A stretch of 64,000 bases of DNA from Acanthochlamys bracteata (lineage: Eukaryota > Streptophyta > Magnoliopsida > Pandanales > Velloziaceae), in contig CM034138.1 in assembly GCA_019914995.1 (NCBI GenBank), forward strand, positions 7,384,535 through 7,448,534, given 5' to 3'. Positions 1-64,000 of the stretch are shown one piece after another. The notes below the pieces were generated by a model. It made no database searches. It was given only the letters and a program-made list of their open reading frames with translations, and was not told the origin of the DNA. A program made the position numbers and the translations under genes. Positions within the stretch are counted from its first letter, which is position 1. Every line of letters starts with the position of its first letter.

Positions 1-90
1 TGCTGAGAATGTTTTGTTTTTTGCGAATAGTTTTCCTAATCTGCTTCATGGTGCATGTTGACGTTAAACATTTAAGCAATTTTTTAGCAG

Positions 91-2850
91 ACATTTGATG
101 CCTACGTCGTTGGCAAAGAGGGTGCTCCCGGAATTGTTGTATTGCAAGAGTGGTGGGGAGTTGATTTTGAGGTCAAGAACAATGCCCAGCATATTGCCAA
201 CATGCAGCCAGGATATAGAGCATTGATTCCGGAGTAAGTTTTCCGTTATGTCTGTCTAGTATTGGCCAGTCTTAGGATCCCTTATCATTTCCGGTTATAT
301 CCTTCCATTGCTTGGAGATTGATTAAAATGCTTTCTATGCTTGTTTTTTCCTCAGATAAACTCTCTGGAAACATTTGGCACAATTCCTCATACTATTACT
401 CGTTATCTTTCTTTGTTTTTCTTTTGTGTAGTCTTTATAGAGGAAAGGTTGGTCTGGATGTTGCTGAGGCTCAGCATTTGATGGAAGGTCTGGATTGGCA
501 GGGTGCAGTTAAAGACATACAAGCATCTGTTAACTGGTTGAAGGCCAATGGTTCTCCAAAGGTACACCTTCAATAGAACTTGTGATCCTTTGGATTTTCG
601 AAGTGGGTTTCTTGTTGTCTTCGAGATTTATGGAAGTTTAAAGATAATGAGGTCTTGTTTCCCACTATTTGACTTCGTGATCATACTCAACATTAATGGA
701 AGTATGATACACTTTTGATCTTGAGGCAGCAGGCGCTACTAGGTGCTTTATTGACTTGAGTTCTGCACGAAAAGTATATATATTGTTACTCGTTATGAAT
801 TAAAAAGCCTAATAATGTCATGGATACTTGGTTGGCCGCGCCTGATTTAACTACACACTAATTAGATCGTATATGAGGAACTACACTACAATAAGTTTAT
901 ACCTATGATTAAGAATTCTTGTGGACCACAAGAAGCTGCCCTCAAGGCATATTAATTCAGGATAAAATGAGTCTCGATTCAAATAGCTTTCTTGGTGTCA
1001 TTGGTGATGACTTTCTAGGATCTCCTCAGCTATGTCTAGCATTCCAACTTCTTTAGCACAATATTTTCACAAAAATTTCTTTTAGTATGGACAACCTTCA
1101 CATGCAGTGGAACATCTTCTTGAAAGCTACCACTGGGCTATAAGGAATTGAGTTGAAAGTGGATAGGAGAACATATACTTGATGATTGAAATCTTGTTAG
1201 AAAAGTAGAAACAAGAAAAATGAAAATGATCCACAAAGCTATATCTTACATGGCAAAGATTGCAATAATTTGTGAATACCTATAGAGAAAAAAGTTGGCT
1301 AGGGCTTAAAATCAAAAAGGTAAAGCCAGAAAAAAGAATTTATGTAGTTCCATAGGTGGTTGTCAGTTATTTTGTGGTATATGTGGAAGAAGCTTTAGTG
1401 TGCGGGAAAGATCTCAAGTGTACCAAGTACAAATGGCTGACTTATGTGTCTCAAACATGTGCATGGGCATCCTGCAAAGTTTCACTATGTCCCTTGATTG
1501 AGATTATCACTTCCATTACACTCTAACTGGACCTATGACAACCGGAAAATGTAATGGCCTGCTGATAGCATGATTACTTTGTTCTGTCATGTAGTTTTGC
1601 GGTATAACATAATTTCATTCTTCCTTTGATTATCCCCAAATTCTAGTTTTATGTTCACAAATTTGAGAACATTGTTTAATCCTGGGTGAGTGCGTTCTCA
1701 TTTTAACTAGTTTACTGACTGCATTTTGTCCTTTTTTCTTCTGCTAAAAAGGTTGGTGTTACTGGATATTGCATGGGAGGTGCTTTATCAATTGCAACTG
1801 CAGTTTTGGTCCCTGGTGTTGATGCTGTTGTTGCTTTCTATGGAGTTCCTTCATCAGAGCTTGCTGATCCAGCTAAGGCCAAAGCACCCGTCCAGGCTCA
1901 CTTTGGAGAGGAAGACAACTATTATGGCTTTTCTGATATTAAGGTACGAGTATTCCTTTGAAATTGTAATTTCTCATGGTGCTATTGACTGCATCACTGT
2001 TGTTCTTTCTGTTAGCCTTTTGGAATCACTTTTATGCATGTGTGATGCTTATTTTAATATTTCAACTATGTTGTTACTTTCTGGAATATGCTTCCAAAGT
2101 TTCAATGAATTTTCTTCCTCTTTTTGTTGAATTGTACACCTTACGAGATTAATTGCTTTCTGTGTGTGGTTGTGAAGATCCGAGGCTTATCCTGCTAAGA
2201 ATCGAAGTCTCATTCTTCCTAGATTTATCGTAAAGGCAAAAGTTTATCAAAGTTTGCATATCTTCACTGGTTTAGAAGATCTGTTGTCACTTTCTTCTAA
2301 CAGTTTATCTAAGGTGTCTGGTATGGTATCAATACGACGTTGTTAACCAACTGAGCTGTTTGACCTGTTACGGTGATCATTCTGTCATAACTTATTGATT
2401 TCGAATTGTTCAATGGTTTCCTAGATCTAAGATGTTATTTCTTTGGTGAAGCATTTTATGGGGGAAATATGATCGTAGCACCAAACATAGTATAAACTTC
2501 TTTGGTGATGTGGGAAAAGAACTGCTCATAACGGATCAATCAAAATTATTGTTGTCAAGCATCTTTCTCATATTATACCAGCAAATATTTATAAGACAAT
2601 CGAACCATAAAATAATCTGAAATTGTTTCTTGTGCAGACGGCAAATGCTTTAAAGGAGAAGCTGAAAGCTTCAGGAGTACCGTACGAGGTTTATACTTAT
2701 CCTGGTCTGGGTCATGCTTTTATGAACAACTCACCTGATGGAATCAAGAGGAGGAAGGAAATGGGACTCGACTTTGAGGATCCATCTGCTGTTGATTCGG
2801 CTTGGTCTCGCTTTGGTGCTTGGATGGGTCGTTTTCTGTCATCTGCTTGA
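91..2850 (+). CDS. Dienelactone hydrolase family protein (alpha/beta hydrolase), 5' end outside window
   Basis: Four exons join in frame: 91-233, 432-561, 1752-1943 and 2638-2850, all with GT-AG introns. The first visible codons (TFDAYVVGKEGAPG) follow an acceptor, so the start codon lies left of the window. The protein shows the dienelactone hydrolase (carboxymethylenebutenolidase) layout: EWWG near the oxyanion region, the nucleophile elbow GYCMGG with the catalytic Cys early in exon 3, an acidic residue in HFGEEDNY, and the catalytic His in GLGHAF in exon 4. The family uses a Cys-Asp-His triad to open lactone rings. Plant members are probably cytosolic hydrolases of unproven substrate. The C-terminus (WMGRFLSSA) matches the family's usual end, so the gene is complete at 3'. 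The reading frame is intact and the gene looks functional. Confidence 0.93.
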
Positions 2851-5800
2851 TGTAATTTCTTAGTGCCTGTGTGCTATTCCTTTTTATGAACATCTTTCTG
2901 TATCTTTTGCTGTTAGTTGTGTGTGTGCTGTGTAGAAGCTGCAATATTTTCGTGAGTTTGTTCATGGAGTACCGTGACTCGTTGCATTTGCATATAATAA
3001 GCTAGATTTGTTGGAAGCTAGTCTCCTCCGTTTCTTTTGCAAAAATCTATGGGTAATATAATGAAAACATTACAGAATCGATGAATCCATGAACAGTTTG
3101 TTTAGAATCTAGAATTTTTAGCGGTTCAGTATGATTCAGTGGAATTTGTTTAGAAAATTTTTATTTTGAGCTAGCTAGAATACATGAGGCTGATAGGTTT
3201 CAATCTTTTTATCTGCTTATCACTAAGGGATAGCTGATGAAACTCAAGTACCTGTACATTCATTATTGGACGTCTTTCGATCAGGAAGAGTCAGATGCTA
3301 TTGCAAGATAGCTATGCTACAGGCACTTAATGTGTTCCCAGAAGGTGCTCTCTTAAAACACTCGAGCAAATTTAAGTACTTCAACATGACTTACATAATA
3401 ATAAAATAATAAAAATTTTACTACATAAATTTTTTTATATTTTTCAAATTTTAAAATTTTTACAAAATATTATAAAATATTTATTAAAAAGTAAAATGAA
3501 AAATAGTTAAAAACTTTTGCCAAACTGCACCTTAATCATGTGATGTTAGTCCTGCATACACATGCATTACTCTCAACCAGCGCCACTATTTCCAAAAAGT
3601 TTCGATCAAATTTTCAACAAAGTTTACGCGGAATCCATCATACAGATCGACCACTTAGGGGTCGTTTTGAAAAGCTTTTTCCAAAAAGCTAATTATTATT
3701 ATTTTATTTTATTTTTTAAATAATTTTTTATAAATATATAAATTTTATTTAAGTATTTAAAAATATTAAAAAATTCTACATAAAATTTTAAATTATTTTT
3801 AAATTAAAAAAAATTATTTTTAAAATGAACAAAAATATTTCTACTTCAGCAAAATTCTATTTTATAATCACTCCCTCCCATCCACTTTTGCGCAAGGTAC
3901 CGCGGCTTGTAACATCAATACGGGAGTCAAAATTAAAAGCTTTAACCATCATGTTCCATCTAACAACCACAAAAACATTGAAGCTCAGCTACCAAATCCA
4001 AATAAATAGAGGGTAAACAACTCATAGTAACCATTGCAACACCAAATTTGACAGTATAGAATGAACAGCATATGAGCGCATTCATCTACTAAATTGCAAA
4101 GCACAGTAATTGAAAGCAACGACCAGTATAAAGAGGGGGAAATAGGAGCTTGTCTAAACAAGGACTAGTGAGGAAGTCGAGAAACCAAAGGCAACTCCTC
4201 AGCTTCTCCATCATGTCGGTAGTATAAGTAGAGATGCTCATGTTAAGAGCATCTAGGAAAATCAAATTCAGTACTCAGTAATTGGACAGAAGCCAACCAA
4301 ACTTATAAGCGATAAAACTACAGTTCCATAGAGATGCAGGAGCCACCTTCACTGATTAAAAAGATTGTATCCCATATGCTAGATCGGATGTGACCAAAAA
4401 CCATACTCTTTCACATGGTTCAGTAGTTTGATGTCTCGAAAATTATTTCTCATAGAGTGGACGCACAGTATAAATTACATATTAGTAATTTTCAACTACC
4501 TAGGAAAACGTCAAAGATGGTCTTCTAGAATGAAGGATCACATCTTGTAATCAATCTTGATTCACATACAAGAACAGTAAGTTCCATCAACAAAATCAAG
4601 TCTGACAAACATCAGAACAAGCACTTTTCAGACTACATGAAAGGTAGATTCAAGATAATGAGTATTGGAATATTAGATTTAAAATAGCTTAGGAGGCATT
4701 CACATTAAATATCAAAACAAAGTTAAAAGCCTCAATCTTGGGAAATGATTTTTGATGCTGTGAAAGTAACAGTACAATTAGAGTCTTTAGTTTTCATGTC
4801 AAATGAGTAAGGTGTTCAAAATTCATCTATATGCAATGATAGAAACTTCATAGCCTGACACGTCCAAAAAAATAGATCCGTAAGGTACAGAAATTTCTGT
4901 GACAGAAATTTCCTTCACCACAGTACAAGCACAGGCACTACATTATAATAATCAACTGGCCCGAAGATGCATAATAGCTGAAGTGAATAATTTGTCAAAA
5001 ATTTGCTAACAAAAGAATTAGACCCTCACCACAACATATTAGCCTCAATGATGGTCTCATTCTGGCTAATATCTTATTTATATTTTACATAGTAAACACA
5101 TTGTGTTGACAATAAGCCATCCACGATAAACTAATGTGACCTTTTCTTTAGCAAGAATCTCATAAATATCTCTAAGCAAATATCATGTACTAGAGACTTG
5201 ATAAACTACCTATTCAAGTATATTTAAAGACCGTATGAGCCAAATGACGGGCAACACATACGATATATATCAGGGATCACTAGACACAAGATGAGCAATG
5301 TGGTTATTTCACTATTGGAGTATATATGTTTCACTGGATACCCAAGATTCGTGCAAAGAAAACTTCATAGATGTAGTGACAATGCAAAGTAACAAGTAGT
5401 ATATAACTTGAGCACTACCACTACTTCATATCAGTTTTGCAAGAGCCTTAGGACATTTTAGTCTGGAAAAAGCATACCCATGCACAGAAGGTGGCACTTG
5501 TGCATTATGTACATGACAATTCAATTAAATAACAATGTGCATCAGCATCAAGCTAACCAATTACTGCAACAGATTAAATTGCGCATAAATTATGCCATTC
5601 AATATAGCAGGTAGATCACCCCATCCACCAATTACAAACAACTCAAGACAGCATACAATTGTCATGAGAAAAACAACCCAAGTCATATATAAGGAAAAGA
5701 GGATAACAGATTCTATCCCAAAACTGAAGCATTCTCATTGCATTAACCAGGGTGTCTCACTACACCAATCTCTTGAAAACAACTTAAAATGGTTTGCCAG

Positions 5801-5951
5801 TAATAAAGCACCATTAGTTTTAACAACATTAAGCTATTATCTACTAAGCTAGAAGAATTCCATAAAAGTATTAAACAGCTATTTATTACGTATAATCCAT
5901 CCAAAACCAACTACGCCTATGAGAACAGATTCAATTAGCGAAAAACCCAGC
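2851..5951. other. Intergenic / 3' flanks, no confident gene
   Basis: This holds the 3' UTR of the hydrolase, then an AT-rich MITE-like block at about 3655-3850 (GGGTCGTTTTGAAAAGC followed by A/T runs). About 2 kb of moderately AT-rich DNA follows with no long open frame on either strand. On the minus strand, 4165-4240 reads like a possible 3' exon of the coiled-coil gene next door, because that gene's stop codon overlaps a 5' splice-site-like GGGGTAAGC. No other gene is supported. Confidence 0.5.
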
Positions 5952-6749
5952 TTACCCCTGCCTTGAGCGCAGAAATATAGTTGTGGCAGCCACAGCGACT
6001 GTTGCTGATGCAATTGCTAGTCCAGCTGCCGCTGGCCAAGACACCTTCAAACCATTGTCCATTTCATCCAGGTCATCGATATTCTCCTTGACACCATTGG
6101 CCATGATCTCGCGATCCGCATCTGACTGCTCGTAATCGTCAATCTTCCTGTCCAATTCAGAATTCTTCTTCTCTAACTCGGAAATCTTCCTGCTCATCTC
6201 CAGAACCTTCTTCTCAAGTTTCGAATTACCCTTCTCCAGCTCAGAAACTTTTTCTCTCAGCTCTGAATTCTTCTTCTCCAGCTCGGAATTCTTCCTCTCC
6301 ATTTCATAACTCTTCTTCTCTTCCTCCTTGGCTTCCGCTTCGGAATCGCGGAGCTTGTCCTCCACCGCCGCCGTCTTCATCTTCACAGCCTCGATCTCTC
6401 TCTTCAACCCTGCAACTTCTTCCTCCTTCCCGGCGACGGCAGCGGCAGAATCATTTCGATCGGATTCGAGCGAAGAAATCTTCGATTGAAGACCAGAGAT
6501 CTCAGAACGGAGCGACTCATTGGCCGATTCGGACTCAGCGAGATCGTGCTGGGCAGCGGAGAGAGCGCTCTCAAGGTACGAAGCGTGGTTGGCGATCGAT
6601 CTCTTTTCGGACTCCGACTGCTCCAGCTCCGCCGTCAACGAATCCAAGCGTTTCCTCAGCAGCCATGATGATGATGATTCGTCTCCGCTCTCGGTGATCG
6701 TGACTTCAGCAGCTGCGGCGGCAGAGTCGTCTTGTGATTCGTGCTCCAT
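5952..6749 (-). CDS. Tail-anchored coiled-coil protein, PMD1/PMD2-like (peroxisomal and mitochondrial division factor)
   Basis: One intronless frame encodes 265 residues from the ATG at 6749 (MEHESQDD). The open frame continues upstream to 6779, but only with a GTG. Almost the whole protein is a charged heptad-type coiled coil, with repeated ELEKKNSELxxK units between about residues 150 and 210. Close to the C-terminus is one hydrophobic segment (WPAAAGLAIASATVAVAATT) followed by a short basic tail ending FLRSRQG. A cytosolic coiled coil with a C-terminal anchor and basic tail is the plan of the Arabidopsis PMD proteins, which sit on peroxisome and mitochondrial outer membranes and promote proliferation independently of dynamin. 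The assignment rests on architecture, because coiled coils give weak homology. The stop codon TAA lies inside GGGGTAAGC, so an alternative spliced C-terminus is possible. Confidence 0.72.
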   Translation of the reverse strand: MEHESQDDSAAAAAEVTITESGDESSSSWLLRKRLDSLTAELEQSESEKRSIANHASYLESALSAAQHDLAESESANESLRSEISGLQSKISSLESDRNDSAAAVAGKEEEVAGLKREIEAVKMKTAAVEDKLRDSEAEAKEEEKKSYEMERKNSELEKKNSELREKVSELEKGNSKLEKKVLEMSRKISELEKKNSELDRKIDDYEQSDADREIMANGVKENIDDLDEMDNGLKVSWPAAAGLAIASATVAVAATTIFLRSRQG

Positions 6750-7765
6750 GGATTGAGGTGGCTTCGAGTTCTTGTTCACTGAAATAGGAAATGAATAATA
6801 ATTTCTGCTGAACGCGTGTAGAGAGTGAAAGCACGATAAAATAGTCTATAAGGAATGGAAGGAAACGAATGGGCCTTATAGTTGGGGCTTTGGGCTATTA
6901 TGGGTTTCAACAGCCCAATTGCAGTACGACACGAAAGGGTACGTCTGAGTTAGCGTTCAAATTCTATTTTATTTTAAATAAATATTTTATATTAATTTAT
7001 AAAATATCTTAAAATATAAAAATTATATATTATATATTTATACATTTATAAAATGAATTATATTTATAAAGTTTTTATAATTTTTTATAAATACAAAAAT
7101 TATTTTTAAATTCTTCTTCCTAAGACTTTCAAAATGATAAACAGATCAAATAATACAGTAAAAGAATTGATTTATCCACCAATCAATAGATCTGAAAAAC
7201 ATAAAAAAATTTCTAGCAATATAATTGCCTTTGGATTTCTTTTATTTATATTTACTAGTATATTGTTCTTTAAAATATGATTTTTTGCATTATTTCAATT
7301 GATTACTTTTTTTAACAGTTTTTTTCAATTAATCCTATTACTTCTTGGGCCTTCTGGGCCGGCTGTGATTGGCATAGCTGTGAATTTACTAGTTTTAGAA
7401 GGGTATATTTATGTCCGGTTGAGTGATTCTCGCAAATTTGTTTCTGGTTTCTGCTGTTTTTTCACGCGAACACTCTCTCCCAAGTTTTTTCTGCAGCCGG
7501 TACATCTCTATCTGTCTCTCTTTTGTTCAGTTTCAATTTTTTAATATTTCCGTTCGCAATCGAAGCTCGTCGTTTGAATCTAATTTTTAGTTTCTGTTAG
7601 GGTGTGAATTTTTTAAGAATTGTTTCGGGGGTAATGCTTTTTGAAACTTATAATTCGTAGTGGCTAATGAATTTTTTTCTTCTCCACCTTTGAAATTGCA
7701 GGCGTTTCGTTGTTTTCTAATTGGAAGTTGCAGCGAGTTCTCTGATTTGATTGACGCAGTTCACC
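6750..7765. promoter_or_regulatory. Divergent intergenic region between the PMD-like gene and PDCD5
   Basis: About 1 kb separates two head-to-head start codons, so both promoters must lie here. The segment 6960-7290 is very AT-rich and looks like an old MITE. A likely 5' UTR of PDCD5 starts near 7440. An intron ending at TTGCAG just before 7703 is suggested by the pyrimidine-rich tract there. No specific promoter element was identified with confidence. Confidence 0.4.
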
Positions 7766-10700
7766 ATGGTATGCTTTGTAACGATTTCGCGTGATTTGTT
7801 GCCCTAAGAATGAAACTAACCGTAGGAAACGCTTAGATTTTACTTTAACAAAAAATTTGGAAGGGTTGACGAAATGTTCTACCTTTGGCTATGTTTATGG
7901 GTTTTAGGAATGTTAAAAAATGATCAAGTAGACGAAACTGTTGCGAGTTGTAGCTGAATTGGTAGCCATCATATTTAGGATGTAAATTTTTGCGAGGTTG
8001 TAAAGCCCTGTGATCCAAATGATCTGCAGTATAGTTAATTCGTCTTTCGGGGTGCAGGGAGCGTTCACTCATTAGGTGTATATTATCTGGTAGAGTAGTG
8101 ATCTTGTGTCATGATCATCTAGTCAAATATTAAAACTTCCTTTACCTCAGTTATTTTCTTCTCATTTCTATCATGGCAACTTGTTGTCTTCATTATCTTG
8201 ATTCTTTCATATGCCGAAAGATGGATTTATTGTGTACCCATATTGAAAAGGTCAGATCTTGTTGGCACTCAAGAGAAGTCACCCTTGTATTTGTAAGAAA
8301 TTGTACGAAGTTTATGCTTACAGCATCTTAGTCTTGTGGCTAGTCATTGTAACTTTAGCAAGTCTAGTGAGATGCTAATCTACTAGAATTGAATCATGAA
8401 GTTATAGGTCTCTTCCCATCATCTTAAAATGTATGGTTCTTCTATTTTTTAAGGATGATCCAGAGCTTGAAGCCATTAAGCAACGAAGAATGCAGGAGCT
8501 AATGGCACAGCATGGAATTGTAAGTGCTAAGCACCTTGTTTCATACAAATTTGTTAAATGTCCCAATTAAAATGATCTGATGTGTTGTTTTTCCTATTCC
8601 AGCGCAATCAGCAGAATCCAGACCAGCAGAAAGCTCAAGAAGAAGCCAAAAGGTAAGAGTATACGCCACTGAAGCGTTAGGTCTAGTTGAGGATGTTGTG
8701 ACATGCTCGTTTTTCTTAAACATTGATAGATTTTTTTATTTTTGCTGTTGATTTCTTTCAGGGAGGCAGAGGAAAGAAGACAGCTTATGCTTAGTCAGAT
8801 ATTATCATCCGAAGCTAGAGAAAGACGTAAATTCTGTAACACACCTTCCAAATTTGCTAGTATAGTCTCTGATGGTTCTCCAGTAGTCGCATTTCCATTT
8901 ACTGTATTGGACTATAGTAGAGCATTTGATTAGTTTACTTTGAGAGACGGTGGAGATTTTGGAAAATGGGCACTAAAGCGCTGCTTGACCTATTTATGAT
9001 GATATGGTGGATAATCGGTTGGTTCTGCAAATGGGACACAGCTAAATAACAGCTACTGAATTCTTGAGGTGTGCGCACTAAGAATAAGAAAAATGCCCCT
9101 TCTTCAGATGATGATGATGATGATCAAGTTCGTAATTAGCAACTTCAGCATGACATTTCTTAGTTGCTAGGTATGGAAAGCGTTTATATGTTACTGGAAT
9201 ATCAATCTGTTCTGTGTAACATCATTTATGTGGAGTTACCAGTGTTAGTACCTTATATTTACGGTTGGTCAGTAGCTAATGCAAAATGGAATAAAAGGAT
9301 TATAAGATGTGGTACTCTAGTATTCCCTGCTAGGTGTTGTCGTGCACTATAGTATGAACCCTTGTAGCAACTATTTCAGCGAAGCATACTGTAGTATCTT
9401 ATGTGTATTTTAGCTTTGTACAGTAAAAGTGGTCCGCAAGTTAGTTGAATGAGGATCCTGTCTGTGAGACCTCAAAAATGTTGCATATTGCAATATATCA
9501 AGAACCTTTTAGCATCTGTTGAAATGCAGCATGAGCTATATTTCTAGTTGAGGAAGGATGAAATACAAAAGCTTGTGAATCTTGCAAAAGATGACTTCTG
9601 CTGATAAGGAAAACTAAGAATTCTGGTTGAATGTACATAACTGATTGTGGTTTGATGTGTTAAGAACTAAGAAATGCTTGCCCATAGATTTCAGAGGTAA
9701 GAGTTTCTACTGATTTTGGAGAAATGTATATAACAACAAAACGCACAATTCATGATGATTGTATTTCATAGATAGTCAACGGATTTCAGTGGAGTTTCAT
9801 GTGATAAAAAGTTAATAGGGGATGAATTTAATGATATTTTTGACAATTCACTGTCGTTAATGATGTGAGGACAATGATGAAATGGCTTTCTGGTGGATTT
9901 CCTGTTGGACTCCTCTTTTGGCATGGATGTGTATCATGGGGTTTTGTATATTCATGCACGTGTTGGTATTGATCTTAACAAGACCAGGCATGTTGAGAAA
10001 TAACTTTCAAGAATGATATTTATCAATTTTGCATGAACTAGGCTTGACTGGGTTTGCAAGTATTATTGATTATATTGTCTAACATATGAATTAGCTATCA
10101 TTGAGGTCGTCATGCAAGTCTTGAGAAAAGTTAACCTTGTATTTGAGTACGGGGACTTTTACTGTTTTCTCTGTCTTTTCCATGTATATGATGAGAATGG
10201 TATATTCATGGATGCTTGAAATTTGTTCTGAAGGGTGATATCTTGTTCTCTTGATTTGCTTATAATTAGCCTTCCTCGTGTACTCTTTCCTCATATCCCT
10301 GAAATTGATTAGCTTGTTTCTTCTGAAACATGGATAGTAGCTCGAATTGCTTTAGTAAAGGCAGACAAGGCAAGGAGTGTGGAAGATGTTATCATTCGAG
10401 CTGCTCAAATGGGACAGATAGTTGACAAGGTGATACATCTTTATCATATGATGTCTGTGTTCGTTGGGATTGCTCTACCTTTCGATTGGTTATGCATATT
10501 ACTTCAGTTTGCTAGCTAAGTTCCTAGATGATGGTGAACTTCTATCTTTATGAGTATTCTTGATTGTTACAGGTATCTGAAGAAAGGCTTATCTCACTTC
10601 TTGAGCAGATCAACACCCAAACAACTAAACAAACTAAAGTTACTGTAAGTGACCTCTAACGCAACTTAATCTCATGGCTATTATACTACGATGCTTTTGG

Positions 10701-10807
10701 TTTCCTAGTTTATATGTAGACATCCCTGCTGATAGTATGCTTCACTAAACTGTCAATTTTGTATTCTTCTACAGATTCAGAGGCGTCGAAGCATCGATGA
10801 TGATTAG
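7766..10807 (+). CDS. PDCD5: PDCD5 family protein (DNA-binding, TFAR19-like)
   Basis: Six exons join in frame: 7766-7768 (the ATG alone), 8454-8519, 8603-8652, 8762-8826, 10338-10429 and 10573-10644, with a terminal piece at 10775-10807. Counting the ATG-only exon this makes seven coding pieces. The product of about 124 residues starts MDDPELEAIKQRRMQELM, passes through REAEERRQLMLSQILSSEA, RLARIALVKADKARSVEDV and VSEERLISLLEQINTQTTK, and ends IQRRRSIDDD. This is the complete PDCD5 triple-helix fold plus the basic/acidic tail. Animal PDCD5 is a nuclear/cytosolic pro-apoptotic factor that binds the chaperonin CCT and TIP60; plant copies are linked to programmed cell death. The intron at 8827-10337 is about 1.5 kb, far larger than the others, and its acceptor (GGATAG|TA) is weak but is the only one that keeps the conserved RLARIALVK frame. 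Confidence 0.95.
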
Positions 10808-11284
10808 AGAGCCGTTTCTAGGCCATTTGTGCGTGTAATATCATTGATCGACTGTACAAGTATATCTGTCGTTATAGAAGAAGATAATGTGAAGTAAAAC
10901 TGTCTCGATACTCTGAGGAACTTTCCTTTATTTATTAGTCCTGCTATCTTCTTAACGACTTATTCGGTTATATATGTTGTACTGGGGAATAAAATTTACG
11001 TAGGAGTTTTCTTATGATGCTTCAACTCACATCGAATGATTTCAATTTTGTGAGGAGTTATGTACCATGGTTTCGGGCCTACCCATAACTTCAAATTTTT
11101 TTGTTAGGATATGTGAGTCGAAATAGAAATAAGTATGTATCTCTGATTAATTTAAGAAACTAAGCAATTTTGATTGTTTAAGAAAACAGTGGATCTGTCG
11201 TGGAAAATTCATTACCACTCTTATTTTATCATAATTTTTGGTCCTTTTTTTATTAATAAAATTTTGAAATTGATATAAACTATA
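10808..11284. other. PDCD5 3' UTR and flank
   Basis: About 200 bases after the PDCD5 stop look like a 3' UTR (AT-rich, AATAAA-like GGGAATAAAATT near 10986). The rest up to the hAT element is unremarkable AT-rich DNA. Confidence 0.4.
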
Positions 11285-11292
11285 GTAAGCAT

Positions 11293-13250
11293 CAAAGTTG
11301 TAAAATCCGACCCGGCAGTCGACCTGAATTTGGGTCCGGATCGCGGGTTAACCCGCCGGGTCGATGGATTGACCTGTCGGGTCAGAATTAGCACTATAAT
11401 AATATCAGTCAACAAGAGATAACTGGACAGACAAAACATAAAAACATTCTTACAATACAAATTTGGTCAGCAATACAGTAAATATTTGGTTCCATTTCAA
11501 ATCCACATAACAAAGCATTGGTGGTCAATTCAAATAACAGTAACACATTAGTTTGACATGTTAAAAACTTGAAACTTAATGATGTAATACAACACATGTA
11601 ATACACATTATACTGAAATTTGAAAACAAGTCTAATGCAAACAAGCATCTTACTTGCAATATATTACACATACCAGCCTAGCTGCAAGACAGTAAGAGAC
11701 AAGTATTACAAATTATGCAGCAATTGTCTTGATGCCCAGTATGACAGCATCCCTCCAAAAACACTTTCTCATTTGCAGAAAATCAGATACTCCTTCTTTC
11801 ATTTTTCAAGATAATTCACCTGCATGTTAGTGCAAGCAGCTAGATTATTCTTACAGTTATAAGCTACTACTACAATTGATGCAATGCATAGTCCTAGCAG
11901 ATAGTGAAGGCAAGCAGGTAGAGAGACAAGCAATCTTATAGGAGTATCCAAATACTGCCAACCAATGGAATGGCACCCCAGAGTAGTCCACAGAAAAGAC
12001 CCACTGCTTGCCTGATCCAATGAAGAACATCGTATAGCTGATCCTGCAACCACTTGAAAACTTGAAATCTATCTTGTAGATTGTTACCGGCACTTCATTG
12101 ACCACAGAATTATTTCTCAAATATTCGATTACTTTCATAAACCAATGAACATCACTGAACTCCAATTTCCATAAAAAGTTTCAGAAAAATTTTGAATAAA
12201 CTTCGATTACATGAACCTCTTTAACAAATTCTACGATTACAAAATTCTATCTAAATCTTATTAAATTTTCAACGAACTTAGATGACATGAACAAAAAAAT
12301 ATTAGACTCACATACACAACTAAATAATAAATAAACAAATCTAAGACCGATTACACATGAACAATGATTAATTTCAATACCAAAACTCACAACAAGTCTA
12401 TATCTACAAATTATGAAATACAAAAACAAATAAAACATGACCAATAACTCGGACTCGAATTCCACGAAAAATAAATCTCAAAAAAAAGTTAACTGGGAGA
12501 AGAAGAAAGGGAACCTTGTCCCAAGATGCTTGGGGATCGAGAAGCTTGGCGAATTTGAACGGGAGAGCATGCCCGTTCTGCTGAAGTGGCTGCAATTTGT
12601 AGAATTGTTGAGGATTGTTGGGCAGATTCCGTCGAAAGATTGGAAAGATTCGCACCAATTCCAGACATTGGTTGGCCGACGAACAGACTGAGCAGACAAT
12701 TGCTACGGCGAGCAGAACCGAGCGGCGAATCTCGATTGGACGCAGAGACTGGTGCTCAAGTAAATTTAGGGCTTGGACGTCGGAGCTGCGAGCTGTGATG
12801 AAACTTGAGCACCAACAGCGTCACGTCAGAGGACTGGAGTCGGCGTAGCAGCGTCGGTCGAGCTCAGACGAAGCGGGGATGGAGCCACGACCGAAGAAAG
12901 AAAGGAAAAGAGGAACCAGTGATGTCAGAAGAGTGGAGCTGGCATTGCAGCAGAGATCAAGCTCCGATGAAACGGCGATCGAGAGCTCGGACGAACGGGA
13001 TCGAGCAGCAGCGAAAGAAAAAAATGGGAAAGAGAAAAAAAATGCTCGTGTCGGTGAAACGATTAGGCAGCGCGTGAGTTAGATTTTAGGTTAACCTAAC
13101 ATTAAACCGTTCAACCGGGTCAACGATTTAACCGTGAACCGTCCGGATCTACTGCATTAGCGGGTTTATTACTAATCCGGACTGGTTTGAGCGTCGAGTC
13201 GACGATTTTCGGGTCGACTCGGACGGACCGGTCTGGTTTTAATAACTATG
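11293..13250. mobile_element. Non-autonomous hAT element with captured host DNA (Pack-type)
   Basis: The left end reads CAAAGTTGTAAAATCCGACC and the right end, on the opposite strand, reads CATAGTTATTAAAACCAGAC. These form an imperfect terminal inverted repeat followed by GC-rich subterminal stretches full of CCGGGTCGA-like motifs. The 8-bp flanks are GTAAGCAT (11285-11292) and GTATGCAT (13251-13258), seven of eight matching, which is a hAT-type target duplication. Elements at 26.3 and 38.0 kb share the ends (CATAGTTG) but carry an AT-rich interior of 0.7-0.8 kb. This copy is 1958 bp, and its middle is instead filled by a captured Rab5-interacting-family gene fragment. No transposase frame is present, so movement would need a partner in trans. 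Confidence 0.8.
11943..12640 (-). pseudogene. Captured fragment of a Rab5-interacting family (RAB5IF/RCAF1-like) gene
   Basis: On the minus strand, about 12600-12515 encodes QQNGHALPFKFAKLLDPQ then ASWDK and a GT donor. After a 470-base intron and a GCAG acceptor, 12043-11943 encodes DQLYDVLHWIRQAVGLF, CGLLWGAIPLVG and SIWILL, then a stop. Together these give the conserved core LLDP-ASWDK-DQL-DVLHWIRQ-GLLWGAIPLVG of Rab5-interacting family proteins, small membrane proteins that in animals act in respirasome and membrane-protein assembly. The rest of the gene is missing and the frame stops early, so it is a pseudogene fragment. Its intron is retained, so it was taken at the DNA level and not through mRNA. 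It lies wholly inside the hAT element. Confidence 0.82.
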
Positions 13251-13626
13251 GTATGCATTAATGTTCTGGATATAAAAGATTTTCCTTTTCTTTTTTGAAA
13301 TTATTTTCTAGGTTTATAGTACCTTAATGCAAATTGTCCATTAAAATGCTCAATTAAAGTATTTATTGAATTGAAGTATATACCTGCAAGTCTAGAGAAA
13401 ATCATTTAATATAATGTTTGCAACTCTAATATAGTTTTAATGCAATTATCTTCATCCACAAGAGAAAATCATTTGAAATTATCACCAATACTGTCGTTAC
13501 AAATTTCCATGGAGACAATCTGTTAGTGTTACTTTGTGAAAATTTGGATAAAAAAATCTGCAACTGATCATTGGTTAGCTACGCAGACTACATGGTATTA
13601 GCAACTGATTGTTAGCACTGTCTGCA

Positions 13627-15945
13627 ATGGCTCCGAATTTCAGAAATTCACTAGATTTCCCGGTCACTACTGCTACATGTCTTCGCTATTTCTGCACTAG
13701 AGCAGTTGTTGGCAGAAAAACAAGCCCTTTAGTTGAGAGAACGGTGGAAGATCTCTCTTTGGATGATGCACTGCAGATGTTCGACAGAATGCTCCAAGCA
13801 AAACCAAGGCCTGATGTTTATTCCTTCAATACTCTGCTGAAATGTCTCGTGAAAATGAAGCACTACGAAGCCGTGCTATCTCTCTACCGCAGGATGAAGC
13901 TGTCGAGAATCTCAAGCACGATTCGTACATATAGTATCCTTGTTGATAGCTGCTGCTACTTGAATGAAGTGGATATTGGCTTCGGCTTCTTGGGGGAATT
14001 GCTGAAACGGGGTTGTGCTCCTAATACCATCTACTTCAATATTCTTATTAAGGGTCTTTGTGGTGACAATAGGATGGACGAAGCAGCGGCGGTGTTTGAC
14101 AAAATGTCCCAATTGGGTTGCCCTCCTGATTTTTTAACTTGCAGCATTTTATATCGTGGGCTCTGCAGAGGTGGCAAAGCAATTTTGGCTCTCCAGCTGC
14201 ACAGGGAAATGATGGCAAAGGACAAAGCTTATGCACCTGATGTCGTGACCTATAGCACACTCATAGATAGAGTGTCCAAACAAGGGTGCTTAAGCGATGC
14301 TGTCAAACTGTTTGAGGAAATGAATTCCATGGGCATTCAGCCAGATGTTGTAACATACACCTGCATCATTCAGGTATATTCTCGTTCTGGCAACTGGCCT
14401 GAAGCAATTAAACTATTCAAAGACATGGTGAACCAAGGCCTTTCACCAAATGCTGTCACTTTTGGTACCTTGATACATTCTTTATGTAAAGTGGGGAAGC
14501 TAGGAGAGGCATTTAAGCTTTATGATATCATGATAGAGAGAGGTGAAAGACCTGGTGCTTTCATGCATAATACATTACTGCATGGACTTTGCGCTTCAGG
14601 GCATCTTGATGATGCAATTCAGATATTCGATCAGATGAAATTGAAAGGACTTGAGCTCCATGTCGGTTGCTATAATACCTTGATAGATGGATGTTGCAAG
14701 GAGCAAAGACTTGATGAAGCATTCTGCATACTAGAAAAAATGGTCACAGAGAGGATAAAGCCTGACGTTGTTACCTACAGCGCTTTGATGGATGGGTTAT
14801 ATCGTGTTGGTAGGTTGAATGATGTTGAGAATCTGTTCAAAAAGATGCTTTACGAGAACATTGCTCCAAATGCTATCACTTACAATATCTTAATATGCAG
14901 CTTTTGCAACATAGGTAATTGGCAACAAGCTTTGGAATGTCTAAATAGGATGGCAAACTCAAAAATTCCTCTAAATGCTACGATTTTCAATTCGTTAATT
15001 TCTGGGTTTTGCAGTGAAGGGATGATAAAAGAAGTAGAAGTATTATTAGGATTTATGTACAAAAATGATATTAAACCTGATATAATAACTTATAATTCAC
15101 TTGTGGATGGATATTTTAAGGTAGAAAGAGTGGACAAGGCGAGAAGGGTTTTTGATGTCATGGTTTCGAAAGGTGAAGTTCCAAATGTGGTTACGTATTC
15201 CACCCTGATATATGGCTATTACAAGTCAAACAGAGTTATGGAAGCCTTAGGATTATTTTATGAGATGTCATGCAAAGGAATTGTTCCAGATACAGTAGCC
15301 TATACCACCTTGCTATCTGCATTGTATCAATCCAAGCAAACCCTTGTTGCAGAAAAACTTTTTAATGAGATGCAAGCTAAGGGTATTAGCTTTGGTGTTC
15401 GTACTTGGAATGTCAGGTTGGATGGGCTCTGCAAGTGCCAAAATGTGGATGAGGCCTTAAAAGCGTTTGAAGTTATGAATTCTTTAAATATGCAGCCTAA
15501 TAATTTCACTTGCAGCATCTTAATCAATGGACTGTTCAGATCTGGTAAGATACAAGCTGCTAGGGATCTCTTTAAGGTTATGACTGATAGAGGATTGGTG
15601 CCTGATATGGTCGTTTATAATGTTATGATAAGAGGCTATATTAAAGGAGGGTTACTGGATGAAGCTAACAACTTGTTGAAAGCGATGCAGAGAACCGGTG
15701 TTCCTCTAGATTCGCGCATTTGCAATGTAATCATCAGAGCGTTTCTCTCGAAAGGTGATGTGCAGAAGTTGGTCGAGTTTCTTTATGAATTTAGGGGCAA
15801 AGGGTTTTTACTGAATGACGCCACTGTGGATGCGGTGGTTAGTTTACTAATCCAAACTCCCCAACATAAGGAAATCATAGCTTTGCTGCCCGATCTTCAT
15901 AGATATTGTAGTCACTCTGGAGGAACATCCGAGTCCGGTAAATAA
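13627..15945 (+). CDS. P-class pentatricopeptide repeat protein, Rf-like (restorer-of-fertility-like)
   Basis: One uninterrupted intronless frame encodes 772 residues. The start is the ATG at 13627 (MAPNFRNSLDF); the open frame upstream has only a TTG. The first 40 or so residues are basic and hydroxylated with few acids (CLRYFCTRAVVGRK), as in a mitochondrial presequence. From about residue 50 to 740 there are close to twenty 35-residue PPR motifs, recognisable by recurring PDVVTYSTLIDG and MxxxGxxPN steps. No E, DYW, SMR or LAGLIDADG domain follows. Such P-class proteins bind organellar RNA, and the Rf-like clade suppresses or processes mitochondrial transcripts, often aberrant male-sterility ORFs. 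Absence of introns, the YSFNTLLKCLVK start of the repeats and a decayed paralogue 43 kb away fit Rf-like PPRs, which evolve in clusters. The actual RNA target is unknown. Confidence 0.9.
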   Translation: MAPNFRNSLDFPVTTATCLRYFCTRAVVGRKTSPLVERTVEDLSLDDALQMFDRMLQAKPRPDVYSFNTLLKCLVKMKHYEAVLSLYRRMKLSRISSTIRTYSILVDSCCYLNEVDIGFGFLGELLKRGCAPNTIYFNILIKGLCGDNRMDEAAAVFDKMSQLGCPPDFLTCSILYRGLCRGGKAILALQLHREMMAKDKAYAPDVVTYSTLIDRVSKQGCLSDAVKLFEEMNSMGIQPDVVTYTCIIQVYSRSGNWPEAIKLFKDMVNQGLSPNAVTFGTLIHSLCKVGKLGEAFKLYDIMIERGERPGAFMHNTLLHGLCASGHLDDAIQIFDQMKLKGLELHVGCYNTLIDGCCKEQRLDEAFCILEKMVTERIKPDVVTYSALMDGLYRVGRLNDVENLFKKMLYENIAPNAITYNILICSFCNIGNWQQALECLNRMANSKIPLNATIFNSLISGFCSEGMIKEVEVLLGFMYKNDIKPDIITYNSLVDGYFKVERVDKARRVFDVMVSKGEVPNVVTYSTLIYGYYKSNRVMEALGLFYEMSCKGIVPDTVAYTTLLSALYQSKQTLVAEKLFNEMQAKGISFGVRTWNVRLDGLCKCQNVDEALKAFEVMNSLNMQPNNFTCSILINGLFRSGKIQAARDLFKVMTDRGLVPDMVVYNVMIRGYIKGGLLDEANNLLKAMQRTGVPLDSRICNVIIRAFLSKGDVQKLVEFLYEFRGKGFLLNDATVDAVVSLLIQTPQHKEIIALLPDLHRYCSHSGGTSESGK

Positions 15946-17374
15946 TTTGCTCTTCCAATGTTATCTTTGAACGTGGAAGCAGGAGGTTCTTATCTATTGC
16001 TTTTCGGCTTGCTGTAAGCTTCAGTTTTGGAACTAGGGGTTGCTCTTCTCTTTCCAATGATGCTCTAAAGTCCTAACTCATTAGATGTACTTCTCTTTCA
16101 CACTCCTAGTATTTAGTTTCGAAATTTCAAATCCCTGGTATTTAGTTTCTAAATTTCTTTGAGAGGCATGTACTTTTGCGGTAGTTGATAAACCAAAATA
16201 TTATTTGTTGGCAACTCTTAACATGGCACAAATTTGCGCTCTTCTCAGAGCTTACAGCAGAAGTCTTCTACCTCTTTTCTTTTTGTTCTCATTTTTTTAT
16301 TTTTTCCTTATGTTGCTTTTGCAAGGAGGGAGTTAGCTTCTGATGTTATTTTCTATCTTGTCATTCAAGTGCCAAAACCAATCTGTGGTCCAGGAATCCA
16401 CTATCCTCAAATATTGTTGTTATTGCAGAAAAAATTGGATGTGGGCAATGTGGGTTCCTCTCGTAGATGAGAAGCAACACCAATTTGACAAACTTGCCTA
16501 CCTGCGGTTCTGTTCGTGTACTCAGATTTTGTGAAATTTGAACTAGTGAGAGGGCTCTATAAGCTTCAACTGCATCATGGAAACAGTGTTACATATGCCA
16601 GTGCATGTTGTTGATAAAGCTGTTTTGTGGACTTAATACGTGCTGTTCGCAGTTCAATCATGAGTAAATGTTGTTCGTGTAGAATTTGATGTGGTGGACA
16701 ATGAGGTCCAAGCCAGAATGAATCAAACAAAGTTGTGAAGCTTGTCTTCCGTGATGTTCAACACAATCAGATTCTATGAAATCTAGAAGGAGATGCAACT
16801 CTGCGTCCATCAACAGCATGGCTCAGTATACTTTGGGAGAAATCTTTACAGTTAAGAACATAAAGGTCTATACTATCTCGACTTAATTATCAATGCTACT
16901 TTTCATTTTAACTGAGATTTGCTGATTTTGCTTGCTATCCTAATTGTTTGAGTTAGTTTTATGACTTTGTGAAATGAAAATATATACTCTTTGCTTCCTG
17001 ATTGTTACTGTATATCTATATGCCTTCTGCACAAGTTACCAGAAGCTTGGAAGTCTTAGCAGGTAATACTTGTTAATATAGATATTTCAAAACACCTTTG
17101 CATACCTGGCAAGTTTGTAGACATTTATAGGTAGCCCACTAATGGTGTGTAATAATAAGAATATTTTAGGAGTCCAAAATATTTATAGGTAACAGTTGTT
17201 TGGAGAGGCTGTGGCTAAGATCTGATTACTCAATCGCCTCTCTTTTCATCGTAGTAGAGATATCTGTACTTAGGCATTGTGACAAATATTAACTGAATTA
17301 GCACTACATTGATGTGTATGTATTTATTTGCAAGACTTTGAGATTTCTTAGCTCATACCTTTCTCAGTTTGTCA
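15946..17374. other. PPR 3' flank, no further gene seen
   Basis: The first roughly 150 bases after the PPR stop are also present beside the PPR fragment at 58.8-59.1 kb, so they were part of the duplicated unit. The rest is AT-rich, with short open frames that show no recognisable protein. Confidence 0.4.
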
Positions 17375-17385
17375 ATCTTCATTGG

Positions 17386-17872
17386 TAGGGGTGACAATTT
17401 CCGACCCGACCCGCCAACTCGACCTGAAAGCGATTCAAAAAAGTCGAATTCGAATTGATCCGAAATTAATCTATTTAATCCGTTTAACTATTTATATAGT
17501 ATATATTATTTAATAATTAAAAAATAAAAAAAAAATTTGAATTCAGTATATGTATATATATATATATAAACTTATTCTAATTTAACTAATTTTTATTTAA
17601 TTTATAAATTTTATAAAATTATAATTTTCTTTTTAAAAATATCATAATTAATAATTTTTATATATTATTATTAGAAATTAATATTTATAATTTTTTAGTT
17701 TAATTTATTAAATGGGTCGATCTGAATTTGACTCGGTTATTAAATAGATTGAAATAGAGTTGATAATTTGATCCATATAAATAAATAAATCGAATTAAAA
17801 TTAAACAATTTTGATCCGATTATTATATAGATCGATTCGAGATCGATCCATATACCCGAATTGTCACCCCTA
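17386..17872. mobile_element. hAT-type MITE with TAGGGGTGACAATT ends
   Basis: The left end TAGGGGTGACAATTTCCGAC and the right end, reversed, TAGGGGTGACAATTCGGGTA form an inverted repeat of about 15 bp. Possible 8-bp target copies are ATCTTCAT (17375-17382) and ATCTTCAA (17873-17880); if so, three extra bases (TGG) sit between the left copy and the repeat. The interior is AT-rich and non-coding. TAGGGG ends and an 8-bp duplication are typical of hAT MITEs. It is a different family from the CATAGTTG elements. Confidence 0.75.
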
Positions 17873-17880
17873 ATCTTCAA

Positions 17881-19040
17881 TTAATACTTCTAACTAATAT
17901 GTGTTGTTTGTGAGTACTTATTGAAAAAAAACTTTTCTGAAAAAAAAATATATTTTAAAATTTTTTAAAAACTAAATCTTATTTTTTTACTTAAAAAAAT
18001 AGTAAGAAAATAATTTAATTTTTAAAAAAATTTGAAAAATATTCTAAAAATTTTATTGAAAAATGAAATAAAAAGTTTGAGTGAAAAACAAATGATAAGC
18101 TCTTCCAAACATCCAGTAAATTGTTCAACATTGATCTAATCTCCCGATATGTGGTAATAGTAGTATAGTGGATATAAATACATACATCATGTAAGAAAGA
18201 ATCGTTTCAATTTGTTTTGGATATATAAATGTAATATGGTTTGTAAATGGAAGATATGGCAATTGTCCCTTATTTGAAAGAATGAACAACCCAGATTGAA
18301 TTGGTACAAATAACTCAATTTGTTATACTCTGGCAATGATCACCACATAAGCATATAAAAACAACTAAGACTTTGGTTTCATTATACTACTTGTCAAATG
18401 CAGGTTCTCAAGGTTATTCATTCTTTAGTGTGCGTTTGTTTTCTTTTCTTCAACCAAATTTTTCAATTTTCTATTTCATATTTTTCAATATATATTTTAT
18501 AAATATTTAAAAATTTAGAAAGTATAAAAAAATTTTATATAATAAAATTTTTTATTACATATTTTTATTATTTTAAAAAAAAAAAATAAAACTTATTTTT
18601 CAAAAAAGAATAAAAATACTCTTCACTTCATAAAAGTTCCATTTTATAAGCAATCCCGAACGCATCCTTAGATCAGTCTCGCTGCCTGTACAGATTTCTG
18701 CTGCCGTGCTGCTGAGCTTGTTGTCTTCAAATATGCTTAACTATTGTCCATAGCTGCTGTTGTATCTTCTATACTCTGCTGTTCATTCCTGCAACCGTAA
18801 ACATGCATCTTTTGAGTCTGTCCAGCAGAAGGCTTCAAGATCTAACTCGTCATGGACTAAATTCACCCCTTTGTCTACAGGAGGTAAAACTCTGCAAATA
18901 CAAGTCAAATCGAATACCGCAATAGTATATATACATTAGTTGAATGTACTTTGCCACATCAATACTAGAACAAAATGGCTATCTAAAAGAATAATTAAAA
19001 AACATACCGGGAGACTATATATACATAAGTTGAACGTACT
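17881..19040. other. Intergenic, AT-rich, includes ABCI1 3' flank
   Basis: Apart from the MITE-like block at 18.4-18.7 kb this stretch shows poly-A/T-rich sequence (17.9-18.1 kb) and the probable 3' UTR of the minus-strand ABC gene (about 18.7-19.0 kb). No coding potential was recognised. Confidence 0.4.
18428..18668. repeat. AT-rich MITE-like element (GTGCGTTTG ends)
   Basis: The block starts GTGTGCGTTTGTTTTC, runs through long A/T stretches with dyad symmetry, and ends ATTTTATAAGCAATCCCGAACGC. Similar start and end pieces recur at about 20.4, 22.3, 41.0 and 59.0 kb. The ends are imperfect and no certain target duplication was seen. Confidence 0.5.
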
Positions 19041-19715
19041 TCAACGAATCAGATCAAGCATTCTCAGTTTCCTTGGAATTCTTGGAGGAAGTCTCAAGAA
19101 CATTGCATCTTCCATTCGAATTGGCAGGTGTGTCGCTACAAACACAATTCCACCATTCTTTCTATGCTCTGCTATTATATATTCTAACAATGCAACCCCC
19201 TCGTCGTCCAAAGTAACTGATGGCTCATCAAGCAACCAGATGGGCCTATCTATAGCAAGCAATCTGGCCAACTGTAGCCGCTTCCTCTGTCCCATGGAAA
19301 GCATTGTTACCTTCTCATTGGCCAATCTACCAATACCCATTAACTCAAGGGCTGGCAACGATTTGCAAGACTTCCCTTCAAAGAGTTCAAACAACTGAAC
19401 ATTGTCCAATACTGTGAGCCTATCATTTATGGCTTCTTTCGGAGAAAGCCAGTTAAGTTGGAGCCTATAATGCTGGTAGACACTAGGGAAAGTAATATCA
19501 TGCCCATTCCAGAGGATTTCACCAGCTGAAGGGCTAGAGAACCCAGCCAGCATGCGAAGGAAGGTTGTCTTTCCAGATCCATTAGCACCAGTTAGAACTA
19601 GTGCAGAACCATCATGGACGGAAACGTTAATGTTGCGGAGGATAGTTTGTGCATTTCGCATGCATGAGACATTGTTAAGCAGTATCCTGGGCAGTGGAGG
19701 TTTGCGCAAAGGCAT
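19041..19715 (-). CDS. ABCI1: ABC transporter I family member 1, mitochondrial-type cytochrome c biogenesis ATPase CcmA
   Basis: A single 224-residue frame starts at the ATG at 19715 (MPLRKPPLPRILL). It is one nucleotide-binding domain with no membrane segment. Visible motifs are Walker A GANGSGKTT at about residues 43-51, signature LSMGQRKRLQLARLL near 138-152, Walker B IWLLDEPSVTLDDEG near 158-172, and the H-loop His in VATHLP. The LSMGQ signature and short length match CcmA, the ATPase that with CcmB drives haem/CcmE release during system I cytochrome c maturation. In plants ABCI1 is nuclear encoded while CcmB and CcmC are in mtDNA. The protein is expected on the matrix face of the inner membrane. 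The motifs look intact and the gene functional. The length is close to the usual 229 or so residues. Confidence 0.93.
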   Translation of the reverse strand: MPLRKPPLPRILLNNVSCMRNAQTILRNINVSVHDGSALVLTGANGSGKTTFLRMLAGFSSPSAGEILWNGHDITFPSVYQHYRLQLNWLSPKEAINDRLTVLDNVQLFELFEGKSCKSLPALELMGIGRLANEKVTMLSMGQRKRLQLARLLAIDRPIWLLDEPSVTLDDEGVALLEYIIAEHRKNGGIVFVATHLPIRMEDAMFLRLPPRIPRKLRMLDLIR

Positions 19716-20394
19716 TTAGATGCATTTAACAAAGTAAGGATGCACCACGTATTATCTGCAGATCACAAACAGAATAGAAATCAACAAAGTGAAATATAAA
19801 CTTTAACAAGTAGCTAAACTGTTAACTATAGGGATCATAAACATACTATGCATGAGACGTATTATCTGCAGATCAATGATTTAGGGCCGCAGTCGCCAAT
19901 GGCACAAAATAGAGAGAAACGTAGGGTCTCTAGTGGTGGCAGTGAATCATCGGAGAACAATAGAATGTGCAGGCCTTGTTGTTCTATTTGTGTTATAGAG
20001 AGAAATGTTTTACAGAATGGAGCCTGTACATTGTTAATATTAGTATTAAACCCTTTAAGAATGAAATGTTGTAACATTTTAGGTCACGCACAAGTTGAGA
20101 ATCAGAAATTTAAAATTATTATTTCAGTTAGCAAGGTCAATGCATTAGTCTTCAAATAATGATTTTGTTTAATAACCTTGGAAATTCATAAAAGGCTTAT
20201 GAATTGATTTGAGTACTTTACAAATGGTTTTAGAAGTGTTCATAATATTAGAGGTTCTACAGGTATATACTTTGCAAAAGGAAACATCTGGAGCATAATT
20301 TCAGAGGAAGGCTTTTGTTAGAGGCTTGTTTACTTTCACCATAAGTGACCCGGAAGTGACTTTCTTATGCAAAAAAAATCACCTTTAGATGCCT

Positions 20395-20641
20395 TAGGCA
20401 CCGTTTGGTAGTGCGTTTAGATTCCATTCACTCCAACTTTTCTTTTCGTATTTTTCCATAAATTTTCTACAACAATTTACAAAACTTATTTAAAAATAAA
20501 AAAATATATGTCGTAAGATTTTATTATTGCTTACTTTTATTATTTTTTAAGTAAAAAAATAGAACTTGTTTTCTAAAATATATTCAAAAATATTCTTCAT
20601 TTAAGAAAAGCTCTATCTCATAAGAACTCCAAAATGTCCCC
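20395..20641. repeat. AT-rich MITE-like element (GTTTGGTAGTGCG start)
   Basis: It starts GGCACCGTTTGGTAGTGCG and ends AAGAACTCCAAAATGTCCC, with A/T runs that pair across the centre. It belongs to the same loose family as the blocks at 18.4 and 22.3 kb. Confidence 0.45.
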
Positions 20642-20719
20642 TTTATTTTTTCAATTTACTCTGAGAAATTCACTTCCTAACAACTCATTTCATTCTCCCT
20701 TTCAAAAACTCACTTCAGT

Positions 20720-21001
20720 ATTCTCATATATGGCACGCATATACTGCGTAAAGCCAATTGTTCCCATTTTCATAGACTTTGATCAAGGTATGCAAAAACA
20801 AAAGAAAATAAATATTCTCATATATGGCACGCATATACTACGTAAAGCCAATTGTTCCCATTTTCATAGACTTTGATCAAGGTATGTAAAAACAAAAGAA
20901 AATAAATATTCTCATATATGTCATGCATATACTACGTAAAGCCAATTGTTCCCATTTTCATAGACTTTGATCAAGGTATGCAAAAACAAAAGAAAATAAG
21001 T
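20720..21001. repeat. Three tandem copies of a 94-bp unit
   Basis: Units begin at 20720, 20814 and 20908 with ATTCTCATATATG and end with AAAAGAAAATAA. The period is exactly 94 bp, and the three copies differ at only a few positions (for example GCGT/ACGT and GGCACGC/GTCATGC). The unit has the core AAGCCAATTGTTCCC and TGATCAAGGTATG. It lies upstream of the ABCI1 gene, with no sign that it is coding. Confidence 0.93.
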
Positions 21002-21800
21002 AATTATTGCCTATCAAATTTTTTGACTTGAAAAAAGAAGATGAATCAATATACAAAAACAAACAACATTCAAAATTTACCTTAACCAGCTACAGTTTTC
21101 GAAGATAAATCAACCAACTACATACTTCAAACATAAATCACCATACGTTTGCATCAAACATATACACAATAATTACTGTGTAATTCACTTTCTTTTTTAT
21201 TTTAACTTATTTTATTTTGCAAGTAAGACATAAAGAAAATTTTTCTAAGACGAGATCTTCAAACACAATTCAATCATCAGAAGAACCAGAATCAGAAAAG
21301 ATGTGAACGGAATATTACCAGATCAGAGATCAATGTAGAAGAAAGGAAAGAGATCTCCCCGACCGTGACAGGCCGACGACTGTGGGCATTCTTAGAAACT
21401 TAACCTAAACCTACATATATTTTTCCAAACTCGTTACCGGCGGCAGCAGGGGAGGTGACAAGATAGCAATATCGACAGCAGCAACAACACGCGGCCAATT
21501 AAAGCTTATAACGAATTAGGGCTTATAAGGAGTTGGTTTTTAATAACAAACCGAACCAAAACCGGTACCTTTGATTTGGGTTGGCTCAGTTAACACGAAC
21601 CAAAGTTTAGATGCATCGACGATTTTGGAAATGTTTATTGAACTTTAAAAAAAATATATATTTTATAAATTTGTAAAAAATATATTTTACATTTTTCTTT
21701 AAAAAATAATAAAAAAGAATGAAAATAAGATGTTGTTTACTCTTCCAAATATCTGCTAAGAATGATTAAGTTTAGATCAAATTTACATCGACATAACTAA

Positions 21801-22048
21801 GGGCGTGTTTACTTAGTAAGAAAAGTGAGTTTCAAAAAAAACCACTCCCCAAATTAAAAAATCAAATAAAAAATTAAAAATATTTAATAAAAAATAAAAT
21901 TATATATTAATAAAATATTTATAATAAATTTTAAAAATAATTTTTAAAAAATTTTTATTAATAAATAATTTTATTTTAATTTTTGTATATATTTTATATT
22001 GAAAGTGAGTTTAAAAAAATTTACTTTGGGGTGTTAGTAAACACACCC
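21801..22048. mobile_element. Tourist-like (PIF/Harbinger) MITE, 248 bp
   Basis: The left end GGGCGTGTTTACTTAGTAAG and the reversed right end GGGTGTGTTTACTAACACCC form the inverted repeat. The trinucleotide TAA flanks both sides (21798-21800 and 22049-22051), which is the PIF/Harbinger-type target duplication. The interior is AT-rich and non-coding. Confidence 0.8.
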
Positions 22049-22060
22049 TAAGTGTTTCAG

Positions 22061-22521
22061 AGTGCATTCGAAATAAAATTTTTTTAAAATAAAAAATATT
22101 TTTATTTTTTAAAATAAATTTTATATTTAATTAAAAAAATAATTAAAATATATAATAAAAAAGTGTAATAATATTTTTTATAATTTTTAAAATTTTAAAT
22201 ATTTATAAAAAATATATTAAAAATATAAAATTAAAAATTAAAAAACTATTTTTATGATAAGCAATTGCCAAACGTCCCATAACTAAACTTGATTAGTGAG
22301 TGCGTTTGGTACTGCTTTTTCTAATTTTTTTTATTCATATTTTTTAATATATATTTTTATATATTTAAAAATTTTAATAATATCAGAAAATTTTACGTAA
22401 TTAAATTTTTTTATTACATATTTTATTTTTTTTAAAATAAAAAATAAAAAATTATTTTTTAAAAAATAAAAATATTTTTTATTTTAAAAAAACTCTAATT
22501 TATAAGCAATTCTAAAAGCAC
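22061..22521. repeat. Two adjacent AT-rich MITE-like blocks
   Basis: One block (about 22061-22281) runs from AGTGCATTCGAAATAAAA to AAGCAATTGCCAAACGTCCC. The next (about 22299-22521) runs from GTGCGTTTGGTACTGC to TTATAAGCAATTCTAAAAGC. Each has A/T stretches that could pair across the centre. They lie head to tail beside the Tourist-like element, making a nest of MITEs. Confidence 0.45.
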
Positions 22522-23199
22522 CAATATCAATTTTCCAAAATGGTCGTGTCAAAATACAATTTTTACTTGATTGGAGCTATTTGAGAGTGTTTATAACATA
22601 AAAGAAAGTTAACATATTTTTCAAAAAACAAAATTTATATTAAAAAACAATAATAGATAATAATAAAATTTTATAATATATATATACTAAATTATAAAAA
22701 GTTTTTGATAAATATTACATTAAATTTATTTTAAAATAAAAATAAAAAATTATTTAAAATACCAAGCCAAAAGGTCACAAATAAGGTGAATCCTAATATA
22801 ACCATCTTTAATATTAAGGTCATATTAAAAAAAACTGAAAAATAGAACTTATTTCAAATTTTCAAATATTTTTCTTTTTTTTTTTCAAAATAATATGTCC
22901 GATTATTTTATAATGTTAATTTATCTATGTATTTCAACAAATCTTTTTTAAAACACTTTCTATGCCAAATATAGCTTAAGAAGACCAATAGCTAAGATAA
23001 CCATCTTTAATATTACCAATTATAAAGCGAGAACCAACCTCTGCATCCTGTTTTTCTGTTCAACACATTCTGAGAGCATTAACAACATAGCAAAAACGGA
23101 AAACACATCATAAGAATTCTGAGAACATTAACAACATGAATGCATAAGTTCATAACACTAAACAAAGTAAACAACACAGCACCAGTTACAACTTACCGA

Positions 23200-24360
23200 A
23201 CCGCTTCAAATACTGATACAAAAATGTTGATGGACATGCTCTGAACGTACTCATATACCAGATTTAAGAAGCATCATCAGGATCATAGTGAGATAAAATA
23301 CACAAGGGTTCTAAGAAATGTATAGCAAGGAATGGGAAACCACTAGCAATCTGCTCAGACACCCAGCTCGGTCTAGAGTACTTCGTAATCTTGACAGAAT
23401 GCTAGGATAGTGCTTGCTCACCAGAACTCCCTTACACAGTATCAAAGTAACACAACTGCAGTGCAACTAATTGAGACAGTTATTTTTCATCTACTACTGG
23501 ACTTCAATTTGCATATAGAGTTTAATAACCTCGACCGATATTCTATGCTAACACACCCATGCACCAGAATTACCTAACCCCAATGAAGTGTAGAAAGACA
23601 ACTGTTAATACAATTACTGACTGACCTCAACTTCTGCGGCCATCGCAGTACAGCCACCTCTACTATTTCTTAATTGCAGATTTCTATCATATTTCAGCCT
23701 CAAGAAATGTTGGCATGAAATCATGCCTAATGCTGTGTCAAGTATACCCCACATCGAACTTTAAAAATGCAAATTGAGTTAATAAGATGACAACTAAGAT
23801 GTCATGCAAGCATTCTTAAACATTATCACTAAACAATTAGGTCAAGTCCTAACTTGCAACTTGATGTTTAAATCAGATACATAAAAAGCATTAGAAGATG
23901 AACAAATAAGATTGGAACAACTCAGGAAAATTCACAAGCCGACAATAAACATTCTCTAAGCTAAGCATCCATATTAAGTAAAACGTGTTACGAATTAGAG
24001 TAAACCAAAACATCCATATAGTTCTATGTACGCATAAGACTAACAAATACAAACAGTAACAATTTGCTGAACGCCCAGCTTCATCTACAGACTCAAAAAC
24101 ATTGATGGACATGCTTTAAAAGTACTCATTCACCAGAATAATATTAGCTAGTACATAAATGGTGCAAATGAAGTGTAGAAAACAGACAGCATCCATTACT
24201 GAAGATCAATGTAGCAAAATAGCAATTTGCTCAGTCACTCAATACCGCATACTGGAATTAGTAACCTTGACCGAAATGCTATGCTATCAGCCTATCCACC
24301 AGAATTACCTTACGCATTATATTAAATGAGACAAACAAGGAATGAAGGTTAACACAGTTT
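23200..24360. repeat. Diverged local duplication downstream of prohibitin
   Basis: Pieces around 23220-23600 recur around 24090-24320. Examples are TTGATGGACATGCT followed by a GTACTCAT, TTGCTCAG, a CCTTGACCGA-type core and CCAGAATTACCT. A third, shorter match lies at about 23520-23600. Copies are clearly diverged. The stretch has no open frame and may be 3' flank of the prohibitin gene. Confidence 0.5.
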
Positions 24361-24823
24361 ATTTACCATCCATTACCGAACTTCAACATAAACACAGAAA
24401 AAACTGGGAAATTGAGCTCGCGATCTTAATTTGCTTTTGTCATCGCACAAAAAAAACATGCACCACTAAAAATCACATTATATAAAAGAATGAACATGTA
24501 TAAATGACTGATGATCATAGAACTGAACAGAAAAGCCAATTCCTCAGCATTTAAATCTCATAGAAGAGTCTTACCAACAGATTGATCACAGGTAAACCTC
24601 AACCAATTAACAGAAACATATTCCCATATAAAATGTGTCATATGCATCTCAGCCTTCATGACAGATATTTCAATTTTCTCTCTTATCTAAAACCATCAGA
24701 TTAGGTTCAAGAAACTAAAAAGCGAAGAAGAAACTAAATGATACTTCAAGCATGCAAGATGGACAAGAAACTAAACCGAAAACATCATTATCAACTCAGA
24801 TAGTAGAACTAGTACTAGTTCCA

Positions 24824-25678
24824 TCACCGTCCGAGTGTTGCAGGGTTGATTCCAAGTAGCATATTGTTTCCACCAGGCAAGTACGCAACATTAGGGGACT
24901 TGGCAAGTGTAGCAGCAATCTCCCTCGCAGCTTCGATCCTCCTCAGCTCAAGCAACCCCATCCCAACCGCAGCAGTTGCATCCGAAATCAGCTTTGCGGC
25001 CTCACTCTCTCCTTCTGCCCTGATCACTGCAGCCCGTCTCTCCTGCTCTGCCTTCGCCACAAGAAACTTCGACCTCTCCGCCTCCTGCTGCGCCACCTGC
25101 TTCTTTTCCACTGCCTGTGAGAACTCCGCCCCGTAGGACAGGTGGGTAATAGCCACATCATCAAGCACTATATTGAAATCCCTCGCTCTACGCACCAATG
25201 CGTCACGAACAAGAGCGGACACGTGCGGTCTCTCAGTAAGCAACTGATCAGCATTAAACTGCGCCACCACAGCTTTTAAAACTTCATTTCCAATCGAAGG
25301 TAGCACCTTTTCATCGTACTCCGTTCCCAATGATTTGAAAATCACCGGAAGACGTTCCACATCGGGGCGAGAGAGCAAGCGGAGAGTGAGATTCACCATC
25401 TGGAGATCTTTGGTTCCCGAATTGGAAGAGAAGGTGTGGGGGCGAGTGCGGATATCGAAGATGTACGGTTTCTGGAGCCAGGGAATGCGGAGATGGGTGC
25501 CCTCGCCGACGGTGGAATCGAGAACACCGCGGAATCGGTCGAAGATCACGGCGCGCTGGCCACCGTCGACGGTGTAGAGGGAGGAGTTGATGAGTGTGAC
25601 TCCGGTGCCGACAGCTATGGCCGCGCGAGCGAGGTTGGTGAGGAACGAGACCGCTGCTTGGTTGCCGCCCGCCGCCAT
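24824..25678 (-). CDS. Prohibitin, mitochondrial, type-1 (PHB3/PHB4-like)
   Basis: An intronless frame encodes 284 residues from the ATG at 25678 ([13 protein letters not shown]). The frame extends further upstream only with a GTG, so this ATG is preferred and matches the family start. An N-terminal hydrophobic anchor ([17 protein letters not shown]) precedes the SPFH/PHB domain: [15 protein letters not shown], then [43 protein letters not shown] and [12 protein letters not shown] coiled coil, QKQ-type [20 protein letters not shown], follows and the end is [14 protein letters not shown]. Prohibitins form large rings in the mitochondrial inner membrane that scaffold m-AAA proteases and respiratory complexes, and plant PHB3 affects meristem growth and stress signalling. 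The sequence is complete and looks functional. Confidence 0.95.
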
Positions 25679-25762
25679 GGAGTTTGGTTGATCTCTAGGG
25701 TTTTGGTTTGAGGGTTTAGGGATTTGAGTTGAACGAGTGGAGAAGCGAACGAATGAATGCAC

Positions 25763-26284
25763 GGAGAAGATTAATAGAAGCGTGAGGGAAGCTTGGATTG
25801 GGGAGGAAGAAAAAAAAAATTATAGATTTTTTCTTGTTTTGGGTTTCTTTTTGCGAATGAAATAATTATATTATTATCATTTTATTTCTCTAGCAAATTG
25901 TTAAAAAATGAGACTTGAGAACTCAGGTTTGTTTAAAAAAAGTAAAATGGTTAACAGTAAAATAAGATAAAAATATGTTCCTTGAGATTTGTTTGTTTAT
26001 ATGTTGAAATTTCTTTCGAGGATGAATTGCATGTTTATTTAACGATATAAACTCAATTTTTTAATTAAAAAAGTTTACTTTTACTCATTTCAAAACAAAA
26101 TATATAGAAAAATTAAACTTAGTTATCTCACTAAAAATTTTAGTTTAAAATTCAAATTTTAAAGTAAAAAATTTTATTTCAAATTCAATTTTAGCACAAA
26201 ATAAATACAAATATTATCTTTTATCAACTTATTTTTTAAAATTAAAATTTATATTTTAAAATTTTACTTTCAAACCATATTTAG
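25763..26284. other. Prohibitin upstream region
   Basis: The proximal 150 bases are the probable promoter and 5' UTR of the minus-strand prohibitin gene. The remainder is AT-rich with MITE-like A/T runs and no recognised feature. Confidence 0.35.
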
Positions 26285-26964
26285 CATAGTTGTCAGATCT
26301 GGACGGTAAATCGGTCAGAATTTGCAAAAAAATCGTTTATGCAATCGACCCGTTTCGATCCAGTTTGATCTATTTTGACCCGCTTCAACCCGATCAATCC
26401 ACCCGCCCGAATTGAATAAAATTTTAAAAAAATTGATGATATATTTAACGCAAAAATAATTATTAATAATTCTATATTAAAAAATAATATGTAGTTTAGA
26501 TTTTCTATTTGGATGTGATAATACAAAATTATAATTGATTATGTCTTATTTGTAAATATTAATTATTAGTTAATTTTAAATTTTTATATTGTAAAATATT
26601 CAGACTCAAATATGTATACCTAAAAAAATTAGTTATGTCTCTTTTATAATTTTATCTCTTTCTAATCTCCTAATTTATTTAAATATTTTTTATTATAAAT
26701 TTTCGTTGTTATTATTATTGCTGGTAATAGTAATACTATGGTGGCAATATTTCAATTTTCGCTATAATTATTATTGCTGTTGTTGTTAATAGTAATGCCA
26801 TAGTAAAATATTTTAATTTTTTGCTATAATTGCTGCTACTATTATTGTTGATAGTATCATAATAGTAGTAGTTTTTTTAATGTAATTTTTGTTATTATTG
26901 ATTAAAAATGCTTTAATATTATTGACCCGACGGCTCGATGTCCGATCCAATTTTTATAATTATG
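26285..26964. mobile_element. Non-autonomous hAT element, CATAGTTG family, 680 bp
   Basis: The left end is CATAGTTGTCAGATCTGGAC. The right end reversed starts CATAATTATAAAAATTGGAT. The flanks ATATTTAG and TTATTTAG match at seven of eight positions. The interior matches the 38.0-kb element over several hundred bases (for example TTGATGATATATTTAA, TTTGGATGTGATAAT and CAAATATGTATACCTAAA) and has TTATTATTGCTG-like trinucleotide-rich stretches. It encodes no transposase. Confidence 0.8.
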
Positions 26965-26972
26965 TTATTTAG

Positions 26973-27640
26973 AAGTACTTTTTGTATCGATAATCTTATC
27001 ATTGTTTTAATGTGGTCACAACCATTTCAAAGTGAATATGAAACTCAACTTAAAAGGATTTAGGACTTGTTTGTTTTTTCGTAAGTTCCTCAAAGTAACC
27101 CTTTGGATCAAATATTCACTTTTGGATAATTTTGTGTATTTGTTTTCAAAATTCATTTTCACAAATTGAGTTTTTAAAATTTATTTTTCAAAACCTTATT
27201 AACAAATCACATACCAACAAATAAAACGTCTTCAATAGGAAACTTGAATAAAATGAATTGCGTAAGATTTAATGGGATATAATGTAGATGATATTTTTAC
27301 TTTTTAAAAAATATTTACAGCATTGTAGAAACTCTTTAAAAATTTAACAAAATATTAATAAATTTATGTATTATATGTATAAATTAGTTTTCAAAACTAA
27401 AAAGATAAAATTATTTTTCAAAAATTCCATCTAAAACTTTTTTCATCAAAAATATTTTGTTATAAGCGATTCTCTTCATCTCAAAAACCACGAATGTTTT
27501 CTAAACGCAATACTCGTTTGATAGGATTTAAACCAGTTGGGTTTCCAATATTTTCCAATTGTCAAATATAATATCTTCTTCTTCTTGACTACAAACTAAG
27601 ATTAATTCAGTATGCAGTAACCCAACATACATATATAACA
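26973..27640. other. Intergenic AT-rich DNA
   Basis: Nothing recognisable was seen apart from A/T-rich MITE-like sequence around 27070-27500. Confidence 0.35.
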
Positions 27641-27659
27641 CAGATTTCAGAAGTCTCCA

Positions 27660-27895
27660 TGGCTTCCTTCACGTTCAGTCGTCAGCAATCCGTCTGACCT
27701 TGCCGTCGGTAACAAACCGTACATAACTCCGATCGATGCAAGCTCGGAGAACCTATTGCAATAGCCATGAAACCTGATAATTCTGGATTTCAGCACACAG
27801 TTCTCCTGCAGTGCCATACGGTCCATAAGAGAAATTCCTGCACTTAAAATGTAAGTGATTTTACTCGCATTTGCGTGTTCTCGTTCATTCCAAAG
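27660..27895 (-). pseudogene. Jacalin-like lectin remnant, copy A
   Basis: This minus-strand piece aligns with the exon at 30104-30385 of copy B but is full of frame disruptions. Only short stretches such as ASGHFGMN remain readable before stops appear. The 5' lectin exon present in copy B is absent here. It cannot encode a lectin domain. Confidence 0.65.
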
Positions 27896-28018
27896 TGACC
27901 ACTTGCTGAATTTTTTTCATCAAGTTACAACAATAGTACTGAAACAGAAATCGAAGGAAAACAAAAAAGAGAACCCACCCAATGTCTATGAAAAGATCAC
28001 TTCTTTGATTCAACGACT

Positions 28019-28477
28019 CACTACTAAAAAAAACAGCTTCACCCACTGATCAAAACAGTCAATAACTTATCCTTTTCGGTCAGCAAATCAAATTAGCGAC
28101 TGAAATAAAACCAATCGGCAAAGTGTTGGCAAATTAAGATCGCTAAACACTTTGCCGACCGACGTTAAATGTTAGTCGGCATCGCACAAAACTTATCGAC
28201 TGAACAGATATATCGCTAACTACCAACGGAACCTCTAGTCGAAAAGTTAATACTTACCGACTACTTAAGTCTTCAGTCAATAACTTATTAAAATAGTTAC
28301 CGATTTGCTGCAATTTGTCAGTAATGTTTATTAAAATACCGACTAAAGTGTGTGAAAGTCGGTACTTTTTTCAAATTTACTTTTTTCAAATTTGCCGACT
28401 ACTATGTATTTAGTCGGTAATTTGCAAACTTATTCACTGAAAATTGTCAGTAGGTAATGATCTTCTCTGTAATAGCG
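28019..28477. mobile_element. CACTA-type (En/Spm) non-autonomous element, 459 bp
   Basis: The left end is CACTACTAAAAAAAACAGC and the right end reversed is CGCTATTACAGAGAAGATC, an imperfect CACTA-type inverted repeat. The trinucleotide ACT flanks both ends (28016-28018 and 28478-28480). Inside, short motifs such as GTCGGT, GCCGAC and ACCGAC occur many times in both orientations, as expected of subterminal transposase-binding repeats. The paralogous site near 31009 reads TTCAATGACTCCAAATGAC without any insertion, which confirms the ends and the 3-bp duplication. Confidence 0.88.
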
Positions 28478-28799
28478 ACTCCAAATAACGAAAGACAGAG
28501 GCATGAATATATATATAGAAAGGAGACGCCTGCTCGTAATCTTCTACAGAAATTTAAGTGCATGTATAGGGAAACCCAAAAGACATAGGTATAACGAAGG
28601 TGCCTGCTGCAATCTTCTAGAGAAATTAGTTAAGTGCATCTTCAGGGAAGTCCAAAAGACATGTATTTCATATAGCAATGAATGCGCTGTTCAGGTACAT
28701 TACGTTTTTAAGAAAACTAAAAGTATCACAATTAAAAAATATCCGAAGCAAATTTTTGGAGTAGTGTGGACAGATTTTTTACCTCCTACATAATTATTT

Positions 28800-30100
28800 T
28801 GTAATTCTACGACGCAATTAAATCAAAACTAAAAAAGAACAATTTTCAAACTCATTTAATTTTAATCTGACTAACATTAAATTCAATCTCGATTTAAATA
28901 GATCAATTTTTAAATTATTTTTTAAACTGAATCATATATTGTCATCTCTAAACTCGTTTACTTGTGAAGTATAGCTAGAGCTCTAGGAAAATATTTTGCA
29001 GAATCACATAAACCATGTATCAGTGTGTGCCGACGAAGATGCCGGGGTAGTGCGATTTTTTTAATCGAGAAGAACAAATAATGATTTAGGACGTATTTTA
29101 TATATACAAAATTTTAATTTTTTTTATCGGAATTAAAATTTCAGTAATTCATATATATATATTTTAAATATAAATTAAACTTAAAATTATACTTTAAAGT
29201 TAGTATAATTTACTTCCAACCCATTTTAAAAATAAAAATTAAACCTCATTTTCAATTTATTTAAGAAAATATTTAAAATACTAAATTAAACTTTACTTTT
29301 AATTTATCTTTAAAAAAGATTTTTCTCACGTTCGCGTAACTCATTTATATGCATTTGAAAGCACACCCTCTACAGAATTCACTTTAGAAATTAGAACCTC
29401 ACATAAGGTGAAAAACTACAGTGAAGCCAACTTTTAAAACATGTTTTGGCTTTACTTTTCTACTTAATTTTTTCTAATTTTTATTTCATATTTTTAATAA
29501 ATTTTTTATAATATTCTATATAATTTATTTAAAAATTTAAAATATAAAAAATTTATGTTATAAAATTTTATTATTAATTATTTATATTATTTAAGTAAAT
29601 AAAACTTGCTTTTAGAAATAAATAGACGAAAATATTTTTTGTATTAAAAAGTTTTGTTTTTAAATACTTCGGAACGTCTAATAACTCTTGTGGAGTATTT
29701 TCTTTTTTAATAAAATTTGAATTTTACTTCCAAGATTGTTTCAAAAACTTGCAACTTCTTTTCTTGCTCTAAAATCAAACCTGCTTTTCAAACTAAAGGC
29801 AAGAAATGCCCAACATTAGTTATTGTAATCTAAGTTGCAATACAACAAAATTATAGAACCAAATTCTCAGCTAAAATAATTGACTAACTACTTAACATTA
29901 ACATTTTTCACACATAAATACATACTTGAGCTTATCCAATATTCATGCAACTAATCCGAACATAATCTAACATAACTTGAAAACCTAACATAAATCAATA
30001 CAAAAACTTTCAATGTTACTATATCGGTAACATTCATATTTATTTAACATATAATAAGAAGTCCAACATACATAACTAAAGATTTCAGAAAATGATGACA
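28800..30100. other. Intergenic DNA between the duplicated segments
   Basis: AT-rich DNA with at least one MITE-like block (about 29420-29690). No coding sequence was recognised. Confidence 0.4.
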
Positions 30101-31310
30101 GATCTAACCAACTAGATTTAGATATTCATGACTTTCGTTAAGGTTCTTCAGCAATCCATCTGATCTTGCCACTGGTATCAATCTGTACATAAACTCCGAT
30201 GGCTGAAAGGGAGGGGTAGTCGTTGCATTGGCCATGAAACCCGATAATTCTGGCATCACCGGAAATGGTTTATCTTCTTCGGTGCCATACGGTCCATAAC
30301 TGCTATTTTCGGTCTTAAATGTAAGTGATATTATTCGCGCTCTTTTGAAATGGTCCATTCCAAAGTGACCACTTACTGAAATCAAAGGCCCTATTAAAGA
30401 TATCTGCAACCACAACCTAGTTACATTTGATGATCAAGTGTAACAGCATTTCAGTGCCCTTACGTACCATCTCAAAGTTGGTTCCCTCTGTGCCGTGGAT
30501 GTCTGACACAATGCGGTCTGCATCACCTTTCTCGTATATGAATTGGACAGAGTCGATGTATTTCTCAGACCTTCATATAATGATCATCTTTGGGTTGCCT
30601 TGGTGTCCGTCATCCCATTTTTTGCCATAATATGTTGTGCCTACAGGTCCCATCTTCAAACACGTCTTCAACCCAAAAAAAAAAGGGAAAAAAAGACCCA
30701 TATGCGCATGAGTTGTAAGTTACAAGTAAGAAGACAGTGTGTACCGGAACGGAAAGAATCATCTTCTAGTTCATGTTTGTCTTACCATGGTTTTGGCACG
30801 TACGCACAGTATGAGAAGTAGCTACCGATCTCTTTTAAGCACTGCAACAAGCACAACAGATTAATTAAGTTCGAGTACCTTCGCGATATAACTCAAAATG
30901 AATACTGAATTTTTTTCATCAAGCTACAATAACAGCGACGCAGAAATTAAAGGAAAATAGGGAATCCAACCAGTGCCTATGAAAAGATCACCTCTGCCTG
31001 CTTCAATGACTCCAAATGACAAAAGACAGAGGCATGAATATATACAGAGAGGAGGTGCCTGCTCGTAATCTTCTAAAGATATTTACAAGTGCGTGTATAG
31101 GGAAGTCCAAAAGACATAGGTATCTCAGTGACGATAAATATTCCAACATCTGGAAGGGAACTTATTGCCAGAGAGAAATTCATATCGCAATCAGTGCGCT
31201 GTTTAGGCGCATTAAGTTTCTAAGAAAACTAAAAAAAATCACAATTGAAAAATAGCGAAGCAAATATTGGAGTAGCGTGGACAGCTTTTTTACCTCCTAC
31301 ATCAATCTCT
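30100..31310. repeat. Copy B of the diverged direct duplication (partner 27650-28800)
   Basis: It is the fuller copy: it keeps the 5' lectin exon and the unoccupied CACTA site. Both copies end at the same motif TTTTTACCTCCTACAT (about 28778 and 31288). Confidence 0.82.
30104..30660 (-). pseudogene. Jacalin-related lectin gene, interrupted by an in-frame stop
   Basis: The 5' exon (about 30660-30475) reads KMGPVGTTYYGKKWDDGHQG, then NPKMIII, a TGA stop, then RSEKYIDSVQFIYEKGD and GTEGTNFEM before a GT donor. After an acceptor near 30391 the next exon reads SLIGPLISVSGHFGMDHF, RARIISLTFKTENSSYGPYG, EEDKPFPVMPELSGFMA and ends NESHEYLNLVG. The G-x-WDDG start, the IVSDIHG-type turn and the SLTFKT-YGPYGTEE core are those of the mannose-binding jacalin beta-prism fold. 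The stop within strand 2, and a C-terminus that departs from the usual G-WYLD-IG ending, point to a pseudogene. A sequencing error at the TGA cannot be excluded. Confidence 0.75.
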
Positions 31311-31636
31311 CCCAACAAAATTGGGAAATAATCCCTAAACATTTATTTAATTCTCACGAAAATGTAGACTTTTGAGCAGTGTAAGTTGTACTAATCGTTT
31401 ACGTTTATCACTTGCTGCAAGTTTGAGATGGGACACAAAAAAACCAATTTATTTCTTCTCCTAAATAGAATTGTTCAAGGGATGAAGAAAAATGGAACAA
31501 CTGGAAAACATTCACTACAGCAACTCTGTTGGGCACGTGTGTCAAACTTCTGCACCTTCGGAACTTTAGACTGTTTTAACATAAGCTGTTTGCTGAGATT
31601 TAACCCAGATGAAGCTAAGCAACACGAGCTACTATT

Positions 31637-33957
31637 TCATGAAGTGGGCTTTTGGAAAATGTGGCTATACATCGTCCACCAGTTCTTGGAAGCCTCTTCT
31701 ACCGTTCGGTATGTCCATATATGTGGCTTGGCCTTCTCTCGCGCTTCTAGAATTTCCTGAAAGAAGCAGGTGAAAAAGACAATAGGTCTGATATTAAATT
31801 CATCAAAGTATAGTATGCCACAAACAAATGGGGACAACTTGGAAGTAGACAGGCTAAAAAAAGCTCTCCCCATTGACTTGTGGGTAAGGTTGAAATTATT
31901 TTTACAGAATGCTATCAAAAGAATCTTTTTAATAGAAATTTGATCAACACCAGATGCCTTAAGCGACAGGATTGAGAAGAACAAACGCTGAAATTAGACG
32001 AAATGAAAAAACAGAAGAATACACGCTAAGAAAACCTCACACAAGGAGAAAAGCAGCAAAGACAAAGGGGGACAATTGAATCATCATTGCACAATCAGAA
32101 GCTCCTGTTAACACTAAAAGGGAGTATCACCCAATAATCTCACTTTTGTGAAAATTTTAATTTCTCTCAAACACAGTGAATGGTCTGGAGTTTAAAGCAA
32201 GCTTCATAACTTTCTTTATTGTGATTATGAAGCCTTATATAAGCACTGGTATAGCAAAACCAGCAGGTATGAAGTGTTCAGAAAGGAACTGCTACGATAA
32301 GAAATAAACATTTATTTTATCTAACAGCAAACTACTTTGCTGATATACTGAAGAAAAAAAAAACAAGAGATATATGGAGTTTACAACATTTGCATCATCA
32401 ATAAAGAAAAGAAATAAATCATATACAACATTGTATGATCTAATAATAGAGATAGTGATGATTGGCTAACCTGAACTTCAGCAGATCTTTTAGTTTTCAA
32501 GCTCAAGCAGTCAAAAAGAGCATTCCACTTCCCAAAGCAATTATCAAATTCTCCACATCTATAGTACTGTTGCATCTGGTGAAATGGAGCTGCAAATAGT
32601 GCACAACGATCACTCTAATTACATATTATCATATGATATGCAATGCTAAAGATTAACAAGTAAGATTACTTCGAAAAGAAGGGGAAAGAGCTATTTGTCA
32701 ATATAATAATCTTCATCCTGATAACATCCTTGACAATCTCCAAGAAAGGATGAAGTATGAACAAGAACCACTATGAAAAACATGCGCATGGAGGATGTCC
32801 CTAAAGGAAAGGGCAAAGCCATTTATATGTGCATATGCTTGTGGGGATGCTATATGCATCAAAGAGAATTGTCAAAGAAAAAAAATAAAAAGAAAAAAAG
32901 AAGGAATGGAGGTAGCAAGGCAACTAACAATTGGAAAACCATATTTTTTCAGGAGGCAGTCAAAGATGATACGCTATTCAAGCAAACGGTCAATCAGAGT
33001 CTAAAGTTGTATATAAGAGGGTGAAATTCAAGGAATTTGCTCGCAAGTCAGACTCCTTCAAATGTACCTCAACAACTTTTGAAGGCCAAACTGTTCTCAT
33101 TCTAAATATTTAGCAACCAGATTGGACGGATATACTACTTTAGGGTTTTAGTTCCATGCATGCCCATGTATTGATCCTCCAAATCGGATCCAAAATTGCA
33201 CATTGTATTTCAAAGCATCCTAAATCAACATTTCACCCAAATGCAGGAACAAAAATCCCAATTTGATGAGACCAATTGTAACTTATAAGTTACACTCTAT
33301 AATACTTGAACTATCACCAATTACACAACTCCTTACCTACTCAAAAAATCATATAACTAATTGGTCCACCCTAAACATTCCTGCATCTCACTGACAGATG
33401 ACTGATGACCACAGCCCTCTCGACGACCTTCAAAATCTAACTTAATCAAGCCTAATAAACAAACCAACAGGTAGCAAGTGTGACGAAACAATAGCCAACA
33501 GGAAAACAATATCTCTTCTAGTCTTTTCCTGTAGGCAGCTCGATTAGCTCGTCCTTGATGCAAGTGTAATGATAATTGAACCCTGAAAAAACTAATAACA
33601 CGCATCCATCCATTATTCTTCAAAGTACCAATTCACAAACAACCCATGCACAAAACAATAATCGACACAAATTGGGATTCTGGGCTTTCTTTATTTTCCC
33701 AATATGAGATAATTAAGCCAATAAAAATCACATTTGCACCAAAAAATCAAGCAAAAGCAGCAACAACAGCAGAAAAATAAACAAGATTAAACTTTATGGT
33801 TTGATATAAAAAGCAGAGAAAAATTATTACAGTAACAGAACCAAAGCGCATCGAAGCACTTGGTGCAAGACAGATGCTTCACTTGATTCTGCTCGGCCGC
33901 CACCGTTGGTGGCTTCCCGGGAGCTCCGCCGCCGCTCTCCGCCGCCGGTTCTTTCAT
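31637..33957 (-). CDS. EMI1-like (DUF3128) twin CX9C protein
   Basis: Three exons join in frame: 33957-33831, 32589-32471 and 31756-31637, giving 121 residues. The N-terminus is a low-complexity MKEPAAESGGGAPGKPP. The core has two CX9C motifs, CTKCFDALWFC and CFGKWNALFDC, linked by YSPFHQMQQYYRCGEFDN. The C-terminal part is EILEAREKAKPHIWTYRT then ASKNWWTMYSHIF. This is the DUF3128 family, whose yeast member Emi1 is needed for transcription of meiotic genes and is counted among twin-CX9C proteins. Such proteins are usually imported into the mitochondrial intermembrane space by Mia40. The function in plants is not established. Intron 1 is about 1.24 kb. The frame is intact and both splice junctions keep family-conserved residues (FCYSP and EVQEIL). 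Confidence 0.85.
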
Positions 33958-36207
33958 TTTGTTAGTTTTCAGCCTCGTTCAGCGATCTCTCTTATGATTA
34001 CAAGTTTGCAATAGAAACCACCTAAAACTATTTTAGCATGAACAACACTCTACATATCTAGAAAACAACAACAGAATTTGCAATATAACGTACTACACAA
34101 ATGCGTTCGACTTAACCAGTCCATAGGGACTCCCACATCAATTTTGAGTATTATTCGTTTGTATGATTTGAGACAATATAACATACATAAATTGATCATA
34201 CTAAATAAGAAATTGCATTTATTTTTTCATAAGATAAATATTAAGTAGCAGTTTTTGCATTAACATCATCACTAAACTACTAGCTATAGTTAGAGTTGTT
34301 TGAATTCATATGTGGTATTTATAGATGTTATTATTAGTAGTTTATGAAGATTAGAATTGAAATGGAAGAACTGAGTTTTTTTAAGTAATCAAAATCAAAT
34401 TAGAGAGTGTATCAGTTTTTCTGAAACTCACTTTGTTACGGGCTTATTTATCAACCCATTAAATTTATTTTTTCAAATTTACTTTTAATAAAAGATAAAT
34501 TAAAAATTAAAATAAATTATTTTTATTAAAAATTTTAATTTAAAATTCACTTACAATATAAAATAAATATAAAATATTATTTTTTATTAAAATTTTTAAT
34601 TTTATTTTTAATAAATAAATTTATCTTTAAGTAAACACGTTCTATATAAAAAAACTTATTTTGAAATTCACTTTCAAATACAATTAGATACAAAAAGTTA
34701 TTTTCATAGTTACTTTTAAATATAAGCAAATACATAAATTTAGCTCATTTACCGAAAGCTCATTTTTAGATACTTGTGTTTCCTTAGTGTTGAATTTTAC
34801 GGTGTACACGAATTAGTGCATTCGTAAGGGCATGTTTCAAACGCACGCAATTTAACTTTTTTTGATTAAATTTTGAGTTACGAATAATTTATATATTTCA
34901 ATTACATAAAAAATTTAGAGTTCTATTTTTATATACGAAATTTTAATTCTAATTTTTTTATTTACACACTTTCTAATATAATTATATCTTTTAATTTTCA
35001 ACACACTTTTAAAATCTATTGATACACAAATACTGAACTCTATTTTTATTTTATTTTTTAAAAAATTTTATTTCTTAATTTTTATTTTCACAAAATTTAG
35101 TTACGAATATTTATAACACGCACTAATCTATTCATTCCATTAATTATTATCCCAACTTCTCCAAAGTCCAAAAAGTGCACATTTTGAAGGGTTTTGCAGC
35201 ACGCATACACAATGAGAACACCAGAAACACCATTCCGAGCATTTCAACTTTGATATAAATTGAAGCAAACTATTCATCCTCAAATGTAACGGGCTCACTT
35301 ATTGTATAATTGGCATTATTTATAAATTCTTTTTTATTCTAATTTTTTAAATTATATTTTTTAATAATTTTTTAAAAAAATTATACAGTTTTTTTTTTAA
35401 ATTTAAAAATATAAAAAATTTTACGATATAAAATTTAATATTATTTATTATTATGTTTTTGAGATAAAAAAGTAATACTTATTTTTAAAAAAAAATTAAA
35501 ATATTTTTCGTTTTAAAATTTTTTTTTCAAAAGTATTCCCAAATATTTTTCTATTCTCATCAATTATTAACCGGCTGTGATACTAATAATATAAAGTGAT
35601 GAGATAGAGACGACAAAAATTAATAGAAGAAATAATAAAATTTTTACTGCACTCGAGACTAATCCAATTACAACGTACGACTACACTATAAATAGAGCTG
35701 ATAAAAAATCCTAGTAACATACTAACAGAAGAATATGACTATATAGATTAAATTTAATTTTATTATTCATATTTATTTATAATTTTTATAGTCTATTTTA
35801 TTTTATGATAAAATAATTTATTTTATTTTAGAATAGATAATCTATTTTATTGAAAAATAATTATCCGCTATATTTTATAATAAATAATTTATTTTATTTC
35901 AGAATAAATTATTTATTTTATTTAATTTATTACAGAATACATAGTTTGTATCAGTTCAATTTATTAAAAAAAAACTCTATTTATGTTAAAAAAAAAATTT
36001 TATCTTACATTGATTATTAATAATTCAAAAATAATATTTTTAAAAATTTGAGTTTATTTTTTTATTATCGATTGATTTTTAAAAAAATTTTAAATTCGTC
36101 GCGAGCAATAACAAAACCGTCCCTAACACAATGGAGAAGCAACAGTCGTGCTTATGTTAGCAGTCCTTCCTAGTTTTCTAGTCTTATTATTTGGATACAC
36201 CTCAGCC
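33958..36207. other. Intergenic AT-rich DNA with MITEs
   Basis: It contains the EMI1-like promoter side, an A/T-rich block at 34.4-34.8 kb, a 296-bp Tourist-like MITE (34828-35123), and repetitive ATTTATTTTATTT-like DNA at 35.3-36.1 kb. No gene was recognised. Confidence 0.4.
34828..35123. mobile_element. Tourist-like MITE, 296-bp family, copy 1
   Basis: It starts GGGCATGTTTCAAACGCACG, ends GAATATTTATAACACGCAC, and is flanked by TAA on both sides. It has the same interior order as copies at 49.2 and 56.5 kb (AGATTTTGAGTTCCGAA-like, ATCTATTGAAACACAAATAC-like) and exactly the same length, although it is more diverged. Confidence 0.8.
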
Positions 36208-37272
36208 TTAATCCAAATATCGTCGATTCAGTTCTAACAACCTTGAAGCTGCAGAATTTTCCGCATCCCGTTTTCTTGACTTTACATCTCCTAAACAGGT
36301 TAGTGTCTCGTCCGTAGCTTCCACTCGAACCGAACAAGTGAACTTCATCTCATGAGCAGGTCCATCTTTCTCAATGCTGCTAGCAAATGACACGTTTTTT
36401 TTTAAAATAAAATCATGCTCACTGTACTTCAAGCAGCAGCTAACTTGCATACCTGTAAATCGGAAGAGGCCAATGGTTCTTGTCGCACAACTCCTTCAGT
36501 CTCTGAATGGGTTCCTCTATCTCTCCGCCTTCTCCGTAGCTCACTTGCACGCGTGAAATATCCAGCTCAGGCAATGTCAAAGGTTCAAGAATTTTACCGA
36601 AAATCTGCAAATACAAAAGCATTCACGACGGAAGAATAGAAAATAATCAACAAACAGTATACATATGGTCTGTGAATTCGAAAGGACCTTCCAGACAATA
36701 TCGAGATTATTATTAGAATCAAGATAGACAGCTGCAGCGATCGACTCAACCATATCCGCTAGAACCTTGGGTTCATCGCCTTCGCGGTAATCATCCATGT
36801 TTTCCCCTTCGATCTCTTTCATTACCGCCAGAGTAAATCGATCCACCTATACATATGTCCATCGTTGAAAGAAATTTCATTACTGCAAGAAATTCTACAG
36901 TAAAAGAGTTGAGGAAACTCGACTGACCGGTTCCCGGAGTTGATGAGCATTTTCTCGGAGGAACCGGAATAACCCGTGTTTGGCAGCACCCTTAGCAAGA
37001 TTCCAGTTACTAAGATTCGCTTTCCGACAATCGTGGAGCTGCTTAGGTTGAAAGCCAGGCATTTTGTGGAGCACGTAGTTGCTGAACGCAAGAGATAGCG
37101 CGGCGTCACCCAAGAACTCCAAACGCTCGTAAGAATAATTCTTTTGGCATGATGAGTGCGTCAGTGCTTCTTCTAGCAGCATGAGATTATTGAACTTGTA
37201 GCTCAACAGCTCTTCAAGCTCTGCAACTGGTGACGGACTTGGAGAAGAAGAAGAATTAATCATGCTCCCCAT
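36208..37272 (-). CDS. Ribonuclease III-like protein (single RNase III domain plus one dsRBD; RTL-type)
   Basis: Four exons join in frame: 37272-36928, 36846-36688, 36604-36453 and 36376-36208, giving 274 residues from the ATG at 37272 ([10 protein letters not shown]). The RNase III domain has [25 protein letters not shown], the signature [18 protein letters not shown] and the distal metal site [14 protein letters not shown]. The acidic residues expected for catalysis are therefore present. The C-terminus, from [19 protein letters not shown] through [18 protein letters not shown] to [18 protein letters not shown], is a double-stranded-RNA-binding domain. Plant RTL proteins cut structured RNAs such as rRNA precursors and small-RNA precursors. 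The single dsRBD resembles the shorter members. The exon 4 acceptor is a TAGCAG tandem, so the product may vary by one Ser. Confidence 0.9.
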
Positions 37273-37977
37273 GGAGAATTTTGAAGTACAAGTCTTTGTT
37301 TGATTGATTAATAAGCTAATAAATTGGTAAAGTTTCAAGAGTGTTGCTTTCTTGTATCTCCTAGGAATTATTTTAGAAACACTTTGGAACCTTCCTCCTA
37401 TTATCTTACGAGTTAAACTTTATTCAATTGCTTTTCTTTTTCTTACCCTGATGACTAGCAATAGTGCACTGTGGGTAGCTTAGCTGCTAAGGTAGATGCT
37501 TTTTAATGTCAGAGTCTCTACTTTTTTATCTTTTACTTTTTTTTTCATTATATTATGAGCAACTTTATTTTGGTCGTTTGAGATTTCAAACATTTTTTTT
37601 TTTTTTTTATTTTTTTTTAATATATATCTTATAAATATTTAAAAAATTATTTAAAATTTAGAAAGTATAAAAAATTCTATAAAATTAGATTTTTTATTAT
37701 ATATTTTTATTATTATTTAGGTTTGTTGGATGTTGTTCATATGTTAAGGTTTAATTGGTTTAATAAATTAAATTTGTTAAATTCTATTGGTAAATTTTAA
37801 GAGTCGCATATATTATCTATTATTGAAGATAGTGGGTAATAAATGTTACTGAAGTTAAAGAGTTACATATTAAAGGAGATATATTTCAGAATACAACGAG
37901 TCACATATTATATATGTTTTGATAGTTAATGGGTAATGAACTGTGATTCTTAAAAAAAAATGGTATTTGGTTTTTTT
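37273..37977. other. RNase III-like upstream region
   Basis: The promoter side of the minus-strand gene is followed by AT-rich DNA. The segment 37473-37530 (GTAGCTTAGCTGCTAAGG then GTCAGAGTCTC and T-runs) vaguely recalls a tRNA-derived SINE head with A- and B-box-like words, but it is too decayed to call. Confidence 0.3.
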
Positions 37978-38793
37978 CATAGTTGGCAGATCCGGACCGA
38001 CCCGTCCTATCCGGAAACCGTCAATCCGGACGGTAAATTGGTCCGAATTTATAAAAAGACCGTTTATGCAATCGACCTATTTTGACCCGTCTTGACCCGT
38101 TTGATCCGTTTCAATCCGGTCGACCCGCCCGCCCGGATTAAACCGGATTAATTTTTTTAATTAATTAAAATTTTTTTTTACAAATTAATTAAAATTTTTT
38201 AAATTGATGATATATTTAATACAAAAATAATTATTAATAGTCCTATATTGAAAAATAATATATAGTTTAAATTTTGTATTTGGATGTGATAATGTAAAAA
38301 TATAATTGCTTATGTCTTATTTATAAATATCAATTATTAGTGATTATTAAATTTTTATATTGTAAAATATTTAGAATCAAATATGTATACCTAAAAAATT
38401 TTGTTATATCTCTTTTATGATTTCTCTATTTTATGATTTTATTTTTTTCTAATCTCCTAATTTATTTAAATATTTCTTATTATAAATTTTAGTCGTTATT
38501 ATTGTTATTGGTGGTGGTAATATTTCAATTTTCGCTGTGATTATTATTACCGTTGTTGTTGATAGTAATGCTATAATAAAAATATTTTAATTTTTTGCTA
38601 TGATTACTATTGCTATTATTATTGGTAGTATTATTGGTAATAGATTTCTTACTGTAATTATTGTTATTATTAATTAAAAATACTTTAATATTATTGACCC
38701 GACGGTTCGATCGGTTGACCCGACGGTTTGACTCAAGAACCGTGATCCGGACAATTTTTCGGTTCGATATCTGGTCCGGTTCTTACAACTATG
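37978..38793. mobile_element. Non-autonomous hAT element, CATAGTTG family, 816 bp
   Basis: The left end is CATAGTTGGCAGATCCGGAC and the reversed right end is CATAGTTGTAAGAACCGGAC. The flanking 8-mer GTTTTTTT is the same on both sides (37970-37977 and 38794-38801). Both ends carry CCGACCCG-like subterminal motifs and the middle is AT-rich and matches the 26.3-kb element. It encodes no protein. This is the best-defined copy of the family in the window. Confidence 0.9.
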
Positions 38794-38801
38794 GTTTTTT
38801 T

Positions 38802-39935
38802 TCTTCTATTCAAAATCTAAATAATTTTTTATCACATAAAGTTTTTGTTTAGAATTATGGGAAGATTAAGAGAGAGAAATCAAGTTTTATTAAATACTAA
38901 AAAGGAGCATTATGAATCAAGTTATGTTTACTTTTTCTCGTTTAAATATTTATTGTAAAAATTATTTAGTTTCTAAATCTTAAAATTATGATCTATGTAA
39001 GTTGGACATTACATACAATTAAGAAATTTTCTATCAATTGGTCCTAAAGCAAGGTTTTAGAAACCAAAAATTTTTCATTAAAAATTATTTTATCTCTCAA
39101 TAATGAAATTCTAAAATTATGTATTTGGGATGTTATGTTTTTCACTGCATTATTATAAATTTCATTGACTGTTCGAATGTCTTTAAATCATTCTCATTAT
39201 TTGAATTTATATTATGATAGTTTATTAGTTACTAAAGTAGTCAAATCTTAAGTTTCTTACAATTTAAATTTACTTTATGATAATATGTTAGTGATCAAAA
39301 GGTCAAATCTTGATTTTTTTGTAAATTCAAATTATGGAGTTTGTACATCAATTTGAATCCACATGATGATAATTTGTTAGTCACCAAGATGGCCAAATTT
39401 TAAGTTCTTATAAATTTCACATTATGTGATTTATATATTCAATTATATATAAGTATGTGATGCATATAATAAAGATGATATTCTATACAAATTTTATTTT
39501 ATTATAGATAATTAAAGTTCATAATTATAACACATTTAGAATCGCTCAAAGTTGAGTTGTACATTTTATCATTTATAAATATGATGTGATGATTTATATA
39601 TTCTATTAAATTTGTTTAGTATATTCAAAAATAGCAAATATATCTAATTTGAATATATTTAATTATCAAAATAAGTTACAAATTTTATTTTTGCATCATT
39701 ATACTTTGTATTTGTATGTCGTTGTTTCATCCAAAGGAGAATATCAATATACATTTATTATTTGTATGAATTGTTTGAATTTGATTATATATTTATGATT
39801 GAAATCAAAGCATTAATTTACAAGCATCTATTCCAATCTCTTTGTATTCACATGTATCTGTATCACTATTTAATAGACTCAATTCTTCTGAGTAGTGTAA
39901 ACAAATTCCGTTTCACTTAAAATGTACTGAATTTT
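38802..39935. other. Intergenic, with weak degenerate direct repeats
   Basis: Between about 39180 and 39450 a unit of roughly 80-90 bases recurs three times in decayed form (TTATGATAATATGTTAGT-, CAAATCTT- and CAAATT-type steps). No coding sequence was recognised. It may be flank of the retrotransposon remnant that follows. Confidence 0.3.
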
Positions 39936-39939
39936 AATT

Positions 39940-40445
39940 TAGCACCTTTAACAAAGAAATCAGCTGATCTTAATTACTGATAACAACAGCAATGAAAAGA
40001 GATCTTTTCATAATGTTTAAAAAAGATCAAATAGACTAAGCTTATATTTATACATTAAATCAACTTTTGCTAATACTTAAAATATTATTTATGAAGTTTG
40101 TAGAAGAGCGTTCCAAAATGCTAATAAGTCACTTGCTGGAACACTTATGAACATATTAATTATTATAAAATTTGATAGTTCTCGTACCATGCATGAGTAT
40201 GTTATTAAAATATCTAATATTATAGTATTTGGGAATCAATATGGATGAAAATTTTTTTATATAATTTATTATTAATTTTTTGTCTCCTTAATATAGTCTA
40301 TTCTACATGAACTATAATACCATGAAAGATAAGTAGAATGTGAATGAATTGCATAATTTGTCTGTGCAATAGGAAACGAGACTTGAGAACTTGTGAATTC
40401 ATTCGGTTCATTTTATTAAACATCAAAAGCTAGAAAGTAAGCCTA
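39940..40445 (+). mobile_element. Decayed Ty1-copia gag fragment
   Basis: Conceptual translation in shifting frames gives NRLSLYLYIKST, then FQNANKSLAGTLMN, KFDSSRTMHEYVIKISN, GINMDENFF, and NYNTMKDK-NVNELHNLSVQ, ETRLENL and IHSVHFIKHQ. Stops interrupt it. This is the familiar order of the copia gag (UBN2-type) domain: KSLAGTLM, FDGSRSMHEHV, NYNTxKDKWNVNEL, QEETRL. At least four stops and several frameshifts show it is long dead. LTRs, protease and polymerase were not found beside it. Confidence 0.75.
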
Positions 40446-41683
40446 AAGAAAGACTATTTGACAGGAGAATCAAACTTGAATATGAACAAGATACAGTGCA
40501 CTGAAAGCATCTACCTTCGAGTTTATACAATTGTTCAACTAAAGTAAATAAAAACGCTATTAGTTTGTGTTTATTTGGTTCTTATGACGAAATGATTTAT
40601 AAAGAAGTTCTACAAGGCGAGAGCACCATATCAGGTTCGACAACTTCAATATATTGATAAAATCACATAATCCTTTACCAAATAAGTGCTTGAGAGCTGA
40701 AGCGATTCTCTCAGTTAGTTCCTAAGGAAAAAACCAAAAGACATACACATTATGACAAAATTGATAAGAAAGTAGCATCCAAATGATTCCTTGACTTTCT
40801 TTGCTATTATTTTGTTCCATTGCTATCATTTTGCATCACTGCTACCACCCTATTAAGAAGTTACAAGTAACAGGCTTGTTATGACTTAAAGCCTTTCAAA
40901 AGGTGACATATGACAATTTAATCCAATAGTCTCATACTACTTAGGAGCGTTTAGAATTGATTATAAAATAAAATTTTTTTAAAATAAAAAATATTTTTGT
41001 TTTTTTTAAAAAATAAATTTTATTTTTTTACTTCTATAAAAAATAAAAATATGCAATAAAAAAATCTCATTACGTAAAATTTTTTTATATTTTTTAAATT
41101 TTTAAATAAATTTTTTAAATATTTATAAAATATATATTAAAAAATATAAAATAGAAAAGTTAAAAAACAGCTTATCAAACGCTGAGCCAAATGCGCTCTA
41201 ATAAGCTTTAAAAGAAATGATCAAGTAGTCCATAGGCTGCAGGCACTGTCCAAGGGATTCAAAAGAGCACATAGACAGATGAACATAAAAATAAACTACT
41301 AAAAGCATATTGAATAGAACATCCAGCAAGCTAGCAAAAAACCTTTCTCATAGTCCAAAAGAAGAAATAGAAAATAAATTAGAAATGGAAGAGTTTACAA
41401 ATGGGATCTTTCTCTTGCTCAAAAGAATTGCTATATTCTAGTGATACTCGAAAATCTTGAGCACAAGTCCTACAATCTCTCATTCTTCTCGATAGAAAGA
41501 TCCACATTTACTACAAACATACCATGATTCTCAATAAAGCCAGAAAATAATGTGTTGCCTTGTTCTTATATTCTGAAAAGTAGCTCTCAGCTAAGAACGA
41601 GTGGGAGAAGCAGTGTTGCAGCTGACAGAAATTCATGCCACTTCACAAAAAAGAAGTTTCTAAGTAACACTATCAGCACCTAC
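40446..41683. other. Intergenic; one MITE-like block
   Basis: An AT-rich MITE-like block at about 40944-41202 starts GGAGCGTTTAGAATTG and ends CAAATGCGCTC, with TTA/TAA next to the ends. The remainder shows no coding potential. The C-terminal exons expected for the neighbouring CAP-H gene could not be found here. Confidence 0.4.
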
Positions 41684-44449
41684 CAGTAGATCTTTTTCCT
41701 CTCTTCATGAGACACTGCACCTATCGTAGCATCCAAGGTCACAAACGAAATACAGTTAAACAGAGACAGAAAACACACAATAGATAACTGATGAAGCAAT
41801 TCATTCTATTTTTTTACCAAAACATTGGGAAGAAGAAACAACTTGACAAGCCTTTCAGGTCTGTAATGATAGTCTTCGGGAAGTCTAACATTGCAATGAG
41901 CTCTATTAACAGGTAAAAGCATATTTAGGATTTCTAGGAGGAGCAAATATGTCAGGCATCTCTTGTCCGGGGAGTTTGCTAATTCGATATGTGCTAGCCC
42001 CTGTTTTCTACTTTTCACCTTATAAGCTGCTACTTGTGATACACAGGTAGGGTCTAGAATCTTTTTGGAACCTGGAAATGAGCCATGGAGAATAAATTAG
42101 TAATTAAACAAAGTAGAAGCATCAGATGGAATATCCAATTTCCTATACTCTTAGCTTTCTGGAACTTCCAATGTTCAGGGCCAGCCCAAGGATTTGATTT
42201 TGACATTAATCCCAGGCCAAGAGACAAAAAATCCAGCCACATGCTTGAAAGTGCCATCTGTTGTAGATTCATAGAAGGTATACGCTCCAATCTCCTGCAA
42301 TATCCTCAAGCTTTCAGCAAAGAGTTGCTAGAAGTAAATTAATCTTGAAGATAAGGCATACATCTTCATAAACTTTAAAATTTTGGTCAGAGCTGGTTAT
42401 GGTATCATTCGACGGACTTATGTGATCATGATCAAAATCCCAATCTCCTCCAATATCATCAAATGCATCACCTCCCATATCCATATTGAAGATACCAGAA
42501 ACGTCTGGCCCTGCAGAAGACTGTGTATCACTTGGCCTGTGGTTATCTTCATCAAATCTGCTTATAATTTCTCTTAAGGTTGGAGAAATTTCCGTACTTT
42601 TTGAAATAGTTGCCATCATCTGCTCAACTGATTCTGGAAAATGAAGCACATGCAACAGCCAATACATTTTAAAAGTCACATACACTGGAGAATAATGAAT
42701 GTTGGTAACTATAGTCTCTGAGTACCTTTAGCAAATGAGAGGTCAATAGTGTCTGGTTGATCGTTCTGTAGTCCACATAAAACACAGTTTTCTGGAGTCT
42801 CAAAAGAATTAAAAAGTACACGACAATGGCCGTAAACTCCAAGATTGTTCAGCTGGAGACCCTTGGCTCCCTCTTCATCAAATTGTGCAGAAGTCTGATG
42901 ATAAAGAGGATCAACAGTGAAAGCCACTGAAAAAAAAAGGTGCAGTCAAACATGATGACAAAGCAAAACCAGATTTCCGTACTGTATATCCAGAGAGGAT
43001 GTGATAAATGTATACCATAAAATTTCTTCACATTGAGAGCGTCAAAAGAGGATTCCAATGTTGATGAAGGTGATATCTGTAATCAACTAATCAGTATTAG
43101 GAGAAATAAAATTCAAAAACGTTCATCAGTTCTTACTGATAAAATTCATGAGCCTCTGTTGCTCACCTTCCTTTGCACCTCACTCTTAGAAGAACCTTCC
43201 ACATTACCTGCGCTGTTCTGGACAAAATCAGCTACATTTTCTGGATTTCCAAATAAAAGCATCCTGAGTTGCAAAACAATCACGAAGTAAACATAACCCA
43301 TCTCTGATGAAATATCTAAGCTGAAACTAACCACTTATTGTGCATATAAGACTTTAGAAAAATCAAAAGAAGGTATACTTCAGCAACTGCTGACTTAACT
43401 GACCATCACAGTTTACAATATGCTCATTTTACAAATTTGGTTTTGATAAACACCAAAGTAGGAATGTAGTTTGTATTTACACGACCATTATTTCTTTGTC
43501 TTTTAACGATTACACGAATCAACCAAATAAGACTGCATTAACATGATGATGAATATCCTGCCTTTATCATCTTCCCGTCCAACTATATTCATTCCACCAA
43601 GAACCTTATATGCTTCAGAATGCACCGAGTCAACTCTCAATGAATAGATCTTTACCCCAGCCTCCAGTGTGCAGCTTGCCTTAAACAAACAAGGTTATGA
43701 ATTTAAAAAGCAGGTGGGATGTACCACAGATTGACACGACTCATAAATAACAACAGCAACAGGAGCTTTGAGAGCCAATTTTTGGAAGTTGGTCTCTATG
43801 TCTTCTTCAGCATGTACAATCTCTTTGATGTGGTCAATCAGCCCAAGCTCCCATCTATTCTTCTGGTTTATTTTCTGTAACAAGGAGCAAACCAAAGGTA
43901 AAAACTGATAATGACCACAACTCCTGATCAAATGATATTATAAATACATACATATTGCAAGTGGAGAAATCAGAAACTCCCATCTAGCAAAAATTTTTTG
44001 ATCTTTTCTTTTTGGGGCTTTTTGTTAATCTTCAAAAAGAAACAAACTTTCATAAAATCAACAAGGTCTCAAGTTCTCAAAATCGAATATTTGGAAAGAC
44101 CAACTTTTATCCGCCACAAAAAAGAAAAAAAAAAAAAAGAACTGAAGCATCTCACATTCTCGCTGGCGAGACGAATACAGTTATGGAATAGCTCCATGAT
44201 CTGGTCACGCCCAAGTAGATCATCATCTCCACCGCCGCCCGCAGCAGCGCCGTTAGCATGCAACGGAGCTCCTCCTCCGTTAAAATTAACGGTAAGAGAC
44301 TTCCGGCGCACTGCGGCACGTGAGGCGTCACGTGCTTCTGCGCGCTCGAGCTGGTCGTCGTTAGATCCCAGTTGGAATGCCGGCGACTGAAGAATCTTCC
44401 TGAACGCGACCGAACGAAGACATGGTGATGCCACGTCAGAATCTACCAT
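41684..44449 (-). pseudogene. Condensin subunit CAP-H (barren/CND2) gene, decayed, C-terminus missing
   Basis: Seven 5' exons are recognisable: 44449-44156, 43874-43779, 43679-43562, 43263-43167, 43076-43016, 42926-42726 and 42633-42362. They encode typical CAP-H blocks: FQLGSNDDQLERAEARDASR, DQIMELFHNCIRLASEN, KINQKNRWELGLIDHI, ASCTLEAGVKIYSLRVDSVH, ISPSSTLESSFDALNVKKF and VAFTVDPLYHQTSAQFDEEG. CAP-H is the kleisin that bridges SMC2/SMC4 in condensin. Lesions are several. Exon 2 has no GT at its homologous end. The exon 3 donor is GC and the exon 3-4 phases do not fit. A frameshift near 42232-42240 splits FKHV from DFLSLGLGLMSKSNPWAGP. Two more frameshifts near 41960 and 41920 surround EMPDIFAPPRNPK. 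The final 200 or so residues are absent. A functional copy presumably lies elsewhere. An unusual but expressed short isoform cannot be excluded. Confidence 0.8.
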
Positions 44450-45163
44450 TGCTTCTTCTTCAGCGAAGTGAGACAGAGGGAGAAAAGTTCAATTTCCCAC
44501 ATTCTGAAAATTTTCTCTTGCACAAGATTTTGAAATTGGATTCGTCCGATATTCGAACTAGTAAGGAAATGAAAGAGAACGAATTTTTGCCTAATGACAT
44601 TTAAGTGGGCTTGTAGATCAGGCCCAATCGTAATGCTTTAACGTTTTATACCTCATGTCATTGCTGTCTGTAAATTGCTTATTTCCCACAAAATTAAAAT
44701 AATAATAATTTATAACAAGAAAAAAATTATCTAATTTAAAATTTCTTTCTAACCAAATTGTTTTACAGAAAAATCATATTTTAATTGATAAAAGTTAGTT
44801 GGGGGTTTGGTTAAAGAAAAATTGATCTAAATAATATGCAGATTCGAAGAAAAAATGGAGATCAGTTCAGATCCATGCTTTCTGTGATTCTAGAGAGTGA
44901 AAAGTTATTTCAGTTTAAATCATCACCTTCTACTTGTAGAAAATATTCCAACACATATCAAACATAGTGATTTTGAGAATTTTGAAAAGCCTAACAGAGA
45001 ATGGAATAGTCTACCAATACAAAAGGACAAATAAATGAAAACAAAGTACAAAACAACTGCTCCTCCTCCATCTACATCCTCTCCATCTTCCCCAAGTGAT
45101 GTGGAGAGAGCAAGCGAGGAATGATTCAACATCACATTGAGGGAAACAGTGATCAGGGGTCCG
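44450..45163. other. CAP-H upstream region and SPT2 3' UTR
   Basis: The right part is the promoter side of the CAP-H locus read from the other strand, and 44.9-45.16 kb is the likely 3' UTR of the SPT2 gene. No other feature was seen. Confidence 0.4.
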
Positions 45164-48100
45164 TTATTGCAGCCTTTGCTTCTTTTTCCTTCGCTCTCTC
45201 TCACGTCTTTCTTCCTCCTCAATGAGGCGTAGCTGCTCCTCATCTTCCTTTCTAGCAATCCTCGCACTGCAAGCATATAATGGCAGCATTTAGCAAAAGT
45301 GGAACCTCCGTCCAAGATTTGAGTAGTAATGTTATGCAATCATCATGGATCTTGTAAACCAATTGCGCAATATACACGATTTAGTTTCTTGGTATCAAAT
45401 GTTACACTAGATAGATCATTGTTATCTATTTACGGCTGAAGAGACTGAAATCTTTCTTTGTCAATGTAGCTATTTGAAAGAATACATCATGTTAGCAAAC
45501 ATAAATTAAGCACACCTCACCACAAGTTACATCTTTATGCCCAACTTATTAAGATCAAGGACGAAGCAGGTGCGAATGTTCATTTAAAAGCCCACAATGC
45601 AAGAAATCAGATTGCAAAATACTTATCTACAAGCTGTACATTTAATTAGATTGTTTAGACCAATAAAGCAGTAGATTCATGTTGAGCAACTTACCTTCTC
45701 CTTTCTTCATTCTGGATTGTATCAAAACCAACTTCCATGTCACTGTCATCATCGTCCATCCCCGCCCATTTGCTAGGGTCATACCTGCATGTACAAAATT
45801 GCATTCATTAGTATGATAAAACTACTAAAAGGAAAGGATATCAAGCAGACAAGATGAAAAAGTATGAGAAATATAATATTTCCTAGACAAAACAAGTTGG
45901 ATGATATGGTATCTACTGAGCGAGGAAATGGCATATAACATGGTCATCGTCTACCAATAGACCAGGTGGCTTATGCATCTGAATTGGGACCAAGTACATT
46001 ATGCATTCTTAGATCCTAGATAGACTAAGCCAAATATTACTAGAAACAAACCAGTCCATATCAAAGTATTTTGGTACAACCCCATTTGACATACAATTGC
46101 AAAAATACAGAGTCATTGTAACGAGCTGAAGGCACATGGAAAGTAGAACAGGGTCATCGAAAGTTCAGAAGTCGCTAATAGATACCAACCTTTTGCCGAG
46201 CATGCTGCGTAGCATTGAAAAAGCTTCACTCTGATCACCTTCCAAATCATCGTCCAATTCCCTATGCACTACCTTTTTCTTTGGGTAGTCCTCAGGCTTA
46301 TGTCTGATAAGCTTAGGAGGCTTCATCAAATGTAATTTGATGGAAATGAGAATTACATTTACAAAAAGTATAGGAAAGGCATCAAATCAAATCTCTGGCC
46401 TAGAACTGTTCTTGTAACAAGCATACCTGAGATCTGGAAGAAGCTAATGGCTGTTTTGATCGCTGCTGCACTTTTTCAGATGGATGTGGTACTCCTTTCG
46501 GTTCAACATGCCGAATGTGGGCGGAGGACGGAGGCCTTACTGATGAGGACATATTCTTCATATTGTGATCACTTTGAGGCCTTACTGAGAAAGGCTTCTT
46601 CTTCAAAACATGCTGAGTTTGGACCGTTGAAGGAATCCTATTTGTATTTACAGACTGAGAAGGGGGAGCCTTGGAGGGTAAAGCTTTATGAACTGAAGGC
46701 CGCCCAGGTCCATTTCCAACACTGCTACCATGCACTTTACTTGGATTGGTGGAAGGTAGCTTGGATTTGCTCGTGGAATCTGCTTTTCCCGGGACAGCCT
46801 TTCCTTGCATAGGCCAATTTGTATATGTGGAGCTTTTCTTGTTGTGGCCACTGGACAGGGGCTTGCTTAATGGTGTCTTGCTCCTCAACGGATTACGATC
46901 TATGTGGGCATCTTCCATATTAGGAATGAGGAAAACCTGTATAAGTAAGTTACATGAAAGGACAAAATGTGCCTAAACGGTGCAAATAAGTGTAAAAGAC
47001 AAACAGTAGAAGCATACCATGATTATGAACTGCAGCTTTTGATGGTGCTGAATGCTGCTCCTTTACTGCATCAGGAATATCGGCATCATCGGAAAGCAGG
47101 AACGAGTAATCCCGCATGTCCTTAAGGGTTTGTGCTTTCTTTTTCACCTGCACAGACAAAAATAATTGCACTGATGAGCTAAAGATACAGTCAAAGTAAA
47201 TAAAATAAAAAAAATATATAAAAAGGGAGGAAAGATAAACAAGAAGAAGGTCGAAGTGAGTAAGACCTCATTAACAGGTTTAGGATGCTGCCGGTCCATA
47301 TGCAACTTAGGCCCAGTAGAGGTGGCAAAAGGTAGCCTTCTATTCTGAGTGAAAATTGCTATGTCAAACACACAAAGAGGACTAACACAAACAAAAATCA
47401 AGTGGGAAATGATACATACATCAGATGAAACGCTCGAGGTCTTTGATGTCATATTCCGAGCTTGCTCTAGGGAGAGGTTCGCTTCTAGAACTCGTTGAGC
47501 AATTACTGGTTTTGAAGGGCCAAAGAAAGAGCCAAATCTGTAACATGTACATGGACAAATTTCATGTAAGATTCCCCATAATGAGAGATCTTATACATGA
47601 ACATGTGAAATAATAAAGTGCAAACCCAAATAAGTTAATACATATCTTGAAGCAAGAGGCTCTTTACAATTTTTCCTAAATATTACAATTACAAAGCTTA
47701 GGCAGACCCTAAACCAAGAGGGGCCCCAGAAATAAGAAAGCCTGGATCACAAAAGGTACCAATATCTGATTCACCATCAAGCTCTCCTATCTCTCTGACA
47801 AGTTACATAAGCTGATATGTAATTATGCAATATGAATATTGTCAACAAACAGCCAATTCCAGGGGCAAACTTTCTCTTTCTGAACCATACATGAGGAGCA
47901 ACTAACATGAACATACCCAATAACATAGATAACTTAACCACTTAAATCCTTTATGACCAACATATTTAGAACGAAGGCGAGATATGACAACTTTGTCAGC
48001 ATTGCATGACAAACATCAAGGTGCAATAAATCCTTAGGCTAGTTGACAATAAGCAATTTATGTATCTGATAAGTGCCTTTGGCCTTCTACAGTTATCGAA

Positions 48101-48508
48101 GTACACAGAAAAATAAATGAACTCACGTATCGCTTGGCGCCTTTTTCTTTCCCTGCGACTGTCCAATCTGACCAAGATCCTTTGCATTGTTTCTTCTCAA
48201 CTTTTTCCTAAACTGATCTTTTAGCTTTTCTCTTAATTCTAGAATCCGCTGCTCATCCGGATTGGGCCCTGCTTCCTCTTCCTGCTCCTCTTCTTCTTCT
48301 TCCTCTTCATCTTCATACTCATCGAAGTCTTCGTATTCTTCATTACTCAAACCGTACCCCTATGAAACAACCAACAATACATCAATACAACTTCATCTCA
48401 ACTATTAACATAATAGCAAATCTAACCCAATAAAAACGCCCAACTGTTTTCAATAAAAATCAGTAAATTTGAGAAGAAACAACTTACATTTCTGTGGTGG
48501 GCCGGCAT
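45164..48508 (-). CDS. SPT2 family chromatin protein
   Basis: Nine exons join in frame to about 462 residues: 48508-48488, 48359-48127, 47537-47420, 47344-47267, 47147-47018, 46911-46427, 46320-46190, 45784-45695 and 45266-45164. The start MPAHHRN joins GYGLSNEEYEDFDEYED and a long run of acidic residues. Then come RILELREKLKDQFRKKLR, a Ser/Pro/Lys-rich disordered middle in exon 6, and the SPT2 C-terminal domain: YPKKKVVHRELDDD, FSMLRSMLGKRYDPSKWAG, DDDDSDMEVGFDTIQNEE, ARIARKEDEEQLRLIEEEER and a basic end. SPT2 domain proteins are H3-H4 chaperones that act during transcription elongation in the nucleus. The exon 6 acceptor is an AAG rather than CAG, chosen because it alone keeps the frame. 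Only introns flank the coding pieces and no lesion was found. Confidence 0.9.
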
Positions 48509-49187
48509 CTAAACCAAACCTATTTCAATTGTGAAAAGACAAGATGCAATCTTGAAGATCCCAATTCCAGCAATTAGCTATCTGAAAAAATTCCAAATTT
48601 CTGTTACACTCCCAACTCAAATTAACACCACAAACCGACCAAATAAACATTTCAACCAACAAAATTTCTTAAAAAATTCTAACAAACCCTGACTGAATCA
48701 GCAAAAAATAAAGATCCAATCTTGAAGTTCCCCAACCCACCAATCAGCTATCTGAAGAATTCAAACTATCTACTAAATTCGCTACTCAAATCAACACCAC
48801 ATACCACGCGAAATAAAATTTTCAATCAAAATAAAATTTATTTTTAAAAAATTCAAACCACAAATATAACAAATTCCAATCATTTCAACAGACGAAAAAA
48901 CACAAATCAATCAAAAGAAATCGAGAGAACTTACTCACCGAAGCTTTTAGATCTCTAATTGAGATTCACTTCAATCAATTGATCGATCGGTTCAATTCTT
49001 GAAGTCGAAATAAAGAAAAAGGGAAAAATAAAGAAGTCAGAGAATCGAAAGAAGTTAGTTTTATAACAACCACAACAACAAAGCCACGAGTCAGATAATC
49101 AGATTTGGACTAGTTTCTGGGCTTTCTTTATTGAGCCTTCGTATAGGCCCATTAAGCTTGATCTGAATGTTTAGTTTATTGGGCTAA
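48509..49187. other. SPT2 5' UTR region and upstream DNA
   Basis: Two similar stretches (AAGATGCAATCTTGAAGATCCC-like at 48540 and AAGATCCAATCTTGAAGTTCCC-like at 48711), each followed by AGCTATCTGAA, suggest a small local duplication of about 170 bases in the 5' UTR or its intron. An AG donor/acceptor pair near 48935 may mark a 5' UTR intron. No coding sequence. Confidence 0.4.
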
Positions 49188-49483
49188 AGGCGTGTTTTAA
49201 ACGCATGTAATTTCACTTTCTTTCGCCAGATTTTGAGTTCCGAAAAATTAATATGTTTCAATAATATAAGAAACATAAAACTTTACTTTTATATACAGAA
49301 CTCTAATTTTAACTTTTTTATTTACACACTTTCCAATATAATTATATCTTTTAATTTTTAATATTTTTTTAAAATCTATTGAAACACAAATACTGAACTC
49401 TACTTTTACTTCAATTTTTAGAAAATTTTATTTTCTATTTTTCACTTTCACGAAACTCAATTACGGGCATTTGAAACACGCCC
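49188..49483. mobile_element. Tourist-like MITE, 296-bp family, copy 2
   Basis: The start is AGGCGTGTTTTAAACGCATG and the end is CGGGCATTTGAAACACGCCC, flanked by TAA on each side (49185-49187 and 49484-49486). The interior is AT-rich. It sits just beyond the SPT2 5' region. Confidence 0.88.
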
Positions 49484-49739
49484 TAAAAGAATAGACCGAC
49501 TAAGAATTAGATTGATTCGGCCATAAACTTTACATTAATAAATAATATCCTAATAGAACTTTTAATCAACAACATGGCAGTTTTTTGTTGTTCAGTAATT
49601 TTTTCTTTTTGTAAAAATGATACTTTTTGAGAAAAACAGGTAACGCTAACTGTTATTTATATCGGAAATTCTGTTGGGCTGCTAAGCCCATAACTAAGTC
49701 CACATAAGAGGACAACTGTGAAAGCCCATTTAACTTTGC

Positions 49740-50440
49740 GTATCTGTTCTTTTTTACGTGCGCTAGACGCGAGCAGTGGGGACGGCGATCATGGTTCGAC
49801 CGACGGCTGCCGGATTTCTAACCTGTGCGCGTTGGTCATCAGCCACTTGAACTACTGGGCGTTTATCTTCTGCTTCGTGGGCGGAGGTAAACGACGTGAT
49901 GATGGTCGGAGCTTCGCCCATCCAACGTTCGTTCAGCATTTCTCAGGAGAACTCGACTCTACATTGGATGCATTCGTTCCAAAGGTAAATTTTGGAGTTT
50001 GATTTCAGTTTCTGATTCTCTTCTTTTCTAGTCGAATTTGATTGATTTGTTTCAAGGATTGCGAGTTTGATTTTGCGTGATAAAATTATAGGAGAAATTC
50101 GTGAAGTTTAAATTCAAAATGTTAATGACACTTGAAAACAGAGAATCTTCCACATTTTCTTATAGGAATCTGGTGCTATCAATTGTCGATTAGCTCTCGA
50201 CTGAATGAACAGATCAATAGCAACTCGATGAAAGCCGGATTCCTAAACGAGCAACTGACAAGTTCAACTGTCTAGTAAACCATTAACAACCTAGCTGCTA
50301 CAATTACCGCACAGAGTAAGGAACCCAATTTGCAGAGCAGCAGTAGTTCAGCCCCGGGCAATTCCAAATACCGCAGTTCGACTCCAGAAGGTGGCGATCC
50401 TCCTTCGGTAGAATTTCAAGCTTTGGACAACTGATTATTT
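49740..50440 (+). pseudogene. Unidentified decayed two-exon locus
   Basis: A GC-richer segment at about 49745-49985 has open frames with coding-like composition (one reads FAHPTFVQHFSGELDSTLD then AFVPK before a GTAAAT donor-like site) but no ATG in frame. After an acceptor-like TTATAG, 50168-50440 reads SSRLNEQINSNSMKAGFLNE, QLTSSTV, two consecutive stops, TINNLAATITAQSKEPNLQ, SSSSSAP and PEGGDPPSVEFQALDN then a stop. The tandem TAG-TAA and the missing start suggest a dead gene. I do not recognise the family. Confidence 0.4.
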
Positions 50441-51857
50441 TCAATTCTTTCATGGAAGAGCAACACCTTCTGACCGAATGTTTCGAAGTCGACGATTCAA
50501 GCTAACAGGTGACAATTGTGTATTAATAGTTCTTTAATCTAATTATTTGTACATCAGAATTTTATTTATGTCAAATAGTGAGCCCACCAAAGAAGGCCCA
50601 TTTAGAGTGTAGCTGTAGCAATAGCAACCGGAGTTGCCAAGTGCGACAAAGGCGGGTGGGGGTCCACCTGAACCTGAACCATATTTTGAAAATAAAATTT
50701 TCTAAAATGAATGATATGTTAAATATTTTAGAAAAAAAAATTTAGTTTTATTATTTTAAAAATATATAAAGATTAAGTAATAATAAAATTTTATGAAATA
50801 AAAGTTTTGTTATACTTTTTAAATTTTTAAAAATATATTTTAGAATATTGTAAAAAAATTGATGAAAAATATGAATAAAAAATTAGAATAAGAAAGAGTT
50901 GAAAGTATTTCCACACACCACTTAATTGCAAAAAAAACTCTACTTTTTTTACATTTTGAGTGAAATTATTTTATGTGTTTTAATTATCATTTCGAATTTT
51001 ATTTTCGCTTTCTCACTAAATCTCATTTTTATCAAAATTTAGTTCTAAACTATATTTTACATGTTTCATTACACACTCGAATTTTAGTTAGATCGAACTT
51101 CAGTTGTTACCAAATTTTATTTTTACAAAAGTGAAATTTACTTTTACGCAAGTAAACTACGACCTAAACCTGCATGTCTAGGACTCATAAAACCGTTTGA
51201 GATAGCTGTAAAAGTAGAGCCTTTAGATAAAAATAATGATATAGTTTTGATAGGTTTTTATGAATTTTTTGAAATTTTTTTTGTACGTGTAATTATCATA
51301 TAAAAAAAGTTTTAAAGCACTGTGCTCTATGCAGGAATTTTTTTTGGGCTTCAAAAGTCTATAAACACTCTCTAAAAGTCATGCCAAAGATGGACTTAAA
51401 CAAATTCCCCTGCTTCAGCTAATGCAACTAGAAAACACAGCTATCTTGCATTTTGTTGGAAACGTACACATTTGTATTCTTGTACAAGAGAAAACACATT
51501 CCCACATACCAACAACTTGGCTAGCAGAAAACGGAAAACATTCTTTGCCAACCCTCTCTCTCTATATATAATCATAGTGAAGGTTCTGTATATTAAACAT
51601 GAACCACCAGTTCAACAAAAAGCCAGTTCCCCGAGATATATTTAATACATATTTCTTTTGGGAGAAACTTTCTAAGATGTTAATTTTGTTAGACTAATTG
51701 AGGTTTTCAGCCTACTCTCTTTTTTGTCCAAGTTGTAAGATTCTGTACAAGGTCGCTTGGAGATGGATGTCACAAACTTGATCTGGTTTCGAAACAGGGA
51801 ACTCCCAGTTGGAACATGTGTGATGCTGAAGGTTGAATTTTCAGCGGTCGTGTTGGC
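50441..51857. other. Intergenic AT-rich DNA and GT14 3' flank
   Basis: MITE-like A/T-rich DNA at 50.68-50.93 kb and 51.0-51.15 kb is followed by the probable 3' UTR of the glycosyltransferase (about 51.6-51.86 kb). No gene was recognised. Confidence 0.4.
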
Positions 51858-54800
51858 TCATTTGTGCAGCGATAATGAAGCAGGATCATAAGGACCGACC
51901 AACCCTAAATTCAGAAGACGAAGTCCAGCATCAGGGGAAAACTTCCTAGCAAACAGAAAGCAAGGCACGAATATCGCATTGCTCTGACACCACTCCGTGC
52001 GGTACTCGGTCTCATAGTAGACATGGTTAATGTCCTGCAAAAGGAAAAAGCACCCTAAGAACAATAGTTGATAGCTAAATTATGTAAGAGATCCACCTGA
52101 GCACATGATTGATTGCCACCTATCAGCAATTGTAAATTTGCCATCATAATGAAGTTCTTCTTGCAAAAGCTTCCACAAGATGCTCCCAGCAGACAAAGAT
52201 GGCATTATTAGCCAGGGAAAGCAACTAGAGTTTGGCCTTGCAAAAGTGAAACCCCAGGATGCAAGCAAGGAATCTAGGAGTTCCTAAGGAAGAAGAAGAA
52301 ACTAACTACAAGTAACCTAGGCCTAGCCAATTTGTCAGGATACTAAGGGTAGATGTGCACCCAATCCCATTTCGTGCAGGCTGATAATCTTATTCAAAGG
52401 TAGATGTACGCAGCAGACAGTAGTCAGTACAATATCCATTAGATTATTAAGAATGTCTCCCTCCTCACTAACAAACAACAATAGCAATAATGACAGAGCA
52501 ACCACAATGTTAGATATAGCAAGTATGAATTGTCCGCACAACTCAGCATTAGACAAAGTGGACATACATATCAGTGTTGCTAACTGTATTGGAATGTTGG
52601 GTAGAGTATGGAATAATTGATACGTATAAAGAAAATTTGTCACACAAGACGCCAATGTTTGCAAGAAATTGTATGGCTACAAAAACAAGAGAGCTCACCT
52701 TTATTTCCTTAATGTGCTCAGGACTTGCGTCAGGGTATTCAAATGTGAAAGGATGCCAAGTGTGTGTATCCATGTGATTTTTGGATTGTTTCCAAGCAGT
52801 ATATGTCAATGTTCTCCTCTCCAATTCATCTTCAAGTTCACTCATCTAGAGGGCAAAGTTAGCAGAATAAAGATTAAAACAAGGATCATGAATTTATATA
52901 AGTCCATGATGTACCTATGAGACAATTAGGATAATTGAACCAAAAACACACATATGTGCAAGCACATACACCCGCGCACATACACACACAAAAAAAAAAA
53001 GGCTGAGCCATACAGGAATCTTACAGAAAGTAAGGTCTGCACATAATGCTCATCCGGGATGCAGTTGTGTGCCGTCTGCATAAATCGTTTCTGCCAAATT
53101 ATGGTAAGTAGAAATGAGATACTAATCAACTTATATACTGAAAACAACCAATCATGCAGATGTATCAAAGGAGATAAAGCAAGATGAATAGTGCACGTCT
53201 TAACTTGAAGTGATGAAGTATATACTCATTTTGTTTTCATAATATATTTGGCTATTCTCTTCAATATAGCAGCACTTACAACCTTTCTTTACAGCTTCTC
53301 TAAGAAAAACAAAAATAGATAGAGATAGTAGCTGAAAGAGCCTCACATAAGAAAGAGCAAAGTCTACCATATGCTTTATGTGATAAGGCAACTCACCAAA
53401 ATACGTTTCCGTTCAGCATCTACAGCCGGTCTTCTCTGCACTATGACAAGTAAACTTACATCAGTATAGACTTATCAACATCTTACAGAGACTGACATAG
53501 TAACCAACTCCCCTTTACTATCCATAGAACTAGAATCAAAATATAACAGCTAAACAAGTGACATGATGTTGTCCTAATCATATTCATAATATTAATACTA
53601 GTTCTTATATGGAAAGAATATGTACGAATTACAGGCAAAAATCAAGGAACTCAGGGATAAAAAAGATTCTAATCCCTCAACGACAGATGCCCGAGACGAC
53701 ATCGGCTCATCTATTTTTATTCAAGATCTATCAAAATTAAAGGAAGAGATTGTTGTATCAAAATATGCGCTAAGAAATTCAAATGAGCTGGATGCCACCT
53801 TCAAATAAAAGGAATTCAATAAATTGAAGATCTTAATTACCTTGCAGTAATTTTTAAATACAGGAGACACAAGATCATCGGCTGCAAGAACTTCTGCATG
53901 ATCTCTAATTAACACCATCCACTGCAGAAGATTCAAAAATAGGTTTAATATAAATTAAATGGAAAGCAGCCTGTGCAAGTACAAAGATGAAGTTTTAGAA
54001 CTTAGACTAAAAATTACCTGGGATCCTTTCCTCCACTTGTCCTTTGGAATAACAGGAGACATTTTTATATTGTAGCGACCTTCTTTTGCATCAATAAAGC
54101 TAGTCATCAAAACAACAGGAAGTTTAAGTCAGGATTGCCAAACGAATGCCTTAATCATTATAGAAATAAAATTCTGAATGCAACGAATCTCCGCTAAAAG
54201 AGTAAACCAGATTTAAAGACCATGTCTAGTTTAATCTTGAAGTAAGGAAAAACATTTGAACTAGGGATAGAGAAGACTACCTGTCCACAAAACTTTTAGG
54301 AGAAGACATGACATAGTTGTATATATAGCTCAAGTTGTAAAGGGGAACACAGCTGCAAGATATAGTTTCATATTAAATACCGAATCTGGCAGTATAAAGT
54401 CAAACATTCACCTAATTGCAATAAACCAGGAGCAATGAGAATGAAGCAAAGAAACACTTCAAGGAATTTATCTTGAGCGATATGATGTCATAGGGAATAC
54501 CACTGAGCCTAAAAGAGATATCTTTCACAAAAGATGTTGAAGATATGATAAAACCTATGGCAACATGAATGAAGCCCTCTTTCTTCCACCTAGCTTAATA
54601 TATAAAGTTCTCAAAGTATTCCAAAAGAAGAATACAATAGTAACAGTTTAAATGATAATGCAGGCGATAAATTATGATTAACAGCCAAAAAAGACAAACT
54701 TTTGTATCTGTTACTATATACATATCCCTAACAACTTATATAATCCTTCTCCTATTTCTAAAGAGACGCCAAACAATGACCTGGGAAGTTTAAGGACAAT

Positions 54801-56033
54801 TTGGTATCACTGAGCGTACGGCCCGCACTCACATGTCACATCATGCATCTCATAAATATCCTAGAGAGCTTTTAAAGTACCTTACAACCAAAACTCCATA
54901 CAACTATCTATGCTCTAGTAGGTAGAGCATGCAACTAATACAAAGAGCAATCCACAGTCCCACAGAAAAGATTTGATAGGAACATAGGCAGATGCTTGAA
55001 ATTCTTACAGAATTGTGCCAAACTACCCAATTAGTTCATCATGTACCTATCCGACAGTAGAACAAATCGTTGGTTAGCAGGATCCTGCAAGGCTGCTTTA
55101 AGCAGCAACTGTTCGGCTTCAATCATGCTTGCCTCCCCCCATGCTACCTGCAATCAAAGATCATCCTACTAATCTTAGAATGTGCTCTTCGTTTCCCCAA
55201 TAACTGAGACTCGACAAATCCCAGAAACACAAACCTTGATGCTATTTCGAAGCTGCCGACCATAAAAGAAGTGCGACCTGGTTGTTGTCTTGTCAAGAAC
55301 AAAACCAGGTTCCGAATGTACGTGAATCGAGAACTTTGCCTTCTCAGCATTCTATCAAACATCATAAAGGCATTATTGCAACACAGCTAGAACAAAAAAA
55401 TGAAACGACTAAGCACGGATAATATAATAAATAAATTCAGCATACATATAAGGTTCAAGACTTTTGTTTCATAGGTATCTACATACAATTATTTCTAGAG
55501 AAATTATAGAACTTTATTGTTCCAAGAACAAAATTTATACAGAAACTCAACATGTCTACACTTCGTAAGAATTTCCGTGACGCATAAGAATTTCCACGAA
55601 CATAACTTAATTCATGAAACATTATCCGTGATCCATAACTTTACCCTAATTTCAATTCTTGAAGAAATTTCTAAAAGAGAAATTGTACAACTTCCTTTTT
55701 GTTCCAAAATGGAACTTTCCACTCAAATATACCAATTGTTACCTGAAAGAAGGTGTGCCACAGGAAATCGAGGGGAACATTCCTCCTGACCAAGAACAAG
55801 AAGGCTACCTTGGGTACTCCATCAAAGGGCTCGACCGACTGGAGCACGGTGGCGGCACGTAGGGCCGGGTGAATCGACGGCGACAGAGCTCCGGAGTGGA
55901 TTTTGAGTATCGCGGAGACGCAGAAGAGGACGCAGAGCACCGCCAGGGCCAGGAACTGTTTCTGGAACTTCTTATGCGCGGCAGCCGACAACAGTCCTGG
56001 AAGCAGCGGCGCCGATGCCGATTTCTTCCTCAT
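51858..56033 (-). CDS. GT14 / BC10-like glycosyltransferase (core-2/I-branching GlcNAc-transferase family)
   Basis: Ten exons join in frame to 390 residues: 56033-55743, 55351-55235, 55147-55047, 54352-54281, 54099-54018, 53921-53841, 53435-53397, 53090-53025, 52845-52699 and 52034-51858. The N-terminus MRKKSASAPLLPG is cytosolic and basic. A signal anchor (QFLALAVLCVLFCVSAIL, about residues 25-42) makes it a type II membrane protein of the Golgi. The luminal domain has PKVAFLFLVRRNVPLDFLW, FSIHVHSEPGFV, VAWGEASMIEAEQLLLKAAL, NQRFVLLSDSCVPLYNLSYI, KDKWRKGSQWMVLIRDHAEV, NCIPDEHYVQTLLS and a C-terminal CLFARKFSP-like block. The family includes rice BC10, needed for cell-wall cellulose and arabinogalactan-protein levels. 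The sugar donor is not certain. All junctions keep conserved residues, so it looks functional. Confidence 0.93.
53620..53808 (+). other. Small antisense open frame in a GT14 intron
   Basis: On the plus strand, inside the intron between the exons ending at 53841 and starting at 53435, an ATG-started frame of 62 residues begins MYELQAKIKELRDKKD and continues SSIFIQDLSKLKEEIVVSK. It is Lys/Glu-rich and predicted helical or coiled coil, and its composition is more coding-like than the intron around it. It may be a captured gene fragment or chance. I do not recognise a family. Confidence 0.25.
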
Positions 56034-56531
56034 CGATCAATCGATTTCTCTTTACAGATACTGAAATCTCTCTCTCTCTCTCTCAGTTTCTTGATTTCTT
56101 GGAGAAATTCTGAATTCAAGAAGAAAGCAATGAAAATCTTGAAACTGCGTGATGGTTCTTCTTGGAAAGAAACGAAGAAGAAAATAAATGAAACAACATT
56201 TTGTGATGTCGTTGCTTTCTCATTCATTCCCATTTGTTTTATTTTGTTTGAAATCTTGAACTAACAATAACAATTCTAATTAAAAATTGATTTTATTTGA
56301 TTGAATGATTTCAGGTGGAATGTAATGGAAGGAATTTATTGATGGAACTTTAAGCAAAACAAACTTTGTTTTACGTTAATTAATTTAACTTATTAATTAC
56401 TTCTTTGACCAAACTTTTTTCAATTCTATAATACATTATGTATTATATATTTATTTTTGTTATTTTGCATAATTAGGTACCAAAATTTAAATTTAGAAGA
56501 ATTTTTCATAACATGTGAGGAAACATGCTAA
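56034..56531. promoter_or_regulatory. GT14 gene promoter and 5' UTR side
   Basis: Directly upstream of the start codon (on the minus strand) is a short GA/CT repeat (CTCTCTCTCTCTCTC at about 56071-56085 on the plus strand), common in plant 5' UTRs. Beyond it the DNA is AT-rich up to a pair of MITEs. No specific element is certain. Confidence 0.4.
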
Positions 56532-56827
56532 GGGCGTGTTTGAAATGCCCGTAACTCTATTTTTTTCCATCAGATTTTGAGTTCCGAACAGTTTCTATAT
56601 TTTAATTACACAAAAAATTCAGAACTCCACTTCCACATACAGAACTCCAGTTCTAACTTTCTTATTTACATATTTTTCAATACAATTATATCTTTCAATT
56701 TTCAACATACTTTCAAAATCTATTGAAACACAAATATTGAACTCCACTTTTATTTTATTTTTCAAAAAACTCTACATCATACTTTTCACTTTCACGAAAT
56801 TCAGTTACGGGCATTTAAAACACGCCC
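56532..56827. mobile_element. Tourist-like MITE, 296-bp family, copy 3
   Basis: The start GGGCGTGTTTGAAATGCCCG and the reversed end GGGCGTGTTTTAAATGCCCG give a nearly perfect inverted repeat of about 27 bp. TAA flanks both sides. This is the best-preserved copy of the family, and it has the same 296-bp length as copies at 34.8 and 49.2 kb. Confidence 0.9.
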
Positions 56828-56830
56828 TAA

Positions 56831-57105
56831 ATGTATATTTCAAACATCAGTAGCTCTACTTTTTTCGCCAGTTCATATATTTCAATTATATAAAAGATTC
56901 AAAACTCTATTTTTATATATGAAATTCTAATTTTAATTTTTTTATTTATATACTTTTAATATAATTATATTTTTTTAATTTTTAATACATTTTTAAAAAC
57001 TATTGAAAATACAAATACTAAATTTTAGTTTCATTTTATTTTTCAAAAAAATTTATTTTTTATTTATTTTTATAAAATTCAATTACCAATATTTGAAACA
57101 CGTTT
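56831..57105. mobile_element. Tourist-like MITE, same family, diverged, abutting copy 3
   Basis: It begins ATGTATATTTCAAACATCAG and ends AATATTTGAAACACGTTT, then TAA. It keeps the interior order of the family but with many changes, so it is older. The single TAA at 56828-56830 serves as the flank of both copies, as if copy 3 inserted at the TAA target of this one. Confidence 0.72.
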
Positions 57106-58150
57106 TAAAAAGATATCGGGACCCAATTTGTAAACGTTTTTTTCATAAAAATTTCATAAATAGACTGAGAAGCTTCGTTTCATACATTCCATGTGAATCA
57201 TAACAACAAAGCTGCTGCTTCTTCATGAGTTTCATTATTATATATGGAATTTTTATCAATAATAAATAATAAGTTTGGTTATATTAGAAAAAATTCATCA
57301 ATTTGTCGTTACTTTTAAAAAGCCTAAATTAAGCAATGCTAATTACTCATTTATTTTAGATTCCGACAGTTGTTATACTATTATTATGCCCATACCAATA
57401 CTTTTAATTTATTTTGATAAATAAATTTTATTATTTTGATTTAAAAAATTAATAAAAATAAATATATATAAAATTTATATATTTTTTAAAGTTTTAATAA
57501 AATATTATTGCTAAATGCGTCCTGTGCATCTAGAGACTTATGTAATGCTCTAGAATCTTTACGTATTTTGTATAAAGCTACGTGGGCGGAGCTTTTTTTT
57601 TTCAATTTTTTATTTCGTTAATCCTAATAAAGCTTTTAAAATATTTTACAAAATTTTTTAAAAAATTTTAATAATACAAAAAAATTTTATGTTGTAAAAT
57701 TTTTGTATTAATTATTTTATTATTTTTTTAATTAAAAAAATAAAACTAATTTTTCAAAATTTTTAAAATATTTTTTTTTCGAAAAACTTATTTTCAATAA
57801 GTATTTGTAAATATTTCCTAAATGTATCGGAAAACGTTTTTTATCATTGCGTTTAAAATAATCAACACGGTTCATTAAAAAGATTGAATATTATAAATAA
57901 AGATTTGAACTCCCCATTTTGAACTTTTTAAAAGTTGTAATAATCAAGTACCTATATAAGCTTTCCAAACATTCTAGTGATACTTTTTTTCATTCATACT
58001 TTTTCACTCTTCTCTGTTCTATTCTTTTTAGAACAAGGAAGCACAGAATACTAAATCTCCACAAAAACTTGCAAAACTGTGGACGGAAACCCAAATTATT
58101 TGATGAAAACATGCGTCACAAATTACAGCAAGCAGAAATTCCTTGTTTTG
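57106..58150. other. Intergenic AT-rich DNA
   Basis: A/T-rich MITE-like sequence (57.4-57.85 kb) with no recognised gene. The PPR fragment starts at its right edge. Confidence 0.4.
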
Positions 58151-58164
58151 GAACGGGTAAAACT

Positions 58165-58774
58165 GTATCAACCCAAGCAAGCTGCGGAAAAACTTTTTAG
58201 TGACATGCAAGCTAAAGGTATTAGCCTTGGTCTTCATACTTGGAATGTCAGGTTACATGGGCTCTTCGAGTGTCATAATGTTGATGAGGCATTGAAAGTG
58301 TTTGAAGTTATGAATTCTTCAAATTTGCAACCTAATGTTATTACATACACCATTTTAATCAATGGTCTGTCCAGATCCGGCAAGATACAAGCTGCAGGGG
58401 ATCTCTTTAAGGCAATGACTGATCGAGGATTAGTGCCCGACGTGGTCACTTATGATAGTATGATAAAGGCTATATTAAAGGAGGATTGCTGGATGAAGCT
58501 GTCAACTTGTTGGAAGTGATGAGGAGAACCGGTTGTCCTCTAGATTTGCAGATTTGCAATGCAATCGTCAGAGCTTTTCTATCGAAAGGTGATGTGCAGA
58601 AGGTGGCCGACCTTTATAAATTTGGTGGCAAAGGGTTTTACTGGAGGACGCCACTTTTCGTGAGTTGCTTAGTTTACTAACCCAGACTCCCCAACATAGG
58701 GAAATCATAGCCTTGCTGCCTGACCTTCGTAGATGTTGTAGTAAATCTGGAAGAACATCCAATCTCTGTGAATA
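58165..58774 (+). pseudogene. PPR gene fragment (3' part of an Rf-like PPR)
   Basis: It matches the last third of the PPR gene at 13.6-15.9 kb, from TATCAACCCAAGCAAGC to the stop. It reads AEKLFSDMQAKGISLGLHTW, FEVMNSSNLQPNVITYTI, NGLSRSGKIQAAGDLF and MTDRGLVPDVVTYDSMIK. One base is missing near 58468, which puts the next step (LDEAVNLLEVMRRTGCPLD) in another frame. A second missing base in GGGTTTTACTGG (about 58636) breaks the end, where LLTQTPQHREIIALLPDLRR is in a third frame. The 5' two thirds of the gene are absent. The matching 3' flank shows that a genomic duplication, not a retrocopy, produced it. Confidence 0.9.
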
Positions 58775-58861
58775 ATTTCTTATTTGAATGTTATCTGTGA
58801 ACGTGGAACAAGGACTTGCTTTATCTGTTGCTTTGGGCAGGTAGTAAGCTTCACTTTAGAA

Positions 58862-59066
58862 GTACTTACTAAAAAAGAGTTTTTTCAAAAAAAAGATTTT
58901 ATATATATTATTTCATTAATTTTTTAAAATATTAAATTATACATGTAATTATTTTATAATATATTTTATCTGTATTTTAAAAAATTTTTAAAAATTATAC
59001 ATAATTTTTTTGGAATTAAAAAGTAGCTTATTGAAATTGATAAGCAATTCCAAACATATCCTTATC
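58862..59066. mobile_element. AT-rich MITE inserted in the duplicated PPR flank
   Basis: In the 3' flank of the PPR fragment about 200 bases of A/T-rich DNA, from near ACTTACTAAAAAAGAG to AAGCAATTCCAAACATATCC, interrupt sequence that is continuous beside the intact PPR gene (about 16031-16050). The internal AAGCAATTC end-motif links it to the AT-rich blocks at 18.4 and 22.3 kb. The exact termini are uncertain by several bases. Confidence 0.65.
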
Positions 59067-59211
59067 TCTCTTTCCGATGATGCGCTGAAGTCACAACACA
59101 TTAATGATGCTCGGAAAAATCTTCAACATATTTTTTGTTTCATTAAATTATTTTATTATAAGTATTTTTAAACGTTTCCATAATACCCAAGTATAGTAGG
59201 TAGATTCAGAT

Positions 59212-59510
59212 CGTTATGCCTTCAGTGCGGGTGGGAACTTATTCGGTAAGAAATTTCGCTACCTCAGGACCGTTATAGTTACGACCGCCATTCACCGGGG
59301 CTTCGGTTGCCGGCTCCCCTGTCATCAGGTCACCAACTTCTTTCCTTCCGGCACGGGACAGGCATTAGCCTCCATCTGTGGTCTTACGACTTTGCAAAAA
59401 CTTGTGTTTTTGGTAAACAGTCACTTGAGCTTGGCTACTGCGACCCCTTATGAGGAGGCACCTTTTTCTCTCAAAGTTACGGGGCTATTTTGCCGAGTTT
59501 CTCAGAGAGA
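59212..59510 (-). pseudogene. Plastid-type 23S rRNA fragment (NUPT)
   Basis: About 300 bases are the complement of an rRNA large-subunit segment. Key words on the plus strand are GAATTTCGCTACCTTAGGAC-like (here AAATTTCGCTACCTCAGGAC), CACCGGGGCTTCGGTTGCC, GGCTCCCCTGTCATCAGGTC and GTGTTTTTGGTAAACAGTC, then CCCCTTATGAGGAGGCACC and TTACGGGGCTATTTTGCCGA. They lie in the order of 23S rRNA domain IV and its border. The words fit plastid 23S better than mitochondrial 26S. Several C-to-T and G-to-A changes at former CpG or CpNpG sites, together with small deletions, show it is an old nuclear insertion, not an assembly contaminant. Confidence 0.88.
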
Positions 59511-59714
59511 CAATTTAAGCCACTCCTAGAAATAAGTTATTAAAGAGTGGGTGTTCAAAAATAAAATTTATGAAAGTAAATTTATAAAAATAATATAAAA
59601 AATCTCTTAAAAACTAATTTTTTGATCAGAAAACATATCATTTTTTATATAAGGAAACCACCTCGGATCACTTAAAGCTAAGTAAACAAACGATAAACTT
59701 TACGGCATGCTCAG

Positions 59715-59935
59715 TTAATGCAAGTCCAGACATTTTGAGGGCAGCCGGCATCCATTCCATAAAAACATAAAATATGACCTGAAATCTAAATTGACAAACT
59801 TCAAAACAAATGCTCCAGAGTGCAGCTGCCTGCTTCTAACATCCTTAATATACCACTTGGGCGAGTAATAAACCCTGTCATTTATAGGCTGCAGTCGTAG
59901 AAAGGCAAATGCAACAAAAAAGGCGAGATCACCAA
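59715..59935 (-). pseudogene. OSCA/CSC1-like channel gene fragment
   Basis: The minus strand reads FFVAFAFLRLQPINDRVYY, SPKWYIKDVRSRQLHSGAF and VLKFVNLDFRSYFMFL. This is the N-terminal region of the OSCA (hyperosmolality-gated calcium channel, CSC1-like) family, whose usual text is FAILRLQPINDRVYFPKWY and KFVNLDFRSYIRFLNWMPAA. The continuation WMPAALKMSGLALTEHA is present but in another frame. Only this first-exon piece is found, with no later membrane segments nearby. It is a dead fragment. Confidence 0.83.
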
Positions 59936-59954
59936 CTACGTTATCATCAAAGAG

Positions 59955-60222
59955 GAGAATGAAATCCCGGTTGAGGAAGGGGTGCGGCAAAGCGGCTAAA
60001 AATTCTTCACCAATGATGTCTTCTCATAAAAGCAAGAATGGCTTGAGAAACTGGGGAAGTCAATCAGATGTGCTCCCGAAGGAACGAGGAGAGCGAAGGT
60101 CCAAACTGGTGGAACCGGTGCACTTCCAATCTTGTGGCTCAACAACACAAACTCAACTGCTAGGCTTCCATTGTATATGCCATAGCCGTTTTGAGCCTAT
60201 TTGCTTGTTAGAAAGTGATTGA
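59955..60222 (+). other. Coding-like remnant of unknown family
   Basis: A GC-richer stretch next to the OSCA fragment. One plus-strand frame reads QEWLEKLGKSIRCAPEGTRR, AKVQTGGTGALPILWLNN and TNSTARLPLYMP, but it is preceded by two in-frame stops. The residues look like real protein, yet I cannot name the family. It is probably another broken gene piece. Confidence 0.35.
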
Positions 60223-61561
60223 AAAAGTGAGTTACCTTAATAAAGTGCAGAAACGTTTAAAAATATTTATAAAATAATTTTTTTAAATAAAAAATATTTT
60301 TATATTTTTTTAAAAATAAGTTTTATTTTTTTAAAAAAAAATAATAATATATAATAAAAAAATTTATTATATAATTTTCTTATATTTAAATATTTATAAA
60401 ATATATATTAAAAATATATAATTAAAAATTAAAAAAAATATTTGGAAAACGCAATACTAACTCCCCCGAATACACGCGCTTGTAATTCTCAGTTGCATTC
60501 CAACGTTTACTGCACTACCCCTTCCGCTATTATTTAAAAGTTCTTTTGAGAATGATAATACAATATACAGTTTTTAAAAGTTATTCAAAAATTTTATAAT
60601 GCGGTAATCTCTCTGCTGCATCGTTTGAAATTTTTGGGTGTGTTTTAATTGTCTATAAGTGAATCTGAAAATAAGTTTTTGAAACTAAATTTTTTAGAAA
60701 ATAGATTAATAAAAATTGAATTTATAAGAGCAAAATCTGTGGGAATGTTTGATAAAAAAATTATTTAAGAGAGATCACTTATGGATAAATAAATAAGGCT
60801 TTTGTGTAAAACTGTCTTAGAATAGAATTTTGTGTAAAACTATCTTAGATTTCAAGGCCTACCTTTTGATAAATTTTTTTTTTATCTTCTAAGATATTTT
60901 TTAAGAACTAATTTGTTAGTCCAAATTCTAAGAACAATAGGAAGGTATTTTTGTATATATTAAGATTTTAAACAACAAAGAATATTTTCTTAATCAAATG
61001 TAAGTTAATATCCAGAAAGAAAGAAAACAATAGAAGACTAATTTTTGCCGGATACGAATGTTTATAGTTTTAAATTGTAAAATATTATATATATCAAATT
61101 TTAGTTTTTTTTCTCAGCCAACGATTTTGAAGTACTTTTAAAATAAAAATTTTTAAAATAATAAATATTTTTATTCTATTTTAAAAAATAAGTTCAAATT
61201 TTTTACCAAAAAATAAAAATAAACAATTATATATTATGTCAAATTTTATTCGATATCATAAAAATTTTATTAAAAAATATAAAATAAAAAATATTTTTTG
61301 AAAAATAATGAAAAAGCTATTTCAAATGCTCTCCTAAGAGAAACAAAACAGAGCGCGCAAAAAAAATTCTTTACGAAGAATATGAAAATTCCTTTTTTAT
61401 CAAATCCCAAATTTCCCTACGTCTTCTTCTTCAGATCTTCCATGTTACACACAGAAAGATTTAATTTATGGTCTACTAGGAGTAAGAAAGATTGGTTCTT
61501 GGTTAAGGGAGAAACCGAAAATTTGAATCTTGGTTTCAAGGCCAGATGGGTTGTTTTGAGA
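60223..61561. other. Intergenic AT-rich DNA
   Basis: MITE-like A/T-rich blocks (about 60.24-60.45 kb and 61.12-61.31 kb) and no recognised gene. It is the upstream side of the CIPK fragment. Confidence 0.4.
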
Positions 61562-61672
61562 ATGGTAGTGAAGTACGAAGTTGGGAGGACGATCGGAGAA
61601 GGAACTTTCGCGAAGGTGAAGTTTGCTAAAAAACAAGGAGACGGGAAAAGAGTTGATTTGATTTGGCTTTGA
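61562..61672 (+). pseudogene. CIPK (CBL-interacting protein kinase) 5' fragment
   Basis: From the ATG at 61562 the frame reads MVVKYEVGRTIGEGTFAKVK then FAKKQGDGKRVDLIWL and a stop. YEVGRTIGEGTFAKVKFA is the P-loop start of the SnRK3/CIPK kinases, which decode calcium signals with CBL sensors. The match breaks right after the glycine-rich loop, before the VAIK lysine strand, so no kinase can be made. Upstream sequence with an open frame (KDWFLVKGETENLNLGFKAR) may be old 5' UTR. No further kinase sequence is seen before the NLR pseudogene, which starts about 200 bases on. Confidence 0.8.
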
Positions 61673-61876
61673 TAAAATTTGAGCTCATACACTTGTCAGA
61701 TTACCAGATTCATTTGCTAGAGCAAGAGGTGTTTATATATAGGAGCTAGTTCTCAGAGTTCTAACAAATTGGAATTTGAATACATGCCATTCAATATTCT
61801 CAACATTGTCGTAAAGAAGTTAATAGGACACCAACAACTTTGGTTTGCTACTACAGGCACAATGGAAATGAAAGTT

Positions 61877-64000
61877 TCAATATTCGAAGCCTATTATCGC
61901 TAGTTCGCTATTACTTGCCGCTTGCTGGTCGAGACGGAGCTTTTTCAGTGTAGGACAATGGCTGATTTCAATTAATTCCAGAGAAGGGAAAGACAGAAGC
62001 AGAGGATATATGCTGCTCAACTTAGGGCAAAAATGTAGGATTAATTTCTCGAGGTTTTTGAATGTAGAGTCTTGTAGCTTGCTTATCCCTTCAAATTCAG
62101 CTTTTTCGGCACTCACGACCTCTTCCAAGCTATCACATGCGTATAGGTCCAGCATAGCAAGGCATGGAAGGTTGGTGACCCATGTGATGTCTTTTAACTT
62201 ATCGCACTGATAAATGAACAAATTATGTAAACTCTCAAGACGACTCTGGCTTGGTCCAGCTCCCTTCAACCAGACTCGCTCGAACTTTCGAAGATTTACG
62301 AGAAGAAGCTCCTCCAAATTGTCAACGGTGTCTGAACCATCCACTATCAGCTTCTCCAAATCATCACATGTTTCTATCTCCAGATATTGGAGGCACCTCC
62401 CCATGTCACGTCCGAGTTGTTTCATTTGGAGGGACTCTAAACCATCTAATTTATCTATATAAAGACGATGCATGTTGAAGTACTTAAGTTGCTCAAGTGT
62501 TTCAATAGAGCAAACTCTCATAGAAAGAGCTTTCAGCTTTCTCACTTTTAGTTTCTCAAGATAAGCGGGAGCAATGTCAGTACCTGGAAACACATCAAGC
62601 ACCTGTAGCAAAGTAAACTTACAATAGCATCCAACTGTTCACAACTTAAAGAATCCTGCGAACTATTGTATAGGTACTTGAGTTTCTTCAACTGTCCCTC
62701 GATGATAAGTAGATCGACATACAGAATTTTTATGTGCAAGTATTCCAGCTCACTCAGATCGCAAATTTCCTCAGAAAAAGCCTCTAAATCGTTCATTATG
62801 TTAAATACTGCCAAGTATTTAAGAGATGGCATTCGTTTGAAGAAGCCTTCAAGTACAGTTAGTCTTGAAACACCATGCAAGTCAAGCACAGTTAGTCTTG
62901 AACAATCAATTGGAACCTTGAGTTCTAGATCACCTCCGAACCAAATAGATACACATTCTGCATCCTTCCCGATGTCTACGGTTACTGTTTCCTCTTTAGA
63001 ACTATGATTTTCTGTTATCCATCTTCTCTCCTCTTCTCCACACTTGGAAGCTATCAAGATGGCCATGTCTCGAATAACATCATGAACCTTTACTATCCGA
63101 TCACACCGCTCGTTTTTTCCAGATTCTACCAGGCATGCATTCTCTAGATAGCCGATGATGTCATCACCTTGATTATAAGCTTCTATAATGTCTTGGAACT
63201 CGTCGATCAACCCTTTTCCAATCCAACATCGGAAGAGATCTTTTGTTCGTATTTTATAATCTTCGGGCCACATAACGCAACACAAGAAGCACTCCTGAAA
63301 TTTTTCGTTCTGCAAATTATCATATGTGAATTTCAAAGTACGGAATTCCTTGTCCTCGTTGTCGAGAATGCTGCTACCTTTCGATCTCCTGAGAGTTGAA
63401 AGTGCATGCTGCCACTCTCCCGGTGAATTCTTGATAGACATGGCTCTTCCGATAACTTTGAGTGCGAGAGGCAATCCATCGCACTCCTAGGCCACTTCCT
63501 TCGCAAGCTTCTCGATTCTTGGATTGGACAGTATCGTCTCCCCTACCATCTGCTTAAACATTTGCCAAGCCTCTTCTTTGTCCAAGCATTTACCTTCTCT
63601 GTTATTGTTGCATTCATTCCAACGCACACTTCTCGCAATCGTGTCGTGAAAGCAACTTTTTGTTTCAATTGAGTCTGATCAACTAAGTGATGAAGTGGGA
63701 TGCCGATTGATCTTAAATCAATTTCTTCCCATATGTCATCCAAGAGGAGTAGGAAACTTCTCTTCGCCAACTGATCGAAGATAGTGTTTCCATCAGCTTC
63801 TTTGGGTAAGCCCAACTGTTTTGCTATGCTGCTTTGCACTTCACCCAAATTAAAATTTTTTGAAACCACAACAAATATCACATTCTGAAACAAGAGTTTC
63901 GAGTCCTCATCAGTGTGGAGACGAAGGACTTGGTCATTAATGGCTTTCAAAAGAGTGGTCTTTCCCACACCGCCCATTCCCCAAATTCCTATAGTCTTTG
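61877..64000 (-). pseudogene. CC-NBS-LRR disease-resistance-like gene (RPS2-type), disrupted, extends past window
   Basis: The window's right edge cuts in front of the P-loop (TIGIWGMGGVGKTTLLKAI). Following motifs on the minus strand are kinase-2 LLLLDDIWEEIDL, RNBS-B VAFTTRLREVC, GLPLALKVIGRA, RNBS-D CFLCCVMWPEDYKI and an MHD-equivalent VKVHDVIRDMAI, then leucine-rich repeats to the stop at 61877. DDIW with its tryptophan and VHDVIRDMA are CNL features. There are three lesions: a one-base loss near 63590 that gives a premature stop, an in-frame TAG at 63487-63489 just before ECDGLPLAL (a Gln is usual there), and a frameshift near 62615 that splits the LRR region. As it stands no full NLR can be made. 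Intact NLRs of this type are cytosolic immune receptors. Confidence 0.88.

Follow-up and report, generated by a model that had tools for sequence, protein, structure and literature searches.

The locus examined here raises the question of whether a hAT transposon has taken up part of a host gene and, if so, by what route. Within the window, by which we mean the whole stretch of 64,000 nucleotides that was analysed, positions 11293–13250 are occupied by a composite non-autonomous hAT element of 1958 bp, defined by its target-site duplication (TSD), its ends and a genome search; the coordinates given in a preliminary description of this DNA proved exact. The flanking 8-mers GTAAGCAT (11285–11292) and GTATGCAT (13251–13258) are identical at 7/8 positions and, as relatives of the element have 8-bp duplications, were assigned as the left and right copies of its TSD. 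The ends are imperfect inverted repeats (CAAAGTTGTAAAATCC.. / CATAGTTATTAAAACC..), and these short TIRs are common to the full-length relatives.

A host gene segment between two hAT ends

A search of the whole assembly (195.5 Mb, 557 contigs) divided the element into three parts, at element positions 1–645, 638–1301 and 1304–1958. The two outer parts matched many loci, with identities of up to 90% and 92% respectively, and the outer ~640 bp on each side is common to ten genomic copies of 4.9–5.7 kb (L010–L019) in which both ends are present. The left end (11293–11937), which corresponds to the 3' side of the transposase, is 85–90% identical to these full-length relatives, with L011 aligning from position 80 only. 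The right end (12596–13250, minus strand) holds the transposase 5' region with its ATG at 12668–12666 and the first ~23 codons, which are all that is left of the transposase. The middle part showed a 97% match to C15:6938194-6938856 and a 71–74% match to a paralogue on C10; when the middle alone was the query, the hits were the window copy itself, the C15 locus and the C10 paralogue in two pieces.

The middle is a 664-bp RAB5IF/OPTI genomic segment (11930–12593) on the minus strand. It comprises exon 1 without the parental ATG and first codons (12515–12593), the whole of the 471-bp intron 1 with both splice sites intact (12044–12514), and exon 2 (11939–12043), which stops where intron 2 formerly began and where the GT of the old 5' splice site is now AT; the interior had previously been described, correctly, as two exons and the intervening intron of a RAB5IF gene. 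In the C15 parent, MKKSKSTKLAKQQQLQQNGHALPFKFAKLLDPEASWDK is followed by an intron of ~0.47 kb, then by DQLYDVLHWIRQAVGLFCGLLWGAIPLVGSIWILL and, at a distance of over 2 kb, by exon 3, with splice joints placed and exons joined by eye. The joined parent protein matched Pfam EMC6 (4.8e-13) and PDB chain 7tut_9 (E 9.2e-23), a chain named as the obligate partner of the TMCO1 insertase, identifying the parent as a RAB5IF/OPTI homologue. As had been predicted, this is one close gene elsewhere in the genome, with coding exons that extend beyond the captured stretch on both sides (the ATG before it, exon 3 after it). A tblastn search of the window with the parent protein matched 12598–12515 and 12052–11939 only, all other matches having E > 1; exon 3 was not found in the window, and no RAB5IF exon was found in the window outside the element. 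The retention of intron 1 indicates that the template for capture was DNA, as had been proposed, and genomic DNA of the host RAB5IF gene has thus been copied into a hAT element. The segment differs from its parent by 3%, and some of the differences map to the segment's own branch. More copies of the composite had been expected, but none was found in the assembly (40 of 115 candidates scored in the whole-element search and 3/3 in the middle-only search); in the assembly searched it is a single copy. The element is almost certainly a Pack-hAT, whichever route produced it.

The ends had also been said to be shared with two other local copies. Both exist, as AT-rich, MITE-like elements at 26285–26964 (TSD ATATTTAG/TTATTTAG, 7/8, by eye) and 37978–38793 (TSD GTTTTTTT on both sides, 8/8, by eye), but they are distant relatives and not copies of the RAB5IF composite. 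The latter is ~67% identical to the left end of the element over 99 bp; the former, which had no blastn match to the RAB5IF element, is 90% identical to the latter over 223 bp. Elsewhere in the window, a 778-aa open frame that is presumably PPR-like (13609–15945) starts ~360 bp past the right end of the element, and stretches at 58183–58610 are 84–87% alike to part of this frame. Three head-to-tail copies of a 94-bp unit, 96–98% identical, lie at 20719–21000, and a 275-aa coiled-coil-like frame with a hydrophobic C-terminal tail (5952–6779, minus strand) resembles a peroxisomal and mitochondrial division factor.

The carrier family and a second capture

Pfam scans of two full-length relatives were informative as to the carrier. 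The L014 protein, read leftwards from the right end, contains zf-BED (2.9e-06) and DUF659 (3.1e-55) domains and L015 encodes the hAT dimerisation region (Dimer_Tnp_hAT, 1.1e-12); the remaining copies were translated only, and several of the translated full-length relatives are interrupted by stops or frameshifts. Perfect 8-bp TSDs were present at 6/14 relative boundaries (L012, L013, L015, L016, L018 and L020) and 7/8 matches at two more (L014 and L017). At the other six (L010, L011, L019, L021, L022 and L027) the BLAST-based limits were off the true ends; following correction, L019 has an 8/8 TSD (one end shifted by 2 bases) and L027 a 6/8 TSD, with L010, L011, L021 and L022 left uncorrected in this count. 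Of six small relatives fetched, three (L043, L045 and L046; 624–636 bp) also have perfect 8-bp duplications, which were located by motif search. By its 8-bp TSD, the shared short TIRs and the transposase domains of its relatives, the carrier is a hAT element. The family also includes a 1467-bp deletion derivative with a perfect 8-bp TSD (L020 501–1967), in which the filler at the junction resembles the element's own sequence by eye.

A further member of the family on C18 (L027) has a layout near-identical to that of the window element with a different interior of 709 bp. This interior is also found at C14:4501094 (94%) and partly at C7:6433853 (86%), in both cases within copies of the element, giving a second Pack-hAT at three loci (L027 5144–6650; L034 3111–4660; L033 3366–4666). 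The TSDs are CAAATAAG/CAAATAAG for the C7 copy, CTTTAAAG/CCTTAAAG for the C14 copy and ATTGTAAT/GTTGTAAC (6/8) for the C18 copy, and the possession by each of its own target duplication indicates that this composite moved after it arose. The interior is present in addition at C10:6883636-6884311 (L042 3948–4624); in the 8.6 kb retrieved for that locus, we found no element ends. At this likely donor locus the interior corresponds to the 5' UTR and exon 1 of a gene of the mitochondrial-carrier type (Mito_carr 1e-16; exons joined by eye), together with part of its intron 1; we take the gene to be a peroxisomal adenine nucleotide carrier. A short stretch of the L027 interior matches C15:6046224 (91%), and L027 and L034 carry ~50 bp that is absent from C10. 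Frameshifts affect the captured carrier exon 1 in L027 and L033, and in L034 it has six amino acid changes; like the RAB5IF exons, it lies in the transposase sense.

When right ends are compared in a tree, the three copies form a group (support 0.959) that does not include the window element, and this separate grouping indicates that the mitochondrial-carrier capture was independent of the RAB5IF capture. That one is a diverged form of the other was considered and rejected: the interiors are unmatched (best E 0.25) and the two captures differ in the clade to which their right ends belong. The survey for more captures in the family covered few of the low-identity relatives that have a short end match. 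Parent and paralogue of each captured gene are carried by C10 and C15, possibly a chromosome pair that goes back to an old duplication.

Breakpoints, timing and the route of capture

Full-length relatives allow the breakpoints to be placed in element coordinates of L014, where an array of about three 28-bp units occupies 603–683 (locus L014 1103–1183); TRF reported the array in L018 and none in L011 at the TRF threshold. The left breakpoints of the window element (~630), of L027 and L034 (~641) and of L020 (~619) all fall inside this array, and that of L021, another deletion derivative, falls outside it at ~981. On the right the breakpoints are ~4886 for the window element, ~4862 for L027 and L034, ~4761 for L020 and ~4893 for L021, such that the second capture lies between nearly the same internal breakpoints as the RAB5IF capture. 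By comparison with L014 the breakpoints of the window element lie at 11% and 88% of the full-length element, of which 77% is lost. At the left junction, in-register microhomology with the parent gene is 6 bp using L011, the copy without a TRF-reported array and the only one of four relatives compared for which this length holds, and 3 bp using L014, L015 or L010; in 200,000 simulated junctions, runs of at least 6 arose in 0.32% and of at least 3 in 7.4%. Inspection of the right junction revealed no clear microhomology.

The element has lost much of its length, its breakpoints sit close to the two ends, its donor is on a different contig, one junction falls in repeats and there is a measure of microhomology; taken together, these features favour gap repair after excision, in which synthesis switched to an ectopic template. 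We infer that a resident hAT element of ~5.5 kb was excised and that, in repair, the sister template would then have been copied from its two flanks towards the middle. Synthesis on the left side would have stalled within the 28-bp repeats and, at 3 to 6 bp of microhomology, switched to the RAB5IF gene of a different contig; the right side of the chimera would have been closed just within the first exon of the transposase. The outcome is an internally deleted element that lacks ~4.3 kb, comprising nearly the whole transposase and the inner repeats, and has in its place a 664-bp ectopic copy of RAB5IF/OPTI. The anatomy, the donor, the direction in which DNA was copied and the target duplication can be read from the sequences; the repair route is our reconstruction. 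In a study of animal elements (PMC8277862), larger, end-biased deletions are what is expected of repair after excision, and small internal gaps of the filling of internal breaks; the 77% loss with breakpoints near the ends matches the former. The second capture and L020, which also break in the 28-bp array, were counted in favour of a stall in repair, and L021, with its left break outside the array, against it. In our judgement the probable account of this element is a Pack-hAT that arose through excision and incomplete repair of the gap, during which synthesis switched template to the ectopic RAB5IF gene.

In a different history, an old, immobile element would have broken internally at a fragile repeat and been patched in place, independently of transposition, and the composite would never have moved. 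The single copy of the RAB5IF composite in the assembly and the left breakpoint within repeats are as this history would have it, and the same route is assigned to most single-copy animal cases in PMC8277862. Timing bears on it too. The ends of the element carry 56 private changes in 1202 columns by comparison with relatives, and the captured middle 6 own-branch changes, or 8 if two unresolved ones are counted, over about 635 sites, this last figure having been entered by hand (Fisher p 8e-6 with 6 changes, 8e-5 with 8). C-to-T or G-to-A changes make up 34/56 of those in the ends, and without them p is 0.018 or 0.10. Ends in the second-capture family diverge 1.5–2 times faster than the interior (interior rate 0.48–0.65 of that of the ends), and at this ratio 14–19 changes would be expected in the middle by comparison with the 6–8 seen. 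Taken at face value, these counts suggest that capture took place after the element had split from its sampled relatives. The excess of private changes in the ends, together with a middle that stays below its rate-adjusted expectation, fits a break long after insertion and counts against excision repair; it is a moderate hint towards patching in place. The changes in the ends may, however, stem from an unsampled active lineage prior to insertion. Further, ~77% of the element is gone and its breakpoints lie near the ends, whereas the gaps described in PMC8277862 have a median of 4.6% of element size; unlike the cis-biased single-copy cases of that study, this element also has its donor on a different contig. 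We regard in-place filling as possible but rather doubtful.

Two elements flanking part of RAB5IF could alternatively have moved as one unit by tandem insertion and re-mobilisation (end bypass), which is the preferred route for Pack-TYPE elements generally, hAT included, in PMC8903248. However, when the element was compared by blastn with 7.0 kb around the C15 parent, it matched there in the captured segment only and no family end was present, and both junctions lie within subterminal sequence and not at a TIR; this route is very unlikely here. That the assembly has falsely joined a hAT copy to a RAB5IF gene might be suspected from there being only one such locus, but is improbable in the extreme: the segment has diverged from its parent by 3%, including own-branch changes, the element has both its ends and lies within a target duplication, and the second composite, with the same layout, recurs at three loci. 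It can also be asked whether the family has a built-in capture pocket, in which the array and the first exon of the transposase stop repair synthesis at fixed points and repeatedly place the 5' parts of host genes in sense behind the transposase promoter, making chimeric genes recurrently. Recurrence in nearly one pocket of one family rests on few events and we consider such a device unlikely, but the recurrence is the part that deserves a second look, and with breakpoints that nearly coincide the idea of a stall in repair is open to direct test.

Predicted transcript and relation to known systems

The retained transposase ATG and the RAB5IF exons are both on the minus strand, and transcription driven by the former transposase promoter would read through the exons in sense. 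Transcripts antisense to the parent gene had been envisaged; the captured exons being in the transposase sense, these are not favoured. Provided that intron 1 is spliced, a chimeric frame of 132 aa is predicted to run from the transposase ATG to a stop at 11799 (11799–12668, minus strand), out of the RAB5IF frame. It had no match in Pfam and, given how little the sequence has diverged from the parent, its being open is weak evidence. The RAB5IF frame itself has no ATG within the open stretch upstream. No function is expected of the RAB5IF chimera. The parent product is a homologue of RAB5IF/OPTI, the TMCO1 insertase partner (7tut_9), but of its gene the element has just an incomplete exon 1 with intron 1 and exon 2.

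Pack-MULEs contain captured host exons, have the parent gene elsewhere and include a multicopy class. The elements described here are alike in all of these respects but belong to a different superfamily, with an 8-bp TSD and hAT transposase domains. Gene capture had been presented as rarely reported for hAT elements. Such captures are documented more widely than that suggests: Pack-hATs are reported in maize, with hAT annotation in rice too (PMC8903248), transduplication of introns and exons by a grapevine hAT was published in 2008 (PMC2528002), and hAT elements account for 208/370 animal Pack-TIRs (PMC8277862). Among the papers searched, none linked RAB5IF to a transposon; with Pack-hATs and hAT transduplication already published, the RAB5IF element is a further example and not a surprise. 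What the family offers is a set of likely donors, readable junctions and full-length relatives.

The maize Pack-hATs (PMC8903248) are likewise non-autonomous, with TIRs and a TSD around host coding DNA; they differ in plant and gene, and that paper prefers tandem insertion and re-mobilisation whereas the anatomy in Acanthochlamys favours a template switch. Grapevine Hatvine-6 is again a hAT family with shared TIRs and a variable interior containing genic introns and exons but its copies are described as sharing transposase coding sequence (PMC2528002), nearly all of which the window element has lost. Animal hAT Pack-TIRs (PMC8277862) have single-copy and multicopy classes and microhomology at breakpoints, as here, although the deletion in the window element is large and end-biased and its donor is on another contig. 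By comparison with these animal classes, one plant hAT family shows both Pack-TIR outcomes, the RAB5IF capture being single-copy and the mitochondrial-carrier capture multicopy.
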